64,000 nucleotides of DNA from Segetibacter sp. 3557_3 (GTDB lineage Bacteria; Bacteroidota; Bacteroidia; Chitinophagales; Chitinophagaceae). Positions 1 to 64,000 of this stretch are shown here, in pieces. The notes beneath the pieces are model-generated. The model searched no databases, had not been told where the DNA came from, and saw only the letters and a program-made list of their open reading frames with translations. The DNA lies in the NCBI RefSeq assembly GCF_004354985.1, contig NZ_SMSK01000002.1, positions 248,001 to 312,000 on the forward strand, given 5' to 3'. A program made the position numbers and the translations under genes. Every line of letters begins with the position of its first letter. The first letter of the stretch is position 1.

Positions 1-2
1 AC

Positions 3-410
3 CCTTATAAAATAAAAGAAGAAGGCGGCCGCGAAATTATCTTTGATGAGATCCGGAAACAGTGGTTGGTATTAACGCCGGAAGAATGGGTCAGGCAAAA
101 CTTTATCCAATACCTGGTACAGGCCATGCAATACCCTGCAACCCTGATGGCTGTAGAAAAGGAAATTCAGGTTGGGGGTATGCGCCGCCGCTGCGACATT
201 GTGGTTTACCGCGACGCTATGCCTTGGATGATTGTGGAATGTAAGGAAATGAAAGTGCCGCTAACAACAACCGTATTGCGGCAGGTGTTGAACTATAATG
301 TGCGGCTGCAGGTTGCCTACCTCGTAATAACCAATGGTACCACTACTTATGCCGCGTCCATCTCAGGTGAACGTGCTGAGTGGATAACCGCCATTCCCAC
401 CTATAAATGA
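3..410 (+). CDS. HsdR N-terminal-like nuclease domain protein (5' partial)
   Basis: The reading frame is open from the left edge to the TGA at 408-410, so the 5' end lies outside the window; about 135 residues are visible. They match the pattern of the type I restriction enzyme R-subunit N-terminal domain family (HSDR_N_2) common in Bacteroidota: an LTPEEWVRQ block, then a PD-(D/E)XK-like core with CDIVVY and then IVECK, where D, E and K would be the metal-binding nuclease residues. The protein ends soon after this domain, so it is a stand-alone small protein and not a full HsdR with helicase motor. No hsdM or hsdS is in view. Whether it cuts DNA or serves another nuclease-fold role is unknown. 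A perfect hairpin follows the stop. Confidence 0.75.
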   Translation, partial: PYKIKEEGGREIIFDEIRKQWLVLTPEEWVRQNFIQYLVQAMQYPATLMAVEKEIQVGGMRRRCDIVVYRDAMPWMIVECKEMKVPLTTTVLRQVLNYNVRLQVAYLVITNGTTTYAASISGERAEWITAIPTYK

Positions 411-435
411 AAATTCCCGCCATCAGCGGGAATTT
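411..435. terminator. Bidirectional hairpin terminator
   Basis: A perfect 10-bp stem (AAATTCCCGC at 411-420 with GCGGGAATTT at 426-435) encloses a 5-nt loop. It sits immediately after the stop of the nuclease-domain gene and 55 bp beyond the stop of the convergent glutamate dehydrogenase gene. The A/T ends of the stem give a U-run in either direction. Confidence 0.75.
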
Positions 436-489
436 ACTTAGTTCCTCAGGGCCGTTGCCCAGATTATGTGCTTGTTTTATCCTTGATGC

Positions 490-1908
490 TTATGGGAAAA
501 TACCAAGCTCAGCATAACTTGTTCCAACCTTATTGATGGCGCACACATAAGCAGCCGTACGCATGTCGGGAATTTGCGGGTTGGTTTTCCATATCTCCAT
601 GATCTCACGGGTAGCAGTGATCATCGTTTCTTCCAGTCCACTGTGTACCAGGTCCACTTCATCGGCACCATGTTCTATGAAGTTGCGTTCTATGTCGCTT
701 ACCTTCTTCTCGGTGAGTTCTTCGATTTGCCCGAGAATGTGTTTATTCATGTTTTCACTAAATCGCTTTTCAAGGCGTCCGTAGCGCACATGGCTCAGGT
801 TCTTCAACCACTCAAAATAACTTACGGTAACACCCCCTGCATTTAAGTACATATCCGGAACAACAAGGACGCCCCTCGCAGCAAAGTTTTCATCTGCCTC
901 CGGGGTAATTGGTCCGTTTGCGGCTTCACCAATGATTTTTGCTTTAACCCTTGGAGCATTTTCGGCATTGATCACGTTTTCGAGTGCCGCAGGAATTAAA
1001 ATATCGCAATCCAGTTCAAGGGCGTCAGCGTTTTTTACAAGGTTTGTGGCACCGGGAAAGTTCAACAGGGAGCCTGTAGACTTGCGGTGTTTGAAGACTT
1101 CCTCTTCGTTAAAGCCATCAGGGTTGTAGATCGCACCTTCAAATTCGGCTATCGCGACTACCTTGCAGCCACCTTGCCTGAAGTATTTGGCGCAATAAAA
1201 ACCCACATTGCCGAGCCCCTGGATCACCACGGTTTTGCCTTCGAGACCCGTTGCGAGGCCAAGTTTGTCCATGGTGTCCTTCATATTGCAAACTTCACGA
1301 ATGCCAAAAAACACGCCCATTCCGGTAGCTTCTGTACGTCCGCGAACACCGCCTTGCGAAACGGGTTTACCCGTAACGCAACCGGCTGCGTCTACTTCTC
1401 CCGGATGCATGGCAACATAAGTATCGAGTATCCAGGCCATTTCTCTTGCGCCCGTACCGTAATCAGGTGCCGGTACATCTGTACCGGGTCCGATAAAATT
1501 CTTTTTAATTAATTCAGCAGTATAACGTCTGGTGATCTTCTCCAGCTCGTATTCCGTGTATTTCTTTGGATCTATCTTAATTCCGCCTTTACCCCCACCG
1601 AATGGAACATTTACAATAGCGCACTTATAGGTCATTAGTGCAGCCAGTGCCATTACCTCATCCTGGTTTACGGCAAGGCTAAAGCGGATACCGCCTTTAC
1701 AAGGTGCTTTATGGTGACTATGCTGAACCCGGTACGCTTCAATAACTTCTATCCGGTCGCCAATCCTTACCGGGAAGCGCATCTGGTAAACACTGTTACA
1801 GGCTTTAATTTGTTCCAGTATTCCGGGGTCCCATTGGGTAAACTTTGCCGCCTTATCAAAGCTTCTTTCAACGCTATTGAAGAAACTATAATTGTTCTGT
1901 TCTGACAT
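490..1908 (-). CDS. gdhA: Glu/Leu/Phe/Val dehydrogenase (glutamate dehydrogenase)
   Basis: This cytoplasmic enzyme interconverts glutamate with 2-oxoglutarate and ammonia using NAD(P). The 472 residues cover the full family length. The substrate domain carries KGGIRF (K71) and the catalytic-lysine motif PFGGGKGGI (K107). The Rossmann domain carries VIQGLGNVG near residues 226-236, and the C-terminal half continues with EAANGPITPEAD and the LNAGGVTVSYFEW block. These blocks support glutamate over branched-chain amino acids, but substrate and cofactor cannot be fixed by eye. The ATG start gives the usual N-terminus. The gene is monocistronic and follows the ccm genes at a distance of about 150 bp. 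Confidence 0.92.
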   Translation of the reverse strand: MSEQNNYSFFNSVERSFDKAAKFTQWDPGILEQIKACNSVYQMRFPVRIGDRIEVIEAYRVQHSHHKAPCKGGIRFSLAVNQDEVMALAALMTYKCAIVNVPFGGGKGGIKIDPKKYTEYELEKITRRYTAELIKKNFIGPGTDVPAPDYGTGAREMAWILDTYVAMHPGEVDAAGCVTGKPVSQGGVRGRTEATGMGVFFGIREVCNMKDTMDKLGLATGLEGKTVVIQGLGNVGFYCAKYFRQGGCKVVAIAEFEGAIYNPDGFNEEEVFKHRKSTGSLLNFPGATNLVKNADALELDCDILIPAALENVINAENAPRVKAKIIGEAANGPITPEADENFAARGVLVVPDMYLNAGGVTVSYFEWLKNLSHVRYGRLEKRFSENMNKHILGQIEELTEKKVSDIERNFIEHGADEVDLVHSGLEETMITATREIMEIWKTNPQIPDMRTAAYVCAINKVGTSYAELGIFP

Positions 1909-2060
1909 GTGATTAGATTTAATGAATCCTATGGTTACAATCGTTTTCCTGTTTCAAAAGCGTCAATGTTGAAGATTATGAACCTTGTCCCTTAGATTAG
2001 TTACAAGAACTTAATTCTTCAAACCGTGCTGGAATACCCGGCCCGGTTTATCGTAAAACG

Positions 2061-2291
2061 CTACGGGTTATTGTTACCCTTCTCAAGATTAGAGATCTTC
2101 CGGTCGAGCCGCACAAGGTATACCAACATACCGGCGAGGATAGTAAGCACAACAACCATAACGACATATATCTTTCCTTCCGTTCTCATGAATCCTTCAC
2201 CTTTATCAGCGCCGGCGGCATCCTGCGCATAAACGCCGATCTGAAAAAGCAAGGATGCCAAAACCAATAGCCAATTTTTCCATCTATGCAT
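2061..2291 (-). CDS. CcmD-like small membrane protein
   Basis: This 76-residue protein has a hydrophobic N-terminal segment (residues 5-22) ending in a YAQ signal-type site, then a second membrane segment at about 41-61, then a charged tail (LDRKISNLEK). Size, position directly after ccmC and the membrane-helix-plus-coiled-tail layout fit the CcmD family of haem-delivery accessory proteins in Bacteroidota. The ATG at 2289-2291 overlaps the end of ccmC by 8 bp, implying translational coupling. A longer reading frame to 2420 exists but lies inside ccmC and is not needed. Confidence 0.75.
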   Translation of the reverse strand: MHRWKNWLLVLASLLFQIGVYAQDAAGADKGEGFMRTEGKIYVVMVVVLTILAGMLVYLVRLDRKISNLEKGNNNP

Positions 2292-2961
2292 TTGCGAGTT
2301 GTTTTTCTCTGAAAACTGAGAACCTGATTTTAAGTGTAGTGATCCATATTCCAAGAAGGGTCCAGCCAAGAACCGCCGGCCAGAATACCATACGCATACG
2401 CGGGTCGAGATCCTTGCCATTAATGCCCGGATTACCTTCTACACCCTGGCCGCCTGGGTGTAAGCTTTCTACCATCCTTGGAATAATCCAAAGGGTTGGT
2501 ATCAGCATCGCACAGGCAAATACATTGTAAACGGCACCAACTTTTGCCCGCTTGTCCATGTCGGGAATAGAATTTCGTAGAATAAAGTAGGCAGCATAGA
2601 TAAGCAAGGCTATAGCTGCAAGCAATTGTTTGGGGTCGTTGCTCCAGGGTTCGCCCCAGGCGTAGGTGGCCCATATTGAACCGGTAATCAGGCCAAGGAT
2701 GCCAAAGACCATTCCCATTTTCGCGTATTCTGCCGAGTATATATCCAATCGGATGGATGGTTTTGAAAGATACCTGATGGCGTTTACCACCGAAACGGTA
2801 AACAACACCATCATCCCAAACCACATAGGGACATGAAAGAACAAGTTGCGGATACTTCCATAAAGATTGCCAACATGTGGTACTTTAATAAGGAAACCAG
2901 CGGTAAACGTGTAGGCTAATAAAATAGCCCCGAGAATTTTCCACCAGGATTGTTTAATCAT
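2284..2961 (-). CDS. ccmC: Cytochrome c biogenesis protein CcmC (haem handling)
   Basis: This polytopic inner-membrane protein handles haem for cytochrome c maturation. Six membrane segments are visible. The tryptophan-rich haem signature is present as WGEPWSNDPKQ, and conserved histidines flank it (FFHVPMWFGMM upstream). The ATG at 2961 (MIKQSWWKIL) gives the N-terminus usual for Bacteroidota; an in-frame ATG at 2988 would add nine residues. The stop overlaps the start of the CcmD-like gene. ccmB lies upstream on the same strand but is separated by an EamA gene on the other strand. Confidence 0.9.
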   Translation of the reverse strand: MIKQSWWKILGAILLAYTFTAGFLIKVPHVGNLYGSIRNLFFHVPMWFGMMVLFTVSVVNAIRYLSKPSIRLDIYSAEYAKMGMVFGILGLITGSIWATYAWGEPWSNDPKQLLAAIALLIYAAYFILRNSIPDMDKRAKVGAVYNVFACAMLIPTLWIIPRMVESLHPGGQGVEGNPGINGKDLDPRMRMVFWPAVLGWTLLGIWITTLKIRFSVFREKQLANA

Positions 2962-3217
2962 GGTTGTGATTTTGCCTGTGACAGCCATTTAGGAGATTGA
3001 TAAAAAGCGGTCAACATTTTTAAAATTTTGCCAGCAAAAATAGTGTAAAGCACCTCAGTAATATTGAATAATTAAATTTCGGCATTACGGCACCGCACTA
3101 AGCTAATCGTTACCTGAGGTGACCTATTGCAAATGGCTTATCGTGTTGGACATCTTAAACATTTGGTGCGGCTTAATGTTTGCATTCTCGTTCTTTTCCC
3201 TTTAACAAGTTTCCCTT

Positions 3218-3646
3218 ATGTGGCTCATTTTTGCCCTTCTTGCCGCCTTGGCAGCCGCTATCGCCGTAACCCTTTCAAAAGCTGGTATCAAAAACCTTGA
3301 TCCAAGTCTTGGATTTGCCATCCAATCGGTTTGCATAATCGTTGTTGCCTGGTCGGTGGTAGCTTTCCAAAAATCTGCTGGTGCCATTGCAAGTATCGAT
3401 CGTAAAACTTGGATCTTCCTTGTTGCGGCCGGCGTAATTACCTGTATTTCTTCCTTGCTCACTTTTAGGGCACTTAAACTTGGAGATGCTTCCGTGGTAT
3501 CCCCGATCGAGCGGGTCTCGTTGGTATTTGCAATAATCCTGGCCGCTATCTTCCTGAAAGAAAAGCTTACCTGGCAGATTATTGTCGGAGCAATGTTGAT
3601 GTTTAGTGGTGCAGTGCTGATTGCATTATCGAAGAAGGGTTCATAA
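3218..3646 (+). CDS. EamA-family half-size transporter
   Basis: The 142-residue, very hydrophobic protein has four to five membrane helices. It matches one EamA (DMT superfamily) repeat, with an SPIERVSLVF segment followed by FLKEKLTWQIIVGAMLMFSGAVLI, the typical last helix pair. Most EamA transporters carry two such repeats (about 300 residues), so this half-size form must dimerise to transport anything. The substrate is unknown. It lies on the opposite strand between ccmC and ccmB; its end is 26 bp from the stop of the convergent ccmB. Confidence 0.85.
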   Translation: MWLIFALLAALAAAIAVTLSKAGIKNLDPSLGFAIQSVCIIVVAWSVVAFQKSAGAIASIDRKTWIFLVAAGVITCISSLLTFRALKLGDASVVSPIERVSLVFAIILAAIFLKEKLTWQIIVGAMLMFSGAVLIALSKKGS

Positions 3647-3672
3647 GCAGCGTTTGTAAGTTCATAAGGAGC

Positions 3673-4332
3673 TTAATCTTTCCAGAGGAATGGAAAAAGG
3701 ATCAAAGAAAGCACAACCACCATAACGTCGAGCCCAACCAGTAACAGGATCATCTGGCCAAGCCCTGCCTGGATCACCGATGAAAAAGCGATAGACGATA
3801 TCTTCATCAGTAATAACAGTTGTGGTATTATAATCGGAAAGCCCATTATCGCCATCAATGCAGCATTTTGTTGGGCCTTTGCAGCAATTGCTGCAAGAAA
3901 TGTAAATACAAGGCTCAGGCTTACCGAGCCTAATGCCACCAGCCCAACAAATTGCAACGGATCCCTAAGAGGGTTACCCATGAGCAATTGAAATAGCAGG
4001 AGGCTGATAATACTCATTAGCAGCATCAGCAATGCATTAAAAACAAGCTTTGAAATAACATAGTCGCGTGGGCCCGCGATAGCGTAGAAGTACAACATCC
4101 TTCCACGACTCTCCTGTAAAAAACTTTTTGCCACTGCATTGATGCAAATAAAAAGCTGGATCATCCAAAACAGTCCATTCCACACGTCACTATCAGGGTG
4201 ACCCATTGCAAGGTATAAAACGAAGATCGTAGATGCTACATATAAAAGCACCCCGTAGAAGCTGTACTGCTGCCTGATTTCGAGCAGGATGTCTTTTTTT
4301 AGTAGCGCAAAAACCGCTGCTGCACTCTTCAT
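3673..4332 (-). CDS. ccmB: Haem exporter permease CcmB
   Basis: This inner-membrane permease belongs to the cytochrome c maturation ABC complex CcmABC(D). The 219 residues show six membrane segments and CcmB blocks: an N-terminal LLKKDILLEIRQQYSFYGVLLY, then QESRGRMLYFYAIAGPRDYV after the second segment, and FTFLAAIAAKAQQNAALMAIMGFPIIIP. No ATP-binding partner (CcmA) is in the window. The gene runs toward ccmC but is cut off from it by the opposing EamA gene, so the two are unlikely to share one short transcript. Confidence 0.88.
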   Translation of the reverse strand: MKSAAAVFALLKKDILLEIRQQYSFYGVLLYVASTIFVLYLAMGHPDSDVWNGLFWMIQLFICINAVAKSFLQESRGRMLYFYAIAGPRDYVISKLVFNALLMLLMSIISLLLFQLLMGNPLRDPLQFVGLVALGSVSLSLVFTFLAAIAAKAQQNAALMAIMGFPIIIPQLLLLMKISSIAFSSVIQAGLGQMILLLVGLDVMVVVLSLILFPFLWKD

Positions 4333-4433
4333 ACGTTTACCTTATTATTATGACAGGCTGATAAGCCGGGATATGCCTCAAGAGGGACTAATCCCTATGG
4401 CTTATCAACTCTAACCGGGTTCTTCGGCAAAAT

Positions 4434-5012
4434 TCAGTTTGCTACCTGGGCATCGTTGTAACACTTCCGGCATCTTGGCTCGTAGATGTCCATTTCGCCA
4501 ATTACAACCTGCGCCTCTGCGGCAGATTTCCGGTACGAGATATTGGCCAGGTTTCCACAAACAACGCATATGGCGTGCAGCTTGGTGATAAAGTCGGCTA
4601 TTGCAAGCAGTCCCGGCATGCGCCCGAAGGGCCTTCCAAGATAGTCCATGTCGAGACCAGCGATAATTACCCGTGTTCCCCTGAGGGCAAGGACTTCACA
4701 AACGTGTAAAATCTCGTCGTCGAAAAATTGTGCTTCATCAATTCCGACAATGTCTACATCGTTAGCCAGTAAAAGAATTGTTTGGGAATTATCAATGGGG
4801 GTAGACTGAATATAGTTGCTGTCGTGGCTGACAACATTCATTTCGTTGTAACGTATATCGATTGCAGGTTTAAATATTTCAACCTTTAGGTTAGCTATCC
4901 GCGCTCTTTTTAACCGCCTTATGAGTTCCTCCGTTTTGCCGCTAAACATGCTCCCACAAATAACTTCTATCCAGCCCCGCCTCTCGCCGGATATATTCGG
5001 TTCTATAAACAT
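4434..5012 (-). CDS. tdk: Thymidine kinase
   Basis: This enzyme phosphorylates thymidine to dTMP with ATP in nucleoside salvage. The 192 residues are full length for the type II (bacterial/human cytosolic) family. The P-loop GSMFSGKT occupies residues 20-27, the Walker B-like segment reads [14 protein letters not shown], and the four zinc cysteines appear as CVVC and CRKC near the C-terminus with the lasso segment ANISYRK between them. The start region is divergent from the next gene. A TACTTTTG -7 box in the correct orientation lies at 5081-5088. Confidence 0.93.
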
Positions 5013-5025
5013 TTCTTAAGACTTG

Positions 5026-5055
5026 TTGTTTGTCGGCAAAGAGTTAGTAATTTTA
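5026..5055 (+). promoter_or_regulatory. Predicted Bacteroidota promoter (TTG-N19-TAATTTTA)
   Basis: TTG at 5026-5028 and TAATTTTA at 5048-5055 are separated by 19 bp; the -7 box matches seven of eight positions of TAnnTTTG. It would start transcription about 40 bp before the ATG at 5098, between divergent tdk and the unknown gene. Confidence 0.4.
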
Positions 5056-5097
5056 AGGCTTGTTTACCTTCTCAAATCCCCAAAAGTAACCTATCTC

Positions 5098-5937
5098 ATG
5101 GAAAGAGTGGGCATTTTGATCAACAAATTACAGGAGCAAATCTTGCAAAAAGCGGATGTAAGAAGCATGCTGGTAACTACCCAGATGCTGCAAGCTGAGC
5201 TTATGCAACATGTAAAGAAACAGAATGGCCATTCTTTATCGCGGGTTTCGGTGGTGTTACCTTTTAACAGTTCAGCAATTGGTCAGCAAGTGAATGTAGC
5301 GGAGACACTGCAGACCGGCTCACGTCATAAACCAGAAGTAAAGGAGTCGCCGGCGCAGGTTGTCGAGCCTGCCCGCAAGCCCCACGTAGAAGTTATTGAG
5401 CCCCGGCACAACCCAGAAGTGAAGCACGACGATAAGTTTGTTGAAGAAGTATCCAGCCAACCGGTTTCCGAACCAGACATCACCCTGGCTACGACAGAGG
5501 TTAAACCTGTAGAACATGCAGGCAGGTTCCAGGGTAAGTCATCCACCGGATGGTTATTTCATCCTGGTGAAGTACCAACACTTGCACACCAGGAGAAAGC
5601 AGGGGCCGAGGTTAACGACACACTGGTGAAAGATGGAGGATCGCTGAATGAAGCGTTAAAACAAGAGAAAGCTGAAGTCGCCCATACCCTGCAGGGCACC
5701 CCCATCAAAGACCTCAAAAAGGCAATCAGCATAAATGACCGTCACCGTTTTATTCATGACCTGTTTAGAGACGATGAAACGATGTACGAAAGAAGCATAA
5801 AAACCATTAATAGCTTTCACATCTTTCCCGAAGCTGAGTACTGGATACAACGCGAATTGAAATTAAAACTTGGCTGGGACATCAACAACGAAACCGTAAA
5901 AACGTTTGATCAGCTCGTTAAAAGGCGGTTTTCGTAG
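5098..5937 (+). CDS. Conserved Bacteroidota protein of unknown function
   Basis: The 279-residue soluble protein has no recognised catalytic motif. The N-terminal 45 residues are predicted helical (INKLQEQILQKADVRSMLVT). The middle (about 80-190) is low complexity, rich in P, E, V and K, with KPEVKE, KPHVEV and NPEVKH-type repeats that look disordered. The C-terminal 75 residues form a compact conserved-looking helical block (ISINDRHRFIHDLFRDD ... FPEAEYWIQRELKLKLGWD). The start ATG at 5098 was chosen because it opens the helical block and follows a promoter-like sequence; an upstream in-frame start at 5023 would precede the promoter. Its last 28 bp overlap the tail of waaA on the other strand. 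Confidence 0.75.
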   Translation: MERVGILINKLQEQILQKADVRSMLVTTQMLQAELMQHVKKQNGHSLSRVSVVLPFNSSAIGQQVNVAETLQTGSRHKPEVKESPAQVVEPARKPHVEVIEPRHNPEVKHDDKFVEEVSSQPVSEPDITLATTEVKPVEHAGRFQGKSSTGWLFHPGEVPTLAHQEKAGAEVNDTLVKDGGSLNEALKQEKAEVAHTLQGTPIKDLKKAISINDRHRFIHDLFRDDETMYERSIKTINSFHIFPEAEYWIQRELKLKLGWDINNETVKTFDQLVKRRFS

Positions 5938-7196
5938 ATATAGGCGGCAATTGCCTCTGTCGGTCCTTTTTTACCCATTACATAGTTTGCAGCCGCATGA
6001 CTTGCGAGGATATACTGGTGGTCCCTTGCAAGTAGCTTTGTAAGAAGCTTTTCGAGCTCAAGTGCATTCTTAACCGGGAAGGCACCGCCGCAGGCAACGA
6101 GCTCGCCGGCCTCAACGAATTTTTGGTACACGGGGCCGAATAACACAGGTTTACCGTAAACCGCTGCCTCCAACACGTTGTGCACACCATCATCCCCAAA
6201 GCCTCCGCCAACATACGCTACCGTTGCATATTGGTACAAGCTGCTCAGCATACCGATGTTGTCGATGATTAACGTATTTATATTTTCCCCTGCTTTGCCA
6301 TCTGCAGCAATAAAGGCAGAATACAACATGGATTTTTTGTATAGCCTGCTGCACTCGTTAAGCCTGTCTTTGCCGATATCATGCGGCGCTATTATAAATT
6401 TTATGGCTGCACCTGAATTTACAAAGTGCGCCATTTCTTCGTCGTCTTCTCCCCAGGTACTGCCCGCAACTACTACTTCAGCCCCGTTACAAAAGCTGCT
6501 AATCTGTGGTATGTCGCGTACTGTCGCAGCAATTTGTAAAACACGGTCGAACCGGGTATCACCGCTCACAGTAACGTTATCCTTAAAGCCAAGCAATTCC
6601 AGCAGCTCCGCAGAGTCGGCATTTTGAATGAAGAAGTGTGTAAAAGCTTTTAGCATCTTTCGGTGTAGTCCACCATACCATCTGAAAAAAGGTTGATCCT
6701 CTCTAAAGACCCCTGAAACCAGTAATAGTGGCACTTTTCTCTTATAAGCTTCTGCCAGGTAATAATACCAAAATTCATATTTTACAAACAGGATCAACGA
6801 GGGATGCACGAGGTCAAAAAACCTTTTTGCATTACCCCGGCTGTCCATAGGTAAATAACAGATAACGTCTGCTCCCTCATAGTCCTTACGTACCTCAAAA
6901 CCTGAAGGTGAAAAAAACGTGAGTACAATTTTGTAGCCCTCGTTTTCTGATTTAAGTTTTTCCAGTAATGGCCGCCCTTGTTCAAACTCTCCCAACGAAG
7001 CACAATGCATCCATATTGTATTATCGGTTGGGGCTACCCGGTTATTTAATAACGTAAACAGGTCCTTCCTGCCCCTGCGCCACTGCCGGGCTTTGGGATT
7101 GAATGGTGATAAAAAACGGATTATGAGTGGATAAAGGCGTATAAAAAAGTTGTAGAGCAGCCTTGACAATGGGGGTATTTTAAACAAAAATAACAT
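5910..7196 (-). CDS. waaA: 3-deoxy-D-manno-octulosonic acid transferase
   Basis: This GT30 enzyme adds Kdo from CMP-Kdo to lipid A precursor at the inner membrane. The 428 residues begin with a hydrophobic membrane anchor (residues 1-30). The catalytic-base motif is WMHCASLGEFEQG (E70). The acceptor-domain segments FFSPSGFE and FVKYEFWYYYL follow, then SGDTRFDRV, AGSTWGEDDEE and the C-terminal CMP-Kdo site VAYVGGGFGDDGVHNVLEAA with GKPVLFGP. The gene is single. Its 3' end overlaps the convergent unknown gene by 28 bp. Confidence 0.93.
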   Translation of the reverse strand: MLFLFKIPPLSRLLYNFFIRLYPLIIRFLSPFNPKARQWRRGRKDLFTLLNNRVAPTDNTIWMHCASLGEFEQGRPLLEKLKSENEGYKIVLTFFSPSGFEVRKDYEGADVICYLPMDSRGNAKRFFDLVHPSLILFVKYEFWYYYLAEAYKRKVPLLLVSGVFREDQPFFRWYGGLHRKMLKAFTHFFIQNADSAELLELLGFKDNVTVSGDTRFDRVLQIAATVRDIPQISSFCNGAEVVVAGSTWGEDDEEMAHFVNSGAAIKFIIAPHDIGKDRLNECSRLYKKSMLYSAFIAADGKAGENINTLIIDNIGMLSSLYQYATVAYVGGGFGDDGVHNVLEAAVYGKPVLFGPVYQKFVEAGELVACGGAFPVKNALELEKLLTKLLARDHQYILASHAAANYVMGKKGPTEAIAAYIYENRLLTS

Positions 7197-7241
7197 TTAC
7201 GGCACTTGTAACCCAAGGATACACAGAAGGCTTTTTTACCG

Positions 7242-7249
7242 TAGTTTTG
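7242..7249 (+). promoter_or_regulatory. -7 box of the nucleotide-sugar operon
   Basis: TAGTTTTG is an exact match to TAnnTTTG, 24 bp before the ATG at 7273. No TTG was found at the usual 17-23 bp upstream spacing, so this is a half-match. Confidence 0.4.
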
Positions 7250-7272
7250 CCCGCCCATTAAAAACAGCGCTT

Positions 7273-8403
7273 ATGACTCCCATTCAAATGGTCGATACAA
7301 AAAAACAATACCTCAAGATAAAAGAAGAGGTAGATGCCGGTATCCAGGAAGTCTTAGACAGCGCTGCTTACATCAATGGCAAACCCGTTCAGGATTTTGC
7401 AAAGAATCTTTCCGCTTACCTTAACATCGCCAATACAGTTACCTGCGGTAACGGTACCGATGCTCTTCAAATTGCAATGATGGGTTTAGGACTTGAACCG
7501 GGTGATGAAGTTATTACCCCATCATTTACTTACATCGCAACGGTTGAAGTAATTGCGCTCTTAAGACTCGTTCCCGTTTTTGTAGACGTTGATCCTAAAA
7601 CCTTTTGCATCGATCCTGAGCAGGTGGTAAAAGCAATTACACCCCGAACCAGGGCTATTGTGCCGGTACACCTTTATGGGCACGCTGCCAATATGGAGGC
7701 CATACTGGAGATTGCACAAAATCACAAACTGTTTGTCATTGAAGACAATGCCCAGGCGATAGGGGGTGATTATATATTTAAAGACGGCACTAAAAAGAAA
7801 AACGGCACGATGGGCCATGTGGGTGCAACCTCTTTTTATCCATCCAAGAACCTTGGTGCTTACGGCGACGGAGGTGCGCTTTTTACTGAAGAGAACGAAT
7901 TAGCCCTGCGGTTGAAGATGATTGCGAACCATGGACAACAAGTTCGCTACTACCATGAGATGGTTGGTTGTAACTCCAGGCTCGATAGTATCCAGGCCGC
8001 TATTTTAAACGCAAAGCTTAAGCAATTAGATAGTTATATCAGCGCTCGCCAGCAAGCTGCGGCATATTACGACGCCACTTTTGCCGACAATAAAAGCTTA
8101 ACCGTGCCGTTTATTGCTTCGTACAGCACCCATGTGTATCACCAGTATACACTGTTGCTCGAAGGGGTTGACCGGGACGGAATGGCAAAGTACCTTGCTG
8201 AGCAAAAAATTCCTTCTATGATCTACTATCCTGTGCCTGTGCACAGGCAAAAGATGTTTGCATCCTTTTCATCTTCGAACATCGTCTTAGAAGTGACTGA
8301 TTGGTTAACGGACAGAGTTATTTCCCTTCCTATGCACACCGAATTGGATGAGGAGCAACTGCAGTACATAACCCATCATGTCTTAAATTATATAAACGCT
8401 TAA
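7273..8403 (+). CDS. DegT/DnrJ/EryC1/StrS-type sugar aminotransferase
   Basis: This PLP-dependent enzyme transfers an amino group, usually from glutamate, to a keto-sugar nucleotide. The 376 residues are normal length. CGNGTDALQIA near residue 58 binds cofactor phosphate, VIEDNAQAIGG carries the PLP-contacting Asp, and TSFYPSKNLGAYGDGG contains the Schiff-base lysine K192. NSRLDSIQAAIL and the C-terminal YYPVPVHRQ block follow. It starts a five-gene operon with 9 bp to the next gene. With the TviB-type dehydrogenase two genes on, a WbpE-like role on a UDP-3-keto-acetamido-uronic acid is plausible, but the 3-oxidase needed is not in the window. Confidence 0.9.
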   Translation: MTPIQMVDTKKQYLKIKEEVDAGIQEVLDSAAYINGKPVQDFAKNLSAYLNIANTVTCGNGTDALQIAMMGLGLEPGDEVITPSFTYIATVEVIALLRLVPVFVDVDPKTFCIDPEQVVKAITPRTRAIVPVHLYGHAANMEAILEIAQNHKLFVIEDNAQAIGGDYIFKDGTKKKNGTMGHVGATSFYPSKNLGAYGDGGALFTEENELALRLKMIANHGQQVRYYHEMVGCNSRLDSIQAAILNAKLKQLDSYISARQQAAAYYDATFADNKSLTVPFIASYSTHVYHQYTLLLEGVDRDGMAKYLAEQKIPSMIYYPVPVHRQKMFASFSSSNIVLEVTDWLTDRVISLPMHTELDEEQLQYITHHVLNYINA

Positions 8404-8412
8404 AAATAATTT

Positions 8413-9783
8413 ATGAAAATTGCTGTTGTAGGAACCGGTTATGTTGGTCTTGTTTCCGGCACTTGTTTCGCTGAAACCGGAAATACCGTTACCTGTGTTG
8501 ATATCGACAAACGAAAAGTTGATATGCTTTCCAATGGGCAGATCACCATATTTGAACCCGGGCTTGAGAAGTTGTTTCACAGGAACATCAAGGAAGACCG
8601 ACTGCATTTTACTACGGACCTGCAGCAAGGTATAAAAGATGCAAAAGTTATTTTCCTGGCATTACCTACACCTCCCGGTGAAGATGGTAGTGCAGATCTG
8701 CGCTACATCCTGAAGGTAGCGGATGACCTCGGAAAACTAATGACCGACTATAAAGTTATTGTTGATAAAAGTACTGTACCGGTTGGCACATGCGACAAGG
8801 TGCGCGATGCTATTGCCAAACATGCAACAGTTGAATTCGATGTGGTGAGTAACCCCGAGTTTCTTCGGGAAGGTGTAGCAGTGGAAGATTTTATGAAGCC
8901 GGACAGGGTGGTTATCGGTACCACATCAGAAAGGGCAAAGAAAATCATGGGCGACCTTTATGCACCTTTTGTTCGCCAGGGTAATCCCATTATCTACATG
9001 GATGAAGCATCGGCCGAGCTTACAAAATATGCAGCAAATTCTTTTTTAGCAACCAAGATCACCTTCATGAACGAAATCGCCCGGCTCTGCGAATTGCTTG
9101 GCGCCGACGTCGACATGGTAAGAAAAGGTATCGGTAGCGACGAGCGGATAGGAAAACGTTTCTTATTCCCGGGCATCGGCTATGGTGGAAGTTGTTTTCC
9201 CAAAGACGTAAAGGCGCTCGTAAAATCAGCAGATGAAGTACAATACGACTTCAAGATCTTGAAGGCGGTTGAAGACGTAAACGAAAGCCAGAAGTTATCC
9301 CTTCTTCCAAGAATTCATAACTACTTCGGATCTATCGAGGGAAAAACATTTGCGCTTTGGGGATTGGCCTTCAAACCAAATACCGACGACATTCGCGAGG
9401 CTCCGGCATTATATATCATAGACGAACTGCTTAAAGCAGGGGCGAAAGTCAAAACCTTTGATCCCGAGGCAATGGCCAACGTAAGGGCGCTTTACGACGA
9501 CAAAATTGTTTTTGTCGAAAATCAATACGATGCATTGGAAAATGCTGACGCACTGATTATCGCTACAGAGTGGGCAGAGTTCAGAACACCCGATTTCGAC
9601 CGCATCATCAGCTTGTTGCCTTCAAGAACCATTTTCGACGGACGTAACTTGTTTGAGCTTGAAAAAATGCAGGAATGTGGTTTTCATTATGAAAGTATTG
9701 GAAGAAAAACCATTTCGAACAGCCAGCCACAAAACCACCAAACCACTACTAACCATTCAGCGTTAAAAGAAGCAGTAATATGA
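8413..9783 (+). CDS. ugd: UDP-glucose 6-dehydrogenase
   Basis: The enzyme oxidises UDP-glucose to UDP-glucuronate with two NAD+. The 456 residues show the NAD site [16 protein letters not shown] at the N-terminus, [35 protein letters not shown], and the catalytic-cysteine motif [10 protein letters not shown] near residue 260. The C-terminal domain has [19 protein letters not shown]. The last 25 residues are an unusual Q/N/T-rich tail encoded by CA-rich DNA. The stop overlaps the next ATG by 4 bp (ATGA), and the next enzyme uses its product. Confidence 0.93.
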
Positions 9784-10763
9784 GTAAAAAAAGGATATTG
9801 ATCACCGGGGCGGCGGGTTTCCTCGGTTCACATCTCTGCGACCGCTTTCTTAAAGAAGGTTATCACGTTATCGGTATGGATAACCTGATTACAGGTGACC
9901 TCAGGAACATTGAGCACCTTTTCAAGCTCGAAGATTTCGAATTCTATCACCACGATGTATCCAAGTACATCCATATTCCCGGTTCATTAGATTACATCCT
10001 TCACTTTGCATCACCTGCCAGCCCAATCGACTACCTGAAGATCCCGATTCAAACGCTGAAAGTGGGCTCATTGGGAACACATAATTGTTTAGGACTCGCA
10101 AAAAGCAAAAACGCAAGAATACTGGTGGCATCCACCAGTGAAGTTTATGGTGATCCGCTGGTTCACCCTCAAAACGAAGAATACTGGGGTAATGTAAACC
10201 CGGTAGGACCGCGTGGTGTATACGACGAAGCAAAACGTTTCCAGGAAGCCATTACAATGGCCTACCACACCTTCCATAATGTTGAAACACGGATCATCAG
10301 GATTTTTAATACCTATGGACCGCGTATGCGCCTCAACGACGGTCGTGCACTACCCGCATTTATTGGCCAGGCACTCCGCGGCGAAGATCTCACAGTGTTC
10401 GGCGATGGATCTCAAACGCGTTCATTTTGCTATGTTGATGACCTGGTTGAAGGGATCTATCGTTTGTTGATGAGTGACTATGCTTATCCTGTTAACATCG
10501 GCAACCCCAATGAAATCACTTTGAAAGACTTTGCCGAAGAAGTTCAAAAGCTTACCGGAACAAATACACAAATTGTTTATAAACCATTGCCTGTTGATGA
10601 TCCAAAACAACGCAGGCCGGATATCACAAAAGCACAGGAAATATTAGGATGGCAGCCAACTGTATCAAGGGCAGAGGGACTGAAAATTACTTACCAGTAT
10701 TTTCAATCACTACCCAAAGAAGAGTTGTATAAGCAGCCAAAGGAATTTAAAAGTATACCATAA
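9780..10763 (+). CDS. uxs: UDP-glucuronate decarboxylase (UDP-xylose synthase)
   Basis: This extended SDR enzyme converts UDP-glucuronate to UDP-xylose with bound NAD. The 327 residues have [11 protein letters not shown] for NAD binding, the UXS-typical SPASPIDY segment, TSEVYGDP with the catalytic Ser/Thr, and YDEAKR as the YxxxK pair, followed by IFNTYGPRM and the sugar-binding [19 protein letters not shown]. The substrate is made by the preceding gene. The start overlaps ugd by 4 bp, and its TAA shares one base with the next ATG (TAATG). Confidence 0.92.
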
Positions 10764-12052
10764 TGTACCAGGCTATTCTTAATAAGGAAGCGAAAATTGC
10801 GGTGATTGGATTAGGATATGTTGGTTTACCAATAGCATTGGAATTTGCCCGCAAAGCATCCGTCGTCGGTTTCGATATTAATCAAAAACGGGTCGACCTG
10901 ATGAAACAAGGTATCGACCCCAGCAATGAACTCGAAAAAGAAGTTTTTCTGGATCGGGACATTACTTTTACCACCTCACTGGATGATCTAAGAAATTGTA
11001 ACTTCTTTATTGTTGCGGTACCTACCCCAGTAGATGCGCACAACGTCCCCGACCTGATCCCTGTTAAAAGCGCTTCCGAAACCATCGGAAAAGTGCTTAA
11101 AAAAGGCGATTACGTTGTTTTCGAATCCACAGTGTACCCGGGTTGTACCGAAGAAGACTGTTTGCCCGTAATCGAAAAGCTGAGCGGACTTAAAGTTGGT
11201 CAGGACTTTAAACTAGGTTATTCCCCTGAAAGGATCAACCCGGGAGATAAAGAGCATACACTTCAAAATGTAATCAAGGTTGTTTCAGGTTGCGATGCAG
11301 AGTCGCTGCACGAAATCGCCTCGGTATACGAGATGGTAGTACATGCCGGCGTGCACCGGGCAACTTCAATTAAAGTTGCGGAAGCGGCGAAAATTATTGA
11401 GAACACCCAACGCGACCTAAACATTGCGTTGATGAACGAGTTGTCGATTATTTTTGATCGTATGGGTATCAATACCTACGACGTGCTGGAGGCAGCAGGT
11501 ACAAAATGGAACTTCCTCAAGTTCTTCCCCGGGCTGGTTGGAGGTCACTGCATCGGTGTAGATCCTTACTATCTTACCTATAAGGCCGCCGAACTTGGCT
11601 TCAACTCCAGGGTAATCCTGTCGGGCAGGTACATCAATGATAACATGGGCAACTATGTTTCAAAAAAGATCCTGCAACACGTTATTCAATATTCGGCCGA
11701 CGTAAAGGGAGCAAAGATCCTTGTAATGGGCGCAACGTTTAAAGAGAACGTAAGCGACATCCGCAATTCAAAGATTGCCGATGTGGTTAAAACCCTTAGG
11801 TCTTACCACCTCCAGGTGTTCGTCTCCGATCCTTATGCCGACAGTGAAGAAACCCAGCATGAATACGGGTTCGACCTGTTGGAGAAGCTCGATGATGACT
11901 ATGACGTGGTTATTGTTTCCGTTCCGCATGCGCCATATCTTGCATACGACGATCAATATTTCAGTTCTATCACAAAGGAGCATGCCCTTGTTATCGATCT
12001 TAAAGGTGTTTATCGCAACAAAATATCCAGCCGGAAATACTGGAGTCTGTAA
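10763..12052 (+). CDS. Nucleotide sugar dehydrogenase, TviB/WbpO type
   Basis: This second NAD-dependent nucleotide-sugar 6-dehydrogenase differs from the upstream Ugd. The 429 residues have VIGLGYVGLPIALEFA for NAD, PTPVDAHNVPDL, the subfamily block GYSPERINPGDKEHTL, and the catalytic cysteine in GLVGGHCIGVDPYYL near residue 262. SPERINPGD and GGHCIGVDPYY are typical of enzymes acting on UDP-N-acetylhexosamines (TviB, WbpO, WbpA). The likely product is a UDP-N-acetylhexosaminuronic acid; GlcNAc or GalNAc configuration cannot be told from sequence. It is tightly coupled to uxs by TAATG. Confidence 0.88.
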   Translation: MYQAILNKEAKIAVIGLGYVGLPIALEFARKASVVGFDINQKRVDLMKQGIDPSNELEKEVFLDRDITFTTSLDDLRNCNFFIVAVPTPVDAHNVPDLIPVKSASETIGKVLKKGDYVVFESTVYPGCTEEDCLPVIEKLSGLKVGQDFKLGYSPERINPGDKEHTLQNVIKVVSGCDAESLHEIASVYEMVVHAGVHRATSIKVAEAAKIIENTQRDLNIALMNELSIIFDRMGINTYDVLEAAGTKWNFLKFFPGLVGGHCIGVDPYYLTYKAAELGFNSRVILSGRYINDNMGNYVSKKILQHVIQYSADVKGAKILVMGATFKENVSDIRNSKIADVVKTLRSYHLQVFVSDPYADSEETQHEYGFDLLEKLDDDYDVVIVSVPHAPYLAYDDQYFSSITKEHALVIDLKGVYRNKISSRKYWSL

Positions 12053-12061
12053 AATTTGACT

Positions 12062-12943
12062 ATGCAAAAACCCGTTATCCTGGTCACCGGTAAAAACGGC
12101 CAGCTCGGCAACGAACTCCAGGTGCTCGCACCGGGTTACCCACAATACGAGTTTGTATTTACCGATCTTCCGGAACTCGACATTACAGACGAGTCTTCAC
12201 TCGATCAGTTTTTCGATCAGTACCGGCCATCATTTTGCATTAACGCGGGTGCATATACGGCTGTCGATAAGGCCGAAACCGACAAGGAGCTTACACTGAG
12301 GGTGAACGCTGATGCGGTTGGCTACCTCGCTAAACGCTGTGCACAGTCCGGGGCAGGTTTCGTTCATATCTCTACCGACTATGTTTTCAACGGAACCGGT
12401 AGTGAACCTTACCGGGAAGATGACCCAACCGATCCCGTGAATTATTACGGGTTTTCAAAGCTTAAAGGCGAAGAACAAGCACTACAGTACCATCCTGATG
12501 TTGTTATAATCCGCACCTCGTGGGTGTATAGTTTTTTCGGCCACAATTTCGTTAAAACCATGCGCCGGCTGATGTCGGAACGGGATACGCTTAATGTTGT
12601 AAACGACCAGGTGGGCTCCCCCACATACGCTGCCGACCTCGCCAAAGTAATCCTGCAAGTGGTTGATAAACTTGCTGGAGGAAAAAGTACGTACGGAGGC
12701 ATATACCACTTTTCAAATGAGGGCATCATTAGCTGGTACGACTTTGCCGTTGCAGTCCGTGATATTTCCGGGCTTAGCTGCAACGTTAACCCGGTGCCAT
12801 CTACCGCTTATCCTACCCCTGCAAAGCGACCCTCTTACTCTGGTATGAGCAAGGATAAAATCACCCGAACTTTTGGGATTGCTGTTCCCGACTGGCGAAA
12901 CAGCCTCGAAAGCTGCATTTCAATTTTAGCACAACAACAATAA
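12062..12943 (+). CDS. rfbD: dTDP-4-dehydrorhamnose reductase
   Basis: This RmlD-type SDR reduces dTDP-4-keto-L-rhamnose to dTDP-L-rhamnose, the last step of rhamnose donor synthesis. The 293 residues show VTGKNGQLGNEL for NADPH, INAGAYTAVDKAE, HISTDYVFNGTG, the YxxxK pair in YYGFSKLKGE, and a C-terminal KRPSYSGMSKDKI block. The ATG at 12062 is chosen over the TTG at 12056. rfbA, rfbB and rfbC are not in the window. It closes the operon and is followed by two hairpins. Confidence 0.92.
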   Translation: MQKPVILVTGKNGQLGNELQVLAPGYPQYEFVFTDLPELDITDESSLDQFFDQYRPSFCINAGAYTAVDKAETDKELTLRVNADAVGYLAKRCAQSGAGFVHISTDYVFNGTGSEPYREDDPTDPVNYYGFSKLKGEEQALQYHPDVVIIRTSWVYSFFGHNFVKTMRRLMSERDTLNVVNDQVGSPTYAADLAKVILQVVDKLAGGKSTYGGIYHFSNEGIISWYDFAVAVRDISGLSCNVNPVPSTAYPTPAKRPSYSGMSKDKITRTFGIAVPDWRNSLESCISILAQQQ

Positions 12944-12947
12944 CCAC

Positions 12948-12986
12948 AACAAACGCCGGAACTTTTTTTTGGTACCGGCGGTTGTT
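12948..12986 (+). terminator. Hairpin at the 3' end of the sugar operon
   Basis: Arms 12948-12959 (AACAAACGCCGG) and 12975-12986 (CCGGCGGTTGTT) pair with one mismatch. Unusually, a run of eight T lies in the loop and not after the stem, so this may act as a stabilising 3' hairpin. Confidence 0.5.
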
Positions 12987-13011
12987 CCCTGGTTAAACAT
13001 CGTTGTGTCAC

Positions 13012-13050
13012 AATCCGTTCATCGGCAACGCTCCGGGGAACGGATTTTCT
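13012..13050 (+). terminator. Second hairpin, terminator-like
   Basis: A perfect 9-bp stem (AATCCGTTC at 13012-13020, GAACGGATT at 13038-13046) is followed by TTTTCT. It separates the sugar operon from the copper-type genes. Confidence 0.55.
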
Positions 13051-13128
13051 ATTTACGGGAACTCCCTTTCCTTTAAATTTGTTGGCTTTTTAACAGAACT
13101 ATCTGGAGCATAAACTGCCCCGGTTACG

Positions 13129-13136
13129 TACATTTG
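13129..13136 (+). promoter_or_regulatory. -7 box directly before the HYC_CC_PP gene
   Basis: TACATTTG is an exact TAnnTTTG match and ends 5 bp before the ATG at 13142. No good TTG lies at the proper upstream spacing. If active, the transcript would be leaderless or nearly so. Confidence 0.35.
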
Positions 13137-13141
13137 TGCTA

Positions 13142-13525
13142 ATGCGAAAGCTAATCACATCAATAGTTGCTGTTCTATACCTGGCCGTAAGTAGCGGTTT
13201 TGTATTAAATGTGCATTATTGCATGGGAAAGGTTTCGGGCGTTAGTGTCGACAACGTTAACCCCAAAGTTTGCAGCTGTGCAAAGCCGAAGAAGAAAAGC
13301 GCCTGTTGTTCCAGTACCTTTAAGTTGATCAAGCTTGAAGATGCACACAAGGCCGCAGCAATTACTGCCTACCAGTCTTCTATCCAGGGGGTTCTGCCGG
13401 TCACCCCATCTTTTATCAATCCGGTGCTGCCTGAAGCATCCCTGTTGGTAAAACCGGTTCGTGGTAGTCCGCCACTTTCATCCGCGTCCAACATTTACCT
13501 CCGCAATTGTGTTTTTAGAATATGA
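13142..13525 (+). CDS. HYC_CC_PP-type exported Cys-rich protein
   Basis: The 127-residue protein has a hydrophobic N-terminal segment (residues 4-23) and then the pattern that names this Bacteroidota family: H25-Y26-C27, a CSC (C44, C46), a CC pair (C55-C56) and a late PP (P110-P111). The clustered Cys and His suggest a periplasmic or membrane-held metal (copper is favoured) or thiol role, but the function is not established. The ATG at 13142 is preferred over the GTG at 13136, which lies inside a promoter-like box. It heads a run of exported metal-type genes. Confidence 0.8.
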   Translation: MRKLITSIVAVLYLAVSSGFVLNVHYCMGKVSGVSVDNVNPKVCSCAKPKKKSACCSSTFKLIKLEDAHKAAAITAYQSSIQGVLPVTPSFINPVLPEASLLVKPVRGSPPLSSASNIYLRNCVFRI

Positions 13526-13633
13526 TGTCTGCCCTCGTAAAGGCCTCAATTTAGTTTTGGCGTTTACAGTTCAGCAAACGTTTACATGTTTAAACGTGGT
13601 AACAAATACCTCATATCTAATTATACACTACAA

Positions 13634-14176
13634 ATGAAAAAGGTTATAGCGCTTTGTGTTTTGTTCGTTACGCTTCAGGCACAGGCACAAATTAAACAAG
13701 CTACCCTGCAGGCGAGTGGTTTAACCTGCGCAATGTGTTCCAATGCCATTAATAAGGCACTGCAAAAACTGCCCTTCACAGCAAAGGTTGAATCCAACAT
13801 TAAGGAGTCCTCGTTCACGGTCCTTTTTAAACCAGGCATGCCGGTTAATTTTGATGCCCTCCGTAAAGCTGTAGAAGGAGCGGGATTTTCTGTTGCTAAG
13901 CTGCAGGTAAAAGCGGCCTTTAACAATGTGAAAGTAGGCAACGATGCACATCTTTCACTTCAGGGACAAAACCTGCACTTTCTTGGTATAAAAGACCAAA
14001 CCCTTGCCGGCGATCAAACTTTTCAGTTGGTAGATAAGAAGTTTGTAAGCGACAAAACATATAAAAAGTATGCGGCGTCCACCAAAATGGAATGTGTAAA
14101 AACCGGGGTGATGGCTTCGTGCTGTTCAAAACCTGGTGCAACAAACGACAACCGTATCTATCATGTAACAATCTAA
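13634..14176 (+). CDS. Exported heavy-metal-associated (HMA) domain protein
   Basis: The 180-residue protein has a signal peptide (MKKVIALCVLFVTLQAQAQ) followed by an HMA fold of about 70 residues with the metal motif GLTCAMCSNAI (C32, C35), the form that binds Cu(I) in copper chaperones. The C-terminal part is unique and ends with a further Cys group (MECV ... SCCSK). Export sets it apart from cytosolic CopZ-type chaperones. The ATG at 13634 fits the signal peptide; a start 48 bp upstream would bury it. A strong terminator follows the stop. Confidence 0.85.
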   Translation: MKKVIALCVLFVTLQAQAQIKQATLQASGLTCAMCSNAINKALQKLPFTAKVESNIKESSFTVLFKPGMPVNFDALRKAVEGAGFSVAKLQVKAAFNNVKVGNDAHLSLQGQNLHFLGIKDQTLAGDQTFQLVDKKFVSDKTYKKYAASTKMECVKTGVMASCCSKPGATNDNRIYHVTI

Positions 14177-14183
14177 TCATATC

Positions 14184-14212
14184 CCACCCGGCTTTGCCGG
14201 GTGGTTTTTTTT
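14184..14212 (+). terminator. Intrinsic terminator abutting the next start codon
   Basis: A perfect 9-bp GC-rich stem (CCACCCGGC at 14184-14192, GCCGGGTGG at 14196-14204) with loop TTT is followed by eight T (14205-14212). The ATG of the thioredoxin-like gene is the very next base (14213). Confidence 0.85.
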
Positions 14213-14695
14213 ATGAAATACTTACTTGCTCTTCTGCTTTTATGCGCCACGAATGGTGCGCTGGTAAGCGCACAGCCTCAAAAGGGTACACAGGCACCTG
14301 ACATTGTACTTCCGGATGCAACAGGAACCACCTGGCGTTTATCGGCTTTAAAAGGTAAGGTTGTTCTGCTGGACTTTTGGGCATCCTGGTGCGGGCCCTG
14401 CAGGATAAATAACCGTAAGATGATCTCGTTCTATGAGCAAAATAAGGGTAGGGGTTTCGAAATCTTCGGCGTATCACTCGACGCCAATAAATCTGCCTGG
14501 ATGCGTGCCATAAAGCAGGATAAGATGACCTGGCCGCAGGTTATCGACCTGAGTGCCGCTTCAGGAAATGAGCTTACACATACCTGGAACCTGATGTACA
14601 TTCCTGCTACTTTCCTGATTGACAAGGAAGGAAAGCTCGTTGCTATGAACCCAGGCAGGGACGAACTTGAAACGCTGCTGAAGAAGTTGCTTTAA
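14213..14695 (+). CDS. TlpA-like exported thioredoxin-fold protein
   Basis: The 160-residue protein has a signal peptide (cleavage likely after VSA near residue 20) and a TlpA/ResA-type thioredoxin domain with LLDFWASWCGPC (C60, C63) and the cis-Pro segment MYIPATFLIDKEG. It would act in the periplasm as a thiol reductant, for example keeping Cys metal sites or CxxCH haem sites reduced. The ATG at 14213 directly follows the poly-T of a terminator, leaving no room for a leader after the hairpin. Its neighbours are metal-type exported proteins. Confidence 0.88.
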   Translation: MKYLLALLLLCATNGALVSAQPQKGTQAPDIVLPDATGTTWRLSALKGKVVLLDFWASWCGPCRINNRKMISFYEQNKGRGFEIFGVSLDANKSAWMRAIKQDKMTWPQVIDLSAASGNELTHTWNLMYIPATFLIDKEGKLVAMNPGRDELETLLKKLL

Positions 14696-14759
14696 CTACT
14701 ACCATCGGCACGTCCGGCTTTTTTCAACATCACGACAAAGTCGTGCAGACAATCTATTT

Positions 14760-15572
14760 ATGAAATTATTGTTTACAATATGCCTGGTTTATTTTGTTAA
14801 TACCAGTTTCTCCCAGGAGCTGTATGTGTTTTCGGAGCCAGCCAGTAATATGCCAGCCAGGTCAATTTCATTCAAGGGAACCGCCCGCTTTCCATATAAT
14901 AAAATGACGAACACTTACCGGCAACGTTATATGCCTGAGATCATGTTTGGCATCAATAAAAACTGGATGGTTCACTTCTCCGGTTCTTTTTCAGATTTTC
15001 ACTTTAAGAACATTCGTTACGACGGCGCAAGGTTGTATGCTAAATATCGGTTTCTTTCGAATGATGAGGTGCATCGTCACTTTCGGATGGCAGCTTTTGC
15101 AGATGCGGCATTTACCCGAAACCCATACACCTACCAGGAAGTAAATCTCGAAGGCGATAATGACGGTGCCCAGTTAGGCTTCATCGCTACACAATTAGTT
15201 AATAAAACGGCGGTATCCCTCACTGCTGCGTATACCCGGGTATTTGCACAAAAGACCGGGCACCAGGATCATCGTGATCGTTCGTTACACATGATCAATT
15301 ACACGCTATCAGCAGGACAGCTCCTCCTGCCAAAGGAGTATACTGATTACCGTCAAACCAACCTTAACCTTTATGTTGAATTAATGGGCTCCAAAGCATT
15401 AGACAGTCATCATTATGGTGTTGATCTTGCGCCGGCAGTTCAGGTGATATTCAACAGCAACACCAAGGTCAACCTTGGTTATCGCTTTCAGTTAAAAAGC
15501 AACATGACGAGGGTTGGAGAAAACATGGTGCAAATAGCAATTGAGCGCACGCTTCTAAATGCCTGGAAATAG
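14760..15572 (+). CDS. Putative outer-membrane beta-barrel protein of a copper-type locus
   Basis: The 270-residue protein has a signal peptide (MKLLFTICLVYFVNTSFSQ) and alternating hydrophobic/polar strands ending in aromatic residues, as expected for an outer-membrane beta-barrel of about 10-12 strands. The C-terminus (LLNAWK) is not a classical terminal Phe. Many His residues sit in loop-like parts (DEVHRHFR, GHQDHRDRSLH, DSHHYG). No function is assigned; the His content and location suggest metal-linked transport or sensing. A small CACGAC/GTCGTG hairpin lies in its leader at 14731-14745. Confidence 0.65.
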   Translation: MKLLFTICLVYFVNTSFSQELYVFSEPASNMPARSISFKGTARFPYNKMTNTYRQRYMPEIMFGINKNWMVHFSGSFSDFHFKNIRYDGARLYAKYRFLSNDEVHRHFRMAAFADAAFTRNPYTYQEVNLEGDNDGAQLGFIATQLVNKTAVSLTAAYTRVFAQKTGHQDHRDRSLHMINYTLSAGQLLLPKEYTDYRQTNLNLYVELMGSKALDSHHYGVDLAPAVQVIFNSNTKVNLGYRFQLKSNMTRVGENMVQIAIERTLLNAWK

Positions 15573-16055
15573 TGACCTACCATTCCCCCTCCACTTAAGA
15601 ACCTCAAGTCAAAGCCATAACAGAATTACATAGCACGAAACATCGTCAGCGGTCGCCTGATGTATCGTCAGCTTTGGTCAGCTTTTTTACATTGCAAATA
15701 GATATGCGAGGTAAATTGCCACCCGAACCCTGGATGGCTATAAACCGTGTCGCGGTCCCCGGGCACCATCATTTGTGAAATGCTTAGCTCTTCACACTTA
15801 AGTTGACAAACCAAAGTGCTTGGTTGGTTGCTACGAGTAAATCAAAAACGGTAGTTGCGTTTACCGGTAACACCGGAAACAGTAGCAAGGTGTACTATCA
15901 GCAGCTGCAATAATTTAACAACCTGGCTGAGTTGGCGCATTTACCAGTTTTGCCAGAACGTGTATCTTTAACCCGGCCATGCCTTACAGTTTACGGGCAA
16001 GCAGCTTATTTGCACTTCGAAGTATCTACCTTGTTAAGTTCATCATTGCGATCTT
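15573..16055. other. Non-coding region before mbnP
   Basis: There is no credible gene in these 483 bases. A small perfect hairpin (AACCAA at 15809-15814 with TTGGTT at 15820-15825) is present. No full TTG/TAnnTTTG promoter was found, though the mbnP promoter must lie here. Copper-responsive operators could not be recognised. Confidence 0.4.
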
Positions 16056-16814
16056 ATGAAGTTTTTTTCCCTTGCGGTTTTAGTTTCTCTCACCTTCTGT
16101 CTTGGTTCATGCCAGCGCGAGCTCATTATGGAACCCGGTGCTGGTCGTCCTTTGAAACTGAGCTTCAAAAATGTTGCAGGTAAAACCGTCATGCAGCCTG
16201 GAACCACATATCAAAACTCCTTTGGTGAGCCGTATACCGTCAGTATGTTCAAATATTATATCAGCAACATAAAACTACAGGCTCAATCGGGCAATTGGGC
16301 CAATGTTGACGGGGTGTACCACCTGGTGGATGAAGCAGACTCTTCTTCAAAGTCATTCGAGATAAATGTGCCGGAGGGCGTTTATACCAGGATTTCCTTC
16401 ATTATTGGTGTAGACAGCATACGAAATGTAAGTGGAACACAGGCGGGTGACCTTGACCCATTAAAAGGTATGTTCTGGACGTGGAACACCGGCTATGTTA
16501 TGGCTAAACTCGAAGGCACCTCACCCTTATCCACCGCACCAAACCAAAACTTAACGTTACACGCAGGTGGGTTCAGAACAGGAGAAAATACCATCAGGCA
16601 GGCTTCTCCAGCGTTCCCTCCCGGTTCCGTGATTACGGTAAGGAGCGATAAAGTGAGTGAAGTTTTTTTAGAAGCAGATGCAAACTCATGGTTTACAGGC
16701 CCGCACCAATTAAGAATCGCCGACCATCCGGTATGTACCAATGCGGGAGAACTGGCTGTGAAGTTCGCTGACAATTATAGATACATGTTTAAAATTGTAG
16801 CGATCAACAACTAA
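16056..16814 (+). CDS. mbnP: MbnP-family copper-binding lipoprotein
   Basis: The 252-residue protein has a lipoprotein signal with lipobox LGSC (C19). It carries the MbnP family signature: a YYISN segment (about 67-71), HLVDEAD with H89, FIIGVDSIRNVSG (about 115-127), the GMFWTWNTGYVMAKLEG block (W141, W143) and H169 in NLTLHAGGF. In characterised relatives (MbnP, CorA) a tryptophan is oxidised to kynurenine and helps bind copper; one of W141/W143 is the candidate here (inference). The stop overlaps the next ATG (TAATG), coupling it to an MbnH-like di-haem enzyme. No methanobactin peptide or mbnB/C gene is in view. Confidence 0.87.
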   Translation: MKFFSLAVLVSLTFCLGSCQRELIMEPGAGRPLKLSFKNVAGKTVMQPGTTYQNSFGEPYTVSMFKYYISNIKLQAQSGNWANVDGVYHLVDEADSSSKSFEINVPEGVYTRISFIIGVDSIRNVSGTQAGDLDPLKGMFWTWNTGYVMAKLEGTSPLSTAPNQNLTLHAGGFRTGENTIRQASPAFPPGSVITVRSDKVSEVFLEADANSWFTGPHQLRIADHPVCTNAGELAVKFADNYRYMFKIVAINN

Positions 16815-17857
16815 TGCAGAAAGTCATATCCACCATACTTGTATTAGTGGTGCTCACGGGCATTCTTGCGATTGATGCCTGTAAGAAAAAAGACGTGCAG
16901 TCGCCAGCTGCGGCGACAACCCCGCTGAACTTTACGGTTCCGGCAGGCTGGCCACAGCCAAAGTACCGGTTCGACAGTAACCAACTAACCAAAGAAGGCT
17001 TTGAGCTGGGCAAGAAGTTATTCTACGATGGCCGATTGAGTAAAGATGGAAATTTCCCCTGTGGAAGTTGCCACCAGCAATTTGCAGCTTTTGCCACATT
17101 TGATCACGACCTTAGCCATGGTTTCAACAATACGCTTACCACGCGTAATTCTCCCGGGCTTGCAAACCTGGCCTGGCAAAGCGAGTTTATGTGGGATGGC
17201 GGTATTAACCACCTCGATCTTCAACCGCTTGCACCTATAACTGCCCCCAATGAAATGGCAGAGACCATCTCCGGGGTTATTGGAAAACTCCAGTCCGATC
17301 CCGTGTACCGCGGAATGTTTAAGGCGGCATTCGGAACCGAGCAGGTGAACACGCAGCGAATGACAAGGGCGTTGAGCCAGTTCATATTGATGATGGTAAG
17401 TAACAATAGCAAGTACGACAAGGTAAAAAGGGGAGAGGCTACATTCACCCTGTCTGAAGGACTGGGCTACGAAATCTTCAAGGCAAAGTGCGCCGGGTGT
17501 CATGCTGAACCGCTATTCACCGACCAGAGTTATAGAAATGTGGGATTACCCGTTAACAACAGCATAAAGGATTTCGGCAGGATGCTGATTACACGCAACC
17601 CTGCCGATTCCCTTAAGTTTAAGGTGCCAACCCTGCGGAATGTAGAATTGAGCTTTCCTTACGAGCACGATGGAAGGTTTTACTACCTGGACAATGTGCT
17701 TGAGCATTATCGAAACGGGGTAGTTAATGGCCCTACTACTGACCCGCTGGTGAGGGGCAAGATACCCTTAAGTAATTTTGAGATCGGACAACTGAAGTCT
17801 TTTCTTTTTGCTTTAACCGACAGTACATTCTTAAAAGATAAGCGTTTCAGCGAATGA
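16814..17857 (+). CDS. mbnH: MbnH/cytochrome c peroxidase-like di-haem protein
   Basis: This 347-residue periplasmic lipoprotein (likely anchor C23 in DACKKK) has two c-type haem sites, CGSCH (C83, C86, H87) and CAGCH (C226, C229, H230). It belongs to the cytochrome c peroxidase/MauG superfamily, with FDHDLSHG, ELGKKLFYD and VPTLRNVELSFPYEHDGRF segments. Enzymes paired with MbnP oxidise a tryptophan of MbnP to kynurenine instead of only removing peroxide. Translational overlap with mbnP supports that role, but ordinary peroxidase activity cannot be excluded. Haem attachment would need the cytochrome c maturation system, part of which is encoded at 2.1-4.3 kb. Confidence 0.88.
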   Translation: MQKVISTILVLVVLTGILAIDACKKKDVQSPAAATTPLNFTVPAGWPQPKYRFDSNQLTKEGFELGKKLFYDGRLSKDGNFPCGSCHQQFAAFATFDHDLSHGFNNTLTTRNSPGLANLAWQSEFMWDGGINHLDLQPLAPITAPNEMAETISGVIGKLQSDPVYRGMFKAAFGTEQVNTQRMTRALSQFILMMVSNNSKYDKVKRGEATFTLSEGLGYEIFKAKCAGCHAEPLFTDQSYRNVGLPVNNSIKDFGRMLITRNPADSLKFKVPTLRNVELSFPYEHDGRFYYLDNVLEHYRNGVVNGPTTDPLVRGKIPLSNFEIGQLKSFLFALTDSTFLKDKRFSE

Positions 17858-17867
17858 TCTTCCCGGC

Positions 17868-18785
17868 CTAAATCACTTTGTAACGTTGACACTTCGACTT
17901 ATAGTAATAGTTTTTTACTTCAGGACGGGCTTTTACTTCAGGTTTACTTTTGCTCAGGCTGATTGGAACACCAAAACTTAAGTTCCATGAAGAGGCGCTT
18001 GAGCGAAAGTTTACGGGTGTCGTTTTCAACCCGTTCGTAGTCTCAATGGTTTCGGTGCCAAACTTTCCTATGCCTTTTAGGTAGTTTATTCCCACAGTAA
18101 AAGGTTGATCGTTTTTCCTGCTGAACTGAAAAGCAACCCCGGTTACAATTGCCGTTCTCCAATTTGCGGCAGTATAGGTGTATTCATTTTTACCATCCAC
18201 CACATTAACCTGTTGCATAGCTGAAACGGTGGGTACAAAAGCAGCTCCGATAGAAGGCTGAACGCTCATATACCAGTTTTTAGCTTTTGATTTTTGTTCG
18301 GCTTCCTGTTTCATACGCGCCATTCCGCAACGGCTGCTATAAGCCCCGCAACGGCTACCCGACATGCCTGAAAGCGCGCGGTTATAAGAAGGTTTCTGAT
18401 CGGATTTATGCGCCGAAGCTTTTCCCAGTGAAATACGTTTACTTGTGTATTGATAGCCTGCCTGCAAAGTCATTCGCAAGCCGGCGTTTGAAATCGTATG
18501 GTTTTGCTCAATGGTTTCAGCAGTTGAAAACCGGTACTCTACGGGTGAACTATTGGTAGAGACACCAATGAAAGCTCCGTGTAGTTTGGTGATTTTTGCG
18601 TTTAGTCTAAGCCCGGCCGACGGTGCAATGCTGTTCGCAACCGAGGACAACGAAGCTTTATCGTTTACCCGGATCATTGACCGGGAATGTTCAAGGCCAA
18701 CTTGTGGCTGAAGGGTAAATCGTTGTGCATCGGCAACGACTGCCAAAATTGTAAAGCCTCCTGTGAGTAAAATTAAACTTTTCAT
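17868..18785 (-). CDS. Putative outer-membrane beta-barrel protein
   Basis: The 305-residue protein has a signal peptide (residues 1-20, ending VADAQ) and repeated amphipathic strands (LQPQVGLEHS, GLRLNAKI, WYMSVQPSIGAAF, TGVAFQFSRK, SWNLSFGVPISL), consistent with an outer-membrane barrel of the PorT or OmpA-barrel type. A linker at about 130-165 is rich in Ser, Arg, Cys and Lys (SGSRCGAYSSRCGMARMKQ) with two RCG units. The C-terminal 20 residues are basic and Tyr-rich, which is odd for a barrel end. It converges on the MbnH gene with a 10-bp gap. Function unknown. Confidence 0.6.
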   Translation of the reverse strand: MKSLILLTGGFTILAVVADAQRFTLQPQVGLEHSRSMIRVNDKASLSSVANSIAPSAGLRLNAKITKLHGAFIGVSTNSSPVEYRFSTAETIEQNHTISNAGLRMTLQAGYQYTSKRISLGKASAHKSDQKPSYNRALSGMSGSRCGAYSSRCGMARMKQEAEQKSKAKNWYMSVQPSIGAAFVPTVSAMQQVNVVDGKNEYTYTAANWRTAIVTGVAFQFSRKNDQPFTVGINYLKGIGKFGTETIETTNGLKTTPVNFRSSASSWNLSFGVPISLSKSKPEVKARPEVKNYYYKSKCQRYKVI

Positions 18786-19128
18786 AGATGTTAATATTTT
18801 ACTAACAAATTACTCTTATTCACGTGCGTTCGCAATTAAAATCGGTGAACCAATTTTTGTTATTAAGAGAGGTGGAAAACGTTGCCAAATGGTAAACAAA
18901 GCATTGACTAGTTTGCAGAATTCGCCTGTTCAGGATCGGGTAAATACCCGCTGAATGGCGTGATACCAGTAGAAGTGAGTGACACAACGATGCCGGGTTA
19001 AGGACAAATGCCGGCTCCAAAAAAATCACCGTGATTGTAAAGGAAGCCCGATGTGACGTTGTTGCTGCTGCTTTCGACGTGGGCGCAATTGTTGTTCAGC
19101 GTGTAAAAAGCTGTAGTGCAGCATCGAT
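18786..19128. other. Divergent non-coding region
   Basis: These 343 bases separate the divergent beta-barrel gene and the luciferase-like gene. No RNA gene, repeat or full promoter match was found. Confidence 0.4.
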
Positions 19129-20178
19129 ATGAAAAGCGAAATAAAGCTTAGTATACTGGATCAATCAATTGTGAGGCAAGGAAGCACGCCGAAGGAGGCA
19201 ATTGAAGAAACGATAGCCACGGCAAAGCTGGCAGAGCGTTTAGGGTACCATCGTTTTTGGATATCCGAACACTATAATGCGGCTTCCATAGCGGGCTCCA
19301 CCCCCGAGGTATTGATGGTAAAACTGGCAAATGACACCAGCACGATACGTATCGGCTCGGGTGGTATAATGTTGCCAAACCACAGTGCATTAAAAGTTGC
19401 TGAGAACTTTCGTATGCTTGAAACACTTTTTCCGGGCCGGATTGACCTGGGTATGGGTCGTGCACCAGGAACAGACCGGATAACCAGTTCGGTGCTAAAC
19501 CCATCGAACGACTTCAGCGAAGACAGCTACTTACGGCAGCTCACCCATCTTCAGCATTACTTTCACGATACTGCAGGTACCCAATACGGTTCACTGCTGG
19601 CTGTGCCACAATCAGAAACAGTACCCATGCAGTGGATACTGAGTTCGAGTGGCGGAAGCAGCAGGATAGCCGCGAAATTTGGTGCCGGTCTTGCAATCGC
19701 CCGCTTTATAAATGGGTATGCTGATCGCGCTATCGTTGATGATTATCGTCGCAACTTCAGGCCGTCAGCTGAACTTGCATCGCCACAGGAATTGCTGGCC
19801 ATTTCAGTTTTGTGCGCGGATACGGAGGAGAAAGCATTACGAATGCGAAAGCTCATGGATTACCGGCTGCTGCAATTTGAAAAGGGCAATTTTGATAAAC
19901 CGGGATCTTATGAATCGATCCGCGATTACCAGTTTACACCTGAAGAGCTACAACGCATAAGATACAACGGCGGCAGGGTTGTTTCGGGAACCCCTGAACA
20001 GGTTAAGGAACAACTGACCTTACTTGCAGATGAGCTGGACGTTCAGGAGGTTATGGCGGCGACGATGACCGATAATGTAGCGGACAGGTTACGTTCTTTT
20101 GAACTTTTGGCAGAAGTATTCGAAATCAACAAAAACAATGTTGTGCCTGAAGCAGCCGTGGGGTCCCGGCAAATGTAA
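19129..20178 (+). CDS. LLM-class flavin-dependent oxidoreductase
   Basis: This 349-residue (alpha/beta)8 protein belongs to the luciferase-like monooxygenase family. Typical blocks are LSILDQS at the N-terminus, AERLGYHRFWISEHYN, TIRIGSGGIMLPNHSALKVAE, and FPGRIDLGMGRAPGTD, the set used by the single-subunit LuxA-like group (FMN or F420 type). Bacteroidota proteins of this group probably use reduced FMN. The substrate is unknown. The gene is single and converges with a glycosyltransferase gene 20 bp away. Confidence 0.88.
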   Translation: MKSEIKLSILDQSIVRQGSTPKEAIEETIATAKLAERLGYHRFWISEHYNAASIAGSTPEVLMVKLANDTSTIRIGSGGIMLPNHSALKVAENFRMLETLFPGRIDLGMGRAPGTDRITSSVLNPSNDFSEDSYLRQLTHLQHYFHDTAGTQYGSLLAVPQSETVPMQWILSSSGGSSRIAAKFGAGLAIARFINGYADRAIVDDYRRNFRPSAELASPQELLAISVLCADTEEKALRMRKLMDYRLLQFEKGNFDKPGSYESIRDYQFTPEELQRIRYNGGRVVSGTPEQVKEQLTLLADELDVQEVMAATMTDNVADRLRSFELLAEVFEINKNNVVPEAAVGSRQM

Positions 20179-20198
20179 CTTAAGGAACTGATCAGGAT

Positions 20199-21404
20199 CT
20201 AACAGGCAAGTGCATTCGGTGCTACCGGGGTTCCAATGATTACCTGCTCGACTTTGGAGGTAGGATAGACAATACTTTCGATCCTTCTTATTTGCATCAG
20301 GTAGGTATTATTCCTGGCGACAGCCTTTCTTTTTTCTGCAAATTCGGCACTGTTGTAAAAAGCAATATTGGAAACAACTTTTTTAAAGAGTGCAGGAAGA
20401 CGGTCATTTGAATTTCGCTCTGCAACCATCTGGATGAGCTCCGGACTGGCGCTGTAAGACGAGATGTTGTTGGAAACGATGACCTTGCCTGTGCTCAGGT
20501 ATTCCATTATTTTATGGTAGTTGGTGCCATTACTCTGGTCTTTTACTACGTCGTAACAAATTAAGAACAGGTCCATTTTGTGCAACCATCCAGCGAGCGA
20601 TTCATAAGGCAGGGGGCCATGCAGGATTACATTCTTCGATCCCTGTAGTGCCCTGATGAAGTGACTATGTGCACGATGACCACCACCGAGGTTTGTTTCG
20701 CTGATGTTATAGGAGCCGAAAAAATTGAAAATTACGCGCGGATTTTCCCTGATGATGCGGATGATGCAAGGGTGATCCAGGTCGGGACGTAGCCAGTTAC
20801 CCGATAAGCCAACATGAACAACGCCGCTATTGTTTTTACGGGCATTTGAGTCATCGAGGAAAACTTCGGCAACCCCATGATTGATGAGGTGTTTTGGAAG
20901 TTTAAAGTTGCTGTATTTCTTTAAGATCTCTTTTGTTACGGTAAACAGGATATCTGCGCTTTTTACTGCTTTGAAAGAGTGGGGGTGAACAGAGTCGTCG
21001 ACCGGATGAAAGATTTTGTATGCGTTGCGAAAGTGTTCGAGTGGTGAAATATTTGAATGATCAAAGGACCAGACAATATCGAGTTTTTCACCAATGATCG
21101 ATTCTATTTGAGCGAGGTGCTTTCTAACTAAAAGGTCATAGAGCCATCTTGCGTGAAACTTAAGCAGGTAAGGGAAAAACAGCTCGTGTTGAACCAGGTA
21201 GAGGTTAGGGTAGGTTTCATTCCTGGTGATCTTGATTCTGTCAGCAGGTTTCTTCCATGACCAAACATCACCCTCAGGCGGATTTAGAAAATAAACTTTA
21301 TTGCCAAGTTTGCTCAGTTCAACAGCGTAGTGATGTTTTGTGATAAACATTTTGCCCCAGGATTGGGGAGAAATCAACAATATCTTCTTATCTGTTAATG
21401 GCAA
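20199..21404 (-). CDS. GT-B fold glycosyltransferase
   Basis: The 401-residue protein begins with KILLISPQSWGKMFITKHHYAVELSKLG, the N-terminal Rossmann strand of a GT-B glycosyltransferase, and has VHVGLSGNWLRPD in the domain linker and a donor-domain block NYHKIMEYLSTGKVIVSNNI, where E is the likely nucleotide-sugar contact seen in GT4-like enzymes. It resembles proteins annotated as group 1 or teichuronic-acid-type glycosyltransferases. Donor and acceptor are unknown. It stands alone, away from the sugar operon at 7-13 kb. Confidence 0.8.
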   Translation of the reverse strand: MPLTDKKILLISPQSWGKMFITKHHYAVELSKLGNKVYFLNPPEGDVWSWKKPADRIKITRNETYPNLYLVQHELFFPYLLKFHARWLYDLLVRKHLAQIESIIGEKLDIVWSFDHSNISPLEHFRNAYKIFHPVDDSVHPHSFKAVKSADILFTVTKEILKKYSNFKLPKHLINHGVAEVFLDDSNARKNNSGVVHVGLSGNWLRPDLDHPCIIRIIRENPRVIFNFFGSYNISETNLGGGHRAHSHFIRALQGSKNVILHGPLPYESLAGWLHKMDLFLICYDVVKDQSNGTNYHKIMEYLSTGKVIVSNNISSYSASPELIQMVAERNSNDRLPALFKKVVSNIAFYNSAEFAEKRKAVARNNTYLMQIRRIESIVYPTSKVEQVIIGTPVAPNALAC

Positions 21405-21693
21405 AGCTTAGCGAATTGGTTTTGACAATGAAATTGAGCTATACACGAAAGAGTAATAATACTTTGCAAGTTATTGATTATTATTGGCCTTCCTGCGTTT
21501 TGCGACCCCAAAACAACTTTCTAACTTAATTCTAATTCACTCAGCATCAAGCGTTAGCAGTCTTCATGGTTCTGTTAATTATGGAGGGATGACGGCGCAA
21601 ATAGGTTGCCTTATGCCAAAATATTTTTGATAAAAAGTGGCTAAGGAGAATAATCGGCAACAGGACAAAGCGCGGAATGCCGGACGTAATCAG

Positions 21694-23076
21694 TTATAAG
21701 CTGCCCGCAGCGGGAACGCTAATTGTGAATACCGTTCCCTCACTCACCTTTGAACTAACCGCAATGTCGCCGTTGTGTAACTTGATGATGCGGTAGGCAA
21801 GTGAAAGTCCAAGCCCGAAACCTTCTTTGGACCGGCTTTCGTGAACCCGGTAAAAAGGTTGGAAGATGTTTTCAAATTCGCTTTCCGGTATTCCGGCTCC
21901 TTTGTCGGTAATGCTGATGAGTATTTGCGACGCTTCGATAACCAATCTGACGGCAGCGTGATGATCTTCGGAATACTTGCAGGCATTTGTAACAATATTC
22001 CGAATGGCTGTGAAGAGCAATTCCTCGTTTCCGTAGACGAGCAGTTTATCTTCTTCGGGAGGAAGTTCGTCGAATTCAAAGGATATGCTATGGCCGTTGT
22101 TGGCTTTAGCGATTTCCGCCGGGAGTCTCAGCAGTACTTCATCGATTCTAACAAGTGATATGTCGAGCCCGCCGGGGGTGCCGGAAGCTTTTGCGAATTC
22201 CAGTAGGGTTTGTGTGAGCTTAATCATGTGAAGTACATCCTGGTGGATGGACTTCATCACTGCACGGTATTCACCGGCCGCACGCTCGCGTTGAAGCGCA
22301 ACTTCAAGTTGACTTGATATAGAGGTGAGTGGGGTGGAAAGCTCATGAGAAGCATTGCCAATGAATCGCCTTTGCAGGTCGAAACCTTCCTGCAGCCGGT
22401 CAAGCAGGGAATTGAGGGTATTCGAAAGGTATTGCCACTCATCTTTAACAACCCCCGTATGAATTCGGGTAGAAAGGTTGTGGGTAGATATTTCGTTTGC
22501 GTCGTCAGCGATTTTCTTGATTGGTTTGAGCAAGCTTTTGGAAAAGAAAAATCCACCCAGCAGTGCGGTAACCACTCCCCCGAGAAAGCTCAGGGTAAGA
22601 ATGTTGAATAGCTTTCGAAGCGTTTGAATTCCTTCCTCATCTTCCCCGGCAACAACCACAAACAGTCGGTGGTTTTCGTGTTTGTAAAAGTGAGCAACGG
22701 CTTCCTTGTTGCCGCTTTTAAAAAAGACATCTCCTTTCTTTAAGGCCTCTTCGAAAATGGCAGGACCAATGCTAATGGAATCCGTGGGTATGCTGCTGTG
22801 CCGGTAGATCTGGCGGTGGTCCGCATCGTAAGCCTGGATAACACGATTGCTGAAGGAGATAGAAGTATAGGACTCAATCCGTTGTATAAGCTCGTTTGAA
22901 AAAACTTCAGATTGGCTAAGCAGCCCTCCAACGCTGATTGCACGGTTATGGAGCTTGCGTTGTATGTTCGCCAGCCTTGAGGTGTAAGAAAATAGGTACA
23001 CCGATCCGCAAACCAGGCCAAGGATAAACATCACAAGAAGACTAAACAGCAGCGTAATTCTGATTCTTACTGGCAT
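21694..23076 (-). CDS. Sensor histidine kinase (HAMP, HisKA, HATPase_c)
   Basis: The 460-residue membrane kinase has TM1 at about 8-30, a periplasmic sensor domain of about 120 residues, TM2 at about 155-178, a HAMP linker (KPIKKIADDANEIS), an H-box with FIGNASHELSTPLTS, an N-box IRNIVTNACKYS and G-boxes DKGAGIPE and GFGLGLSLAYRI. It is complete and should be active. It follows the response regulator gene by 5 bp and forms a two-component pair with it. The signal is unknown. Confidence 0.92.
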   Translation of the reverse strand: MPVRIRITLLFSLLVMFILGLVCGSVYLFSYTSRLANIQRKLHNRAISVGGLLSQSEVFSNELIQRIESYTSISFSNRVIQAYDADHRQIYRHSSIPTDSISIGPAIFEEALKKGDVFFKSGNKEAVAHFYKHENHRLFVVVAGEDEEGIQTLRKLFNILTLSFLGGVVTALLGGFFFSKSLLKPIKKIADDANEISTHNLSTRIHTGVVKDEWQYLSNTLNSLLDRLQEGFDLQRRFIGNASHELSTPLTSISSQLEVALQRERAAGEYRAVMKSIHQDVLHMIKLTQTLLEFAKASGTPGGLDISLVRIDEVLLRLPAEIAKANNGHSISFEFDELPPEEDKLLVYGNEELLFTAIRNIVTNACKYSEDHHAAVRLVIEASQILISITDKGAGIPESEFENIFQPFYRVHESRSKEGFGLGLSLAYRIIKLHNGDIAVSSKVSEGTVFTISVPAAGSL

Positions 23077-23081
23077 GCCGG

Positions 23082-23771
23082 CTAATTTTCTTTTAAAATG
23101 TATCCCATTCCTACCTGGGTATGAATAAGCTTCTGACTAAAAGGTTTATCAATTTTGTTTCGAACATAGTTGATATATACGTCGATAACATTGGTGTTTG
23201 TATCGAAGTCGATTTCCCAAACGTTTATGGCGATTTCTGAGCGGGATAGCACTTTGTTTTTGTTACGAAGAAGATACTCAAGTAACTGGAACTCTTTAGC
23301 GGTAAGGTTTATGGTGGTATTTCCCCTTTTTACCTCCTTGCTGTCGATATTAAGTTCGAGATCCGCAGCCTTTAAGATAGTCCCCGGTGGAACCCTGTTG
23401 CTCATGGTGCGCCTCAGAAGCACCCGTATTTTCATGAGTAGTTCCTTGAATTCAAATGGCTTAATGATGTAATCATCCGCGCCGGCGTCATAACCTTCAA
23501 TTTTGTCGTCGATCGAGGTCATTGCCGTTAACATGATGATGGGCATTTCCCTGTTTTCCGCCCGGATCAGTTTGCAGAGCTCATAACCATTCATGCCGGG
23601 TATATTGATGTCGAGAACAGTGAGGTCAAAAGTATTTGCCTGGAAAAGTTGATAGCCAAGGTTGCCGTCGTAAGCAACTTCGGTATGGTAACCGTTTTCT
23701 GATAGTCCAAAGTTTAGCGTGTCGGCGATTTTCTTTTCGTCTTCCACAATCAGGATCCTGCTTTCTTCCAT
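23082..23771 (-). CDS. OmpR-family response regulator
   Basis: The 229 residues form a receiver domain (phospho-acceptor Asp in LTVLDINIPGMNG, acidic pocket VEDEKKIAD, Lys in YIIKPFEF) and a C-terminal winged-helix DNA-binding domain (NLTAKEFQLLEYLLRNKNKV ... VDVYINYVRNKID). It is the first gene of the pair with the kinase immediately downstream, an order common for CusR/RprY-like systems. Target genes cannot be told; the divergent desaturase-like gene begins 290 bp away and is one candidate. Confidence 0.93.
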   Translation of the reverse strand: MEESRILIVEDEKKIADTLNFGLSENGYHTEVAYDGNLGYQLFQANTFDLTVLDINIPGMNGYELCKLIRAENREMPIIMLTAMTSIDDKIEGYDAGADDYIIKPFEFKELLMKIRVLLRRTMSNRVPPGTILKAADLELNIDSKEVKRGNTTINLTAKEFQLLEYLLRNKNKVLSRSEIAINVWEIDFDTNTNVIDVYINYVRNKIDKPFSQKLIHTQVGMGYILKEN

Positions 23772-24025
23772 AGGGGCAATGTGCTTGTTACATCAATCAA
23801 TTTGGTGCAAAATCATTCTTTTAAGATACTGGTATAATTGCAGGCCTTGTTCGGGAATAACACGAGGCAATCACCGGCTTAACCGGCCAGGTAAGCTCCG
23901 GATAAAGCACGCAATGCCTGCTCGTTTCCTGTAGCTCCGGTGCAGTATTTGTTTCAACAAAGAACCAAAGCAGCTAAAATATGTTATTTAAGCGACGTCG
24001 GGGAATCGCCCCTGTTAGATCGCTC

Positions 24026-24057
24026 TTGTCTGTATTCCTTGTTAACCGGTAATTTTG
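24026..24057 (+). promoter_or_regulatory. Predicted promoter TTG-N21-TAATTTTG
   Basis: TTG at 24026-24028 and an exact -7 box TAATTTTG at 24050-24057 are spaced by 21 bp. The box ends four bases before the ATG at 24062, so the transcript would be leaderless or nearly so. Confidence 0.55.
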
Positions 24058-24061
24058 TTAG

Positions 24062-24862
24062 ATGCCAGAGATTCCAGATTTCTCGAACCCACTTTTTTTT
24101 GTGCTCCTGGTGGTAGCCATGTTCACGGTGATTATGGGCCGGTTTGTGCTCATCGCCGGGTTGTTTCACTTTGCATTTTTTGTTTGGTTCCCCGAAAAAT
24201 GGAAACAACGCAGGCTAGCTTCAAAACAGGTTCCCCGCGCACAGCTGTTACGTGAGGTGAGGTGGTCTGTTATAACTTCCTTATTGTTTGCATTGGCAGG
24301 GGCGTTGACCGTGGTGCTGTGGCAAAAGGGGTTAACCCGTGTTTACACCGATCCTGGTCAATTTGGGCTCTGGTACCTGCCGGTGAGCCTTATAATATCC
24401 ATGCTTATTCATGAAACATATTACTACTGGCTCCATCGGTGGATGCATAAGCCGGCAGTATTCCGGCTGATCCATAAGGTTCATCATGATAGTAAAACTA
24501 CAAGTCCCTGGACAGCCTTTTCGTTTCACCCGTTAGAGGGTCTTTTGCAGGCAATCGTATTACCGCTGACGATTATGTTTTTGCCAATGCATTACTATGT
24601 GCTGCTCACCCAACTCACGATTATGACTTTCAGCAGTATTATCAACCATTTGGAAGTAGAGGTGTACCCTGCTAAGTTCGAAAAACACTTTATTGGTAAG
24701 TGGCTGATTGGAGCGACGCATCATTCGCTTCACCATAAGCAGTTCAAGTACAATTTCGGACTGTACTTTACTTTTTGGGATAAATGGGTACGAACGGAGA
24801 GTCCAAAATTCAGCAGTATGTTCCGGGAAAAGACTTCGAAAAAAGAGGTTGCAAAAACCTAG
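24062..24862 (+). CDS. Sterol desaturase/fatty acid hydroxylase family protein
   Basis: The 266-residue membrane protein uses a di-iron centre held by histidine clusters. The clusters seen are HETYYYWLHRWMH (about residues 117-130), HKVHHD, and HHSLHHKQFKYNFG near residue 220, interleaved with at least four membrane helices. Bacterial members hydroxylate or desaturate lipids such as sphingolipid or carotenoid precursors; the substrate here is unknown. The ATG at 24062 follows a promoter box so closely that a leaderless mRNA is implied. The next gene has its own promoter. Confidence 0.88.
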   Translation: MPEIPDFSNPLFFVLLVVAMFTVIMGRFVLIAGLFHFAFFVWFPEKWKQRRLASKQVPRAQLLREVRWSVITSLLFALAGALTVVLWQKGLTRVYTDPGQFGLWYLPVSLIISMLIHETYYYWLHRWMHKPAVFRLIHKVHHDSKTTSPWTAFSFHPLEGLLQAIVLPLTIMFLPMHYYVLLTQLTIMTFSSIINHLEVEVYPAKFEKHFIGKWLIGATHHSLHHKQFKYNFGLYFTFWDKWVRTESPKFSSMFREKTSKKEVAKT

Positions 24863-24875
24863 TTGTGAATTATCG

Positions 24876-24904
24876 TTGGGCTTAGCTTAGCAGGTTTACA
24901 TTTG
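24876..24904 (+). promoter_or_regulatory. Predicted promoter TTG-N18-TACATTTG
   Basis: TTG at 24876-24878 and an exact -7 box TACATTTG at 24897-24904 are separated by 18 bp, with the ATG of the next gene 20 bp downstream. This is the cleanest promoter match in the window. Confidence 0.6.
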
Positions 24905-24923
24905 CCGAACTGAAATATCCCTT

Positions 24924-25331
24924 ATGCGTTATTCGAATCTTTTCGGCATAGTTGCAGCATTATGCCTGATTGCCTCCTGCTTTTTAGAATGGGTTTATAT
25001 CGACTCTATAAAAACTGCCATCAACGGTATCAATACTGCCCCTACCGGCTTTGGAAAACCTGGTTACCTGCACATTTTCTTTGCCGTTATTGCGATCATC
25101 CTCTTTGCGCTGCCACAAATAGCAGCCAAGCGGGTAAATGTGTTTATATCAGCGATCAATCTTGCCTGGGCTTTCAAAAATATACTGGTGGTAACCCAAT
25201 GCCAGATGGGAGAGTGCCCCGAAAAGCGTGTTGGGATCTATGCAATCGTTTTCTTTTCCGTGGTAATGATCATAATGTCCTTCCTACCCAAAACTCCTGC
25301 TTCGGGCACGGACCCTCTTACAACTAGCTAG
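24924..25331 (+). CDS. Small four-helix membrane protein, unknown function
   Basis: The 135-residue protein has four predicted membrane helices (about 5-25, 49-67, 74-92 and 108-124) with a short Cys pair between helices three and four (QCQMGECPEK). The first helix ends in a conserved-looking CFLEWVYID. No catalytic motif is visible. It has its own promoter and ends 218 bp before a T9SS cargo gene. Similar small membrane proteins are common in Chitinophagaceae (inference). Confidence 0.7.
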   Translation: MRYSNLFGIVAALCLIASCFLEWVYIDSIKTAINGINTAPTGFGKPGYLHIFFAVIAIILFALPQIAAKRVNVFISAINLAWAFKNILVVTQCQMGECPEKRVGIYAIVFFSVVMIIMSFLPKTPASGTDPLTTS

Positions 25332-25531
25332 TGTTCTCTTGGTGCCGGCAAATGCAAATTTGGTTGGTTCAACAGGTGCATCGTTTTTCGCTACTGCAAA
25401 ATGTTCGAACATTTAGCAGGTTGACGATGCCTGATTGAAGATTAGAAGCCAAATGGGAAGGTTGGGGATCAATAAAAACGTTTTCACCCATTTTGCACAT
25501 ATTGGGCTTTCTCTAATGATCTCCGTACCTT

Positions 25532-25539
25532 AAGGAGGA
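25532..25539 (+). promoter_or_regulatory. Strong Shine-Dalgarno sequence
   Basis: AAGGAGGA lies 10 bp before the ATG at 25550. Such a full anti-SD match is rare in this phylum and in this window. A weak promoter (TTG at 25502, TACCTTAA at 25526-25533) overlaps it. Confidence 0.5.
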
Positions 25540-25549
25540 ATTTATTTCT

Positions 25550-28500
25550 ATGAAAAATTTGTTCATTGTTGTGTTGTTGAGCCTGTGTTATTTTTCTTCT
25601 CAAGCCCAATATCTTAAGTATGGCTTTACAGCTTCCACATCGGTTTATACCGAACTTACTGGTGCTACAGCTGTTTCAACCAGCACGTCGGCCATGGATT
25701 TTCTTGGAAACAATAAAACTTCGGTGCCTATTCCGATTGGATTTACTTTCAACTTCAATGGCAGCAATTACACCCAGGTAGTAGCCAGTTCAGATGGCTT
25801 TCTGTCGTTTAATACATCTGCCACATCAACACCGATAAACAATCTCTCGGGTACCTTATCAACCCGGCGTCCGCTACTTGCGCCGCTCTGGGATGATCTG
25901 AGTGGCACGACCGCGGCCTCGGCAGCCAGGTATGTAACAACCGGTGCCCCCGGTGCAAGAACCTTCACGATGGAATGGTTAAACTGGCAATGGAGTACAA
26001 CCAACTCCGGCCCTGCTATATCTTTCCAGGTGAAGTTAACAGAAGGCACAAACCACATTTCTTTTCACTACCGGCAAGACTCCGGTGCAGTAATAAATGG
26101 CTCTGCTTCTATTGGCATAGCATCAACTGCAATGGGACCAGGAAGCTTTCTATCGGTTGATAACACCGGCAGTTCACCTGTCGCCAGTTTATCAAACGAA
26201 GTAGCTACGACCAGCACGAAACCTGCAACAGGGCAGGTATATACTTTCTACCCGCTTCCTGATTGTGCTGGTCTGCCAGTTGGTGGCACTACCGTAAACA
26301 ACAATCGTTTAACTTGTTTGAATGCTGCCGCTTTGCTTGATGTAAAGGAAGGTTCTACCGCTGCTAACCTAAGCTTTCAGTGGCAATCTTCAGCAGATGG
26401 CCAGAACTGGACCGACATTCTATCCGGAAATCTTCCTTTTTACCCAATTCCGTTGCTAACCAATCAGCAGTACTATCGGCGGAGAACCAGCTGTTCTGGT
26501 AGTGATGCCTATTCAACTCCGCTTCTGTTAACACCGGGCAGTGCGCCCCTAAACGACAACTATTGCGGCGCATTACCGTTAACCATCGGCGCTGTACCGC
26601 TGTGCGCCAACACAACCTGTGCAACCTCGGTAAATGATCCCCTATTTTCGAAGAGCACACCAAATAATACCGTTTGGTACACCTATACACCAACTACTTC
26701 CGGCCCTGCAACAATCGTATTATCCCGGCCACAAGACTTAGGGTCCGGCTTTCTCGACGGTTGGCTGGGTGTATTCACTACCGCTGCAAGTTGCCCGGCG
26801 CCGGTATTTACCGAAGTGCCGTCGTCCCTTGCTTTTAACCTTTCTGCAATCCCTGAAGTAACCCTAACAACGCCCAACCTTACAGCAGGAGTAACCTATT
26901 TTTTAATGGTTGATGGATCTGCGGGCTCATATGGCAATTTCTGTATCCAGGTCGTTCCAAATCCTGTAATACCGGGTTGCACAGCTAATGTTTCGCCTTT
27001 AAATGGGAGCACGGTTAATGCCTCCTTTGCTGTTCTCAGTTGGAACCGTGTTCCAGATGCAACAGCTTACGACATCCTGGTAAGTGAAGACAGCGGCGCA
27101 ACATACCGGTTAAAAGCAACCGTAACAGCGAATACTGCCACGTCAACAACGATTTCAGACCTGAGTCCGGGTGCAGTGTATTACTGGTATGTGTTGCCAA
27201 AAAGCGGCGGCGGTGTTGCTACCGGTTGCCAGGGCTCAGCGTCGATGTTTAGCACTGCGTCGCCCCCAACGTGCTCCGACAGCTATTTGTCTCCGGGATC
27301 AAATGCCATGGCAGTACCCGTAAATTCTCCGGTCGTATTTGAGTGGACCGGAGTGTCAGCATCCAGCTCTTACGATCTCTTTATCGATACAACCTATCCT
27401 CCAAGGATGTTGTACAGAAACATCGTAACTACAACCGACACGGTTCCGCTGTTGCTGTTTAATACAAAGTATTATTGGACTGTCAGGCCCAGGAACTCTT
27501 TTACTGCAACAGGCTGCCGGATTGATTCCTTCACCACAGCTCCTGCTGTAACAACATGCACCCCGCTTTATGGAAGAGGTGTAGCAGTAGGAGACTCGCT
27601 TGTGCTATTCCGGTTAAACGGGGAGAGTGGAAGCCAGCTCAAAAATTCTCCTGCGGTCTCAAACAGTAGTTATAGCGATTACTATAATGCTTCCAATGTC
27701 ATGCTCGGTGCGGGAAATGCGTATGTCGGCTTCGCACGAACCGGCGCAAGCAGTAACCGGATAACTATTTGGGTCGACTTAAACGATAATGGCTTCTTTG
27801 AAGCGTCAGAAAGGTTGTTGAATAACCAGGATATTACCAGTAGTGCAATGGGTACTTACTTCAGTTTATCTATTCCACCAAACGCGACACCGGGCGAACA
27901 CCGGATGAGGGTTAGAGATGTATATAACGAGGTGCAACCGGTAGATGCCTGTAACTCTTATATGTATGGCGAGTCGGAGGATTACAAGGTCACGATCCTC
28001 ACGACATCGGCTGTGAAAAGTATCTCTCCGGGCGCACCGGGCAGTTGTTTGCCATTAGCTTCTACTACCATCGACACGGCCAGCAACAATACACGCTACT
28101 TCGTGCCTATCCTGGATACTGCCGGCAACATGGTGATGTCCATCAATGCTGCCGGGAACAATTTGGGAAAGATTACAAATTCTTCTTTTTTCGTTAATCC
28201 CGGTACGGTAAGAACATCTGCTGATGGCATCAAGTACCTTAATCGAAACTTTGGTATCGTAACCAATAATGCTATGCTGGCCACCCCGGTAATCCTGCGT
28301 TTTTACTATACAAACCAGGAGCTGAATGCGCTTCGGTTAGCCGACCCTTCCGTATCGGGTAGTCCGTCGATTAACATGAGCCAGTCGGCCATGATTTGCA
28401 GTAGTGCAGCCGCTCCTCCTGTGTTCGATTCATTATATATGCAGTTGGCCAGCGGTACAATGGGTAACGGTTATTTTGCTGACTTTCCCGTTCAGCGTTT

Positions 28501-29104
28501 CTCCGGCTTTTACCTGCATGGCCGGGCAAATACGTTGCCGGTTACAACGACTCCACTAAGGGGAGAACGTATAGGTAGCAAGGTGGTTTTGCGATGGTCG
28601 ACGTTTAATGAAGTTAATAACCGTGGCTTCGAAGTTCAACGTTCCGGTAATGGTACGGACTACGAGGTAGTTGGTTTTATCGCGTCAAAAGCAGGAGGTG
28701 GCAATAGTGCGGGCAGCATCCCCTACGAGCTTACCGATAATGTCAATTCTTCCGAAGCGGTATACTACCGTTTAAGGCAAATTGATCATGATGGCAATAG
28801 CCGGTTTTCAAACGTTGTCAGCATTGCGGGCGCACCCACAGGCTGGTTGCAGGTCACCTCTATATATCCTAACCCTGCGGCGACATTTCTTAACTTGGCC
28901 GTCACTGCCCCCGTGCAAGACTTCGTAAAGATCAGCGTTTTTGATGCTACAGGAAAAATCGTGTTGCAGATGTCACAAGCCTTAGATAAAGAGGACAACC
29001 GCATTCAACTTAATGTCGGGCATTTATCACGTGGGGTGTACCTGTTAACGGTAAACTGTCGGGGCAATTGTGCACCTATTTCAACCAGGTTTAACCGGCA
29101 ATAA
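25550..29104 (+). CDS. T9SS-sorted surface protein with GEVED domain
   Basis: The 1184-residue exported protein has a signal peptide (residues 1-19, ending SSQAQ). An N-terminal beta-sandwich (about 20-235) is followed by an Ig-like segment, a domain with repeated Thr/Pro strands (about 330-475), two fibronectin type III-like modules (about 480-665), a GEVED domain (about 707-815, with IWVDLNDNGFF and GESEDYKVTI) and the C-terminal T9SS type A sorting domain (IYPNPA, then FDATGKIV and LSRGVYLLTV). It ends with a C1170/C1174 pair. It should be carried across the outer membrane by the type IX system and attached or released. Ligand unknown; adhesion or polymer binding is plausible. Confidence 0.9.
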   Translation: MKNLFIVVLLSLCYFSSQAQYLKYGFTASTSVYTELTGATAVSTSTSAMDFLGNNKTSVPIPIGFTFNFNGSNYTQVVASSDGFLSFNTSATSTPINNLSGTLSTRRPLLAPLWDDLSGTTAASAARYVTTGAPGARTFTMEWLNWQWSTTNSGPAISFQVKLTEGTNHISFHYRQDSGAVINGSASIGIASTAMGPGSFLSVDNTGSSPVASLSNEVATTSTKPATGQVYTFYPLPDCAGLPVGGTTVNNNRLTCLNAAALLDVKEGSTAANLSFQWQSSADGQNWTDILSGNLPFYPIPLLTNQQYYRRRTSCSGSDAYSTPLLLTPGSAPLNDNYCGALPLTIGAVPLCANTTCATSVNDPLFSKSTPNNTVWYTYTPTTSGPATIVLSRPQDLGSGFLDGWLGVFTTAASCPAPVFTEVPSSLAFNLSAIPEVTLTTPNLTAGVTYFLMVDGSAGSYGNFCIQVVPNPVIPGCTANVSPLNGSTVNASFAVLSWNRVPDATAYDILVSEDSGATYRLKATVTANTATSTTISDLSPGAVYYWYVLPKSGGGVATGCQGSASMFSTASPPTCSDSYLSPGSNAMAVPVNSPVVFEWTGVSASSSYDLFIDTTYPPRMLYRNIVTTTDTVPLLLFNTKYYWTVRPRNSFTATGCRIDSFTTAPAVTTCTPLYGRGVAVGDSLVLFRLNGESGSQLKNSPAVSNSSYSDYYNASNVMLGAGNAYVGFARTGASSNRITIWVDLNDNGFFEASERLLNNQDITSSAMGTYFSLSIPPNATPGEHRMRVRDVYNEVQPVDACNSYMYGESEDYKVTILTTSAVKSISPGAPGSCLPLASTTIDTASNNTRYFVPILDTAGNMVMSINAAGNNLGKITNSSFFVNPGTVRTSADGIKYLNRNFGIVTNNAMLATPVILRFYYTNQELNALRLADPSVSGSPSINMSQSAMICSSAAAPPVFDSLYMQLASGTMGNGYFADFPVQRFSGFYLHGRANTLPVTTTPLRGERIGSKVVLRWSTFNEVNNRGFEVQRSGNGTDYEVVGFIASKAGGGNSAGSIPYELTDNVNSSEAVYYRLRQIDHDGNSRFSNVVSIAGAPTGWLQVTSIYPNPAATFLNLAVTAPVQDFVKISVFDATGKIVLQMSQALDKEDNRIQLNVGHLSRGVYLLTVNCRGNCAPISTRFNRQ

Positions 29105-29909
29105 ACATCGAATGTTGCGGAACTAAAAGTTTGCTAAAGCAGCGCATTATCCCGGTGTAACTTTAACGAACCTGCGTCAAAGAGGAACACTGCCTGCCGA
29201 AACCAACCTCAGGCGCGTAAGCCACCATGCGAACTTAAGGTGAGCACAGCAAAACGATCCCGATTAAAGATTGCTCGTGTTGCACAAAAAGAGCTTACTC
29301 AGTGCGATTTACATAAACGTCAATCTCGATCATTGAGGCATTTTTTTGGTGACCGGCAGTGGAGCATTCTTGGGGCTCCGGTTGCCCGCCCGGATCAACC
29401 CGGTTCGGACGGGTGTCACTCACTTCTACGGCAACAATGCTATTGGGCTCTTTTATATTGCCTGGGGTCAGGCGCCATCGGATTGAAATTGATATTGTGT
29501 ACCGGAACAAAGGCGGTGACATGGGTTAGATACATGCTCCCTTCGTAATGAACCAACCGAAAACAAGTACGCGAAGTACGACCTGAAATAGCTAGATGGT
29601 TAATCCGGATGCCTGAAAAAAGCACCTTTTAAAACCAGGTTGAATTATACTATTGGAATTAAAAAATTAATTAAAATAGCATTATATTAGTCGGGATATT
29701 CTATCGCTTAAACCTGCTTATACCAGTACGCCGAACAAGTCGGATACCGTCGTTTTCCCGGATCATATTTCAGCCGGCCGCAGGAGACCCTAATGTAGTT
29801 CAACCGACAATTTGGTAGGTTGATGGTAGCGACAAAAGAAGTCATATGTTTCCTGCATCTACGATAACACGAGTGATTAACTTTTTGATCAATAACCAAA
29901 CAACTGTTT
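29105..29909. other. 805-bp non-coding region with repeat remnants
   Basis: No credible gene lies between the two T9SS cargo genes. The part from about 29340 to 29450 is related to 56630-56745 (shared blocks include GTGGAG, GGCTCCGGTTG, TGTCACTC and TACGGCA with similar spacing). The last 250 bp are AT-rich and must hold the promoter of the next gene, which could not be pinpointed. Confidence 0.5.
29385..29413. repeat. 29-bp GC-rich palindromic insert
   Basis: The segment begins CCCGCCCG and ends CGGACGGG, an inverted repeat with one mismatch around a 13-bp centre. It separates GGCTCCGGTTG from TGTCACTC, which are directly joined in the related copy at 56.68 kb. A similar core (AACCCG, then TTCGGACGGGTG) occurs at 48338-48355. 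Confidence 0.55.
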
Positions 29910-31709
29910 ATGAGGTATTCATTTCTACCCAAAGTTTTCTTCCTGTTACTATTTCTTGGCGGCAAAGTATTCGCCCAGTCGGATGAGCCGTGCAATGCAA
30001 CCCAGTTAACGGTGGGCAGCAACCTGAATTGTTCAGGTGCAGTTTCTGCCTGTATCAATCCACCCACGTTTACCAACAGCACAAGTTCATCGTCGGGGGT
30101 AACGCTGCCTGCGATAACCTGCGGTGATTTCGCAGCTTCTACCCGCGACTTCTGGTATAGGGCAACGGTTCCCGCAAGCGGAAAGCTGAGTATTACTGTT
30201 AGTGACAACGGTAGCGGTTCCCAGGTTTCATCATTTTGGGATATGGCGGTTTATACATCATCAAACCCTGCTGCCTGTGCCGGCAGTACGTTTACGCAGG
30301 TGGCTTCAGAATGCGAAAATGCCGAGTATCCCGAGATCCTCGTTATCCAGCCTGCTGGAACCGTTGTTTATATTCGCATGTGGCGCGAAGCTTTGTCTGA
30401 TCAGGGGGAAAATCGGTGTTACTCAATTTGCGCACTTGATCCGCCCCCACCACCACCTTGTACATCAACTTTATTCCCCGCCGATGCAGCTACTGCTACT
30501 GCTGCCCCCGAGGGTATCCTGGCTTGGCGTTCCGTTGCGGGTGCAACAGGTTATAATGTTTATCTCTCCACCAGCAATCCTCCCGAGTTCGTAGGTACTG
30601 CTAGGGATACCATAGTTGGAATTAGTAATTTCCCATATAGTACTACTTATTACTGGCGTGTAGTTCCGGTAAACCAGGGCGGGGAAGCGGTAGGTTGTAA
30701 CACCGTTTCCTCCTTTACTACCCGGGCCATCCCACCGCCGCCCGCAAACGACGACTGTGCAAATGCAATCACCATTGCCGGCACAGCCCCTGTGAATGGC
30801 ACTACGGTAAGCGCAACACAAAGCCTTCCGGCAGTAGTGTGCGCAACGTACGAGGGCGATGCGAACGATGATGTGTGGTATAAGATTACTGCTACTCAAT
30901 CAGGCGCTGGTACCATCACGGTTACTCCTCTTCTTTCTCTCGATCCCGTAGTAGTTGCTTACTCAGGTACCTGCGGCGCGCTAACCAACATTGGTTGTGC
31001 TGATGCTACCGTTGATGGCGAAACGGAGATACTTACATTAAACAACCTTGTAGCCGGCCAAACTTATTACATTCGGATATATGGATTTGATGTAGAGGGT
31101 ACAGAAGGCGGTTTCTCGATCAGGCTTTCTGGTGCTGCACTTCCGGTAACCCTGAGTAACCTGAAGGGTGAAAGGATGGGCTCATTGAATAAACTCAGCT
31201 GGACAACCAATTCGGAGATCAATAACACCGGGTTTGAACTGCAACGTTCTATTGACGGCTTTACATTTACCCCAATTGGATTTGTGCCATCAAAGGCGCA
31301 AAACGGTAATAGCAGTGCTGCTATTCAGTACAACTTCAACGATCTCAAACCACTTGCCGCATCCAATTATTACCGGTTAAAACAGGTAGATAAAGACGGC
31401 AAATCTACCCTGAGCAATATCATCTCAATTAAGGGAGCAAAGCCGGTTACAGTTAGCTTGGCCAGCATATATCCAAACCCGGTTAAGGAATCTTTAAACC
31501 TGGTAATTTCCGCTCCTTCAAACATGAGTGCCGACCTGGTTGTAACTGACCTCGCCGGAAAGGTACTTATGAAAAAGGCGGCTCAGCTAATTTCGGGTGA
31601 CAACAACCTGAAGATTAGTGTAGCAAATCTTCCTTCCGGCAACTACCTTGTAAAAGCCAGTTGCGCTAATGGTTGTGAAAGCGCAGTCAGAAAGTTTGTG
31701 AAAGATTAA
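29910..31709 (+). CDS. T9SS-sorted surface protein
   Basis: The 599-residue exported protein has a signal peptide (ending VFAQ near residue 23) and Cys-containing beta-sandwich domains at about 25-180 and 275-410 (each beginning with a DEPCNA or DDCANA type segment), separated by a fibronectin III-like module (about 190-270, GATGYNVYL). A second module at about 415-510 (GERMGSLNKLSWTT) leads to a T9SS type A sorting domain (IYPNPVKESLNL ... LPSGNYLVKA) ending in a C585/C589 pair. It shares module layout with the 1184-residue protein upstream, which suggests family expansion. Ligand unknown. Confidence 0.9.
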   Translation: MRYSFLPKVFFLLLFLGGKVFAQSDEPCNATQLTVGSNLNCSGAVSACINPPTFTNSTSSSSGVTLPAITCGDFAASTRDFWYRATVPASGKLSITVSDNGSGSQVSSFWDMAVYTSSNPAACAGSTFTQVASECENAEYPEILVIQPAGTVVYIRMWREALSDQGENRCYSICALDPPPPPPCTSTLFPADAATATAAPEGILAWRSVAGATGYNVYLSTSNPPEFVGTARDTIVGISNFPYSTTYYWRVVPVNQGGEAVGCNTVSSFTTRAIPPPPANDDCANAITIAGTAPVNGTTVSATQSLPAVVCATYEGDANDDVWYKITATQSGAGTITVTPLLSLDPVVVAYSGTCGALTNIGCADATVDGETEILTLNNLVAGQTYYIRIYGFDVEGTEGGFSIRLSGAALPVTLSNLKGERMGSLNKLSWTTNSEINNTGFELQRSIDGFTFTPIGFVPSKAQNGNSSAAIQYNFNDLKPLAASNYYRLKQVDKDGKSTLSNIISIKGAKPVTVSLASIYPNPVKESLNLVISAPSNMSADLVVTDLAGKVLMKKAAQLISGDNNLKISVANLPSGNYLVKASCANGCESAVRKFVKD

Positions 31710-31729
31710 TCCTGCAATGGCTATAGCAA

Positions 31730-31760
31730 AAGAGGCTGCTTCCAAACGGAGCAGCCTCTT
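31730..31760. terminator. Bidirectional terminator
   Basis: Arms AAGAGGCTGCT (31730-31740) and AGCAGCCTCTT (31750-31760) pair perfectly around a 9-nt loop, between convergent genes. T-rich sequence follows on the + strand, and TTTTGC follows on the - strand. Confidence 0.8.
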
Positions 31761-31802
31761 TCTATTTATGACATTGTTTCTTCTTTCTATGTACAAACCC
31801 GA

Positions 31803-32246
31803 TCAACCTTTTGCAACGGGATTCAGGGAACTGGGGGTAATTGTTCGTTGCGTGTTTTCTTGCTGGCGGTTTGCAGGAACAGGCACCTTATTGTTTTTGT
31901 ATAGATGAATAACAAAGTATCCCAGGATGCAAATGGACAGCACTACGATGATCGTGATCCAGGTATAAGGGTAGTCTTTGATCTGCCTTTTTTGCTGTTT
32001 CGACTTCCGCGCATTCAGGTGTATATGGAGGTCTTTATTTAGCTGGCGAACATAGCTATTCAGGCGCTCCTTGTTGTTGAATTCCTGTAGGCCGTCAACT
32101 GCGTCGTTGACAAAAGCCGAAGATGCAATCTTTTGTTCTATCCGGTGTATATCTTCATCCGGCAGATCGCCGTTAACGTACTTCAACAACTCGTCGTCAT
32201 TAACCTCCTCGTCTTTACCCGATAATATGTCGTTCCAATTTGCCAT
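31803..32246 (-). CDS. Putative membrane-anchored anti-sigma-like protein
   Basis: The 147-residue protein has an acidic N-terminal part (NDDELLKYVNGDLPDEDIHRIEQ, like the short zinc-less anti-sigma N-terminus seen in Bacteroidota), a helical middle and one membrane helix at about 95-115 (ITIIVVLSICILGYFVI), then a short polar tail. Its ATG overlaps the stop of the ECF sigma gene by one base (TGATG), the arrangement expected of a sigma/anti-sigma pair. No metal-binding HxxxCxxC motif is present, so the assignment rests on context and layout. Confidence 0.65.
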   Translation of the reverse strand: MANWNDILSGKDEEVNDDELLKYVNGDLPDEDIHRIEQKIASSAFVNDAVDGLQEFNNKERLNSYVRQLNKDLHIHLNARKSKQQKRQIKDYPYTWITIIVVLSICILGYFVIHLYKNNKVPVPANRQQENTQRTITPSSLNPVAKG

Positions 32247-32821
32247 CAGGTGCTCTTGATTTTCTTTTCTACAATGTTTTTAAGATTGCGTTTGCCATTT
32301 TGAATAAAGCTTTTTACCTGGAGCAGGTTGTACCCGGTAGTATCTGCTATTTGTTGATAGGATTGTTTTTGAAGATAGAATAAAGTTACACATTGTTTTT
32401 GCTCCTTACTCAATTCATCCAGCGACTGGGCGATCGTATTTAGGGTATGGTCTTTTTCAAGTAGCGCGGCACGTTGTTCGAGTTGGTCCTCAGGTTCCCC
32501 GGTGATGTTTGCACTAAGCTCTACGGGTATTCGTCCATGTCGATCCCTGATCTTCATGAGGCAATAATTTTTGGCTACCATATAAAGCCAGCTTTTAAAA
32601 TAATCTACCCGGTACTTTCTTACTTCGGTAATTGCTTTTAAAAAGATCTGTTGTACGCTATCCCTTGCGTCCTCCTCGTTTTTCAGGTATTTCATGCAAA
32701 CACCCAATAGCAGCATGGTATAACGCTGAAGCAGGGCACCCAGCCATTGATTATCGTTGTCGGCGTAAAACCGGTCGAGCAATTCTTTATCGGTGATATT
32801 TGCTAAGGGATCTTTAACCAC
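32246..32821 (-). CDS. ECF RNA polymerase sigma factor
   Basis: The 191-residue sigma-70 family protein has region 2 (YLKNEEDARDSVQQIFLKAI, with YFKSWLYMVAKNYCLM) and region 4 (LDELSKEQKQCVTLFYLQKQSYQQIADTTGY, a helix-turn-helix for the -35 element). The start must be the GTG at 32819-32821, since a stop codon lies two codons upstream and the next Met is too far inside. It is co-transcribed with a membrane protein that probably holds it inactive. The stimulus and regulon are unknown. Confidence 0.88.
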   Translation of the reverse strand: MVKDPLANITDKELLDRFYADNDNQWLGALLQRYTMLLLGVCMKYLKNEEDARDSVQQIFLKAITEVRKYRVDYFKSWLYMVAKNYCLMKIRDRHGRIPVELSANITGEPEDQLEQRAALLEKDHTLNTIAQSLDELSKEQKQCVTLFYLQKQSYQQIADTTGYNLLQVKSFIQNGKRNLKNIVEKKIKST

Positions 32822-33031
32822 GCTTCAAAGTAAATTGAATTCCACAATAGGATGCTTTCAAGCTGTTAAATCCATAAACGGTTATGCTGCAGATTAGCTG
32901 TGCAAAAAATTGCCCCAACGCAACAAGGTTAGGGTTGCAGATGGGGCAAGGGCTGTTGATGATGGGAGTTGTATGCGGAACGGTGCTGTCTATCGAAGTT
33001 ATTAAACGAATAGATGATTTTGGGAAGGGGT

Positions 33032-33901
33032 CTATTTAGGAGCAGGGGTCATCCCGGCAACAATTACCGGCCAGACACCAACACTCGGTACGGTAATGCC
33101 TTTGTTGAGCCCCCGTTTCATACTGTCGAGCCCAAAGTAATATATCGGCCATCCTTTATACGTTAATTGTTTTTTGCCAAAAACATTTGCCGTTCCAAAC
33201 AGTGTTTTATCAAGTGTTGATGGTACAACTACCTTGTCGGTCTCATAGATGGGCCATACGGCGTTGTTCGAAAAGTCGGCCCGTGTATACTTGTTTATGT
33301 TAAAGCTGTCTGGCTTGAATCCATAGAGGGTATTTCCTTTCTCGTCGGAGAAGTATAATGTTCTTCCTGTTCCTTCTGTATAATCGCTTTTGTAACTTTT
33401 TCCATTATTGCCCACCAATTGTGCGTTTACAAGCATGATCGAATAATCAGGTTTGGCCACAAACCAGATATTGCCAACACCTTCGCCTTTGGTTTCGTTT
33501 ACAGCTTCCCTTACGTTTACCCCATTAACAACCGGAGCATAGTAGTATAAGGGCCAACTCTTGTATGTGGTTTGTCTTGCGCCTGAACTGGTGGTAATGG
33601 TGGCAAAATCTGCAATGTTCAACCCGGTTGGAAGTTTTTCCTGGGTGAGGTTTTCACCTGCATAATAGATGGGCCAAATATTCAAACAGCCACCTGAGCA
33701 ATTGGTTTTGCCATCAAAATCGTTTGAAAAGTAGTAGAGGGTATACCCAAGCGAATCACTCAGGTATGAACCCAGTGTTGGGTTCGACTTAAGTTGAATA
33801 AGCGGAGCTGTGCTCGTTGGTACGAGCCGTTCATGTTTACAGGAGTTTGAGAATACAAGAATGGCAAGTACACATGCCTTTAACATCATGAAATTTTTCA
33901 T
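33032..33901 (-). CDS. Lipoprotein with secreted-repeat domains (Lipoprotein_15 family)
   Basis: The 289-residue protein has a lipoprotein-type signal (Cys near residue 21, FSNSCKHE). It carries two tandem copies of the secreted repeat of unknown function: the first at about 40-115 with LGYTLYYFSNDF, the Cys pair NCSGGC and NIWP; the second at about 165-285 with GNTLYGFKPDSF and VWPIYE. Each copy is closed by a TYKSWPLYY or TYKGWPIYYF strand. The second copy lacks the Cys pair. Function of the family is unknown. It is a single gene with no clear operon partner. Confidence 0.82.
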   Translation of the reverse strand: MKNFMMLKACVLAILVFSNSCKHERLVPTSTAPLIQLKSNPTLGSYLSDSLGYTLYYFSNDFDGKTNCSGGCLNIWPIYYAGENLTQEKLPTGLNIADFATITTSSGARQTTYKSWPLYYYAPVVNGVNVREAVNETKGEGVGNIWFVAKPDYSIMLVNAQLVGNNGKSYKSDYTEGTGRTLYFSDEKGNTLYGFKPDSFNINKYTRADFSNNAVWPIYETDKVVVPSTLDKTLFGTANVFGKKQLTYKGWPIYYFGLDSMKRGLNKGITVPSVGVWPVIVAGMTPAPK

Positions 33902-34150
33902 AAAAAGTCTTTAGTAGTTGTACCGCACTGGCTGGCAGGGGCAGGTAATTGAATTGAGAATATTGCAGTTCTGCAGCTTTTGAATACGAAGCATGAACGC
34001 TGATGGTTGCTGCAAATAGAAACAAAATCTTGAAGCTGATCTGTTGTCGTTTCCGTTTACATTGATCTATTTATCTGAAAACGGGCATGTTCACGCATTT
34101 TTTCTTTCAATTGATGCTGGTTACATTCGCAGCCTCAAAAGACTAGAGTG

Positions 34151-36385
34151 ATGAAAGAATTTGCACCTGATATTGCCCGTGAACTTAATATTAAACCACA
34201 ACAGGTTGAAGCCGTTCTTAGCCTGCTGGATGAAGGTTCAACCATCCCCTTCATTGCCAGGTACCGTAAGGATAAAACCGGAAATCTTGATGAAGTTCAG
34301 ATTCAACAGGTACAGGAGCAGGCAAAAGCACTTGTTGAACTCATGGAGCGTCGTGTATTCATCGAAAAAACAATCGATGAACAAGGTAATATGACCGATG
34401 AAATCCGGGCTAAATTACAAGCTGCTTTAACCATTGCTGAACTTGAAGATATTTACCTGCCATTTAAACCGAAACGCAAGACCAAAGCACAAACCGCCCG
34501 GGAAAACGGCTTGGAGCCGCTTGCCACAATGATCCTTGAGCAGCAAAACATTGATGTTGTTGCAAAGGCAAGTGAATTCATTAACGAAAAAGTTGCGAAA
34601 GCCGATGATGCCCTGCAAGGTGCGCGGGACATTATTGCCGAGATTGTAAACGAAGACGTGCAGGTTCGGGCAAAACTTCGCAAATTGTTTGAGCAGGAAG
34701 CCACCTTGCAAAGCAAGGTTGTGCCTGGCAAGGAAACTGAAGGCATTAAGTATAAGGACTATTTCGACTTTTCTGAACCCATTTCACGCGTTCCAAGTCA
34801 CCGGATCCTGGCTGTGTTAAGAGGGTTTCTCGAAGGCTTTCTACGTATTGGCATCGGGCCTGAAGAAGACACAGCCATCGCGGGCATAGAAGAACAATTT
34901 GTTAAGGGAAGCAGCCCCTGTAATGAGCAGTTGAAGAAGGCAATCCGAGACAGCTACCGGCGGTTGCTTCAACCGGCACTCGAGAGCGAATTTAGGACAG
35001 GCTTAAAACAAAAAGGTGATGAGGACGCCATTAATGTATTTGCTGAAAACCTCCGGCAGTTGCTGCTAAGCTCACCACTGGGTAGTAAAAGAATATTGGC
35101 TATAGATCCAGGTTATAGAACCGGGTGTAAGGTGGTATGCCTTGATGAGAAAGGGTCGCTGCAAAAAACCGGTTTGATCTTCGTACATGAAGCTAACCGG
35201 CAGCACGATGCGGAACAGACCATCAGAAATATGGTTGAAGCGTACCAGGTACAGGCATTTGCTATAGGTGATGGAACTGCTGGCAGGGAAACTGAACAAT
35301 TTATTAAGAAGTTAAACCTTGGCCTGCCTGTTTTTATGGTGAATGAAGATGGTGCCTCAGTATACAGCGCATCGGAAATCGCACGTGAAGAATTTCCCGA
35401 CCACGATGTAACAGTCAGGGGAAGTGTTAGTATTGGTCGAAGACTGATGGATCCGCTGGCGGAACTGGTGAAAATTGACCCAAAGAGTATCGGTGTCGGG
35501 CAATACCAGCACGATGTAAACCAATCGAGGTTAAAGGAGCGACTGGATCAAACCGTGGAAAGCTGCGTGAACCAGGTGGGGGTTAACCTTAATACAGCCA
35601 GTAAACACCTGCTGAGTTATGTTAGTGGTATTGGCAACACACTTGCCGACAACATTGTGAAGTACCGGAATGAAAACGGGGGTTTCTCAAGCCGTAAGGA
35701 CCTGCTTAAGGTGCCAAGGCTCGGCGCAAAGGCTTTTGAACAATGTGCAGGCTTCCTACGAATTCCGGGCGGTAAAAACCCTCTTGATGCCAGTGCCGTT
35801 CACCCGGAAACCTATCCCCTTGTTGAGCAGATTGCCGGCGACCTGAACACGGACGTATCCCACTTAATTGGTAATGAATCCTTGATAAAGCAGGTGACTA
35901 TAAAAAAGTATGTCAATGAACAATTTGGGGAACTCACGATCCGTGATATCCTGAATGAGCTTAAAAAACCTGGTCTTGATCCCAGAAGTGAGGTGCAACA
36001 GTTTGAGTTTTCGAACATCTATAAGATTGAAGATGTTTCTGCAGGTATGATCATTCCGGGCGTGGTTACCAACATTACCCGGTTCGGTGCATTTGTCGAC
36101 ATTGGCGTTAAACAGGATGGGCTGGTGCACGTTTCTGAGATTGCTCACCGTTTTATTGAAGATCCAAATGAGGCATTAAAACTGGGGCAGCATGTAACCG
36201 TGAAAGTTACTGAAGTAGATGTAGCCCGTAAAAGGATTGCTTTGTCGATTAAGCAAGCTGAAGAAGCACCCCAGAAAAAAACCACTCCGGTTAAAAATGA
36301 CCAGGCTCGTAAGCCAAAGGAACAGGAGAAAGCACTGCCGATGAATGACGCCCTGGCAATGCTAAAGAAGAAGTTTGGCAAATAG
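34151..36385 (+). CDS. tex: Tex-family RNA-binding transcription accessory protein
   Basis: The 744-residue cytoplasmic protein is full length for Tex. It has the N-terminal helical domain (LLDEGSTIPFIARYRKD), the YqgF/RuvC-like domain (RILAIDPGYRTGCKV), tandem helix-hairpin-helix motifs (LLSYVSGIGNTLADNIV and LLKVPRLGAKAFEQ) and a C-terminal S1 RNA-binding domain (VVTNITRFGAFVDIGVKQDG) at about 635-705, followed by a Lys-rich tail. The ATG at 34151 is used; an adjacent GTG at 34148 would add one residue. A strong terminator follows. Confidence 0.94.
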   Translation: MKEFAPDIARELNIKPQQVEAVLSLLDEGSTIPFIARYRKDKTGNLDEVQIQQVQEQAKALVELMERRVFIEKTIDEQGNMTDEIRAKLQAALTIAELEDIYLPFKPKRKTKAQTARENGLEPLATMILEQQNIDVVAKASEFINEKVAKADDALQGARDIIAEIVNEDVQVRAKLRKLFEQEATLQSKVVPGKETEGIKYKDYFDFSEPISRVPSHRILAVLRGFLEGFLRIGIGPEEDTAIAGIEEQFVKGSSPCNEQLKKAIRDSYRRLLQPALESEFRTGLKQKGDEDAINVFAENLRQLLLSSPLGSKRILAIDPGYRTGCKVVCLDEKGSLQKTGLIFVHEANRQHDAEQTIRNMVEAYQVQAFAIGDGTAGRETEQFIKKLNLGLPVFMVNEDGASVYSASEIAREEFPDHDVTVRGSVSIGRRLMDPLAELVKIDPKSIGVGQYQHDVNQSRLKERLDQTVESCVNQVGVNLNTASKHLLSYVSGIGNTLADNIVKYRNENGGFSSRKDLLKVPRLGAKAFEQCAGFLRIPGGKNPLDASAVHPETYPLVEQIAGDLNTDVSHLIGNESLIKQVTIKKYVNEQFGELTIRDILNELKKPGLDPRSEVQQFEFSNIYKIEDVSAGMIIPGVVTNITRFGAFVDIGVKQDGLVHVSEIAHRFIEDPNEALKLGQHVTVKVTEVDVARKRIALSIKQAEEAPQKKTTPVKNDQARKPKEQEKALPMNDALAMLKKKFGK

Positions 36386-36412
36386 CCTCGTCAAAATTTT
36401 TTTATAGCGTTA

Positions 36413-36447
36413 ATACCAGTGCTTCTAAAAGGCACTGGTATTTTTAT
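36413..36447 (+). terminator. Terminator of tex
   Basis: A perfect 10-bp stem (ATACCAGTGC at 36413-36422, GCACTGGTAT at 36432-36441) with a 9-nt loop is followed by a T-rich run, 28 bp after the tex stop. Confidence 0.85.
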
Positions 36448-36479
36448 TTATAAGAAGAAGTACAGCTGTTAAATGAAAA

Positions 36480-36540
36480 AACACCTTTTTCAACCGTTAG
36501 TGTAACATTTACACAAAATTATTCGGTTGAAAAAGGTGTT
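36480..36540. repeat. Nested inverted repeat (long hairpin)
   Basis: Perfect 16-bp arms (36480-36495 and 36525-36540; AACACCTTTTTCAACC and its complement) enclose 29 nt, within which a second perfect hairpin (GTGTAA at 36500-36505, TTACAC at 36509-36514) lies. The A/T-rich ends give U-runs on both strands. It could be a second bidirectional terminator or the start of a structured RNA. Confidence 0.7.
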
Positions 36541-36599
36541 GGAGATAATGAAAGTAAATCGCTGAAAACCAATACCAGTAAGCGTTTGGCATTCTCTTA

Positions 36600-36843
36600 C
36601 AGCATTTAGTGATAATTAAAAGGCCCGTAACTTGATTTACGGCAAGAAAAATCACGGGCTACTTTTACATCACAAACAAGCAAATAACTAAGCATTCAAA
36701 ATGGCAAGCAAGTCGTTAGAGGCGATGCAAGCTAAAATAAAAAGTTAAAACCCGAACAGGTTCGAATAAAAATATTTTACGATTTTCATATGGCAAGCAA
36801 TCGTTAGAGGTCGCTCCGTTTCTACGGAGGGACCCTTTTTTTT
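36600..36843 (+). ncRNA. Candidate structured small RNA with intrinsic terminator
   Basis: No ORF is present. A hairpin-capable pair (GGCCCGT near 36621 and ACGGGC near 36653) is followed by a direct repeat of about 21 bp (36701-36722 and 36790-36810, ATGGCAAGCAA then TCGTTAGAGG, differing by one inserted G). The second copy runs into a textbook terminator: arms 36809-36819 and 36824-36834 (GGTCGCTCCGT / ACGGAGGGACC, one mismatch), loop TTCT, then C and eight T (36836-36843). A terminator this strong with no gene before it suggests a short untranslated transcript. The 5' end is unknown. Confidence 0.4.
36809..36843 (+). terminator. Orphan intrinsic terminator
   Basis: An 11-bp GC-rich stem with one mismatch, loop TTCT, then C and eight T. 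It lies more than 400 bp beyond the tex terminator, so it should end some other transcript. Confidence 0.8.
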
Positions 36844-36894
36844 GGTATTGGTGTTGGGTATTGAGGTATTGGGTATTGAGGTATTGGGAAGAAA

Positions 36895-37046
36895 GTTGAC
36901 TGGTTGATAAGTTGATTGGTTGATAGGTTGACTGGTTGAGAGGTTGGCTGGTTGATAAGTTGATTGGTTGGCTGGTTGATAGGTTGACTAGTTGAGAGGT
37001 TGGTAGGTTGACTAGTTGAGAGGTTGAGAAGTTGATTGGTTGAGAG
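36895..37046. repeat. Tandem array of 19 octamers, GTTGANNN type
   Basis: Nineteen uninterrupted 8-bp units begin GTTG (16 begin GTTGA, three GTTGG), with the last three bases variable (CTG, ATAA-, TTG-, GAG-like). The period of 8 is not a multiple of 3, so the array is not coding. It is preceded at about 36844-36890 by GTATTGAG/GTATTGG units with a 15-bp double period. Confidence 0.85.
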
Positions 37047-37210
37047 GCATTGAAGCCTAGGGGGTCAATTTAATAGTCGCATTTCAGATTTCTGCAACGC
37101 ACCAACACGGAAGTTGCCCAATTTCCACAATTGCCATTGATGACTCCACCATTCCTTCGCTTTCGAATTCGCAATGCGTTCATTTGTATACGCCGATCTC
37201 CAATTTGCTA

Positions 37211-37402
37211 TACGTTCATCCGGATTACGCTAATCAGTCCATCCGCAATTCGCTAATCCGCAATTCGCTAATTCATAATCCACCCTTACGTCAATTATCG
37301 AATCCTCCGATCCGTCATTTTTCAATCCGCAATTCGCTTATTCGTAATCCGCCAATTCGCAATCCGCAATTCGCTAATTCGTAATCCGTCCATCCGCAAT
37401 CA
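37211..37402. repeat. 15-bp period repeat array (ATCCGCAATTCGCTA type)
   Basis: Diverged copies of ATCCGCAATTCGCTA and related 7- or 8-bp half units (ATTCGTA, ATCCGCC) run up to the stop codon of the ABC permease gene. The 15-bp period makes a fortuitous reading frame with IRNSL repeats, judged non-coding. Confidence 0.75.
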
Positions 37403-37403
37403 C

Positions 37404-39944
37404 CTAGCTTTCCTGGCGTAGAATCTCCAGCGGTGGTTTAGATAAGATGCCCCTGCTATTAAACAAACCAATGAACATGGTAAGCAGTGCGATTGCTAGG
37501 AAAATCACCAGCAAAGGCAGCCACTCGGGTGTATAAGAAGTTTTAAACAAATACTCAGCAAGGAGCCAGCTTCCGATTAGTGATAACAATATTCCGGTAG
37601 CCGCAGCAAGCGCACCAAGGAAAAAGTATTCCAGTGCAGTGATGAATAAGATCTGTTTTCGGCTCGCACCCAACGTTCGCAACAACACACTTTCCTGGAT
37701 ACGCTGGTATTTACTGATGAGCACTGATGCGATAAGTACAACCAGGCCCGTGATAATACTAAACGCGGCCATAAACCGGATCACAAAACCAATCTTGCTC
37801 AGGATTTCATCGAGTGTTTTTATTACCAGTCCAAGGTCGATGATCGAGATGTTTGGAAAATTTTGAACAACAGCCTGTTGAAAACGGGCAGAAGCCTGTT
37901 CTGTTGCTACCCGGGTGAGCAGCACAAAAAATTGTGGAGCCTGTTCAAGTACCCCTTTTGGAAATACCACGAGGAAGTTTGTTTGAATACGGTTCCAGTC
38001 TACTTCCCTAAAGCTGCCCACGATGGTCGGCACAAGTGATCCCTGAACATTAAACACCATGGTATCGCCAATACTAATGTGCTGCCGTCGCGCAAAGCCC
38101 TGCTCGAGCGATACGTAAACGGTTCCATTGTCGGCCGTTGCACTACCATGCCATTCACCTTTGGTAATCTTTTCAGACTCCGTTAATGAGTCGCGGTAGG
38201 TAACACGGTATTCACGGGTAAATGCGCGGCGTGAAAAGCTGCTGTCGCCTGAGATGGTGGCTGCCGTTTTACCGTTGTATTGCTCAAGTCGCATGTTAAC
38301 GATAGGCACCTCCTGTATGATGGGCAATGCGTGTTGCCGGGCAAGTGTAATGAGGGGTTCCTTTTGGGTTTTTTGAATGTCGAATAACACCATAGTCGGC
38401 TGATTGCCGCTTGCTGACAGTGTAACCCGCTTGAGCACCAATGTTTGCACTGCAAACAGGGTACAAATGAAGGCAGTCCCCAGCCCAATGGAAACCAGTA
38501 AGATGATGGTTTGGTTGTTTGGCCGGTACAGGTTTGCCAAACCTTGTCGCCACAGATAGCTCCAGGAGACCGGGAAGAACCGCCGGACGGTCCACATGAC
38601 CAAATAAGCCATGGCGGTAAGCACCAGGAAAGCAGTAATGACACCGGCCGTAAAGAATAGCGCACGTTCAATGCTTTTCAGCTGCAGGTAGCTGAATGCT
38701 ACAATAAACCCGACAATCAGAAGGTACACCAACCATTTCGCGGGATCTCGTGCAAGCTGGTTATCATTAGCGCTTATCCGCAGTGTGTTTAACGGCGATA
38801 TCCTGCGCAAGGATATCAGGGGCAGCAAGGCAAACAACACTGAAATTACCAGGCCTAATATTATTCCCTGCGTTACTGCCCGCCACGAGATACCAGTTGT
38901 AATATCAACTGCGATGAAGTCGCGCAAAACAAAAGGGAGGAACTGCTGGATGAGCGTACCCAGTGCGGCTCCGATAACCGCGCCGATTAAGCCTATTCCG
39001 GCAATCTGGATCAGGTATATCAGGAACGCCTGCCTGGCTTTCACGCCAAGACACCGGATTACCGCAATGGAAGGAATTTTTTCTTTGATGTAGATATGGA
39101 TTGCGCTTGCAACACCGATGCACCCAAGCAAAAGAGCGATAAAGCCAACCAGCGACAAGAAGCTATTTAAATCGCTGAACGAACGTCCGGTATCCTCTTT
39201 TTGACTCTCGATGGTATCGAACGACAGGCTATAGTGATTAAGCCTGGGTTCAAGCCGTTCTATGAGCGCGTTCATGTTGGTGGCCTGGTCGTATTTATAG
39301 TAGAACTTATAATTTATCCGGCTGCCCGTTTGTTGAAGCCCGGTTTGCTTCATGAAGCGCAATGGTATATACACGGTTGGCGCGACTGAAGCGGAAAGGC
39401 CCGTTTGGCCTGGTGCCTTAAGCAGGGTGCCGGCGATCACAAACGTCACTTTGCCAATTTTAACTGAGTCGCCGGGTTGTGCATTGTACTGGAGCATCAG
39501 GGTTCTGTCAACGACCGCAGCCTGCGTATCTCTAAACGCCTTTCCGGCCTGGGCAGGTTCCGTTTCAAGAGATCCATAATATGGGAACTCGCCATCAATT
39601 GCTTTTACCTGCACCAGCCTTGTGCCGCTGTTTTTGGGAAAAAAGATCATGGATGCAAAACTCTCTTCGCGCGAACGCCGGTCGCCAAGGGAGTCGAGCA
39701 TTTTCTTTATGGGCCCGGTAACCTGCTTGTTAGCGGTGATTTCGAGGTCTGCTCCGAGAAGACTTGCAGCCTGCTGATCTATATCCCTTCGTACGTTATC
39801 ACCAAGCGAATAAATTGCTACAAGTGCCCCGATACCCAGGATAATGGAAGATATAAACAGCAATAACCTCGACCGGTTGCGCCGGCTGTCACGCCACGCC
39901 ATTTTAAAGAGCCATGGAAGGTTAAGGCCATTTGACTTTTGCAT
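37404..39944 (-). CDS. ybbP: ABC exporter permease, FtsX/YbbP-like
   Basis: The 846-residue inner-membrane protein has an N-terminal helix (residues 25-47), a large periplasmic MacB-like domain (about 48-255), three membrane helices with LLGCIGVASAIHIYIKEK and RCLGVKARQAF (FtsX domain), further central helices, a second periplasmic part and a second FtsX domain near the C-terminus (LISKYQRIQESVLLRTLGASRKQI). This is the YbbP-type permease layout. The partner ATPase gene lies 48 bp upstream and the tesA-like esterase is divergent from it, the same neighbourhood as ybbA-ybbP-tesA in Enterobacteria. The cargo is unknown; lipid-like compounds are possible. Confidence 0.9.
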   Translation of the reverse strand: MQKSNGLNLPWLFKMAWRDSRRNRSRLLLFISSIILGIGALVAIYSLGDNVRRDIDQQAASLLGADLEITANKQVTGPIKKMLDSLGDRRSREESFASMIFFPKNSGTRLVQVKAIDGEFPYYGSLETEPAQAGKAFRDTQAAVVDRTLMLQYNAQPGDSVKIGKVTFVIAGTLLKAPGQTGLSASVAPTVYIPLRFMKQTGLQQTGSRINYKFYYKYDQATNMNALIERLEPRLNHYSLSFDTIESQKEDTGRSFSDLNSFLSLVGFIALLLGCIGVASAIHIYIKEKIPSIAVIRCLGVKARQAFLIYLIQIAGIGLIGAVIGAALGTLIQQFLPFVLRDFIAVDITTGISWRAVTQGIILGLVISVLFALLPLISLRRISPLNTLRISANDNQLARDPAKWLVYLLIVGFIVAFSYLQLKSIERALFFTAGVITAFLVLTAMAYLVMWTVRRFFPVSWSYLWRQGLANLYRPNNQTIILLVSIGLGTAFICTLFAVQTLVLKRVTLSASGNQPTMVLFDIQKTQKEPLITLARQHALPIIQEVPIVNMRLEQYNGKTAATISGDSSFSRRAFTREYRVTYRDSLTESEKITKGEWHGSATADNGTVYVSLEQGFARRQHISIGDTMVFNVQGSLVPTIVGSFREVDWNRIQTNFLVVFPKGVLEQAPQFFVLLTRVATEQASARFQQAVVQNFPNISIIDLGLVIKTLDEILSKIGFVIRFMAAFSIITGLVVLIASVLISKYQRIQESVLLRTLGASRKQILFITALEYFFLGALAAATGILLSLIGSWLLAEYLFKTSYTPEWLPLLVIFLAIALLTMFIGLFNSRGILSKPPLEILRQES

Positions 39945-39992
39945 ATGTATGTAGTAAATGTTGCAGCTAATGCTGCCGGATTTTGTTAGGTG

Positions 39993-40694
39993 TTACTGTA
40001 GAGCAATCGCAGCTTGTGTTGGTTGATCTGAGACAATTGCGCCTCCTTTGATACGAATGATACGCTGGGTTTTAGCCGCGAGGTCGAGGTCGTGGGTAAC
40101 CATAACGAGCGTTGTTCCGGCTTCCCTGTTGAGCTCGAAAATGAGGTCGATAATGCGTTCACTTGTTTCAGCGTCAAGACTGCCCGTTGGCTCGTCGGCA
40201 AACAAGATTTGGGGTTTGTTGGAAAAAGCGCGTGCAAGCGAGACCCGTTGTTGTTCACCACCGCTTAATTGCGAAGGGTAGTGGTGGCCCCGGTCGGCAA
40301 GACCAACTTTATCAAGCAGGTCCATAGCAATAGGCCTGATCTTTTTTTCGCCGCGTAGCTCCAGCGGTACCATTACATTTTCAAGTGCAGTAAGGGTCGG
40401 CATTAATTGAAAGTTCTGGAAGATAAAGCCGATATAGCGGTTGCGCACCTCTGCAAGCTGACCTTCGTTGAGTGTATTTAACCGTATGTTATGCAATTCA
40501 ACAAAGCCCTCGGATGAACGGTCGAGCCCTGCGCATAAACCCAGTAATGTTGTTTTGCCACTGCCCGAAGGACCAACTATCGACATGGTAGAACCGGCAT
40601 CAACAGAAAAGTTGATATCGTGCAGAACTGTTAAAGTGCGGCCTGCACTTTGATACGTTTTGCTAACCTGCTGAATGTTTAAGATCTTGTCCAA
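39993..40694 (-). CDS. ybbA: ABC transporter ATPase, YbbA/LolD-like
   Basis: The 233-residue ATPase has Walker A (GPSGSGKTTLLG), Q-loop (FIFQNFQLMPTLTALENV), signature (LSGGEQQRVSLARAF), Walker B (ILFADEPTGSLD) and H-loop (MVTHDLDLA), all intact. The sequence is of the MacB/LolD/YbbA class that drives FtsX-type permeases without transporting through a channel. It precedes the permease gene on the same strand and diverges from the esterase gene. Confidence 0.93.
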   Translation of the reverse strand: MDKILNIQQVSKTYQSAGRTLTVLHDINFSVDAGSTMSIVGPSGSGKTTLLGLCAGLDRSSEGFVELHNIRLNTLNEGQLAEVRNRYIGFIFQNFQLMPTLTALENVMVPLELRGEKKIRPIAMDLLDKVGLADRGHHYPSQLSGGEQQRVSLARAFSNKPQILFADEPTGSLDAETSERIIDLIFELNREAGTTLVMVTHDLDLAAKTQRIIRIKGGAIVSDQPTQAAIALQ

Positions 40695-40817
40695 TGCTTT
40701 GATTTAACTTGCTGATGAATTTATGGCTTGGGTAAAAATACCTTAATAACTGTTTGTATTACGTTAACGCCGCGGCAAAGTTGAGTGTCCTACTACCGAA
40801 GCGCACAATTTATAATT

Positions 40818-41495
40818 ATGAAAGGATTTGGATGGATCGCATGTATTAGTCTGGTGATGTTGCTAACGTTTGGTTGCAGCAATAACAAAAACGAAAAAGC
40901 GCAGGCAAGCTCAACCGACGCCGATACGACAGCTACGATTGCTTATAGCAAAACCATTCTCTTTTTAGGGAATAGTCTTACCGCGGGTTATGGGTTAGAT
41001 CCTACTGAGGCGTTCCCTGCACTGATCCAGCAGAAAATCGACTCTATGGCTTTACCGTATAAAGTCATTAATGCCGGGGTTAGCGGGGAGACCTCTGCCG
41101 GTGGGAATGGCAGGATTGAGTGGATCCTTCGTCAACCGGTAGACGTTTTTGTTCTTGAGCTTGGTGCGAATGATGGTTTGCGCGGGACCCCGGTAAGCGA
41201 AACCAAAAAAAATCTGCAGGCGATCATCGATAAGGTAAAGGCAAAATACCCGAATGTAAAAATGGTGCTTGCAGGTATGCAGGTGCCTCCGAATATGGGC
41301 CCGGATTATACCGCCAAATTCAGAAGCATTTTTCCTGAACTGGCAGAAAAGAACAATATGGCGCTAGTGCCTTTTTTGCTTGAAGGAGTTGGCGGTGTAA
41401 GAGAGTTAAACCAGGCTGATGGCATACACCCGACTGAGCAGGGGCAAAGAATTGTTGCGGAAAATGTATGGAGTGTGCTGAAAGGCCTGTTATAA
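40818..41495 (+). CDS. tesA: Arylesterase/thioesterase, SGNH hydrolase (TesA-like)
   Basis: The 225-residue lipoprotein (lipobox LTFGC, C20) has the SGNH blocks: FLGNSLTAGYGL (nucleophile Ser), the Gly block GVSGETS, ELGANDGLRG (Asn) and DGIHPTEQG (Asp and His). It hydrolyses acyl or aryl esters in the periplasm. The ATG at 40818 fits the lipoprotein signal better than the start at 40785. Divergent pairing with ybbA-ybbP is conserved across distant phyla and suggests a shared role in handling acylated compounds. Confidence 0.9.
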   Translation: MKGFGWIACISLVMLLTFGCSNNKNEKAQASSTDADTTATIAYSKTILFLGNSLTAGYGLDPTEAFPALIQQKIDSMALPYKVINAGVSGETSAGGNGRIEWILRQPVDVFVLELGANDGLRGTPVSETKKNLQAIIDKVKAKYPNVKMVLAGMQVPPNMGPDYTAKFRSIFPELAEKNNMALVPFLLEGVGGVRELNQADGIHPTEQGQRIVAENVWSVLKGLL

Positions 41496-41874
41496 AAACC
41501 ATTATCCTGGGTTCGGTAGGGCTAAAAAAAATGGTATCAGGTGCTGTACGAAGCTATTATCCATTGCTTACACACAGGAAAGGGTGACCTGTTACCACAC
41601 GCGATTGTTCAGCTCATGTTGCTGGTAAACACATGAGCATTCATAACGCCCTTATACTTTGCTGCCTTTCGCGGATGAAACCAACGGCTGCAATACAGGT
41701 AATTGTACAAGAGTGCGACGCAAGGATGTTCAGGAGTGTTATATCGCCTGGTCCCCAAAAAAATCCCGGTATATATTGCAGGGGAGCAAGGTGCATGGTT
41801 TCAAAAGTTTGTTGTATAAGCTACCGGCATGGTGCTCACGCATCGCTGTTTTTTAGCACTACTGTTTGTATGTT
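41496..41874. other. Non-coding region between convergent genes
   Basis: No gene is supported in these 379 bases. A perfect 8-bp inverted repeat (GCTCATGT at 41612-41619, ACATGAGC at 41631-41638) with an 11-nt loop is present without a T-run. Confidence 0.4.
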
Positions 41875-42483
41875 TTACTTATTCCGGTACCACCTGAATG
41901 GCCGCAAGTATCTGGGACCCCGGCCGGTGTTAAAACGGGTGGGCACCTGCTGCCAGCCATTGTTGTTATTGGACCATACGAGGAAGTGCAGATGTGGAAA
42001 TGCCGCATAACCGGTTTTGCCACTTAGGGCAATAAGCTGTCCCTTCTTTATCGTATCTCCCATATTTACCAGTGCCCCATTTTGTTTGAGGTGCCAGTAG
42101 CCAGCTCTTGTGCCATCGTCATGAGCGATTACCAGCAGGTTAGCGTACTGGCGATACCGCTTGTTGTTGCCCCCTTTGGTATTCCGTTCTTCGAGCCTTA
42201 CCACAACACCATCACGTACAGCATATATTTTGGTTCCCTCTTTCATTTTGAAGTCGATAGCTGCCCTGTTCTTATGTGTGAAAGTGCCAAAGTAGGCCTG
42301 TACCACCAGGTGCGACTTGCCTTTTGCGTAAGGCAGTGCGTACAGGTAGCTGGTGTCTTCAACATCCAGTCTTTTCTGAAGTCTTAATGCTTTATTGCGG
42401 TATGGATCTTTGCTGGTTGCACAACCTGCAATGAAGACTGCGAACAACAGGGATGCGATGGAAAATGTAAGATGTTTAGTCAA
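41875..42483 (-). CDS. M23-family zinc metallopeptidase lipoprotein
   Basis: The 202-residue protein has a lipoprotein signal (lipobox IAGC, C21) and an M23 (LytM/NlpD-like) domain with the first zinc-ligand region FTHKNRAAIDFKM (H and D), the beta-core KIYAVRDGVVV, LLVIAHDDG and the second motif HLHFLVWS. M23 enzymes cut peptidoglycan cross-links. The H-x(n)-D spacing (HKNRAAID) differs from the common HxGxD and should be modelled before calling it active. Role in cell wall remodelling is likely. Confidence 0.85.
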   Translation of the reverse strand: MTKHLTFSIASLLFAVFIAGCATSKDPYRNKALRLQKRLDVEDTSYLYALPYAKGKSHLVVQAYFGTFTHKNRAAIDFKMKEGTKIYAVRDGVVVRLEERNTKGGNNKRYRQYANLLVIAHDDGTRAGYWHLKQNGALVNMGDTIKKGQLIALSGKTGYAAFPHLHFLVWSNNNNGWQQVPTRFNTGRGPRYLRPFRWYRNK

Positions 42484-42546
42484 GCCGGTGAATTGAAGTT
42501 ATTAATAATCGAGATGGATGTTATACCTCTATATGGTAAACACGAA

Positions 42547-42575
42547 ACCGGGCCAACATATTATTGTGGCCCGGT
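42547..42575. terminator. Hairpin between the M23 and acidic-protein genes
   Basis: A perfect 9-bp stem, ACCGGGCCA (42547-42555) with TGGCCCGGT (42567-42575), loop 11 nt. No long T-run follows on either strand. Confidence 0.5.
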
Positions 42576-42596
42576 CGATCATATTGGTAAAACGGG

Positions 42597-42618
42597 TCCG
42601 GTAGATATTTGTACCGGA
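42597..42618 (-). terminator. Hairpin after the acidic-protein gene
   Basis: TCCGGTA (42597-42603) pairs with TACCGGA (42612-42618) directly after the stop at 42619; on the minus strand CCCGTTTTACC follows, a weak terminator. Confidence 0.5.
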
Positions 42619-42855
42619 TCAGCTTTCTTCGGGAGATGGAATTTCGTCGCTTCTGAGTTTGCCTTGTTGGTGAATTAGATCATCCAGGTCTTGTTCCTTA
42701 TCCTCCTTAAAACTTGTTCCCATCTCCATTCCCTGCTCTTTTTGTTCCGTTACGAGGGTATCTTCTTCCAGCATCTCGGCCTCGTCAGGAGTGTTGTCCT
42801 GTTGGCCGGGATTGGAATTGATTTCATCATCTTTGGGATTTGGATATTCGCTCAT
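42619..42855 (-). CDS. Small acidic disordered protein
   Basis: The 78-residue protein is very rich in Glu, Asp, Gln and Asn (for example DEAEMLEEDTLVTEQKEQ) with almost no aromatic residues. It is likely disordered in solution, and no motif is recognised. Codon-level appearance and a hairpin right after the stop support it being real. Similar short acidic proteins are frequent in Chitinophagaceae near stress genes (inference). Confidence 0.6.
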   Translation of the reverse strand: MSEYPNPKDDEINSNPGQQDNTPDEAEMLEEDTLVTEQKEQGMEMGTSFKEDKEQDLDDLIHQQGKLRSDEIPSPEES

Positions 42856-43163
42856 ATAAGTGGTTTAAGTAGTAAGCTAAAAAACTATGCCTCAAAACGT
42901 GTTGGTTAGGTGAGCATTATACCCGAGGGCATGACCAGGTAAATAAGGCTGGCAAATGTACGTGTGTTAACCAGGGTTCGAAATCCTACCCCGGTTCACA
43001 TCGCCCAAACTGCGTTACACAACTTTGGATCTAATGTTATACGATTTATGCCTGCTGATAATACCAAAGCAATTTGGGTGAAGCGAGCAACCTTACTACG
43101 GGCTGTTTGAGGGTTGAGCAAGAGTGTATAAGGCATAGATATTGAAGTCTTATGTAAAAATAG
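42856..43163. other. Divergent non-coding region
   Basis: These 308 bases lie between the acidic-protein gene and the CheB gene. No full promoter match or RNA gene is seen; a GGTTCGAAATCC string near 42974 resembles a tRNA T-loop only. Confidence 0.4.
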
Positions 43164-44171
43164 ATGATGGGACTTAAGAAGCCGGACTACTATATTGTTA
43201 TTGGTGCCTCTGCCGGCGGTTTAAATGCAACAACAGAACTGGTTTCACAACTTTCCGAGGATATTAATGCTGCTGTATTTGTTGTGCTGCATCTTTCTAA
43301 AGTTGGGATCGGCGATTTTCTTGTACACCGGTTGCAAAAATATACGACCTATACCTGTATGAAGGTAACTGATGGCATGGCGATTGAACGCCACAAAATA
43401 TATGTTGCACCACCCGACGAACACCTCGTAATCAGGGACGACCATGTTGTGTTGGGAAGGGGACCAGCCGAAAACAGGTGGAGACCATCGGTAGATGTGC
43501 TTTTCAGATCTGCCGCAGCAAACCATGCCAGCCAGGTAATTGGTATCGTTTTAACCGGTTATTTAAATGATGGCACTGATGGTATGTTGGCCATAAAGCG
43601 GAGTGGTGGTGTTTGCATTGTTCAGGATCCTAACGAGGCCGAGTACCCTGATATGCCAATGTCGGTTATTGAACATGTAGAAGTTGATTATTCCGTTTCA
43701 CTACAGAAAATGGGTGAGGTTATCCGGCAGGCAATTTCACTTCATGGAAATGGAAAACCTGCAATTGTTGCACCGGATGATGTGGTGCTTGAAGCCAGGA
43801 TAGCGGAAAATGCCGTCGTTGGTTTAAATGTAGTCAGTAATCTTGGTGAGCGCAGTTTGTACGTTTGTCCGGATTGTGGCGGTGGATTATGGCAGATGCG
43901 GCACGCTAATGTAGAACGCTACCGCTGCCACGTTGGTCATGTTTATACCGAAGAGATCCTGGTTCAAAAGCAGGCGGAAAGCCTTGAGTCAACATTGTGG
44001 GTAGCGCTACGGATGATGGAAGAACGGAGAAATTTGTTGATGTCAATCAGCTCCCGGGAAAGCACCAATGGATTTCCTCAACTTAGCAATACACACAAGG
44101 AAAAGGCTGAAGAACTGGAGCAGCACATTGTAAGATTAAAAGAGCTGTTGTTTGCGGGCAAGGATGCCTGA
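43164..44171 (+). CDS. CheB-type methylesterase with C-terminal zinc-ribbon-like domain
   Basis: The 335-residue protein has no receiver domain. The CheB domain (about 8-190) keeps the catalytic residues: Ser in GASAGG (S16), His in VVLHLS, and Asp in GYLNDGTDG. The C-terminal part has a zinc-ribbon-like CPDCGGGLWQM ... YRCHVGHVY segment (about 235-265) and a helical tail. CheB enzymes remove methyl groups from receptor glutamates, but no receptor is encoded nearby. It converges with the CheB-CheR hybrid gene across a strong terminator. Confidence 0.9.
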   Translation: MMGLKKPDYYIVIGASAGGLNATTELVSQLSEDINAAVFVVLHLSKVGIGDFLVHRLQKYTTYTCMKVTDGMAIERHKIYVAPPDEHLVIRDDHVVLGRGPAENRWRPSVDVLFRSAAANHASQVIGIVLTGYLNDGTDGMLAIKRSGGVCIVQDPNEAEYPDMPMSVIEHVEVDYSVSLQKMGEVIRQAISLHGNGKPAIVAPDDVVLEARIAENAVVGLNVVSNLGERSLYVCPDCGGGLWQMRHANVERYRCHVGHVYTEEILVQKQAESLESTLWVALRMMEERRNLLMSISSRESTNGFPQLSNTHKEKAEELEQHIVRLKELLFAGKDA

Positions 44172-44208
44172 AGTTAACAACCTTTAAAGTGATGACAGCT
44201 GGAATTTG

Positions 44209-44242
44209 AAGAAGGGCCATGCAGGATGTAATGGCCCTTCTT
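44209..44242. terminator. Bidirectional terminator
   Basis: A perfect 12-bp stem, AAGAAGGGCCAT (44209-44220) with ATGGCCCTTCTT (44231-44242), loop 10 nt, between convergent genes. Confidence 0.85.
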
Positions 44243-44261
44243 AGAAGTTTGATCGATTATC

Positions 44262-47200
44262 CTATTCAGCGTCGCCGTTCATTTTTGTTGATGGAAGAAT
44301 AAGATGAAATATGGACCCTTCATTTTCTTTGCTTTCTGCATATATCCACCCACCGTGATTCTCTGCTATCTTCCGGCAAAGCGCCAGCCCGATACCTGTA
44401 CCTGCATAGTTACCAACCGGATTTAATCGTTGAAAAATTACAAATATCTGCTCAGCAAATGTGGGATCGAAGCCAATACCCTGGTCTGAGAACATGATGT
44501 CGTAGTAAGTGCCGGCTGGCTTTAACCGGGTTAAACCTTCGATATCTGTTTTCGTAAGCATACGACATGTAATACGGATAACGGGGTTGAAACCGGTTCG
44601 TACAAACTTGATCGCGTTGCCGATGAGGTTGTCGAATAACTGGTTAATTTGAACCGGTACAGCATTAACCTTTGGAAGTGGTTCAACGCTGATTTCCGTA
44701 TTTGTTTCCTGTATCAGCAGATCGAGGTTAGCAAGTGAATTTTTTACCACCTGGTTCAAATCGGTTTGTACAAAGCCAGCCCCGATCCGGGTAATCCGGG
44801 AGAAATTTAAAAGATCGTCGATCAGGCCCCGCATCCGTTCGGCTGAGGTAGAAATCTTGTCGAGATAGTCCTTACCTTCGAAAGGTATCTTTGATTCCTG
44901 CTGTTCTTTGATGCGGTTAGAAAAGGTCACGATCTTCCGCAGCGGCTCTTGTAGATCATGACTTACGACATATGCGAATTGCTGCAGCTCGTTGTTTGAC
45001 TTTTCGAGCTTGATATTAGATTCCTGCAATGCCTGGGTTCTCTCGTGTACCCGTTTTTCCAATTCATCATTCATGAGTCTTTTATCGTGTATTTCGACAC
45101 ATGAACCGGTGTAGCCTGTAAATTCGCCATCGGCACTAAAGGTTGGGACTGCATGATTAAGTATCCATCGGTACTCACCGTCCTTTCTTTTCATCCGGTA
45201 TTCTATCCTGAATGGTGATCGCTGTTCGAAACTTTCGTGATAAGTGGTTAAGGTATGCTCAAGGTCACTTTTATGAACACCTTCGGTCCACCCGATGCCA
45301 ATTTCCTGTCGCAGGTTTCTGCCTGTGAATTCCAGCCAGGTTTTGTTGAGGTAAGTAAAATTTTTGTCTGCTCCTGCAACCCAGATCATGACGGGAACAT
45401 TGTCGGTCATATTTCTCAGCCATGCCTCACGTTCTTCCAATAATCGTTCTGCTTGCCGGTGTTCGGTAATGTCTTCGATGGCCAACAATACAAATTGTTG
45501 GCGGTGTACTTTCTGTTTAATTACCCTTGCGTTCAGGAGCAATACTTTTTCACCAATACTATCAAAAGAATGCTTAATCTCATAACCGTTGATGTAGCCA
45601 TTTGAGGGTAACAAAACCTCGAGCAGCTCCTTCAGTTTTGGGATGTTCCATTGCCGTTTATGCATTTCGAAGATGTACTTGCCTTCGGTATCTTCTTCCC
45701 GAACTTTAAAGGTGTTGTAAAATGCGCGGTTTACCACCCTGATGCGTAAGGAACTGTCAAGCACCAGTACCGACTCACGTATGGTGTAGATAATCGATTC
45801 GGTGTACTCCTGCGACTCAGCAAGTTGCTCATTGCGCATTTGAAGTTCCTGGTTAATCGTAAGCAATTCTTCATTGCTCGACTCCAGTTCTTCTTTTGAA
45901 GTTTCCAGTTCTTCATTAATGCTCTGCAATTCCTCGTTGCTGGAAACGATTTCTTCATTGGCCGACTGCAACTCTTCATTAGCTGCTTCCTGTTCCTCTA
46001 CAATAGATCGCATGTCCTCCCGTAAAGATATCAGTTCGGCTTCGACTTGTTTGAGCTTCCGGTCTTTTGTTAAGCTGGCCTTTTCGGGAAGCGATGAAAA
46101 CTTTTGTTCATCAAAAACGATCAGCAGAAGCTTTTCATTTGTATAGTTCAGGAGAGGAATAATCTCGAAACCCACCCGGTGCATGTTGCCTTTATAGTTG
46201 ATCTCAATGCCGTTCTTTTCGATGTGCCTGTTTTCCTTAATTGCCTGGTGTGCCCCGTTACGTAATTCCAGGGCGAGTCCGGGGCGGGCCATCTTAATTA
46301 GATTCAGGCTTGCTTTTCCCGGAGACGGTTCAAGGTACAAGCCGGTTGAACCCCGGAATTGTGCAATCTCCATATCGAAGCTTACCACTACAGCAGCTTT
46401 TGCGAACTGTGTAAGCAAGAGGTTGTCGATGATCTTATCAACGTTTTTATCGGTGTTGATCATCTTCGGAGCTTCTCTCCTGGGAACAACCGGCGGGGGT
46501 TCTGTAGTTGGTAAGTGATAATTGAGCTCAAACATCGCGCGCGATGCGGTGTCATTTTTCTTTTGGTAAATCTTTACTTTTTTATCTATCTGTACGAACA
46601 GGTTTGATGAGCTGTTGGTTGTTTCAGACTTTCCCAATAACAGGTATCCATTTGGCTTAAGGGCATAGTGGAAATTTGCCATGATCTTTTTCTGAAGTAC
46701 GATATCGAGGTAGATCAGCAGGTTACAACAACTAACCAGGTTGATGCGTGAGAAAGGTGGGTCTTTAAAAAGATTTTGTGGTGCAAAAACACACATATCT
46801 CTTATTGACTTATTGATGCGGTAATGCCCATCGATTTTACTAAAGAACTTTTGTAATCGTTCAGGCGAAACCTGCCCGAGATCGTTTATTGCATAAGCCC
46901 CGATACGTGCTTTGGTAATGGCCTGCTCACTAAGATCAGTCGCAAAAATTTCAACAGCCTGGAGATTAGGCCTGTCGCCCATAGCTTCTATAATGAGCAT
47001 TGCCATAGAATAGGCCTCTTCGCCTGTTGAACAAGCGGGAACCCAAATACGCAGCGGGTTCTCATAAGATCTGTCATTTAACAGTTGCGGGAGAATAGTT
47101 CCCGATAGCAGTTCCACAGCATCGGGATCGCGAAAAAAGTGGGTCACGTTAATCAGTAAATCGTTGTACAAACTGTGGATCTCACTCTTATTCTTCTTTA

Positions 47201-48035
47201 GGTAGTCGAGGTATGCGCTAACGCTTTCCATTTTGAAAAGGATCATCCTGCGCAGGATGCGTCGTTTGATCGTATTTTCCTTGTAGTGGGTAAAGTCGAC
47301 CCCGACAACAATTTTCAACATCTGGAGAATGGGCGCGACGGGTTCCAATTCTTCAATTTTGCCACTGAGTTGCTGCTGCTCCTCGAGTAAGGGACTTTCA
47401 TCATTATCGGCATAAAACAACTGTAAGCCGGGTAGTTTGCTTAACCTGTCGAGTTCTTTTGCCATTTCAGCTGGCGGTAGTATATTATCAACCGAGCCCT
47501 GTGCAATTGCAGCTCTTGGCATTGTTGGATAGGGTGCTGATTCGTCCTGTGCGTAAGTAATCCCTCCCGCGCTCTTGATCGCCTTGAGACCAAGCGCTGC
47601 ATCTTCCATTACGCCCGATAAAACGATCCCAATTGAACGTGCGTTCCAGGTTTCCGCCACATGCAACATAAACTGGTCAATTACCAATCTGGGTGCATTA
47701 GATGGCTCGGTTTCGTTCGGTGTTAACACCCCGTTGTTAATCGTCACAGTAGCATCCGGGGGCAAAATATATACGTGATCTTTAAGAATGGTTACAGGTT
47801 TGGAAACCCTTGACACTACCATTGTAGTTGCCTGTTGTAACAGCTTCTCAACAGCATGTTTGGGTTTCTTCTGCGCGTTTTCGATATAGACAAACCCCAT
47901 TCCTGTATTTGCAGGCAACTGAGTGAACAACTCGGTTAAACCTTCCACCCCACCTTCGCCGGCACCAATAACAACCAGGGGAAAAAAGACCCGGTTTTCT
48001 TCCGCAATCTGTTTATTTTCTTGCTCTTTATGCAT
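44262..48035 (-). CDS. CheB-CheR-PAS-histidine kinase hybrid with degenerate CheB domain
   Basis: The 1257-residue cytoplasmic protein has, in order: a CheB-like domain (about 18-205), a CheR methyltransferase domain (about 230-490; NVTHFFRDP and the SAM site VPACSTGEEAYSM), a PAS-like region (about 545-645), a long heptad-repeat coil (about 665-750; NEELQS-type units), two PAS domains (about 755-1000), a HisKA domain (VVSHDLQEPLRK near 1025) and HATPase_c (DNLIGNAIKF, DQGIGF, GTGIGLAL). The CheB domain reads GAGEGG where GASxGG is needed (G26 for Ser) and has IEN where the His belongs, so it should be inactive. CheR and kinase motifs look intact. Confidence 0.93.
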   Translation of the reverse strand: MHKEQENKQIAEENRVFFPLVVIGAGEGGVEGLTELFTQLPANTGMGFVYIENAQKKPKHAVEKLLQQATTMVVSRVSKPVTILKDHVYILPPDATVTINNGVLTPNETEPSNAPRLVIDQFMLHVAETWNARSIGIVLSGVMEDAALGLKAIKSAGGITYAQDESAPYPTMPRAAIAQGSVDNILPPAEMAKELDRLSKLPGLQLFYADNDESPLLEEQQQLSGKIEELEPVAPILQMLKIVVGVDFTHYKENTIKRRILRRMILFKMESVSAYLDYLKKNKSEIHSLYNDLLINVTHFFRDPDAVELLSGTILPQLLNDRSYENPLRIWVPACSTGEEAYSMAMLIIEAMGDRPNLQAVEIFATDLSEQAITKARIGAYAINDLGQVSPERLQKFFSKIDGHYRINKSIRDMCVFAPQNLFKDPPFSRINLVSCCNLLIYLDIVLQKKIMANFHYALKPNGYLLLGKSETTNSSSNLFVQIDKKVKIYQKKNDTASRAMFELNYHLPTTEPPPVVPRREAPKMINTDKNVDKIIDNLLLTQFAKAAVVVSFDMEIAQFRGSTGLYLEPSPGKASLNLIKMARPGLALELRNGAHQAIKENRHIEKNGIEINYKGNMHRVGFEIIPLLNYTNEKLLLIVFDEQKFSSLPEKASLTKDRKLKQVEAELISLREDMRSIVEEQEAANEELQSANEEIVSSNEELQSINEELETSKEELESSNEELLTINQELQMRNEQLAESQEYTESIIYTIRESVLVLDSSLRIRVVNRAFYNTFKVREEDTEGKYIFEMHKRQWNIPKLKELLEVLLPSNGYINGYEIKHSFDSIGEKVLLLNARVIKQKVHRQQFVLLAIEDITEHRQAERLLEEREAWLRNMTDNVPVMIWVAGADKNFTYLNKTWLEFTGRNLRQEIGIGWTEGVHKSDLEHTLTTYHESFEQRSPFRIEYRMKRKDGEYRWILNHAVPTFSADGEFTGYTGSCVEIHDKRLMNDELEKRVHERTQALQESNIKLEKSNNELQQFAYVVSHDLQEPLRKIVTFSNRIKEQQESKIPFEGKDYLDKISTSAERMRGLIDDLLNFSRITRIGAGFVQTDLNQVVKNSLANLDLLIQETNTEISVEPLPKVNAVPVQINQLFDNLIGNAIKFVRTGFNPVIRITCRMLTKTDIEGLTRLKPAGTYYDIMFSDQGIGFDPTFAEQIFVIFQRLNPVGNYAGTGIGLALCRKIAENHGGWIYAESKENEGSIFHLILPSTKMNGDAE

Positions 48036-48232
48036 AACTGATTACGCTCAATATTTTAAATCTGCACGATAAGTCTACTATTATGCAATGTCGTTGATCC
48101 TTTGCCAAAATTCACGCCTAATGTAACAGAAAGACAAATAATATCAGGTATAAAGCCCTATGCATTCATTTAGAGTATTAAACACATTTATCTCTTGTGT
48201 GAATTCTTTAGCCTGCGGATGGGGTATTATGC
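48036..48232. other. Leader region of the hybrid gene
   Basis: The 197 bases upstream of the minus-strand hybrid gene are AT-rich; no exact TAnnTTTG promoter is seen on the minus strand. Confidence 0.35.
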
Positions 48233-48298
48233 TTCAACGTCGTTTAGTTAAACCCCTTGCCGGCTTAACTTACCCATTAACGGTATACAGTACAAGCC

Positions 48299-48358
48299 CC
48301 CGCCCGAACGTAGTTCATACGGGCGGGCGCCCGGCTTAACCCGTTCGGACGGGTGGGC
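48299..48358. repeat. GC-rich palindrome cluster
   Basis: A perfect 8-bp pair CCCGCCCG (48299-48306) / CGGGCGGG (48320-48327) is followed by ACCCGT-TCGG-ACGGGT (48339-48354), a perfect 6-bp hairpin with a TCGG loop. The latter core is shared with 29396-29414. Confidence 0.65.
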
Positions 48359-48366
48359 GACCCACT

Positions 48367-48814
48367 AATGAATTGGCATAGGCGTCAACCTTAATTATCG
48401 AATAATGAGCTGTAATGCAGGACGGGCAAGAGCTTGAGCATTCCAGAAAGCTCGTTTGTCACTTTCTTTGCCTTGATGCAAAGAAAGTAACCAAAGAAAG
48501 ATCAAGGCTGTATAGAAATTGGCTAAAAATTGCCCAATGTCTCTACAGCGAAAAAGCTAAAGCATGGTCTTTTTGTCTTTTATCGCCGGAGACTTATGAA
48601 TAGCATTGGGCTAGAACTCAGGATTTTCGCTGCTTAACGAGACATTAGTCAATTTTCTTCACGCCATTTTTATAAGGCCGGATGAGCGAAGATCAAAGCG
48701 GATTACGCGAATAGACGTGCCAGTGACGGTCTGGCCAGGTAAGCGAAAGCGCTTACATCCAAATCACCGGAGTCTTTTTTGAGAAAATAAGGTTGACGCG
48801 TATGCCAATAAATT
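48367..48814. repeat. 448-bp segment flanked by 26-bp inverted repeats
   Basis: 48367-48392 and 48789-48814 are inverted copies agreeing at 23 of 26 positions (core AAGGTTGACGC, then TATGCCAAT). Inside are a perfect 11-bp hairpin (ACTTTCTTTGC at 48461-48471, GCAAAGAAAGT at 48478-48488) and another, GTAAGCG-AAAG-CGCTTAC at 48739-48756. No transposase is present. The segment looks like a second small non-autonomous element. Confidence 0.6.
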
Positions 48815-48886
48815 GGGGGCACGGCGGCAACGATTTACAATTAAAAAACTGCGGCTTGGTCCAAAAGAGTTTATCTAACTAAAGAC

Positions 48887-49259
48887 ACCGTATTATGATT
48901 GGTAATGACAAGCGCTTTGTGCACTTGTTGAAAAGAAGGCTCATTTGATCTATCGGTGATCAACATACGTGGGGCAGATGTACTGGCCTGCGAAGACGTT
49001 ACCTGATTTCACGAATAAAAATTAAGAATGGCTTCGAGTATTTGGGAGCTGCGGCTGAAATGCAAGACCAGTATTTGGAATATAGCAGCGAAAACGGAAA
49101 TCTAAGCTCCCAGGGGAGGTAGCAACCAGTAGAAAGTTCAAAAAGGTTAGCTCCCCCGAACATATGTTCAAAACGTAGAAACAGGGTGCTGGTATCAGAA
49201 CCGAGCCACCTTCGCCGTGTAAAATAATTCTTTGACACTGGTTTACACGACCCGGTTAA
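48887..49259. other. Non-coding region with no assigned content
   Basis: No gene is supported in these 373 bases. A 79-residue minus-strand frame exists but has no start context or recognisable composition. Confidence 0.35.
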
Positions 49260-49547
49260 TTAAGCCCTTTCGGTTTTCTTCTTAAAGAAACGATTTACGG
49301 TTTCATTACTTTGTAAGATGGCAAACTTGGTACGCTCACATTGTAATTGATGTTTTGCGAACACTTCTTTTATCTTTTCCTGCAATTCCTCATAACTTTT
49401 TTGAAGTTCCTGGATCCTTTGGTATTTATCCCTGTCCCTTTCGATACATCCATCCTCGTACATTATTGGGATGCTAAACACGGTTGGTGCAATAACGGAT
49501 GTGGGCGACAGGTGATTTCTTTTTTGGGTTGGGTCATGTTTGTCCAT
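49260..49547 (-). CDS. Small coiled-coil protein downstream of CheB
   Basis: The 95-residue protein has a variable N-terminus, a middle YEDGCIERDRDKYQRIQE, and a predicted coiled coil (about 50-75, ELQKSYEELQEKIKEVF), then NETVNRFFKKK at the end. The ATG at 49545-49547 is preferred; the longer frame to 49661 would overlap the CheB gene. It follows the CheB gene by 61 bp on the same strand and is probably co-transcribed. No family is recognised; a partner or scaffold role with CheB is a guess. Confidence 0.55.
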   Translation of the reverse strand: MDKHDPTQKRNHLSPTSVIAPTVFSIPIMYEDGCIERDRDKYQRIQELQKSYEELQEKIKEVFAKHQLQCERTKFAILQSNETVNRFFKKKTERA

Positions 49548-49608
49548 GATGTTGGAATTATAAGAATAGTGGGTTGAATTGTACCTCAAACCTAAACTGC
49601 ACTTGCTA

Positions 49609-50211
49609 TTAAACCGTGCCATTGTTTTTAAAGGGCTGCAAAGTATCCATAATCGTTTCAACGTGCTGTTGAATTATCTCCGGCATTTTGCCGGGCTCGG
49701 TTATATAATCAACAGTTCCCGTTGCAATAGCGTTTTCCGGCATTGAGGCATGTTCGCACGACTCCGGTGTTTGCACAAGTACCAACCCCCCGGCGGATTT
49801 TAATTTTACAATCCCCTTAGAGCCATCTGAGCCTGCACCTGACAAAATCACTGCAATTCTATTGCCGTCTGTTTCGGCCAGAGAATTTAAAAAAATATCA
49901 ACGGCCCAGTTTCCACCAGGTTCAAGCCTGCGGGTATGTAGATATAGCGTTTCGTTCCTGACAGTCATGTGGGCAAACGGAGGAGTGATATATACCACAT
50001 CCTTCTTAATTTTCATGCCATCTGTCGCTTCTACAATGGTCAGCTTCGAGTGCCGCTGTAAGATTTCCTGGAGTGCACTTTGATACCCTTTTGGTATATG
50101 ACGAAGAATGATATATGATACATGATCGTGCAATACTGCATTGAAGAATTTCTTCAGCGGATTTAGGCCGCCGGCAGAAAAGCCCAATGCTACAATGATT
50201 ATTTCCTTCAC
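49609..50211 (-). CDS. Stand-alone CheB methylesterase domain protein
   Basis: The 200-residue protein is a bare CheB catalytic domain. Ser is kept in GFSAGG (S12), His in LRHIP, and Asp in SGAGSDGSKG; ITPPFAHM and the MPENAIATG block near the C-terminus also fit. The receiver domain of classical CheB is missing, so activity is not gated by phosphorylation in cis. It is divergent from a single-domain response regulator 295 bp away that could supply such control in trans (inference). Confidence 0.9.
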   Translation of the reverse strand: MKEIIIVALGFSAGGLNPLKKFFNAVLHDHVSYIILRHIPKGYQSALQEILQRHSKLTIVEATDGMKIKKDVVYITPPFAHMTVRNETLYLHTRRLEPGGNWAVDIFLNSLAETDGNRIAVILSGAGSDGSKGIVKLKSAGGLVLVQTPESCEHASMPENAIATGTVDYITEPGKMPEIIQQHVETIMDTLQPFKNNGTV

Positions 50212-50506
50212 TTATTCAAGATACAACATAAGTGGATTACCACGTGATTTCCTTTTGTCAACGCACAACTTTTTTCTCCCGGACAACTACCAATCTATTC
50301 CCTTAAGCTGTAAGTTTTCGACACAGAAAGATGATTTTGATCTTTAAAACGGTGTAAATAGTTTTGTACAGATAGTAGGTATAGCAGGTCTAAGAACAAC
50401 AGTGCGTAAATAATCAACATTTCGTACCAAACTACTTCTTTCGTAGAGGTAAGAACAATTACCTTAAGCATTCTTTTTGATGTCATAACTTAAATCCAGG
50501 TATATC

Positions 50507-50923
50507 ATGCGGCCTTTTCCTATTATAATTGTTGACGACGACCACGACGATATTGAACTCATGCAACAAGTGCTTGAACACCTTAAGTTCGATAGCGATG
50601 TGATTATTTTCGATGATTCAACAAAGGCACTAGCTTACCTCCAGGAATTAAAATCCCAGCCACTGTTTATTTTATGCGACGTAAACATGCACCTTTTGGA
50701 TGGCTTAAATCTGAGAAGAGCGCTATATGAAAATGAGGAGCACAGACTTAAAACCATCCCGTTTTTATTCCTTTCAACCTCCGATGCTCCCCCGCATATC
50801 AGGCATGCTTATGCGCTTTGTGCGCAGGGGTACTTCATCAAACCCACAAATTTTGATGACCTGGTAGAATTATTAAGGGCAATTATTACTTATTGGCAGC
50901 TTTGCAGCCACCCGGTAGGATGA
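50507..50923 (+). CDS. Single-domain response regulator
   Basis: The 138-residue protein is a lone receiver domain: acidic pocket IIVDDDHDDIE, phospho-acceptor Asp in ILCDVNMHLLDG, Thr/Ser in LFLSTSDA, and Lys in GYFIKPTNF. With no output domain, it would act by binding partners, as CheY- or Rcp1-like proteins do. The PAS-kinase hybrid at 44-48 kb is a candidate phosphodonor by location. It converges with a T9SS gene 26 bp away. Confidence 0.9.
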   Translation: MRPFPIIIVDDDHDDIELMQQVLEHLKFDSDVIIFDDSTKALAYLQELKSQPLFILCDVNMHLLDGLNLRRALYENEEHRLKTIPFLFLSTSDAPPHIRHAYALCAQGYFIKPTNFDDLVELLRAIITYWQLCSHPVG

Positions 50924-50948
50924 TATTGCACCTCAATATGGGCATAAT

Positions 50949-53942
50949 TTACTGCTTAATAAAACGCGTACTAATGCAGTTGCCATCACTTGAACAAACC
51001 CTTACCGGGTATACTCCGGCCGGCAGGTTACTAAAGGTCAACCGAACTTGATTAATACCTTCAGCAGCGGAATGCAACTGCCGGTGAATCAGTTTTCCGG
51101 AAAGGTCGTTTACAATCACGGTTAGCGTTTGTGCTTTTTCGGAGTACGTAGTCAGAGTTCCAACATTGTTCTCAAGTAATGTAGGACTAAAACGGGTTAA
51201 CTCAGGCTGAAGTGTTTTGCCGCCGATGCTTACCATGGGAGAATAATATACACCACCATCAATCTCGGTCATTTTAAGCCGGTAATGATTTAAGCCGGAT
51301 AAAGGTTTTGAATCTGTAAAGTCAAAAGGTTGTGCACATCGTTCGCGTGAAGCCCTGATCGAACCGACGATCTCGAAAACACGGCCATTCGCACTGCGTT
51401 CTACATCAAACAAAACTTCAGAAGCGGTGCAGGAAGCTTTCCACGCAAGTTGATTCGACTGCACCAGTTTTCTTCCTTTAAAGTATTCTACCGAAACCGA
51501 CAAGGCATTAAAGGTAAACTCGTCGGCTCCGGGGTCTGGAGTTACAGCATTTCTGAGTTCGTTGTCAAAGTCCCTTATTTGCCCGGCAATAGGAGCACCT
51601 TTATTGTCAATTGCAGCATTCCTGGAGGGAACGAGATGCAGGTCGGACAAAGGGTCGATATAATTCACGGTTACCCCGGTAACGCTGTTAGCATCTCCGG
51701 CAGAAATGCTCTGCCATGCTTCAAAAATTCTATCGCCCGACCAATAGCCGATGGTGCCGGGGTTCGCAACCAAAACATTATTATCCGATGCGTTTGAAAC
51801 CCAGCCTGTTGCACTGCTGTTTAGTGACGGGTAGCTGTTTGACAAGGTATAATGCTTGCCGGTACCACCACCTCGTGTATTGGTGATAATATTATTCCTG
51901 AGTTGCACGTTTGGTGTAGTAAAAGCAGTGTTGGTAAAGTCGCCCCGGTAAAAACCAAAAGACGGTTGTGCCCCCGTGATGACTATTCCAGTGATGTTTA
52001 TGCTATTATAATAAATGTGCTCTGTATAGTTTGCAGCAGAAGCTACCTGGTTCCAAATTCCAATAATCGCCGTATTGGTTGTCTGGTTTGCACCAAAGGA
52101 GATCATATTGTTGGCAATCGTCAGCGCCGACGATGTACTCGCATCACGACAATAGATGCCACAGATCACCCCAGGTGTTGTTGGGCTTGAAGCAGTGCTG
52201 GCATTAGAGAAGCCATAGATTTTGTTGCGTGTTATTGTGGTTCCTGCAATTGCGCTGGATAGGTATATTCCCGATACCACCGTACCGGCGCCGGCCGATG
52301 CATTAACAACATTAAGACTAGTGATGGTATTGTCGGTAATAAGTCCGCCGGGTGAACCGGTAGAAAAAAGAATGCCGACACCTTCCTGCAAGAGCACAGA
52401 TGTGCTTGTTCCATTAGCCGATAGATTGGTAATGTTATTAGCAGAAATAATTGCCTCTCCCTGCTGGCATTCGATACCCCTGAAAAGTGCAAGTGCATTA
52501 TTGCTATTGTGTGTAAGGTTGCGGATGGTATTGCTGACAATCGTAATTACGCCCATGTTTGAATTAAGAATGCCACGCACTATGCCATTACCGGTTGTTG
52601 TACCCGGTAACCCTACCCGCATATTTGCCGTTTCTGTGTTACCGATCGTATTGGCCCTGATGAAAACGGTTCCCCCTGCACCTTGTGTTTGAATACCCAG
52701 CAGGTTGCCGGAAAGGACACCAGTGGGTTGAACGGTAATACTTCCGATTAGATTGTTGGAGATGTTGATGTCTCCCGCACTCGATGAGGTGATACCAACA
52801 GTGAGCGTACCCGCGACCTGGGGTTGAATAAAGATGTTTCCTGTTCCAGATGTACTTCCTACCATGTTACCGGTTTCTGTTCCCACATTTACATTGCCGC
52901 TTGTTATATTTATCGCTGACCAGATCCCACTTGCGGAGCTCGCAATATGAGTTGTGGCAAAAGAAAAGCTGGTAATCACATTACCTTGTACGCTGGTAGC
53001 CGGGGACGTACCCACAGCTAAATCAATGGCCAGAAAACGCGTGGCAACTGATCCACCCAGTATATAAGTACCGGTGCCGGCCGCGGATGAATAACCGATT
53101 ATGTTCCCAAGAATGCGATAATTATTTCCGCTTGTTATCTGAATTGCCCGGTGCACACCGGCAGTAGTGAAAGTACGGGCTGCTGTTTGAAAAAGGCGGT
53201 TGGCCGAAATCAGCCAGTCGGTGTTTCCACCAGCCAATAAGATGCCTGCCGTGCCCAGGTCCGGGTGAAAAAAGTTGGCGACATGGTTACCGCTAATCGT
53301 ATTACCACTGTTTTCTACACCGGGGGTTACATTGCCAAGTGAGTAGATGCCATTAACGGGATTCCCGCCTGCAACATCTGCAATCGTACAATTGGAGATG
53401 GTATTATCATCGTTACCCGTAGCTGTGCCGGTACCAAACAGCACCGTTCCTGAAGCAGTACTAACATTGGCGCCGCTGATGGTTACCCGGCTAACGAGGT
53501 TATTCGTCGCATCGTTTGTAAAGCGTATGGTGCATACTTCAGCACCGGCAGTACTATTGGAGTTTGAGATTGTAAGACTGTTTCCACCTGTATTAAGACC
53601 ATCAATGGTAACATTGTCTGCCCCGTTCAGGTCTATCAATGCCCCGGCAACATCACCGGAAATTGCACTCGCTCCACCGGCCGGTTTTATGGTAATTGCA
53701 TTATATAGGGCGCTCCCGGTACCGCTTGCATTAATTGTGGCACGTGTGGTCTCAATGGTCGTACCTGTTACTTCAATGGTAATGCTTCCACGATGCAGGC
53801 CGCTGTTGATTGCATCAAAAGCAGCCTTTACATTGCTGTAATTTGTAGGCCCGGGCGTTGCAAGGGTTGCTGTTACGGAAACTTGTGCAACTGCTAAAGA
53901 GCTGACGAAAAGCAAAAAGAGGAGGTTGTAAATCTTTCTCAT
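50949..53942 (-). CDS. T9SS-sorted parallel beta-helix surface protein
   Basis: The 997-residue exported protein has a signal peptide (ending LAVAQ near residue 19) and a long stretch (about 80-760) of short N/T/G/I-rich repeats such as NNLIGSITV, NTISNCTIAD and ITRNKIYGFSNAST, the rung pattern of a right-handed parallel beta-helix like pectin lyase-type adhesins. A sandwich module (about 830-915) and a T9SS type A sorting domain follow, with NDLSGKLIHRQ and LPAGVYPVRV, closing with C983/C989. Catalytic residues of polysaccharide lyases are not obvious, so binding or adhesion is as likely as lysis. Confidence 0.88.
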   Translation of the reverse strand: MRKIYNLLFLLFVSSLAVAQVSVTATLATPGPTNYSNVKAAFDAINSGLHRGSITIEVTGTTIETTRATINASGTGSALYNAITIKPAGGASAISGDVAGALIDLNGADNVTIDGLNTGGNSLTISNSNSTAGAEVCTIRFTNDATNNLVSRVTISGANVSTASGTVLFGTGTATGNDDNTISNCTIADVAGGNPVNGIYSLGNVTPGVENSGNTISGNHVANFFHPDLGTAGILLAGGNTDWLISANRLFQTAARTFTTAGVHRAIQITSGNNYRILGNIIGYSSAAGTGTYILGGSVATRFLAIDLAVGTSPATSVQGNVITSFSFATTHIASSASGIWSAINITSGNVNVGTETGNMVGSTSGTGNIFIQPQVAGTLTVGITSSSAGDINISNNLIGSITVQPTGVLSGNLLGIQTQGAGGTVFIRANTIGNTETANMRVGLPGTTTGNGIVRGILNSNMGVITIVSNTIRNLTHNSNNALALFRGIECQQGEAIISANNITNLSANGTSTSVLLQEGVGILFSTGSPGGLITDNTITSLNVVNASAGAGTVVSGIYLSSAIAGTTITRNKIYGFSNASTASSPTTPGVICGIYCRDASTSSALTIANNMISFGANQTTNTAIIGIWNQVASAANYTEHIYYNSINITGIVITGAQPSFGFYRGDFTNTAFTTPNVQLRNNIITNTRGGGTGKHYTLSNSYPSLNSSATGWVSNASDNNVLVANPGTIGYWSGDRIFEAWQSISAGDANSVTGVTVNYIDPLSDLHLVPSRNAAIDNKGAPIAGQIRDFDNELRNAVTPDPGADEFTFNALSVSVEYFKGRKLVQSNQLAWKASCTASEVLFDVERSANGRVFEIVGSIRASRERCAQPFDFTDSKPLSGLNHYRLKMTEIDGGVYYSPMVSIGGKTLQPELTRFSPTLLENNVGTLTTYSEKAQTLTVIVNDLSGKLIHRQLHSAAEGINQVRLTFSNLPAGVYPVRVCSSDGNCISTRFIKQ

Positions 53943-54220
53943 AAACGGCTTTGAGGGTAGGCAGTAAGGATGTCCTCACAATATAATACAATTTATTTCC
54001 GCATGTTTGCGCAACCGCCGGGCATATGATCAGCGGCTGTTTTAAAATTCAGGAAGAGAATATCAACGGCGCATACAAAGAGGCGGTGCATATATTGCAT
54101 GGGGCTTAATCGGGTTAAGGGCTGGTGCCGGCGCAATTCACTAAACCTTAGCAGCAAACCGTTTTAAAAATGAGCTGTGGACTGTTTAGTCCATAATTTG
54201 TACTTTTTTAAATTCTTAGC

Positions 54221-56311
54221 ATGACAAAAAACATCTTTATTGCCAGTGTCGAGTCGTATAGCGGCAAATCAATGGTCACCCTTGGTCTTGCAAATATGCT
54301 GCTTGGCAAGGCACAAAAGGTTGCATATTTCAAACCGATCATCAACGCTAATCCTGCCGAAAAAAGGGATGCGAACATTGATAGCGCACTAAGTTACTTT
54401 GGACTGCCCATTAGCTATGAGGACACCTATGCATTTACCCGAAGTCAGGCCATGCAAAAGATGGAAAGTGGTAACCCGGGCGAAATGATCGATACCATCA
54501 TTCGCAAGGTAAAGCAACTCGAAGAGGAGTATGACTTCACCATCATAGAAGGCAGCGACTTTCGCGGAGAAGGAACAGCCTTTGAATTCGAAACCAACAT
54601 CACCATTGCAAAAAATATAAACGCGCCGGTAATCATAGTGGTGTCCGGCACCGGCAAAACAACTGCGCAGGTCGTTAATATGGTGCTTACGGTACTGCAC
54701 AACTTTCATGTTCGTGAGGCGCAGATCATGGCCATTGTTGTAAACAAAGTTAAACCAGATCAACAGGACGATGTTCGGGAATTGTTAACGGCTCAAATGC
54801 CCAATGAAGTGATTCTGGCTGTGATACCCGAACAAAAAGGACTTCAGAGCCCCACGATGAAGGAGATTAAGGACCATATTGGAGGTAAGCTCATTTTTGG
54901 CGAGGCACAGTTGTCTAACCAGGTTGATCATTTTATCACCGGTGCGATGCAGGTGCCGAACTTTTTGAACCACATCAAGGAAAATGTATTAATCGTAACA
55001 CCCGGAGATCGAGGCGATATTATCATTTGCGCACTACAGGCCAATCTCTCCAGCAGTTATCCCAAGGTTGCGGGAATTGTTCTTACCGGAGGCTCCGAAC
55101 CTGAAGAACCAATCATGCGATTGATCAATGGTTTGCAATCGGTAGTACCAATTATCGCTGTTGATACCGGCACATTCTTAACCAGCAATCTTGTGGGCTC
55201 CATTCAGTCGCGGATGAACCCTGATAACCCCAAAAAAATTCAGCTTGCCATAAGCACCTTCGAAAAGTATGTGGATGTAAAAGCACTTGATAAGCGAATT
55301 GTTACTTTCAAACCAGAGGGCATCACCCCGCATATGTTCCAGTACCAGCTTGCTAAGTGGGCTAAGTCGGTCCGTAAGCATATCGTGCTGCCTGAAGGAA
55401 ACGATGAACGAATTTTAAAAGCCGCTGCAAGATTACTGAGCCAGGAAATTGTTGAACTCACCTTGCTTGGAGATCCCGGTGAAATCTCGGCTTCCATAAA
55501 ACGTTTGGGACTGGAAATCGATTTAAATAAGATCAGGATAATAAACCCGGCAAATGCTGATCATTACAACGATTATGTAAATACACTGTTTGAGTTGCGC
55601 AAAACAAAAAATGTTACCCTCGAGATGGCACGTGACCTGATGACGGACGTATCTTATTTTGGTACGATGATGGTACATAAAGGCCATGCTGACGGCATGG
55701 TTTCCGGTGCTGTTCATACCACCCAGCACACCATCCGTCCGGCCCTTCAATTTATAAAAACAAAGCCTGGTGTAAACACCGTTTCTTCGGTATTCTTCAT
55801 GTGCCTGCCCGACAGGGTTTCGGTGTTTGGCGATTGTGCGGTAAACCCAAATCCAACCGCAGAACAGCTGGCCGAAATAGCCATCTCATCAGCAGAAAGC
55901 AGCCAGCGGTTTGGGATCGAACCAAGAATTGCCATGCTCTCTTATTCTTCGGGTACCTCGGGTGAGGGAGCAGACGTGGAAAAAGTACGACGGGCAACAC
56001 AGATCGTCAAAGAAACTAAGGCAGACCTTAAGGTTGAAGGACCAATACAATATGATGCTGCCGTTGATCCCGCTGTAGGTAAACAAAAGCTGCCCGGTTC
56101 AGATGTTGCAGGGCAAGCGAGTGTGCTGATCTTTCCCGACCTTAATACCGGTAACAATACCTATAAAGCGGTACAGCGCGAAACCGGTGCACTCGCCATC
56201 GGGCCGATGTTACAGGGGTTGAATAAACCGGTAAATGATCTTAGCCGTGGTTGTACCGTTGATGATATATTTAATACCGTAATGATTACTGCGATACAGG
56301 CGCAGGAGTGA
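54221..56311 (+). CDS. pta: Phosphate acetyltransferase (long form)
   Basis: The enzyme interconverts acetyl-CoA and acetyl phosphate. The 696 residues are the long form: an N-terminal BioD/CobQ-like P-loop domain (ESYSGKSMVTLG), a DRTGG domain (about 210-320) and the catalytic PTA domain from about 370 (RKHIVLPEGNDERILKAA, DGMVSGAVHTTQHTIRPALQ, SYSSGTSGEGADVEKV). With acetate kinase 683 bp downstream it forms the Pta-AckA acetate pathway. A small inverted repeat GGACT-GTTT-AGTCC lies about 30 bp upstream. Confidence 0.94.
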   Translation: MTKNIFIASVESYSGKSMVTLGLANMLLGKAQKVAYFKPIINANPAEKRDANIDSALSYFGLPISYEDTYAFTRSQAMQKMESGNPGEMIDTIIRKVKQLEEEYDFTIIEGSDFRGEGTAFEFETNITIAKNINAPVIIVVSGTGKTTAQVVNMVLTVLHNFHVREAQIMAIVVNKVKPDQQDDVRELLTAQMPNEVILAVIPEQKGLQSPTMKEIKDHIGGKLIFGEAQLSNQVDHFITGAMQVPNFLNHIKENVLIVTPGDRGDIIICALQANLSSSYPKVAGIVLTGGSEPEEPIMRLINGLQSVVPIIAVDTGTFLTSNLVGSIQSRMNPDNPKKIQLAISTFEKYVDVKALDKRIVTFKPEGITPHMFQYQLAKWAKSVRKHIVLPEGNDERILKAAARLLSQEIVELTLLGDPGEISASIKRLGLEIDLNKIRIINPANADHYNDYVNTLFELRKTKNVTLEMARDLMTDVSYFGTMMVHKGHADGMVSGAVHTTQHTIRPALQFIKTKPGVNTVSSVFFMCLPDRVSVFGDCAVNPNPTAEQLAEIAISSAESSQRFGIEPRIAMLSYSSGTSGEGADVEKVRRATQIVKETKADLKVEGPIQYDAAVDPAVGKQKLPGSDVAGQASVLIFPDLNTGNNTYKAVQRETGALAIGPMLQGLNKPVNDLSRGCTVDDIFNTVMITAIQAQE

Positions 56312-56352
56312 GAGAATTAAAAAGTAAAAAGTAAAAATTAAAAAGTAAAAAA
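56312..56352. repeat. A-rich short repeat (AAAAAGT)
   Basis: Directly after pta a run of TAAAAAGTAAAAAGTAAAA-type units appears. It may be a simple slipped repeat; no hairpin terminator is evident. Confidence 0.5.
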
Positions 56353-56489
56353 TAGAAGTCTGAATAATTATAATAGTTTATAGATGACGCTGATTAATTG
56401 TGTCTGACATTCGACGGCTTTACAGGTAAAACGCCTTAAATTAATAACAAAGGTATTTCCGGATTATTTTTATTGCAATGGGTTACCTG

Positions 56490-56608
56490 TTCAATGTTGT
56501 TTAGTTAAGCCCGTTGCAGACTTAATATGCCCGGTAGTGGCCACAATCTACAATCTAAAAAAAATTGGGCTTGGTTCAACAAAGACAGCTTAAGTAAACG
56601 ACATTGAA
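56490..56608. repeat. MITE-like element, 119 bp with terminal inverted repeats
   Basis: The ends 56490-56510 and 56588-56608 are inverted repeats agreeing at 19 of 21 positions (left end begins TTCAATGTTGTTTAG; the right end reads inward as TTCAATGTCGTTTAC). The interior is AT-rich with no ORF. No clear target-site duplication is seen. A related but split copy lies at 48233-48886. Confidence 0.7.
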
Positions 56609-56629
56609 ACATAATTCATCGTTTAGCGG

Positions 56630-56745
56630 AATAAATACAAGCTCTTTTTTGGGACCAGCGGTGGAGGCGCGATCAGGCTCCGGTTGTGTCACTCCCTTGT
56701 ACGGCAGTAACGCTGTTCGGCACTTGGGAGAACGTCTTTCTAATT
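56630..56745. repeat. Dispersed repeat, empty-site copy
   Basis: This stretch aligns with 29340-29450: shared GTGGAG, GGCTCCGGTTG, TGTCACTC, CTT, TACGGCA and similar spacing. It lacks the 29-bp palindrome found there. Read on the minus strand both copies give a similar but broken peptide (PNS ... AV ... SDT), so they may derive from an old coding sequence. Confidence 0.5.
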
Positions 56746-56994
56746 GCATATTAAGCGGGTTTATGCCTATAATTTTTAAACTAACAACGGAATTTGTTCA
56801 TTAACAATTGCGCAATTATAAATAAGAAGCTAAACACGAACCTTAAACGACACCAATTAGAATATTATCCCTTAATCATGTGTCTGAGTTCATTAGATTA
56901 AAATGTTTAATTCCAGCGGTAATTTGTCACATTCAACACATCTTAAACAGGCCCTAAAACTCAGGATTTATTCTTAACGCCTCACCCAAACACC

Positions 56995-58194
56995 ATGAAT
57001 ATATTTGTTCTTAATTCCGGCAGCAGTTCAATCAAGTACCAGCTATTTAATATGCCGGGGGAGCAACCTGTTTGCAGTGGATTGATAGAAAGGATTGGTT
57101 TAGATAATGCGATTATCACGCACAAGGTTTTTAAAGGTGAAGAAGAAGTAATTAAGCTGAACATGGAAATTGCTGACCATGAAGCTGGGTTGATGGAAAT
57201 AAAAAAGCTTTTGACGGATCCTACATTTGGTGTCATTAACGACCCGGCGGAAATTGTAGCAGTAGGGCATAGGGTGGTACATGGGGGTGAAAGTTTTGCT
57301 GCAACAGTCATCATCAGCAATGAAGTAAAAGCAGAGATCAAAAAACTTTTTTCGCTTGCACCCCTGCACAATCCGGCAAATTATACCGGGATAGAACATT
57401 CTGAAAAAATATTTACTTCGGCAAAACAGGTTGCCGTTTTTGATACGGCGTTTCACCAAACCATGCCCGATAAAGCTTTCCGTTATGCCATACCACAAAA
57501 TTTTTATACCGAGATGCGCATACGTAGTTATGGCTTTCATGGAACCAGTCATAAATACGTAGCCGCTAAGGCCATGGAACACCTTGGTAAAGCTGACGCA
57601 AAAATCATTACCATCCACCTTGGGAATGGTTGCAGCATGGCTGCGGTAAATGCCGGAAAATCTATCGATACCAGTATGGGCTTTGGTCCACTTGGCGGGC
57701 TGGTGATGGGAACCCGGTCGGGCGACATTGATCCTGCCGTTATTTTTCACCTCATCAATCAAATGGGCTTTGATAGCGAACAGGTGAACAACCTGTTAAA
57801 CAAGCGCAGCGGCATGTTTGGACTCACCGGTTTTAGCGACATGCGCGACATCATAAAAGCAATGGAACAAGGCGATGATCACGCGAGGCTTGCTTACGCT
57901 ATTTATGCTTACCGGGTAAAGAAGTATATCGGCTCTTATGTTGCTGTAATGAACGGGGTAGATGCGCTCGTTTTTACTGCGGGAGTTGGCGAAAATGATC
58001 CCGGAATAAGGGCATTGATTTGCGCTGAACTTAATTACCTGGGCATTGAAATCAGTGAAACAAACAACCTGCAAAAATCACGTGAACTAAGGGAGATCAA
58101 CCCTGCAAATGCGAAAGTAAAAGTACTGGTGATACCCACAAACGAAGAGTTGGAAATAGCCCGGCAGTGTTATGAACTATTGCATGTGGGATAA
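56995..58194 (+). CDS. ackA: Acetate kinase
   Basis: The enzyme makes ATP and acetate from acetyl phosphate. The 399 residues are full length: MNIFVLNSGSSSIKYQLF, GHRVVHGGESF, FDTAFHQTMP, GFHGTSHKYV, HLGNGCSMAAVNAGKSIDTS, MGTRSGDIDP and FTAGVGENDPGIR, all typical ASKHA-fold motifs with intact catalytic residues. It lies downstream of pta but 683 bp away, with repeats between, so separate transcription is likely. Confidence 0.95.
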   Translation: MNIFVLNSGSSSIKYQLFNMPGEQPVCSGLIERIGLDNAIITHKVFKGEEEVIKLNMEIADHEAGLMEIKKLLTDPTFGVINDPAEIVAVGHRVVHGGESFAATVIISNEVKAEIKKLFSLAPLHNPANYTGIEHSEKIFTSAKQVAVFDTAFHQTMPDKAFRYAIPQNFYTEMRIRSYGFHGTSHKYVAAKAMEHLGKADAKIITIHLGNGCSMAAVNAGKSIDTSMGFGPLGGLVMGTRSGDIDPAVIFHLINQMGFDSEQVNNLLNKRSGMFGLTGFSDMRDIIKAMEQGDDHARLAYAIYAYRVKKYIGSYVAVMNGVDALVFTAGVGENDPGIRALICAELNYLGIEISETNNLQKSRELREINPANAKVKVLVIPTNEELEIARQCYELLHVG

Positions 58195-58567
58195 TGCAGA
58201 TGTTTGCTGTTCCTGCATGAATAACCGGCAGCTAATAAAGTTATGTTCGCAGGATGAATAACGGTTTATTGTCGTTGACCTTGGTTGTGCATATAAATAC
58301 AATGCGTCGTTGACAAGCTGCCCGTGCGACATAAGTAGCCTTAGGGTGTACGCACAGGTGGTATTAATTTAAACCTGCAAGAGAATTAATTGGCACTTCG
58401 AGCCTAAAAACCGAAGATGCCCATTGGTTTGCCGATGAAGTGCTTGCGACGCAACGTTGATGCCATAGAAAGCAAATGCTGGTATCCAAAAAAGATCCAA
58501 ACGAGGGGATGGTAAAGTGAAAAGTAAGCAAGAGCTTACCCTCCACTAACCATTTCTTTGCCCGCGA
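58195..58567. other. Non-coding region between ackA and the GlcG-like gene
   Basis: No gene is supported in these 373 bases. A short direct repeat (ATGAATAAC near 58217 and 58254) is present. No terminator hairpin is evident. Confidence 0.35.
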
Positions 58568-58966
58568 TTATCCAAGTACCAATGCGCCGGCCTCGGCAAC
58601 TGCATGGTCGTTTTCCACCGTACTGCCTGAAACGCCAATCGCACCAATAATTTCTTCACCTTGCTTTAGCAATACACCACCGGGAAAGGTGATCAGTCCC
58701 AGGTTGGAATGTTCGATGTTAAACAAGGGTCCGCCAGGCTGTGAAAGTTTACCGATTTCCCCCGTATTCATATTAAAGTAGCGTGCCGTTTTCGCCTTTT
58801 TGATCGCGATATCAATGGATCCAAGCCAGGCATCATCCATGCGGGAAAATGCAACCAGGTTGGTACCTGCATCTACCACCGCAACGTTCATTTGTAATTT
58901 CAATTTTTTCGATTTGTCGAGTGCCGCTTTTACAACAGCTTGTGCCTGTGCCAGGGTAATGTTCAT
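58568..58966 (-). CDS. GlcG/HbpS-family haem-binding-like protein
   Basis: The 132-residue protein matches the GlcG/HbpS family (DUF336): [21 protein letters not shown] at the start, [35 protein letters not shown] in the middle, and [21 protein letters not shown] near the end. Members bind haem or accompany small-molecule catabolism; function here is unclear. The ATG at 58964-58966 fits the family start; a longer frame to 59209 would run into the divergent gene and has no family match. Confidence 0.88.
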
Positions 58967-58993
58967 AATCTTGAGTTTTGATGTTTGTGAAGA

Positions 58994-59025
58994 TAAATAT
59001 AATGCAGTCAATCGCCAGATAACAA
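58994..59025 (-). promoter_or_regulatory. Predicted promoter TTG-N21-TATATTTA
   Basis: On the minus strand TTG (59025-59023) and TATATTTA (59001-58994) are separated by 21 bp; the -7 box matches seven of eight positions. The ATG is 28 bp downstream. Confidence 0.45.
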
Positions 59026-59165
59026 GCCTTCCCCTATTTTGTTTCCTGTAAACATTCAAGCTAACGATCTCAGTCGCGGAAACGGGAAGTCCTTTACTCT
59101 CCGGGGTACGGCCCTGCCCTAACTGAACAAAATACGGGACAACGCTGTTTGTAACAAAAAACAGT

Positions 59166-59861
59166 TTGAAAAATTTCTTAGTCATAGGAGGCTCCTCAGG
59201 TATCGGCAAGGCAATCGTTCAGGAGCTTGATGTTGAAGGACACCGGGTATATGCAACTTTCAACAAACATGAAAGCGCGGACAGTGAACGGGTCAGCTAT
59301 CATCAGCTAAATGTTTCATCGGATGATTTCTCGCTAAACTTTTTACCTGCTGAGTTGGAAGGATTGGTTTATTGTCCCGGTACCATTAACCTGAAGCCAT
59401 TTGCACGGATAAAGCCGGTTGATTTTGTTACCGATTACGAACTGCAGGTAATTGGTGCGGTTAAGGTTTTGCAGTTGGTATTGCCGGCCCTCAAGCAAAG
59501 TGGCAACGCGGCCGTGTTATTTTTTTCAACGATTGCAGTACAGTCTGGGTTTAGCTTTCATTCACTTGTGTCGGCATCAAAGGGTGCCATTGAAGGACTC
59601 ACGCGTTCACTCGCAGCTGAACTTGCGCCTGCGATAAGGGTGAATTGCATTGCACCATCAATTACCGATACACCTTTAGCTGCAGCATTGTTGAGTACTG
59701 ATGAAAAGCGAAATGCAAGCATTCAGCGCCATCCGCTTAAACGGATTGGTTTGCCGGGTGATATCTCCAGGGCTGCCTCATTCCTGCTCACGGAGGCCAC
59801 CTGGATGACCGGGCAGGTGTTGCATGTTGATGGTGGATTATCAAACCTGAAACTGACCTGA
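59166..59861 (+). CDS. SDR-family protein with substituted catalytic tyrosine
   Basis: The 231-residue Rossmann protein begins with [16 protein letters not shown] (nucleotide site) and has the Ser in FFSTIAV and the closing VDGG. The YxxxK motif is changed: LVSASK stands where YSASK is usual, so the catalytic Tyr is Val while the Lys stays. It may use another proton donor or not be a reductase. Start is TTG (59166-59168); between the in-frame stop at 59124 and this codon there is no ATG or GTG. Its stop overlaps the next ATG (TGATG). Confidence 0.82.
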
Positions 59862-61306
59862 TGAAAATTCTACTTACCGGTGCCACCGGCTATATTGCAC
59901 AACGGCTGTTACCTGTCTTGCTTGAAAACGGACATGAAGTAATTTGTTGTGTTCGCGATGCCAACCGCTTTAACACAGAAAAATATGCGAGCTACAACCT
60001 TAAAGTAATCCAGGTAAACTTTCTCGACAAAGAAACCCTCAAGGCTATACCCGACGACATCGATGCAGCATATTACCTGATACATTCTATGTCTACCACA
60101 GGCGAAGACTTTAAGGAACTTGAAGAAACTACCGCGCTACATTTTCGGGAAAGAATCGGCCAGACAGCTGCAAAACAAGTGATTTACCTCAGCGGGATCA
60201 TCAACGAACAAAAGCTATCAAAGCACCTCGAGTCGCGAAAGAAAGTTGAAGAGGTACTATCACAAGGAACTTATGCGTTAACCACCCTAAGGGCAGGTAT
60301 AATCGTGGGATCAGGTAGTGCGTCGTTTGAAATCATTCGCGACCTGGTGGAAAAGCTGCCGGTGATGATAACACCTCGCTGGGTGGAAACGCTTTGTCAG
60401 CCTATAGCCATCAGAAATGTTATCGAGTTTCTTTATGGAGTCCTTTTAAGGGGAGAAACATACAAGCAAAGCTTCGACATTGGCGGCCCCGATATCATGA
60501 GCTATAAACAGATGTTGCTGCAATTCGCAGCAGTTCGGAAATTAAAGCGCCGCATATTTGTGGTGCCTGTTATGACCCCAAGATTGTCATCTTACTGGTT
60601 ATATTTTGTAACATCTACTTCTTATGCACTTGCGGTTAACCTGGTTGACAGCATGAAGGTAGAAGTTGTTTGCAAGGAGAATAAGCTGAAGGACCTGCTT
60701 GGCATCAACCTGATTAATTATAAACGGGCCATTGCCCTGGCGTTTGATAAGATAGAACAGGACCAGGTATTATCAAGCTGGAAAGACGCGCTTACAAGTA
60801 ATACATTGTATTATGGTATTTCGAAACATATGGAGATACCCGTAAACGGTTGCTTTAAAGACAAGCGCAGTTTAAAAATTGCCGACAGTTCAAAAGTGCT
60901 TAAGCGAATATGGGCAATCGGTGGAAGCAATGGCTGGTACTACGGTAATTGGTTATGGGGTATTCGCGGGCACCTCGACAAATTGGCGGGAGGTGTGGGC
61001 CTTCGTCGTGGCAGAAAACATCCAACGGAGATATCGGCAGGTGATACCCTTGATTTCTGGCGGGTTCTGTTGGCAAGTAAAACGGAGAAGCGGCTGCTGC
61101 TTTATGCGGAGATGCGGCTGCCGGGTGAAGCATGGCTGGAATTCAAAATCAATTCCGACAATGTACTTGAGCAAACCGCAACTTTTCGGCCTCTGGGTAT
61201 TGCAGGGCGATTGTACTGGTACGCGGTATTGCCCTTCCATGGTTTTATTTTCCGTGGAATGATCAGGAACATAGCAGCAGAAAGTAGGTTAGCAACCGTT
61301 ACATAG
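59861..61306 (+). CDS. NAD(P)-binding protein with C-terminal DUF2867
   Basis: The 481-residue protein has an atypical SDR N-terminal half (LLTGATGYIAQRLLPVLLENGH, then YYLIHSMST and VIYLSGI) and a C-terminal DUF2867 half (from about 330; SNGWYYGNWLWGIRGHLDKLAGGVGL and the closing WYAVLPFHGFIFRGM). No clear YxxxK is present. Members are often annotated as NAD-dependent epimerases or quinone-related proteins, but the reaction is unknown. It is translationally coupled to the SDR gene before it. Confidence 0.85.
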   Translation: MKILLTGATGYIAQRLLPVLLENGHEVICCVRDANRFNTEKYASYNLKVIQVNFLDKETLKAIPDDIDAAYYLIHSMSTTGEDFKELEETTALHFRERIGQTAAKQVIYLSGIINEQKLSKHLESRKKVEEVLSQGTYALTTLRAGIIVGSGSASFEIIRDLVEKLPVMITPRWVETLCQPIAIRNVIEFLYGVLLRGETYKQSFDIGGPDIMSYKQMLLQFAAVRKLKRRIFVVPVMTPRLSSYWLYFVTSTSYALAVNLVDSMKVEVVCKENKLKDLLGINLINYKRAIALAFDKIEQDQVLSSWKDALTSNTLYYGISKHMEIPVNGCFKDKRSLKIADSSKVLKRIWAIGGSNGWYYGNWLWGIRGHLDKLAGGVGLRRGRKHPTEISAGDTLDFWRVLLASKTEKRLLLYAEMRLPGEAWLEFKINSDNVLEQTATFRPLGIAGRLYWYAVLPFHGFIFRGMIRNIAAESRLATVT

Positions 61307-61317
61307 GATTACTGTCT

Positions 61318-62244
61318 TTAGCGCCGTGCCGGCCGCACATTGCGCCCATAATATACATCTGCAGGATTACGATGACCCGCATATACGCGTTCGAGTATGT
61401 GGTACAACGTTGGGTCATATGACTTCAGGTCTTCAGGTGTTTGAACCCGGGTTTCCCCATCATAAAACTCGTAGTTTGACCAAAACCACCATTGTGTTCC
61501 CTCTGCCCAATATTCCGCTACCGTATTAATGGCATACTGCCCTTTGTACAATCCTTTCGATTTGGCAGCCTGGTAAGCGGGTTCGATCTCGGCAAACAGG
61601 GCAGAGTCGGCCGAACGCAAAGCGCCCATCATATTGTGACTGAATTCATGTACCAGTATGTTTTCACCATAATACCTCGTTCCCGGATAACCAAGCAGGT
61701 TTTCTTCAGCACAGGATGTTACAGTGCCGCCCATTCCCCGGGCGCGACGGTTCCAATACTCACGATCACTCATACTTGCAATGCCGCCCGGTTTGTCATA
61801 GTTCTCCCGTTCACCAGGTGTTAAGCGCCGGTCGTCGCGTGCAGGCTTTTTCCAGTCACGTCTTTCAGGCAAGTCAGTTTCCATTTCCGAGGCTGCCATA
61901 ACCAATACCCGGGCTTTGCGGTTAATCAGCGCATTCCTGATATCGGCCCTTTTAACCAGCATATAATTGACAATATCACGGGCAATCAGTAATGCCGCGT
62001 CGGGCACTTTGCCCGACGACACAATCGGAATTCCATACGCGTCGGAATATTTCTGGTAAAACGTATCAAGGGATAATTCGGCCGGTACCCTGGTTACCAT
62101 GGTGCTGGCGTAATCACTAATGAGTGGTTTTGTGCTCGGGGAAGTCGCAGGTGAAGGAGTAGTTTGGCTGAGCGCAACGCCAGGCCGGGCAAACAATAAG
62201 GCCACAAGTGCTAAAACAGGAATCGGCTTAAATTTATTTTTCAT
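61318..62244 (-). CDS. Putative exported zinc metallopeptidase
   Basis: The 308-residue protein has a signal peptide (ending VALSQ near residue 27), then a Thr/Pro/Ser-rich linker. The motif ILVHEFSHNMM gives HExxH (H199, E200, H203), and NTVAEYWAEGTQWWF (E244 or E248) offers a third ligand about 41-45 residues later, the gluzincin arrangement. Other conserved-looking parts are VLVMAASEMETDLPERRDW, GIASMSDREYWNRRARG and C178. The family is not recognised by name. The fold and substrate are unknown. It converges with the DUF2867 gene with an 11-bp gap. Confidence 0.7.
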   Translation of the reverse strand: MKNKFKPIPVLALVALLFARPGVALSQTTPSPATSPSTKPLISDYASTMVTRVPAELSLDTFYQKYSDAYGIPIVSSGKVPDAALLIARDIVNYMLVKRADIRNALINRKARVLVMAASEMETDLPERRDWKKPARDDRRLTPGERENYDKPGGIASMSDREYWNRRARGMGGTVTSCAEENLLGYPGTRYYGENILVHEFSHNMMGALRSADSALFAEIEPAYQAAKSKGLYKGQYAINTVAEYWAEGTQWWFWSNYEFYDGETRVQTPEDLKSYDPTLYHILERVYAGHRNPADVYYGRNVRPARR

Positions 62245-62607
62245 ATTATCGCGGAACGTATTGTTTGTAACTACCGATCAGATACACCGTATCATAAAGT
62301 TACTTTTCTGCACGCAGCCTAATTAGCCATTAATAACCTGTTTTAGTCGCTTTTTAGCTAAGCCAGCATGTCGGCGCCCATCAACACCATAAACAAGTGG
62401 GTGCCAGTAAGCTGGACAGGAATGTGGGGTGTTGAACCAGGCTAGTGGAAAAAGGGTCTTCTAAAAAACAGTTGGTCAAAAGACGTACTGGCACAAGTTT
62501 TATTATCAAATCAACAAAACGACAAACCAGCGTGTTTGTCGCAGTTCATACTTTCGGGCGTTTGATTACCCCTGTGCCCGAATAAAACCTCTAAAGTTCT
62601 CTTACAC
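62245..62607. other. Divergent non-coding region
   Basis: These 363 bases lie between the peptidase and glycosidase genes. A TAACTTTA -7-like box on the minus strand near 62293-62300 is a possible peptidase promoter. Nothing else is recognised. Confidence 0.35.
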
Positions 62608-63825
62608 ATGCTTCAAAATCCATTTAAAAGCTTCTGGATGGCTGGTTACGAGTGTACCGATCAGCTAAATGCTTTTGGTAACCGGGTAGATTTTCTGGAA
62701 GTAACCGGCCACCTTCAGCTTATCGACGAAGATTACCGCTCCCTCCATCAGTTTAATATCGGTACGGTTAGGGAAGGCATTCGCTGGAGTAAAGTTGAAA
62801 CCCGGCCTTATCAGTACGATTGGTCAACGGTTAAGTCCATGATTGAACACGGAAAGGCAAACCATATTCAACAGGTTTGGGACATTTGTCATTTTGGTTT
62901 CCCCGACGACCTTACCCCGCTTCACCCGATGTTTGCACGACGTTTTGCCGCGGTTTGTAGGGCGTTTGTTGAGTTTTACCGCGAACTTCAGCCAACAGGT
63001 CCACTGGTAATTACCCCCATCAATGAAGTGAGTTTCTTATCGTGGCTCGGAGGCGATGCCCGCGGTACCGCTCCGTATTGTATAAATCTGGGTTGGGAGG
63101 TAAAGTATAGTCTTATGCGAGCATATATAGAAGGTGTCGCTGCGATTAAAGAAGCGGATCCGACAGCACTTATCCTTACCACTGAGCCAATGGTCAATGT
63201 TGTTCCGCCAGTTGATCCGTCTGAAGAAGACATTGAATTGGCTGCCAGGTTCCACGAATACCAGTTTCAATCTGTTGACATGTTACTTGGCCGTATTTGC
63301 CCCGAGCTCGGTGGCAGGCCGGAAAATATTGATATGCTCGGGTTCAACTTCTATTACGACAACCAGTACACACCAATGCGCACTGAATACCTTTCGTGGT
63401 CGAATGAAAACAACGATCCACGGTGGGTGCCGCTACATGAGTTAATGCGCATTGCTTATGAGCGCTACAATGTGCCAATGGTACTTTCTGAAACAAGCCA
63501 TCCCGGTGAACATCGTCCACAATGGATCGAATTTATTGCCGATCAGTGCGCTAGTATACTGGAGCAAAAGGTGCCGCTGTACGGGGTTTGTTTGTACCCG
63601 ATTATCGACCGCCCGGATTGGGACCACCTTTCACCATGGCACAACGCTGGATTATGGGATGCTGAAGAGCATGGCGGAAATCCTCCGAAACGCATATTGT
63701 ACGAACCATATGCTACGGCGCTTGAATTGGCCCAAACAAGGATACATGAACTGTTAACAAGTGGCCATACCCATAGAACGCGGAAAGCTTTCAGTAATAC
63801 AGGTAAACAGGCTGCGATGGCCTGA
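62608..63825 (+). CDS. Clan-A glycoside hydrolase (GH1-like)
   Basis: The 405-residue protein looks like a (beta/alpha)8 clan-A glycosidase without a signal peptide. The acid/base Glu sits in ITPINEVSF (E140) and the nucleophile in MVLSETSHPG (E295), 155 residues apart as in retaining enzymes. Other barrel landmarks are IGTVREGIRWSKVE, WDICHFGFPDD and MLGFNFYYDNQYTP. It resembles GH1 in places but lacks the usual NEP and TENG sequences, so the family and sugar are open. A Thr/His/Arg-rich tail follows the barrel. Confidence 0.82.
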   Translation: MLQNPFKSFWMAGYECTDQLNAFGNRVDFLEVTGHLQLIDEDYRSLHQFNIGTVREGIRWSKVETRPYQYDWSTVKSMIEHGKANHIQQVWDICHFGFPDDLTPLHPMFARRFAAVCRAFVEFYRELQPTGPLVITPINEVSFLSWLGGDARGTAPYCINLGWEVKYSLMRAYIEGVAAIKEADPTALILTTEPMVNVVPPVDPSEEDIELAARFHEYQFQSVDMLLGRICPELGGRPENIDMLGFNFYYDNQYTPMRTEYLSWSNENNDPRWVPLHELMRIAYERYNVPMVLSETSHPGEHRPQWIEFIADQCASILEQKVPLYGVCLYPIIDRPDWDHLSPWHNAGLWDAEEHGGNPPKRILYEPYATALELAQTRIHELLTSGHTHRTRKAFSNTGKQAAMA

Positions 63826-63884
63826 TTCCAAATCGTTGTTTGATCGTACGGTCGATCAATCCCTTCAAACGTGAAAAGATTACG

Positions 63885-63922
63885 ATGCCCGTTGATTACT
63901 TAAAAGTGCACTCAACGGGCAT
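63885..63922 (+). terminator. Hairpin terminator after the glycosidase gene
   Basis: A perfect 11-bp stem, ATGCCCGTTGA (63885-63895) with TCAACGGGCAT (63912-63922), loop 16 nt, is followed by a short T-run. The last 78 bases of the window have no gene. Confidence 0.65.
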
Positions 63923-64000
63923 TTCAATAGACTGGATGTTCGAACCGCATATGCACACGGAAATAAACGAGAAATGCTTAAGCATCAGGTCAGATATGTT

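Follow-up and report, generated by a model that had tools for sequence, protein, structure and literature searches.

The overlapping gene pair at 16056-17857 of the window, our term for the whole 64,000-nucleotide stretch of Segetibacter sp. 3557_3 DNA analysed, probably belongs to the MbnP/MbnH kynurenine-copper system, as a branch of it in Bacteroidota, and the four genes upstream of it to a different conserved metal cassette. MbnP is identified by its family profile, by its fold and by the near-complete conservation of four residues, and its distribution follows that of MbnH across the bacterial family. The six genes share one strand over ~4.7 kb, which makes a single copper operon a tempting story; comparison with related genomes corrects it, as the neighbouring metal genes are a distinct cassette.

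Results

Layout of the six-gene run

The ORF list agrees in position with the six co-directional genes claimed in the original prediction for 13142-17857 (Table 1), and profile matches bear out the HYC_CC_PP, HMA/CxxC, TlpA-like, MbnP and MbnH-type identities proposed there. The barrel had also been described as His-rich, which is incorrect since it has only 9 His in 270 residues. Export and lipoprotein signals were judged by eye rather than by a prediction tool. The open frames of the HMA and TlpA-like genes start at 13586 and 14201, and Met17 of the HMA frame is conserved in 49/50 rows; the start codons are probably those at 13142 (HYC), 13634 (HMA) and 14213 (TlpA). The stem-loop of the hairpin spans 14184-14204. 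Promoter scans were unproductive: the pattern TTTG-N17-23-TAnnTTTG has one match in the whole window, outside the six-gene region, where 3.1 are expected, and a sigma-70 scan returned 5 sites against 9.0 expected.

Table 1. Genes and other features of the six-gene run, in window positions
Feature	Position	Strand	Basis
HYC_CC_PP family Cys protein, cassette gene	13142..13525	+	NF047658 41.5 bits, curated cut-off 28
HMA-domain protein, signal-like N-terminus and CxxC, cassette gene	13634..14176	+	PF00403 37.1 bits
Terminator-like hairpin and T run, 3' of HMA gene	14184..14212	+	fold -18.9 kcal/mol, z -3.8
TlpA/ResA-like thioredoxin, WCGPC, cassette gene	14213..14695	+	PF08534 (Redoxin), PF00578 (AhpC-TSA)
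Predicted 12-strand outer-membrane channel (barrel), cassette gene	14760..15572	+	AF2, Foldseek
483-nt gap, cassette/pair boundary	15573..16055	+	ORF positions
MbnP, probable lipoprotein (Cys19)	16056..16814	+	PF20243 162.6 bits, gathering cut-off 27; conservation, AF2, Foldseek
MbnH-type di-haem enzyme	16814..17857	+	CCP_MauG (PF03150) 165.4 bits, cut-off 25.6; PDB 6e1c alignment

MbnP and its predicted copper site

MbnP is a Bacteroidota member of the MbnP superfamily (PF20243). Its AF2 model (pLDDT 91.8) matches six chains of 7l6g and nothing else in the PDB at E<=0.001 (Foldseek E 6.8e-9 to 8.0e-8), with moderate TM-scores of 0.52-0.56. Sequence searches of the PDB do not reach this far: the protein itself gave one chance-level match (E 0.12), and a profile of 53 MbnPs gave nothing at E<=1, not even 7l6g. 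Against the NCBI equivalog TIGR04052 the protein scores 39.8 bits, below the cut-off of 140, as do three other MbnPs of the compared genomes (42-50 bits), and MbnH scores 181.3 bits against TIGR04039, below the cut-off of 362.85. Both cut-offs are missed and the pair is therefore not NCBI's own MbnP/MbnH.

The GMFWTWNTGY block, said in the original prediction to hold W141 and W143, does so, forming residues 138-147. Among 89 distinct MbnPs, M139 is conserved in 88/89 and W141, W143 and H169 in 89/89, a set that leaves out five MbnP-like copies scoring below 200 bits (three without WxW, one with SWMW and one 94-aa fragment). Such conservation is consistent with MbnH building a Cu(I) site of the kynurenine type, with a predicted site consisting of M139, W141 (converted to kynurenine) and H169. 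The ligand set assumed here is the one reported for the Methylosinus MbnP structure. Candidate copper-site residues can thereby be named for a divergent MbnP branch.

MbnH and a proposed mechanism

The original prediction also had the two genes overlapping at TAATG, and the junction DNA (AACTAATGCAG) confirms it, the final A of the MbnP TAA stop codon being the first A of the MbnH ATG. MbnH carries two CxxCH motifs (C83-H87 and C226-H230). PDB 6e1c, which we take to be Methylosinus MbnH, aligns across residues 30-347 and places a Tyr opposite Tyr299, the probable axial Tyr. The distal pocket, Q137/P141/E147, was assigned by spacing equal to that of MauG 103/107/113. P141 and E147 are invariant in 68/68 paired MbnHs, a sample to which 30 high-scoring genomes each contributed one extra locus.

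The exported di-haem MbnH would present a Tyr at the axial-Tyr place of one haem, while its other haem would face a Gln/Pro/Glu pocket of the MauG type. It probably oxidises Trp141, the first Trp of the MbnP WxW motif, to kynurenine. Conservation and fold suggest that Met139 and His169 of the probable lipoprotein MbnP would then bind a single Cu(I) next to the kynurenine, and MbnP is likely to handle copper, either within the periplasm or at the outer membrane.

Spread of the pair across the family

MbnP was found in 205/294 family genomes, of which 202 also have MbnH (odds ratio 95, p 1e-29). MbnP thus depends on MbnH at the genome level, as fits an MbnP/MbnH-type pair, and the pair is ordinary in this bacterial family; a kynurenine-copper pair would accordingly be common in the biology of this Bacteroidota family, far from methanotrophs. 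Loci related to the pair contain SCO1/SenC (6/45) and DUF2911 (9/45) genes. No match to MbnB (TIGR04159) at E<=0.001 occurs in the window's genome, and a link to methanobactin was rejected on this ground. The proposal of a copper-type pair without methanobactin is supported as an MbnP/MbnH-type pair by this absence, by the MbnP fold, by the WxW, Met and His residues and by the co-occurrence with MbnH. PMC3621798 describes the pair as conserved far outside the methanobactin producers studied, and its presence in Bacteroidota is therefore unsurprising. Spread by plasmid was rejected, as 72,556 plasmid records held one weak match, from Deinococcus grandis (29% identity, 46% query coverage).

The upstream metal cassette

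The four upstream genes are a separate metal cassette, conserved independently of MbnP/MbnH. H27, C29, M30, C46, C48, C57 and C58 of the HYC protein are conserved in 49/49 rows, C48 and C51 of the HMA protein (CxxC at residue 48) in 50/50, and C64 and C67 of the TlpA-like protein (CxxC at residue 64) in 35/36. A literature search on the name HYC_CC_PP found no paper. The barrel model (pLDDT 85.9) resembles FapF (Foldseek against the PDB, 1.7e-6) and the COG4313 channel 4rl8 (3.6e-5). The window holds a shortened version of the HYC_CC_PP-HMA-TlpA-barrel cassette of the bacterial family, unlike the fuller version in lacking Porin_10, a second HMA protein and a TonB receptor at that place. By our own scan, a hairpin and T run lies 3' of HMA in 16/48 cassettes, including the window's.

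Discussion

One reading of the grouping of the upstream four genes with the pair in the original prediction is a single copper system, in which the HMA protein and thioredoxin would supply reduced copper, the channel would pass it and MbnP/MbnH would hold it. The common strand and short span of the six genes favour this reading. Cassettes elsewhere sometimes adjoin a CusA-type RND pump (6 loci), a Cu-type P-ATPase, an AraC-type CxxC protein or TonB receptors, and two members of the window's genus have barrel and MbnH as neighbours. In G485, of the same genus, MbnH adjoins the barrel in another gene order and without MbnP. When co-occurrence of the cassette with mbnP/mbnH was checked genome-wide with the barrel as marker, the MbnH half of the expectation stood weakly (122/239 vs 15/55, p 0.0016, the weakest rows of the barrel list being left out; neighbours in 2/69 genomes) and the MbnP half fell to chance level, with barrel and MbnP together in 99 genomes against 95.5 expected (p 0.45). 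Both places were listed for 61 genomes, and only in the window's genome do barrel and MbnP lie <=15 kb apart; MbnP places come from the best 123 of 205 genomes with the window's row added by hand, without which adjacency is 0/60, and barrel places from 132 of 137. When 55 barrel loci were read, MbnP was seen at the window's locus only. The hairpin after HMA and the 483 nt between barrel and MbnP make a single transcript of all six genes improbable. A single six-gene copper operon was rejected given the chance-level co-occurrence, the adjacency in the window's genome only and the hairpin, and one six-gene copper system is unlikely. The cassette adjoins the pair in the window's genome only, among genomes checked, and probably does so by chance.

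It is similarly unlikely that MbnH is a hydrogen peroxide-reducing peroxidase, with MbnP unmodified and its Trp residues structural. MbnH does belong to the CCP_MauG superfamily, and by sequence the PDB entry closest to it is bCCP 1iqc (1.1e-39). Orphan MbnHs persist without MbnP, so that the enzyme seems useful alone, and although MbnH lies directly downstream of MbnP in 66/89 cases, the other 23/89 keep WxW with no MbnH in that position. Against a peroxidase stand the presence of MbnH in nearly all MbnP genomes, the invariance of P141 and E147 across the 68 pairs and the alignment of Tyr299 with a Tyr of 6e1c. A kynurenine-forming MbnH paired with a copper-binding MbnP remains our preferred reading.

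The orphan MbnHs hint at a function of MbnH that does not need MbnP. Repeatedly in the family, MbnP has been lost with MbnH kept, a single orphan clade being rejected (AU p 7e-9) on a 71-row tree that excludes one paired row of a locus holding two MbnHs (L146). The orphans, three of which belong to the window's own genus, retain the haem motifs and axial Tyr. The MauG-type Pro107/Glu113 positions are changed in 14/41 orphans versus 0/68 paired MbnHs, counts that exclude three MbnH rows without adjacent MbnP but with MbnP elsewhere in the genome. Uncorrected tests of pocket change against MbnP loss, which ignore kinship, give p 1e-13 and 2e-7. With kinship considered, that pocket change accompanies MbnP loss is only a trend: independent orphan/paired row pairs number 3.0 with MbnP loss and 0.4 against for change in the Gln/Pro/Glu triad (median p 0.25), and 2.4 and 0.0 for Pro/Glu change alone (median p 0.5). 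Pro to His at residue 141 requires 6 changes on the best tree, of which starred branches force 3, and a single clade is still compatible with the data by an AU test (p 0.174); repeated MbnP loss is firmer than convergent change to His. Beside the orphans, no recurrent co-directional new gene that might be a replacement partner appeared in 19 neighbourhoods read. We tentatively suggest, at somewhat below even confidence, that MbnH has an MbnP-independent job, MbnP having been lost repeatedly at one conserved locus and the pocket then being free to change, often with His replacing Pro at the position of MauG Pro107. If true, a changed-pocket orphan would be a di-haem enzyme with new chemistry or a new substrate. 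Recurrent loss of MbnP where MbnH is retained also amounts to a natural experiment that bears on which residues of MbnH are there for its reaction with MbnP.

Comparison with known systems

The window's MbnP shares its fold with Methylosinus trichosporium MbnP (7l6g), together with WxW and the conserved Met and His, which have ligand roles in 7l6g, although the two are too distant for a PDB profile search to link them. As in that organism, MbnP is adjacent to a di-haem enzyme with two CxxCH motifs, here alignable with 6e1c; the window's genome differs in having no MbnB match. The window also shares with CorA/CorB and MopE/SACCP the placing of a copper-type protein gene beside a di-haem peroxidase-type gene. 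In PMC3912023, CorA of Methylomicrobium album and MopE/SACCP are described as kynurenine copper proteins so placed, and the CorA site as two His, water and Kyn; in the window kynurenine is predicted, in a Met/His/Kyn site. MbnP is not markedly similar to CorA in sequence, according to PMC3621798. The Gln/Pro/Glu distal pocket of MauG and BthA has identical spacing to that proposed here (103/107/113 vs 137/141/147), and the equivalent of the MauG axial Tyr294 would be Y299 by way of the 6e1c alignment. MauG and BthA both have Tyr-His haem ligation and differ in what they act upon, with preMADH as the substrate of MauG and BthA turning peroxide to water, as described in PMC6405878.

Results

The six ORFs of the original prediction are present co-directionally on the + strand, with families assigned by profile, and the MbnP and MbnH genes overlap in the DNA at TAATG as claimed. 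Both proteins fall under the NCBI cut-offs (MbnP, 39.8 bits against 140 for TIGR04052; MbnH, 181.3 against 362.85 for TIGR04039), and the protein is therefore filed in the Pfam MbnP superfamily rather than under TIGR04052/TIGR04039. Three further MbnPs from compared genomes also miss TIGR04052 (42–50 bits). The 6.7 Mb source genome has one match each to PF20243 and HYC_CC_PP and two more di-haem enzymes, distant from MbnH (32–33% identity). An MbnB search of this genome gave no match, in keeping with the proposed copper system without methanobactin. Window MbnP matched at least 589 relatives, with many Chitinophagaceae among the best 80 named, which places the genome in Bacteroidota. TAnnTTTG, a Bacteroidota promoter element, occurs 33 times in the whole window, where shuffles give an expected 58.

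Genes of the upstream cassette (together 13142–15572) and of the pair
Gene	Position	Strand	Profile match
HYC_CC_PP protein		+	NF047658, 41.5 bits
HMA protein		+	PF00403
TlpA/ResA-like thioredoxin		+	
Beta-barrel protein		+	No family match over its cut-off
MbnP	16056–16814	+	PF20243, 162.6 bits
MbnH, di-haem enzyme	16814–17857	+	CCP_MauG, 165.4 bits

The AF2 model of MbnP, built with 53 sequences, has a mean pLDDT of 91.8. In the PDB, its fold matches at E ≤ 0.001 are confined to 7l6g (Methylosinus trichosporium MbnP; six chains, E 6.8e-9 to 8.0e-8, TM 0.52–0.56, 15–17% identity), an entry not found in the PDB by sequence with either the single MbnP or a profile. Trp141, Trp143 and His169 are kept in all 89 distinct MbnPs compared (five copies below 200 bits being left out) and Met139 in 88. 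MbnH lies directly 3′ of MbnP in 66 of the 89, and WxW is also present in the remaining 23. MbnP-like copies lacking WxW occur near normal WxW MbnPs (L037:2619-3410, the same as L124:10184-10975; L130:12076-12915; L047:2895-3503) and are possibly non-copper partners. Two tandem MbnP/MbnH pairs occupy L155:7959-11722, where the more divergent MbnP has SWMWHTSY at the position at which MFWxWNSGY is usual.

MbnP is tied to MbnH. Across 294 sampled Chitinophagaceae genomes MbnP is found in 205 and MbnH (E ≤ 1e-50 to the window protein) in 239, the two together in 202. MbnH is alone in 37 genomes and MbnP in three, namely G479 (60% complete) and G614 and G664, which have weak matches (7e-9 and 3e-6). 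At class level MbnP is present in 298 of 395 genomes. PMC3621798 likewise describes the pair as conserved well outside the methanobactin producers examined there. Two settings recur among 45 loci with MbnP or MbnH. The first, with gene names taken from one example, includes a small Cys protein (26 loci), a 306-aa CNVCGC protein (22), DUF2911 (9) and SCO1/SenC (6); the second is a housekeeping locus, with genes identified by inspection as probable dtd, arfB and flippase genes. The MbnH nearest to that of the window (G609, same genus, 69–71% identity) sits at the second setting, which suggests a relocation of the pair in the lineage of the window.

The barrel gene was found in 55 of 61 loci read, accompanied by HMA (48 loci), HYC (44), Porin_10 (42), a putative purine nucleoside phosphorylase (37), a second HMA protein (36), TlpA (34) and a TonB receptor (28), the Porin_10, HMA and TonB labels each coming from one example. 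The window cassette is a shortened form. Some cassette loci add an AraC-type HTH protein with an N-terminal CxxC, and some a CusA-type RND pump or Cu-type P-ATPase. An HMA domain fused to a MauE domain (L181:11069-11800) occurs at five cassette loci, beside an AraC-type protein of this sort.

The co-occurrence search proposed with the original prediction divides. Barrel and MbnP share a genome at chance level (99 of 294 against 95.5 expected, p 0.45; barrel in 137), and among the barrel loci read MbnP is near the barrel in the window only. Of 61 genomes with both places among the matches listed, only the window's own, entered from its coordinates, has them within 15 kb. Barrel and MbnH co-occur above chance (122 of 239 genomes with MbnH against 15 of 55 without, p 0.0016), though just two genomes of 69 have them within 15 kb; in G485, of the same genus, MbnH stands beside the barrel without MbnP and in a different gene order. 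A terminator-like hairpin 3′ of the window HMA gene and the 483-nt gap 5′ of MbnP argue against one transcript for all six genes. Such a hairpin follows HMA in 16 of 48 cassettes scanned. The window-wide scan gives 9 sites, about equal to the 7.4 in shuffles, and the terminator case therefore stands on one strong hairpin.

MbnP occurs in 2 of 10 Segetibacter genomes; three others (G485, G683 and G684; 100, 71 and 94% complete) have MbnH at 57–62% identity and no MbnP match. At least one of three housekeeping genes lies beside MbnH in 18 of 19 orphan neighbourhoods read. For 71 rows of the housekeeping-locus lineage, an AU test rejects a single clade of the 35 orphans (p 7e-9) and six or more changes are forced, so MbnP has been lost repeatedly in this lineage, repeated gain being less likely. 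A few orphan genomes are 71–79% complete (G683, G516, G535, G649), and some orphans (L243–L246, 38–43% identity) may be other di-haem enzymes. Orphan genes include L102:10297-11334, L104:5322-6365 and L105:1590-2621, as well as L205–L220 and L225–L246; those whose neighbours were read mostly share the one housekeeping locus.

Discussion

The MbnP/MbnH unit is genuine yet common, and represents a divergent branch of an already known kind. A six-gene system finds no support, given the chance-level co-occurrence of barrel and MbnP, their rare adjacency, the hairpin and the gap, and the upstream four genes probably do not belong with the pair as had been proposed. The likely role of the cassette is separate from that of the pair. 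HYC keeps His27, Cys29, Met30 and four more Cys in 49/49 rows and HMA its CxxC in 50/50; the barrel, modelled with 12 strands, resembles FapF and the COG4313 channel. The cassette likely forms a periplasm-spanning thiol/metal relay that includes an outer-membrane channel; copper as its metal is a guess from neighbouring genes.

The orphan MbnHs most deserve specialist attention. Nearly all of the 41 orphans and 68 pairs retain the haem motifs and Tyr299, the exceptions being Arg for Cys83 and Phe for Tyr299 in one orphan each and Trp for Tyr299 in one pair. The MauG distal pocket is given as Gln103/Pro107/Glu113 in PMC6405878, and maps by equal spacing to Q137/P141/E147 of window MbnH. P141 and E147 are both present in 68/68 pairs against 27/41 orphans, and the full triad in 65/68 against 12/41. 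Changes of Pro to His and of Gln to Glu or Val are common in orphans; His141 is found in 12 of 41 and also in an unpaired second copy, while all pairs lack it, and one origin is compatible with the tree (p 0.174). Once kinship is taken into account, the link between pocket change and MbnP absence is only a trend (triad, median p 0.25; Pro/Glu, median p 0.5).

The M-x-W-x-W motif and His kept across MbnPs are, at the level of sequence, consistent with the kynurenine/Cu(I) site of Methylosinus. There MbnH reportedly converts the first Trp of WxW to kynurenine, and Cu(I) is said to be held by His, Met and solvent with kynurenine near. Of the two residues originally named, Trp141, rather than Trp143, is the candidate to watch. 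In the related protein CorA, by contrast, the copper site described in PMC3912023 comprises two His, water and kynurenine.
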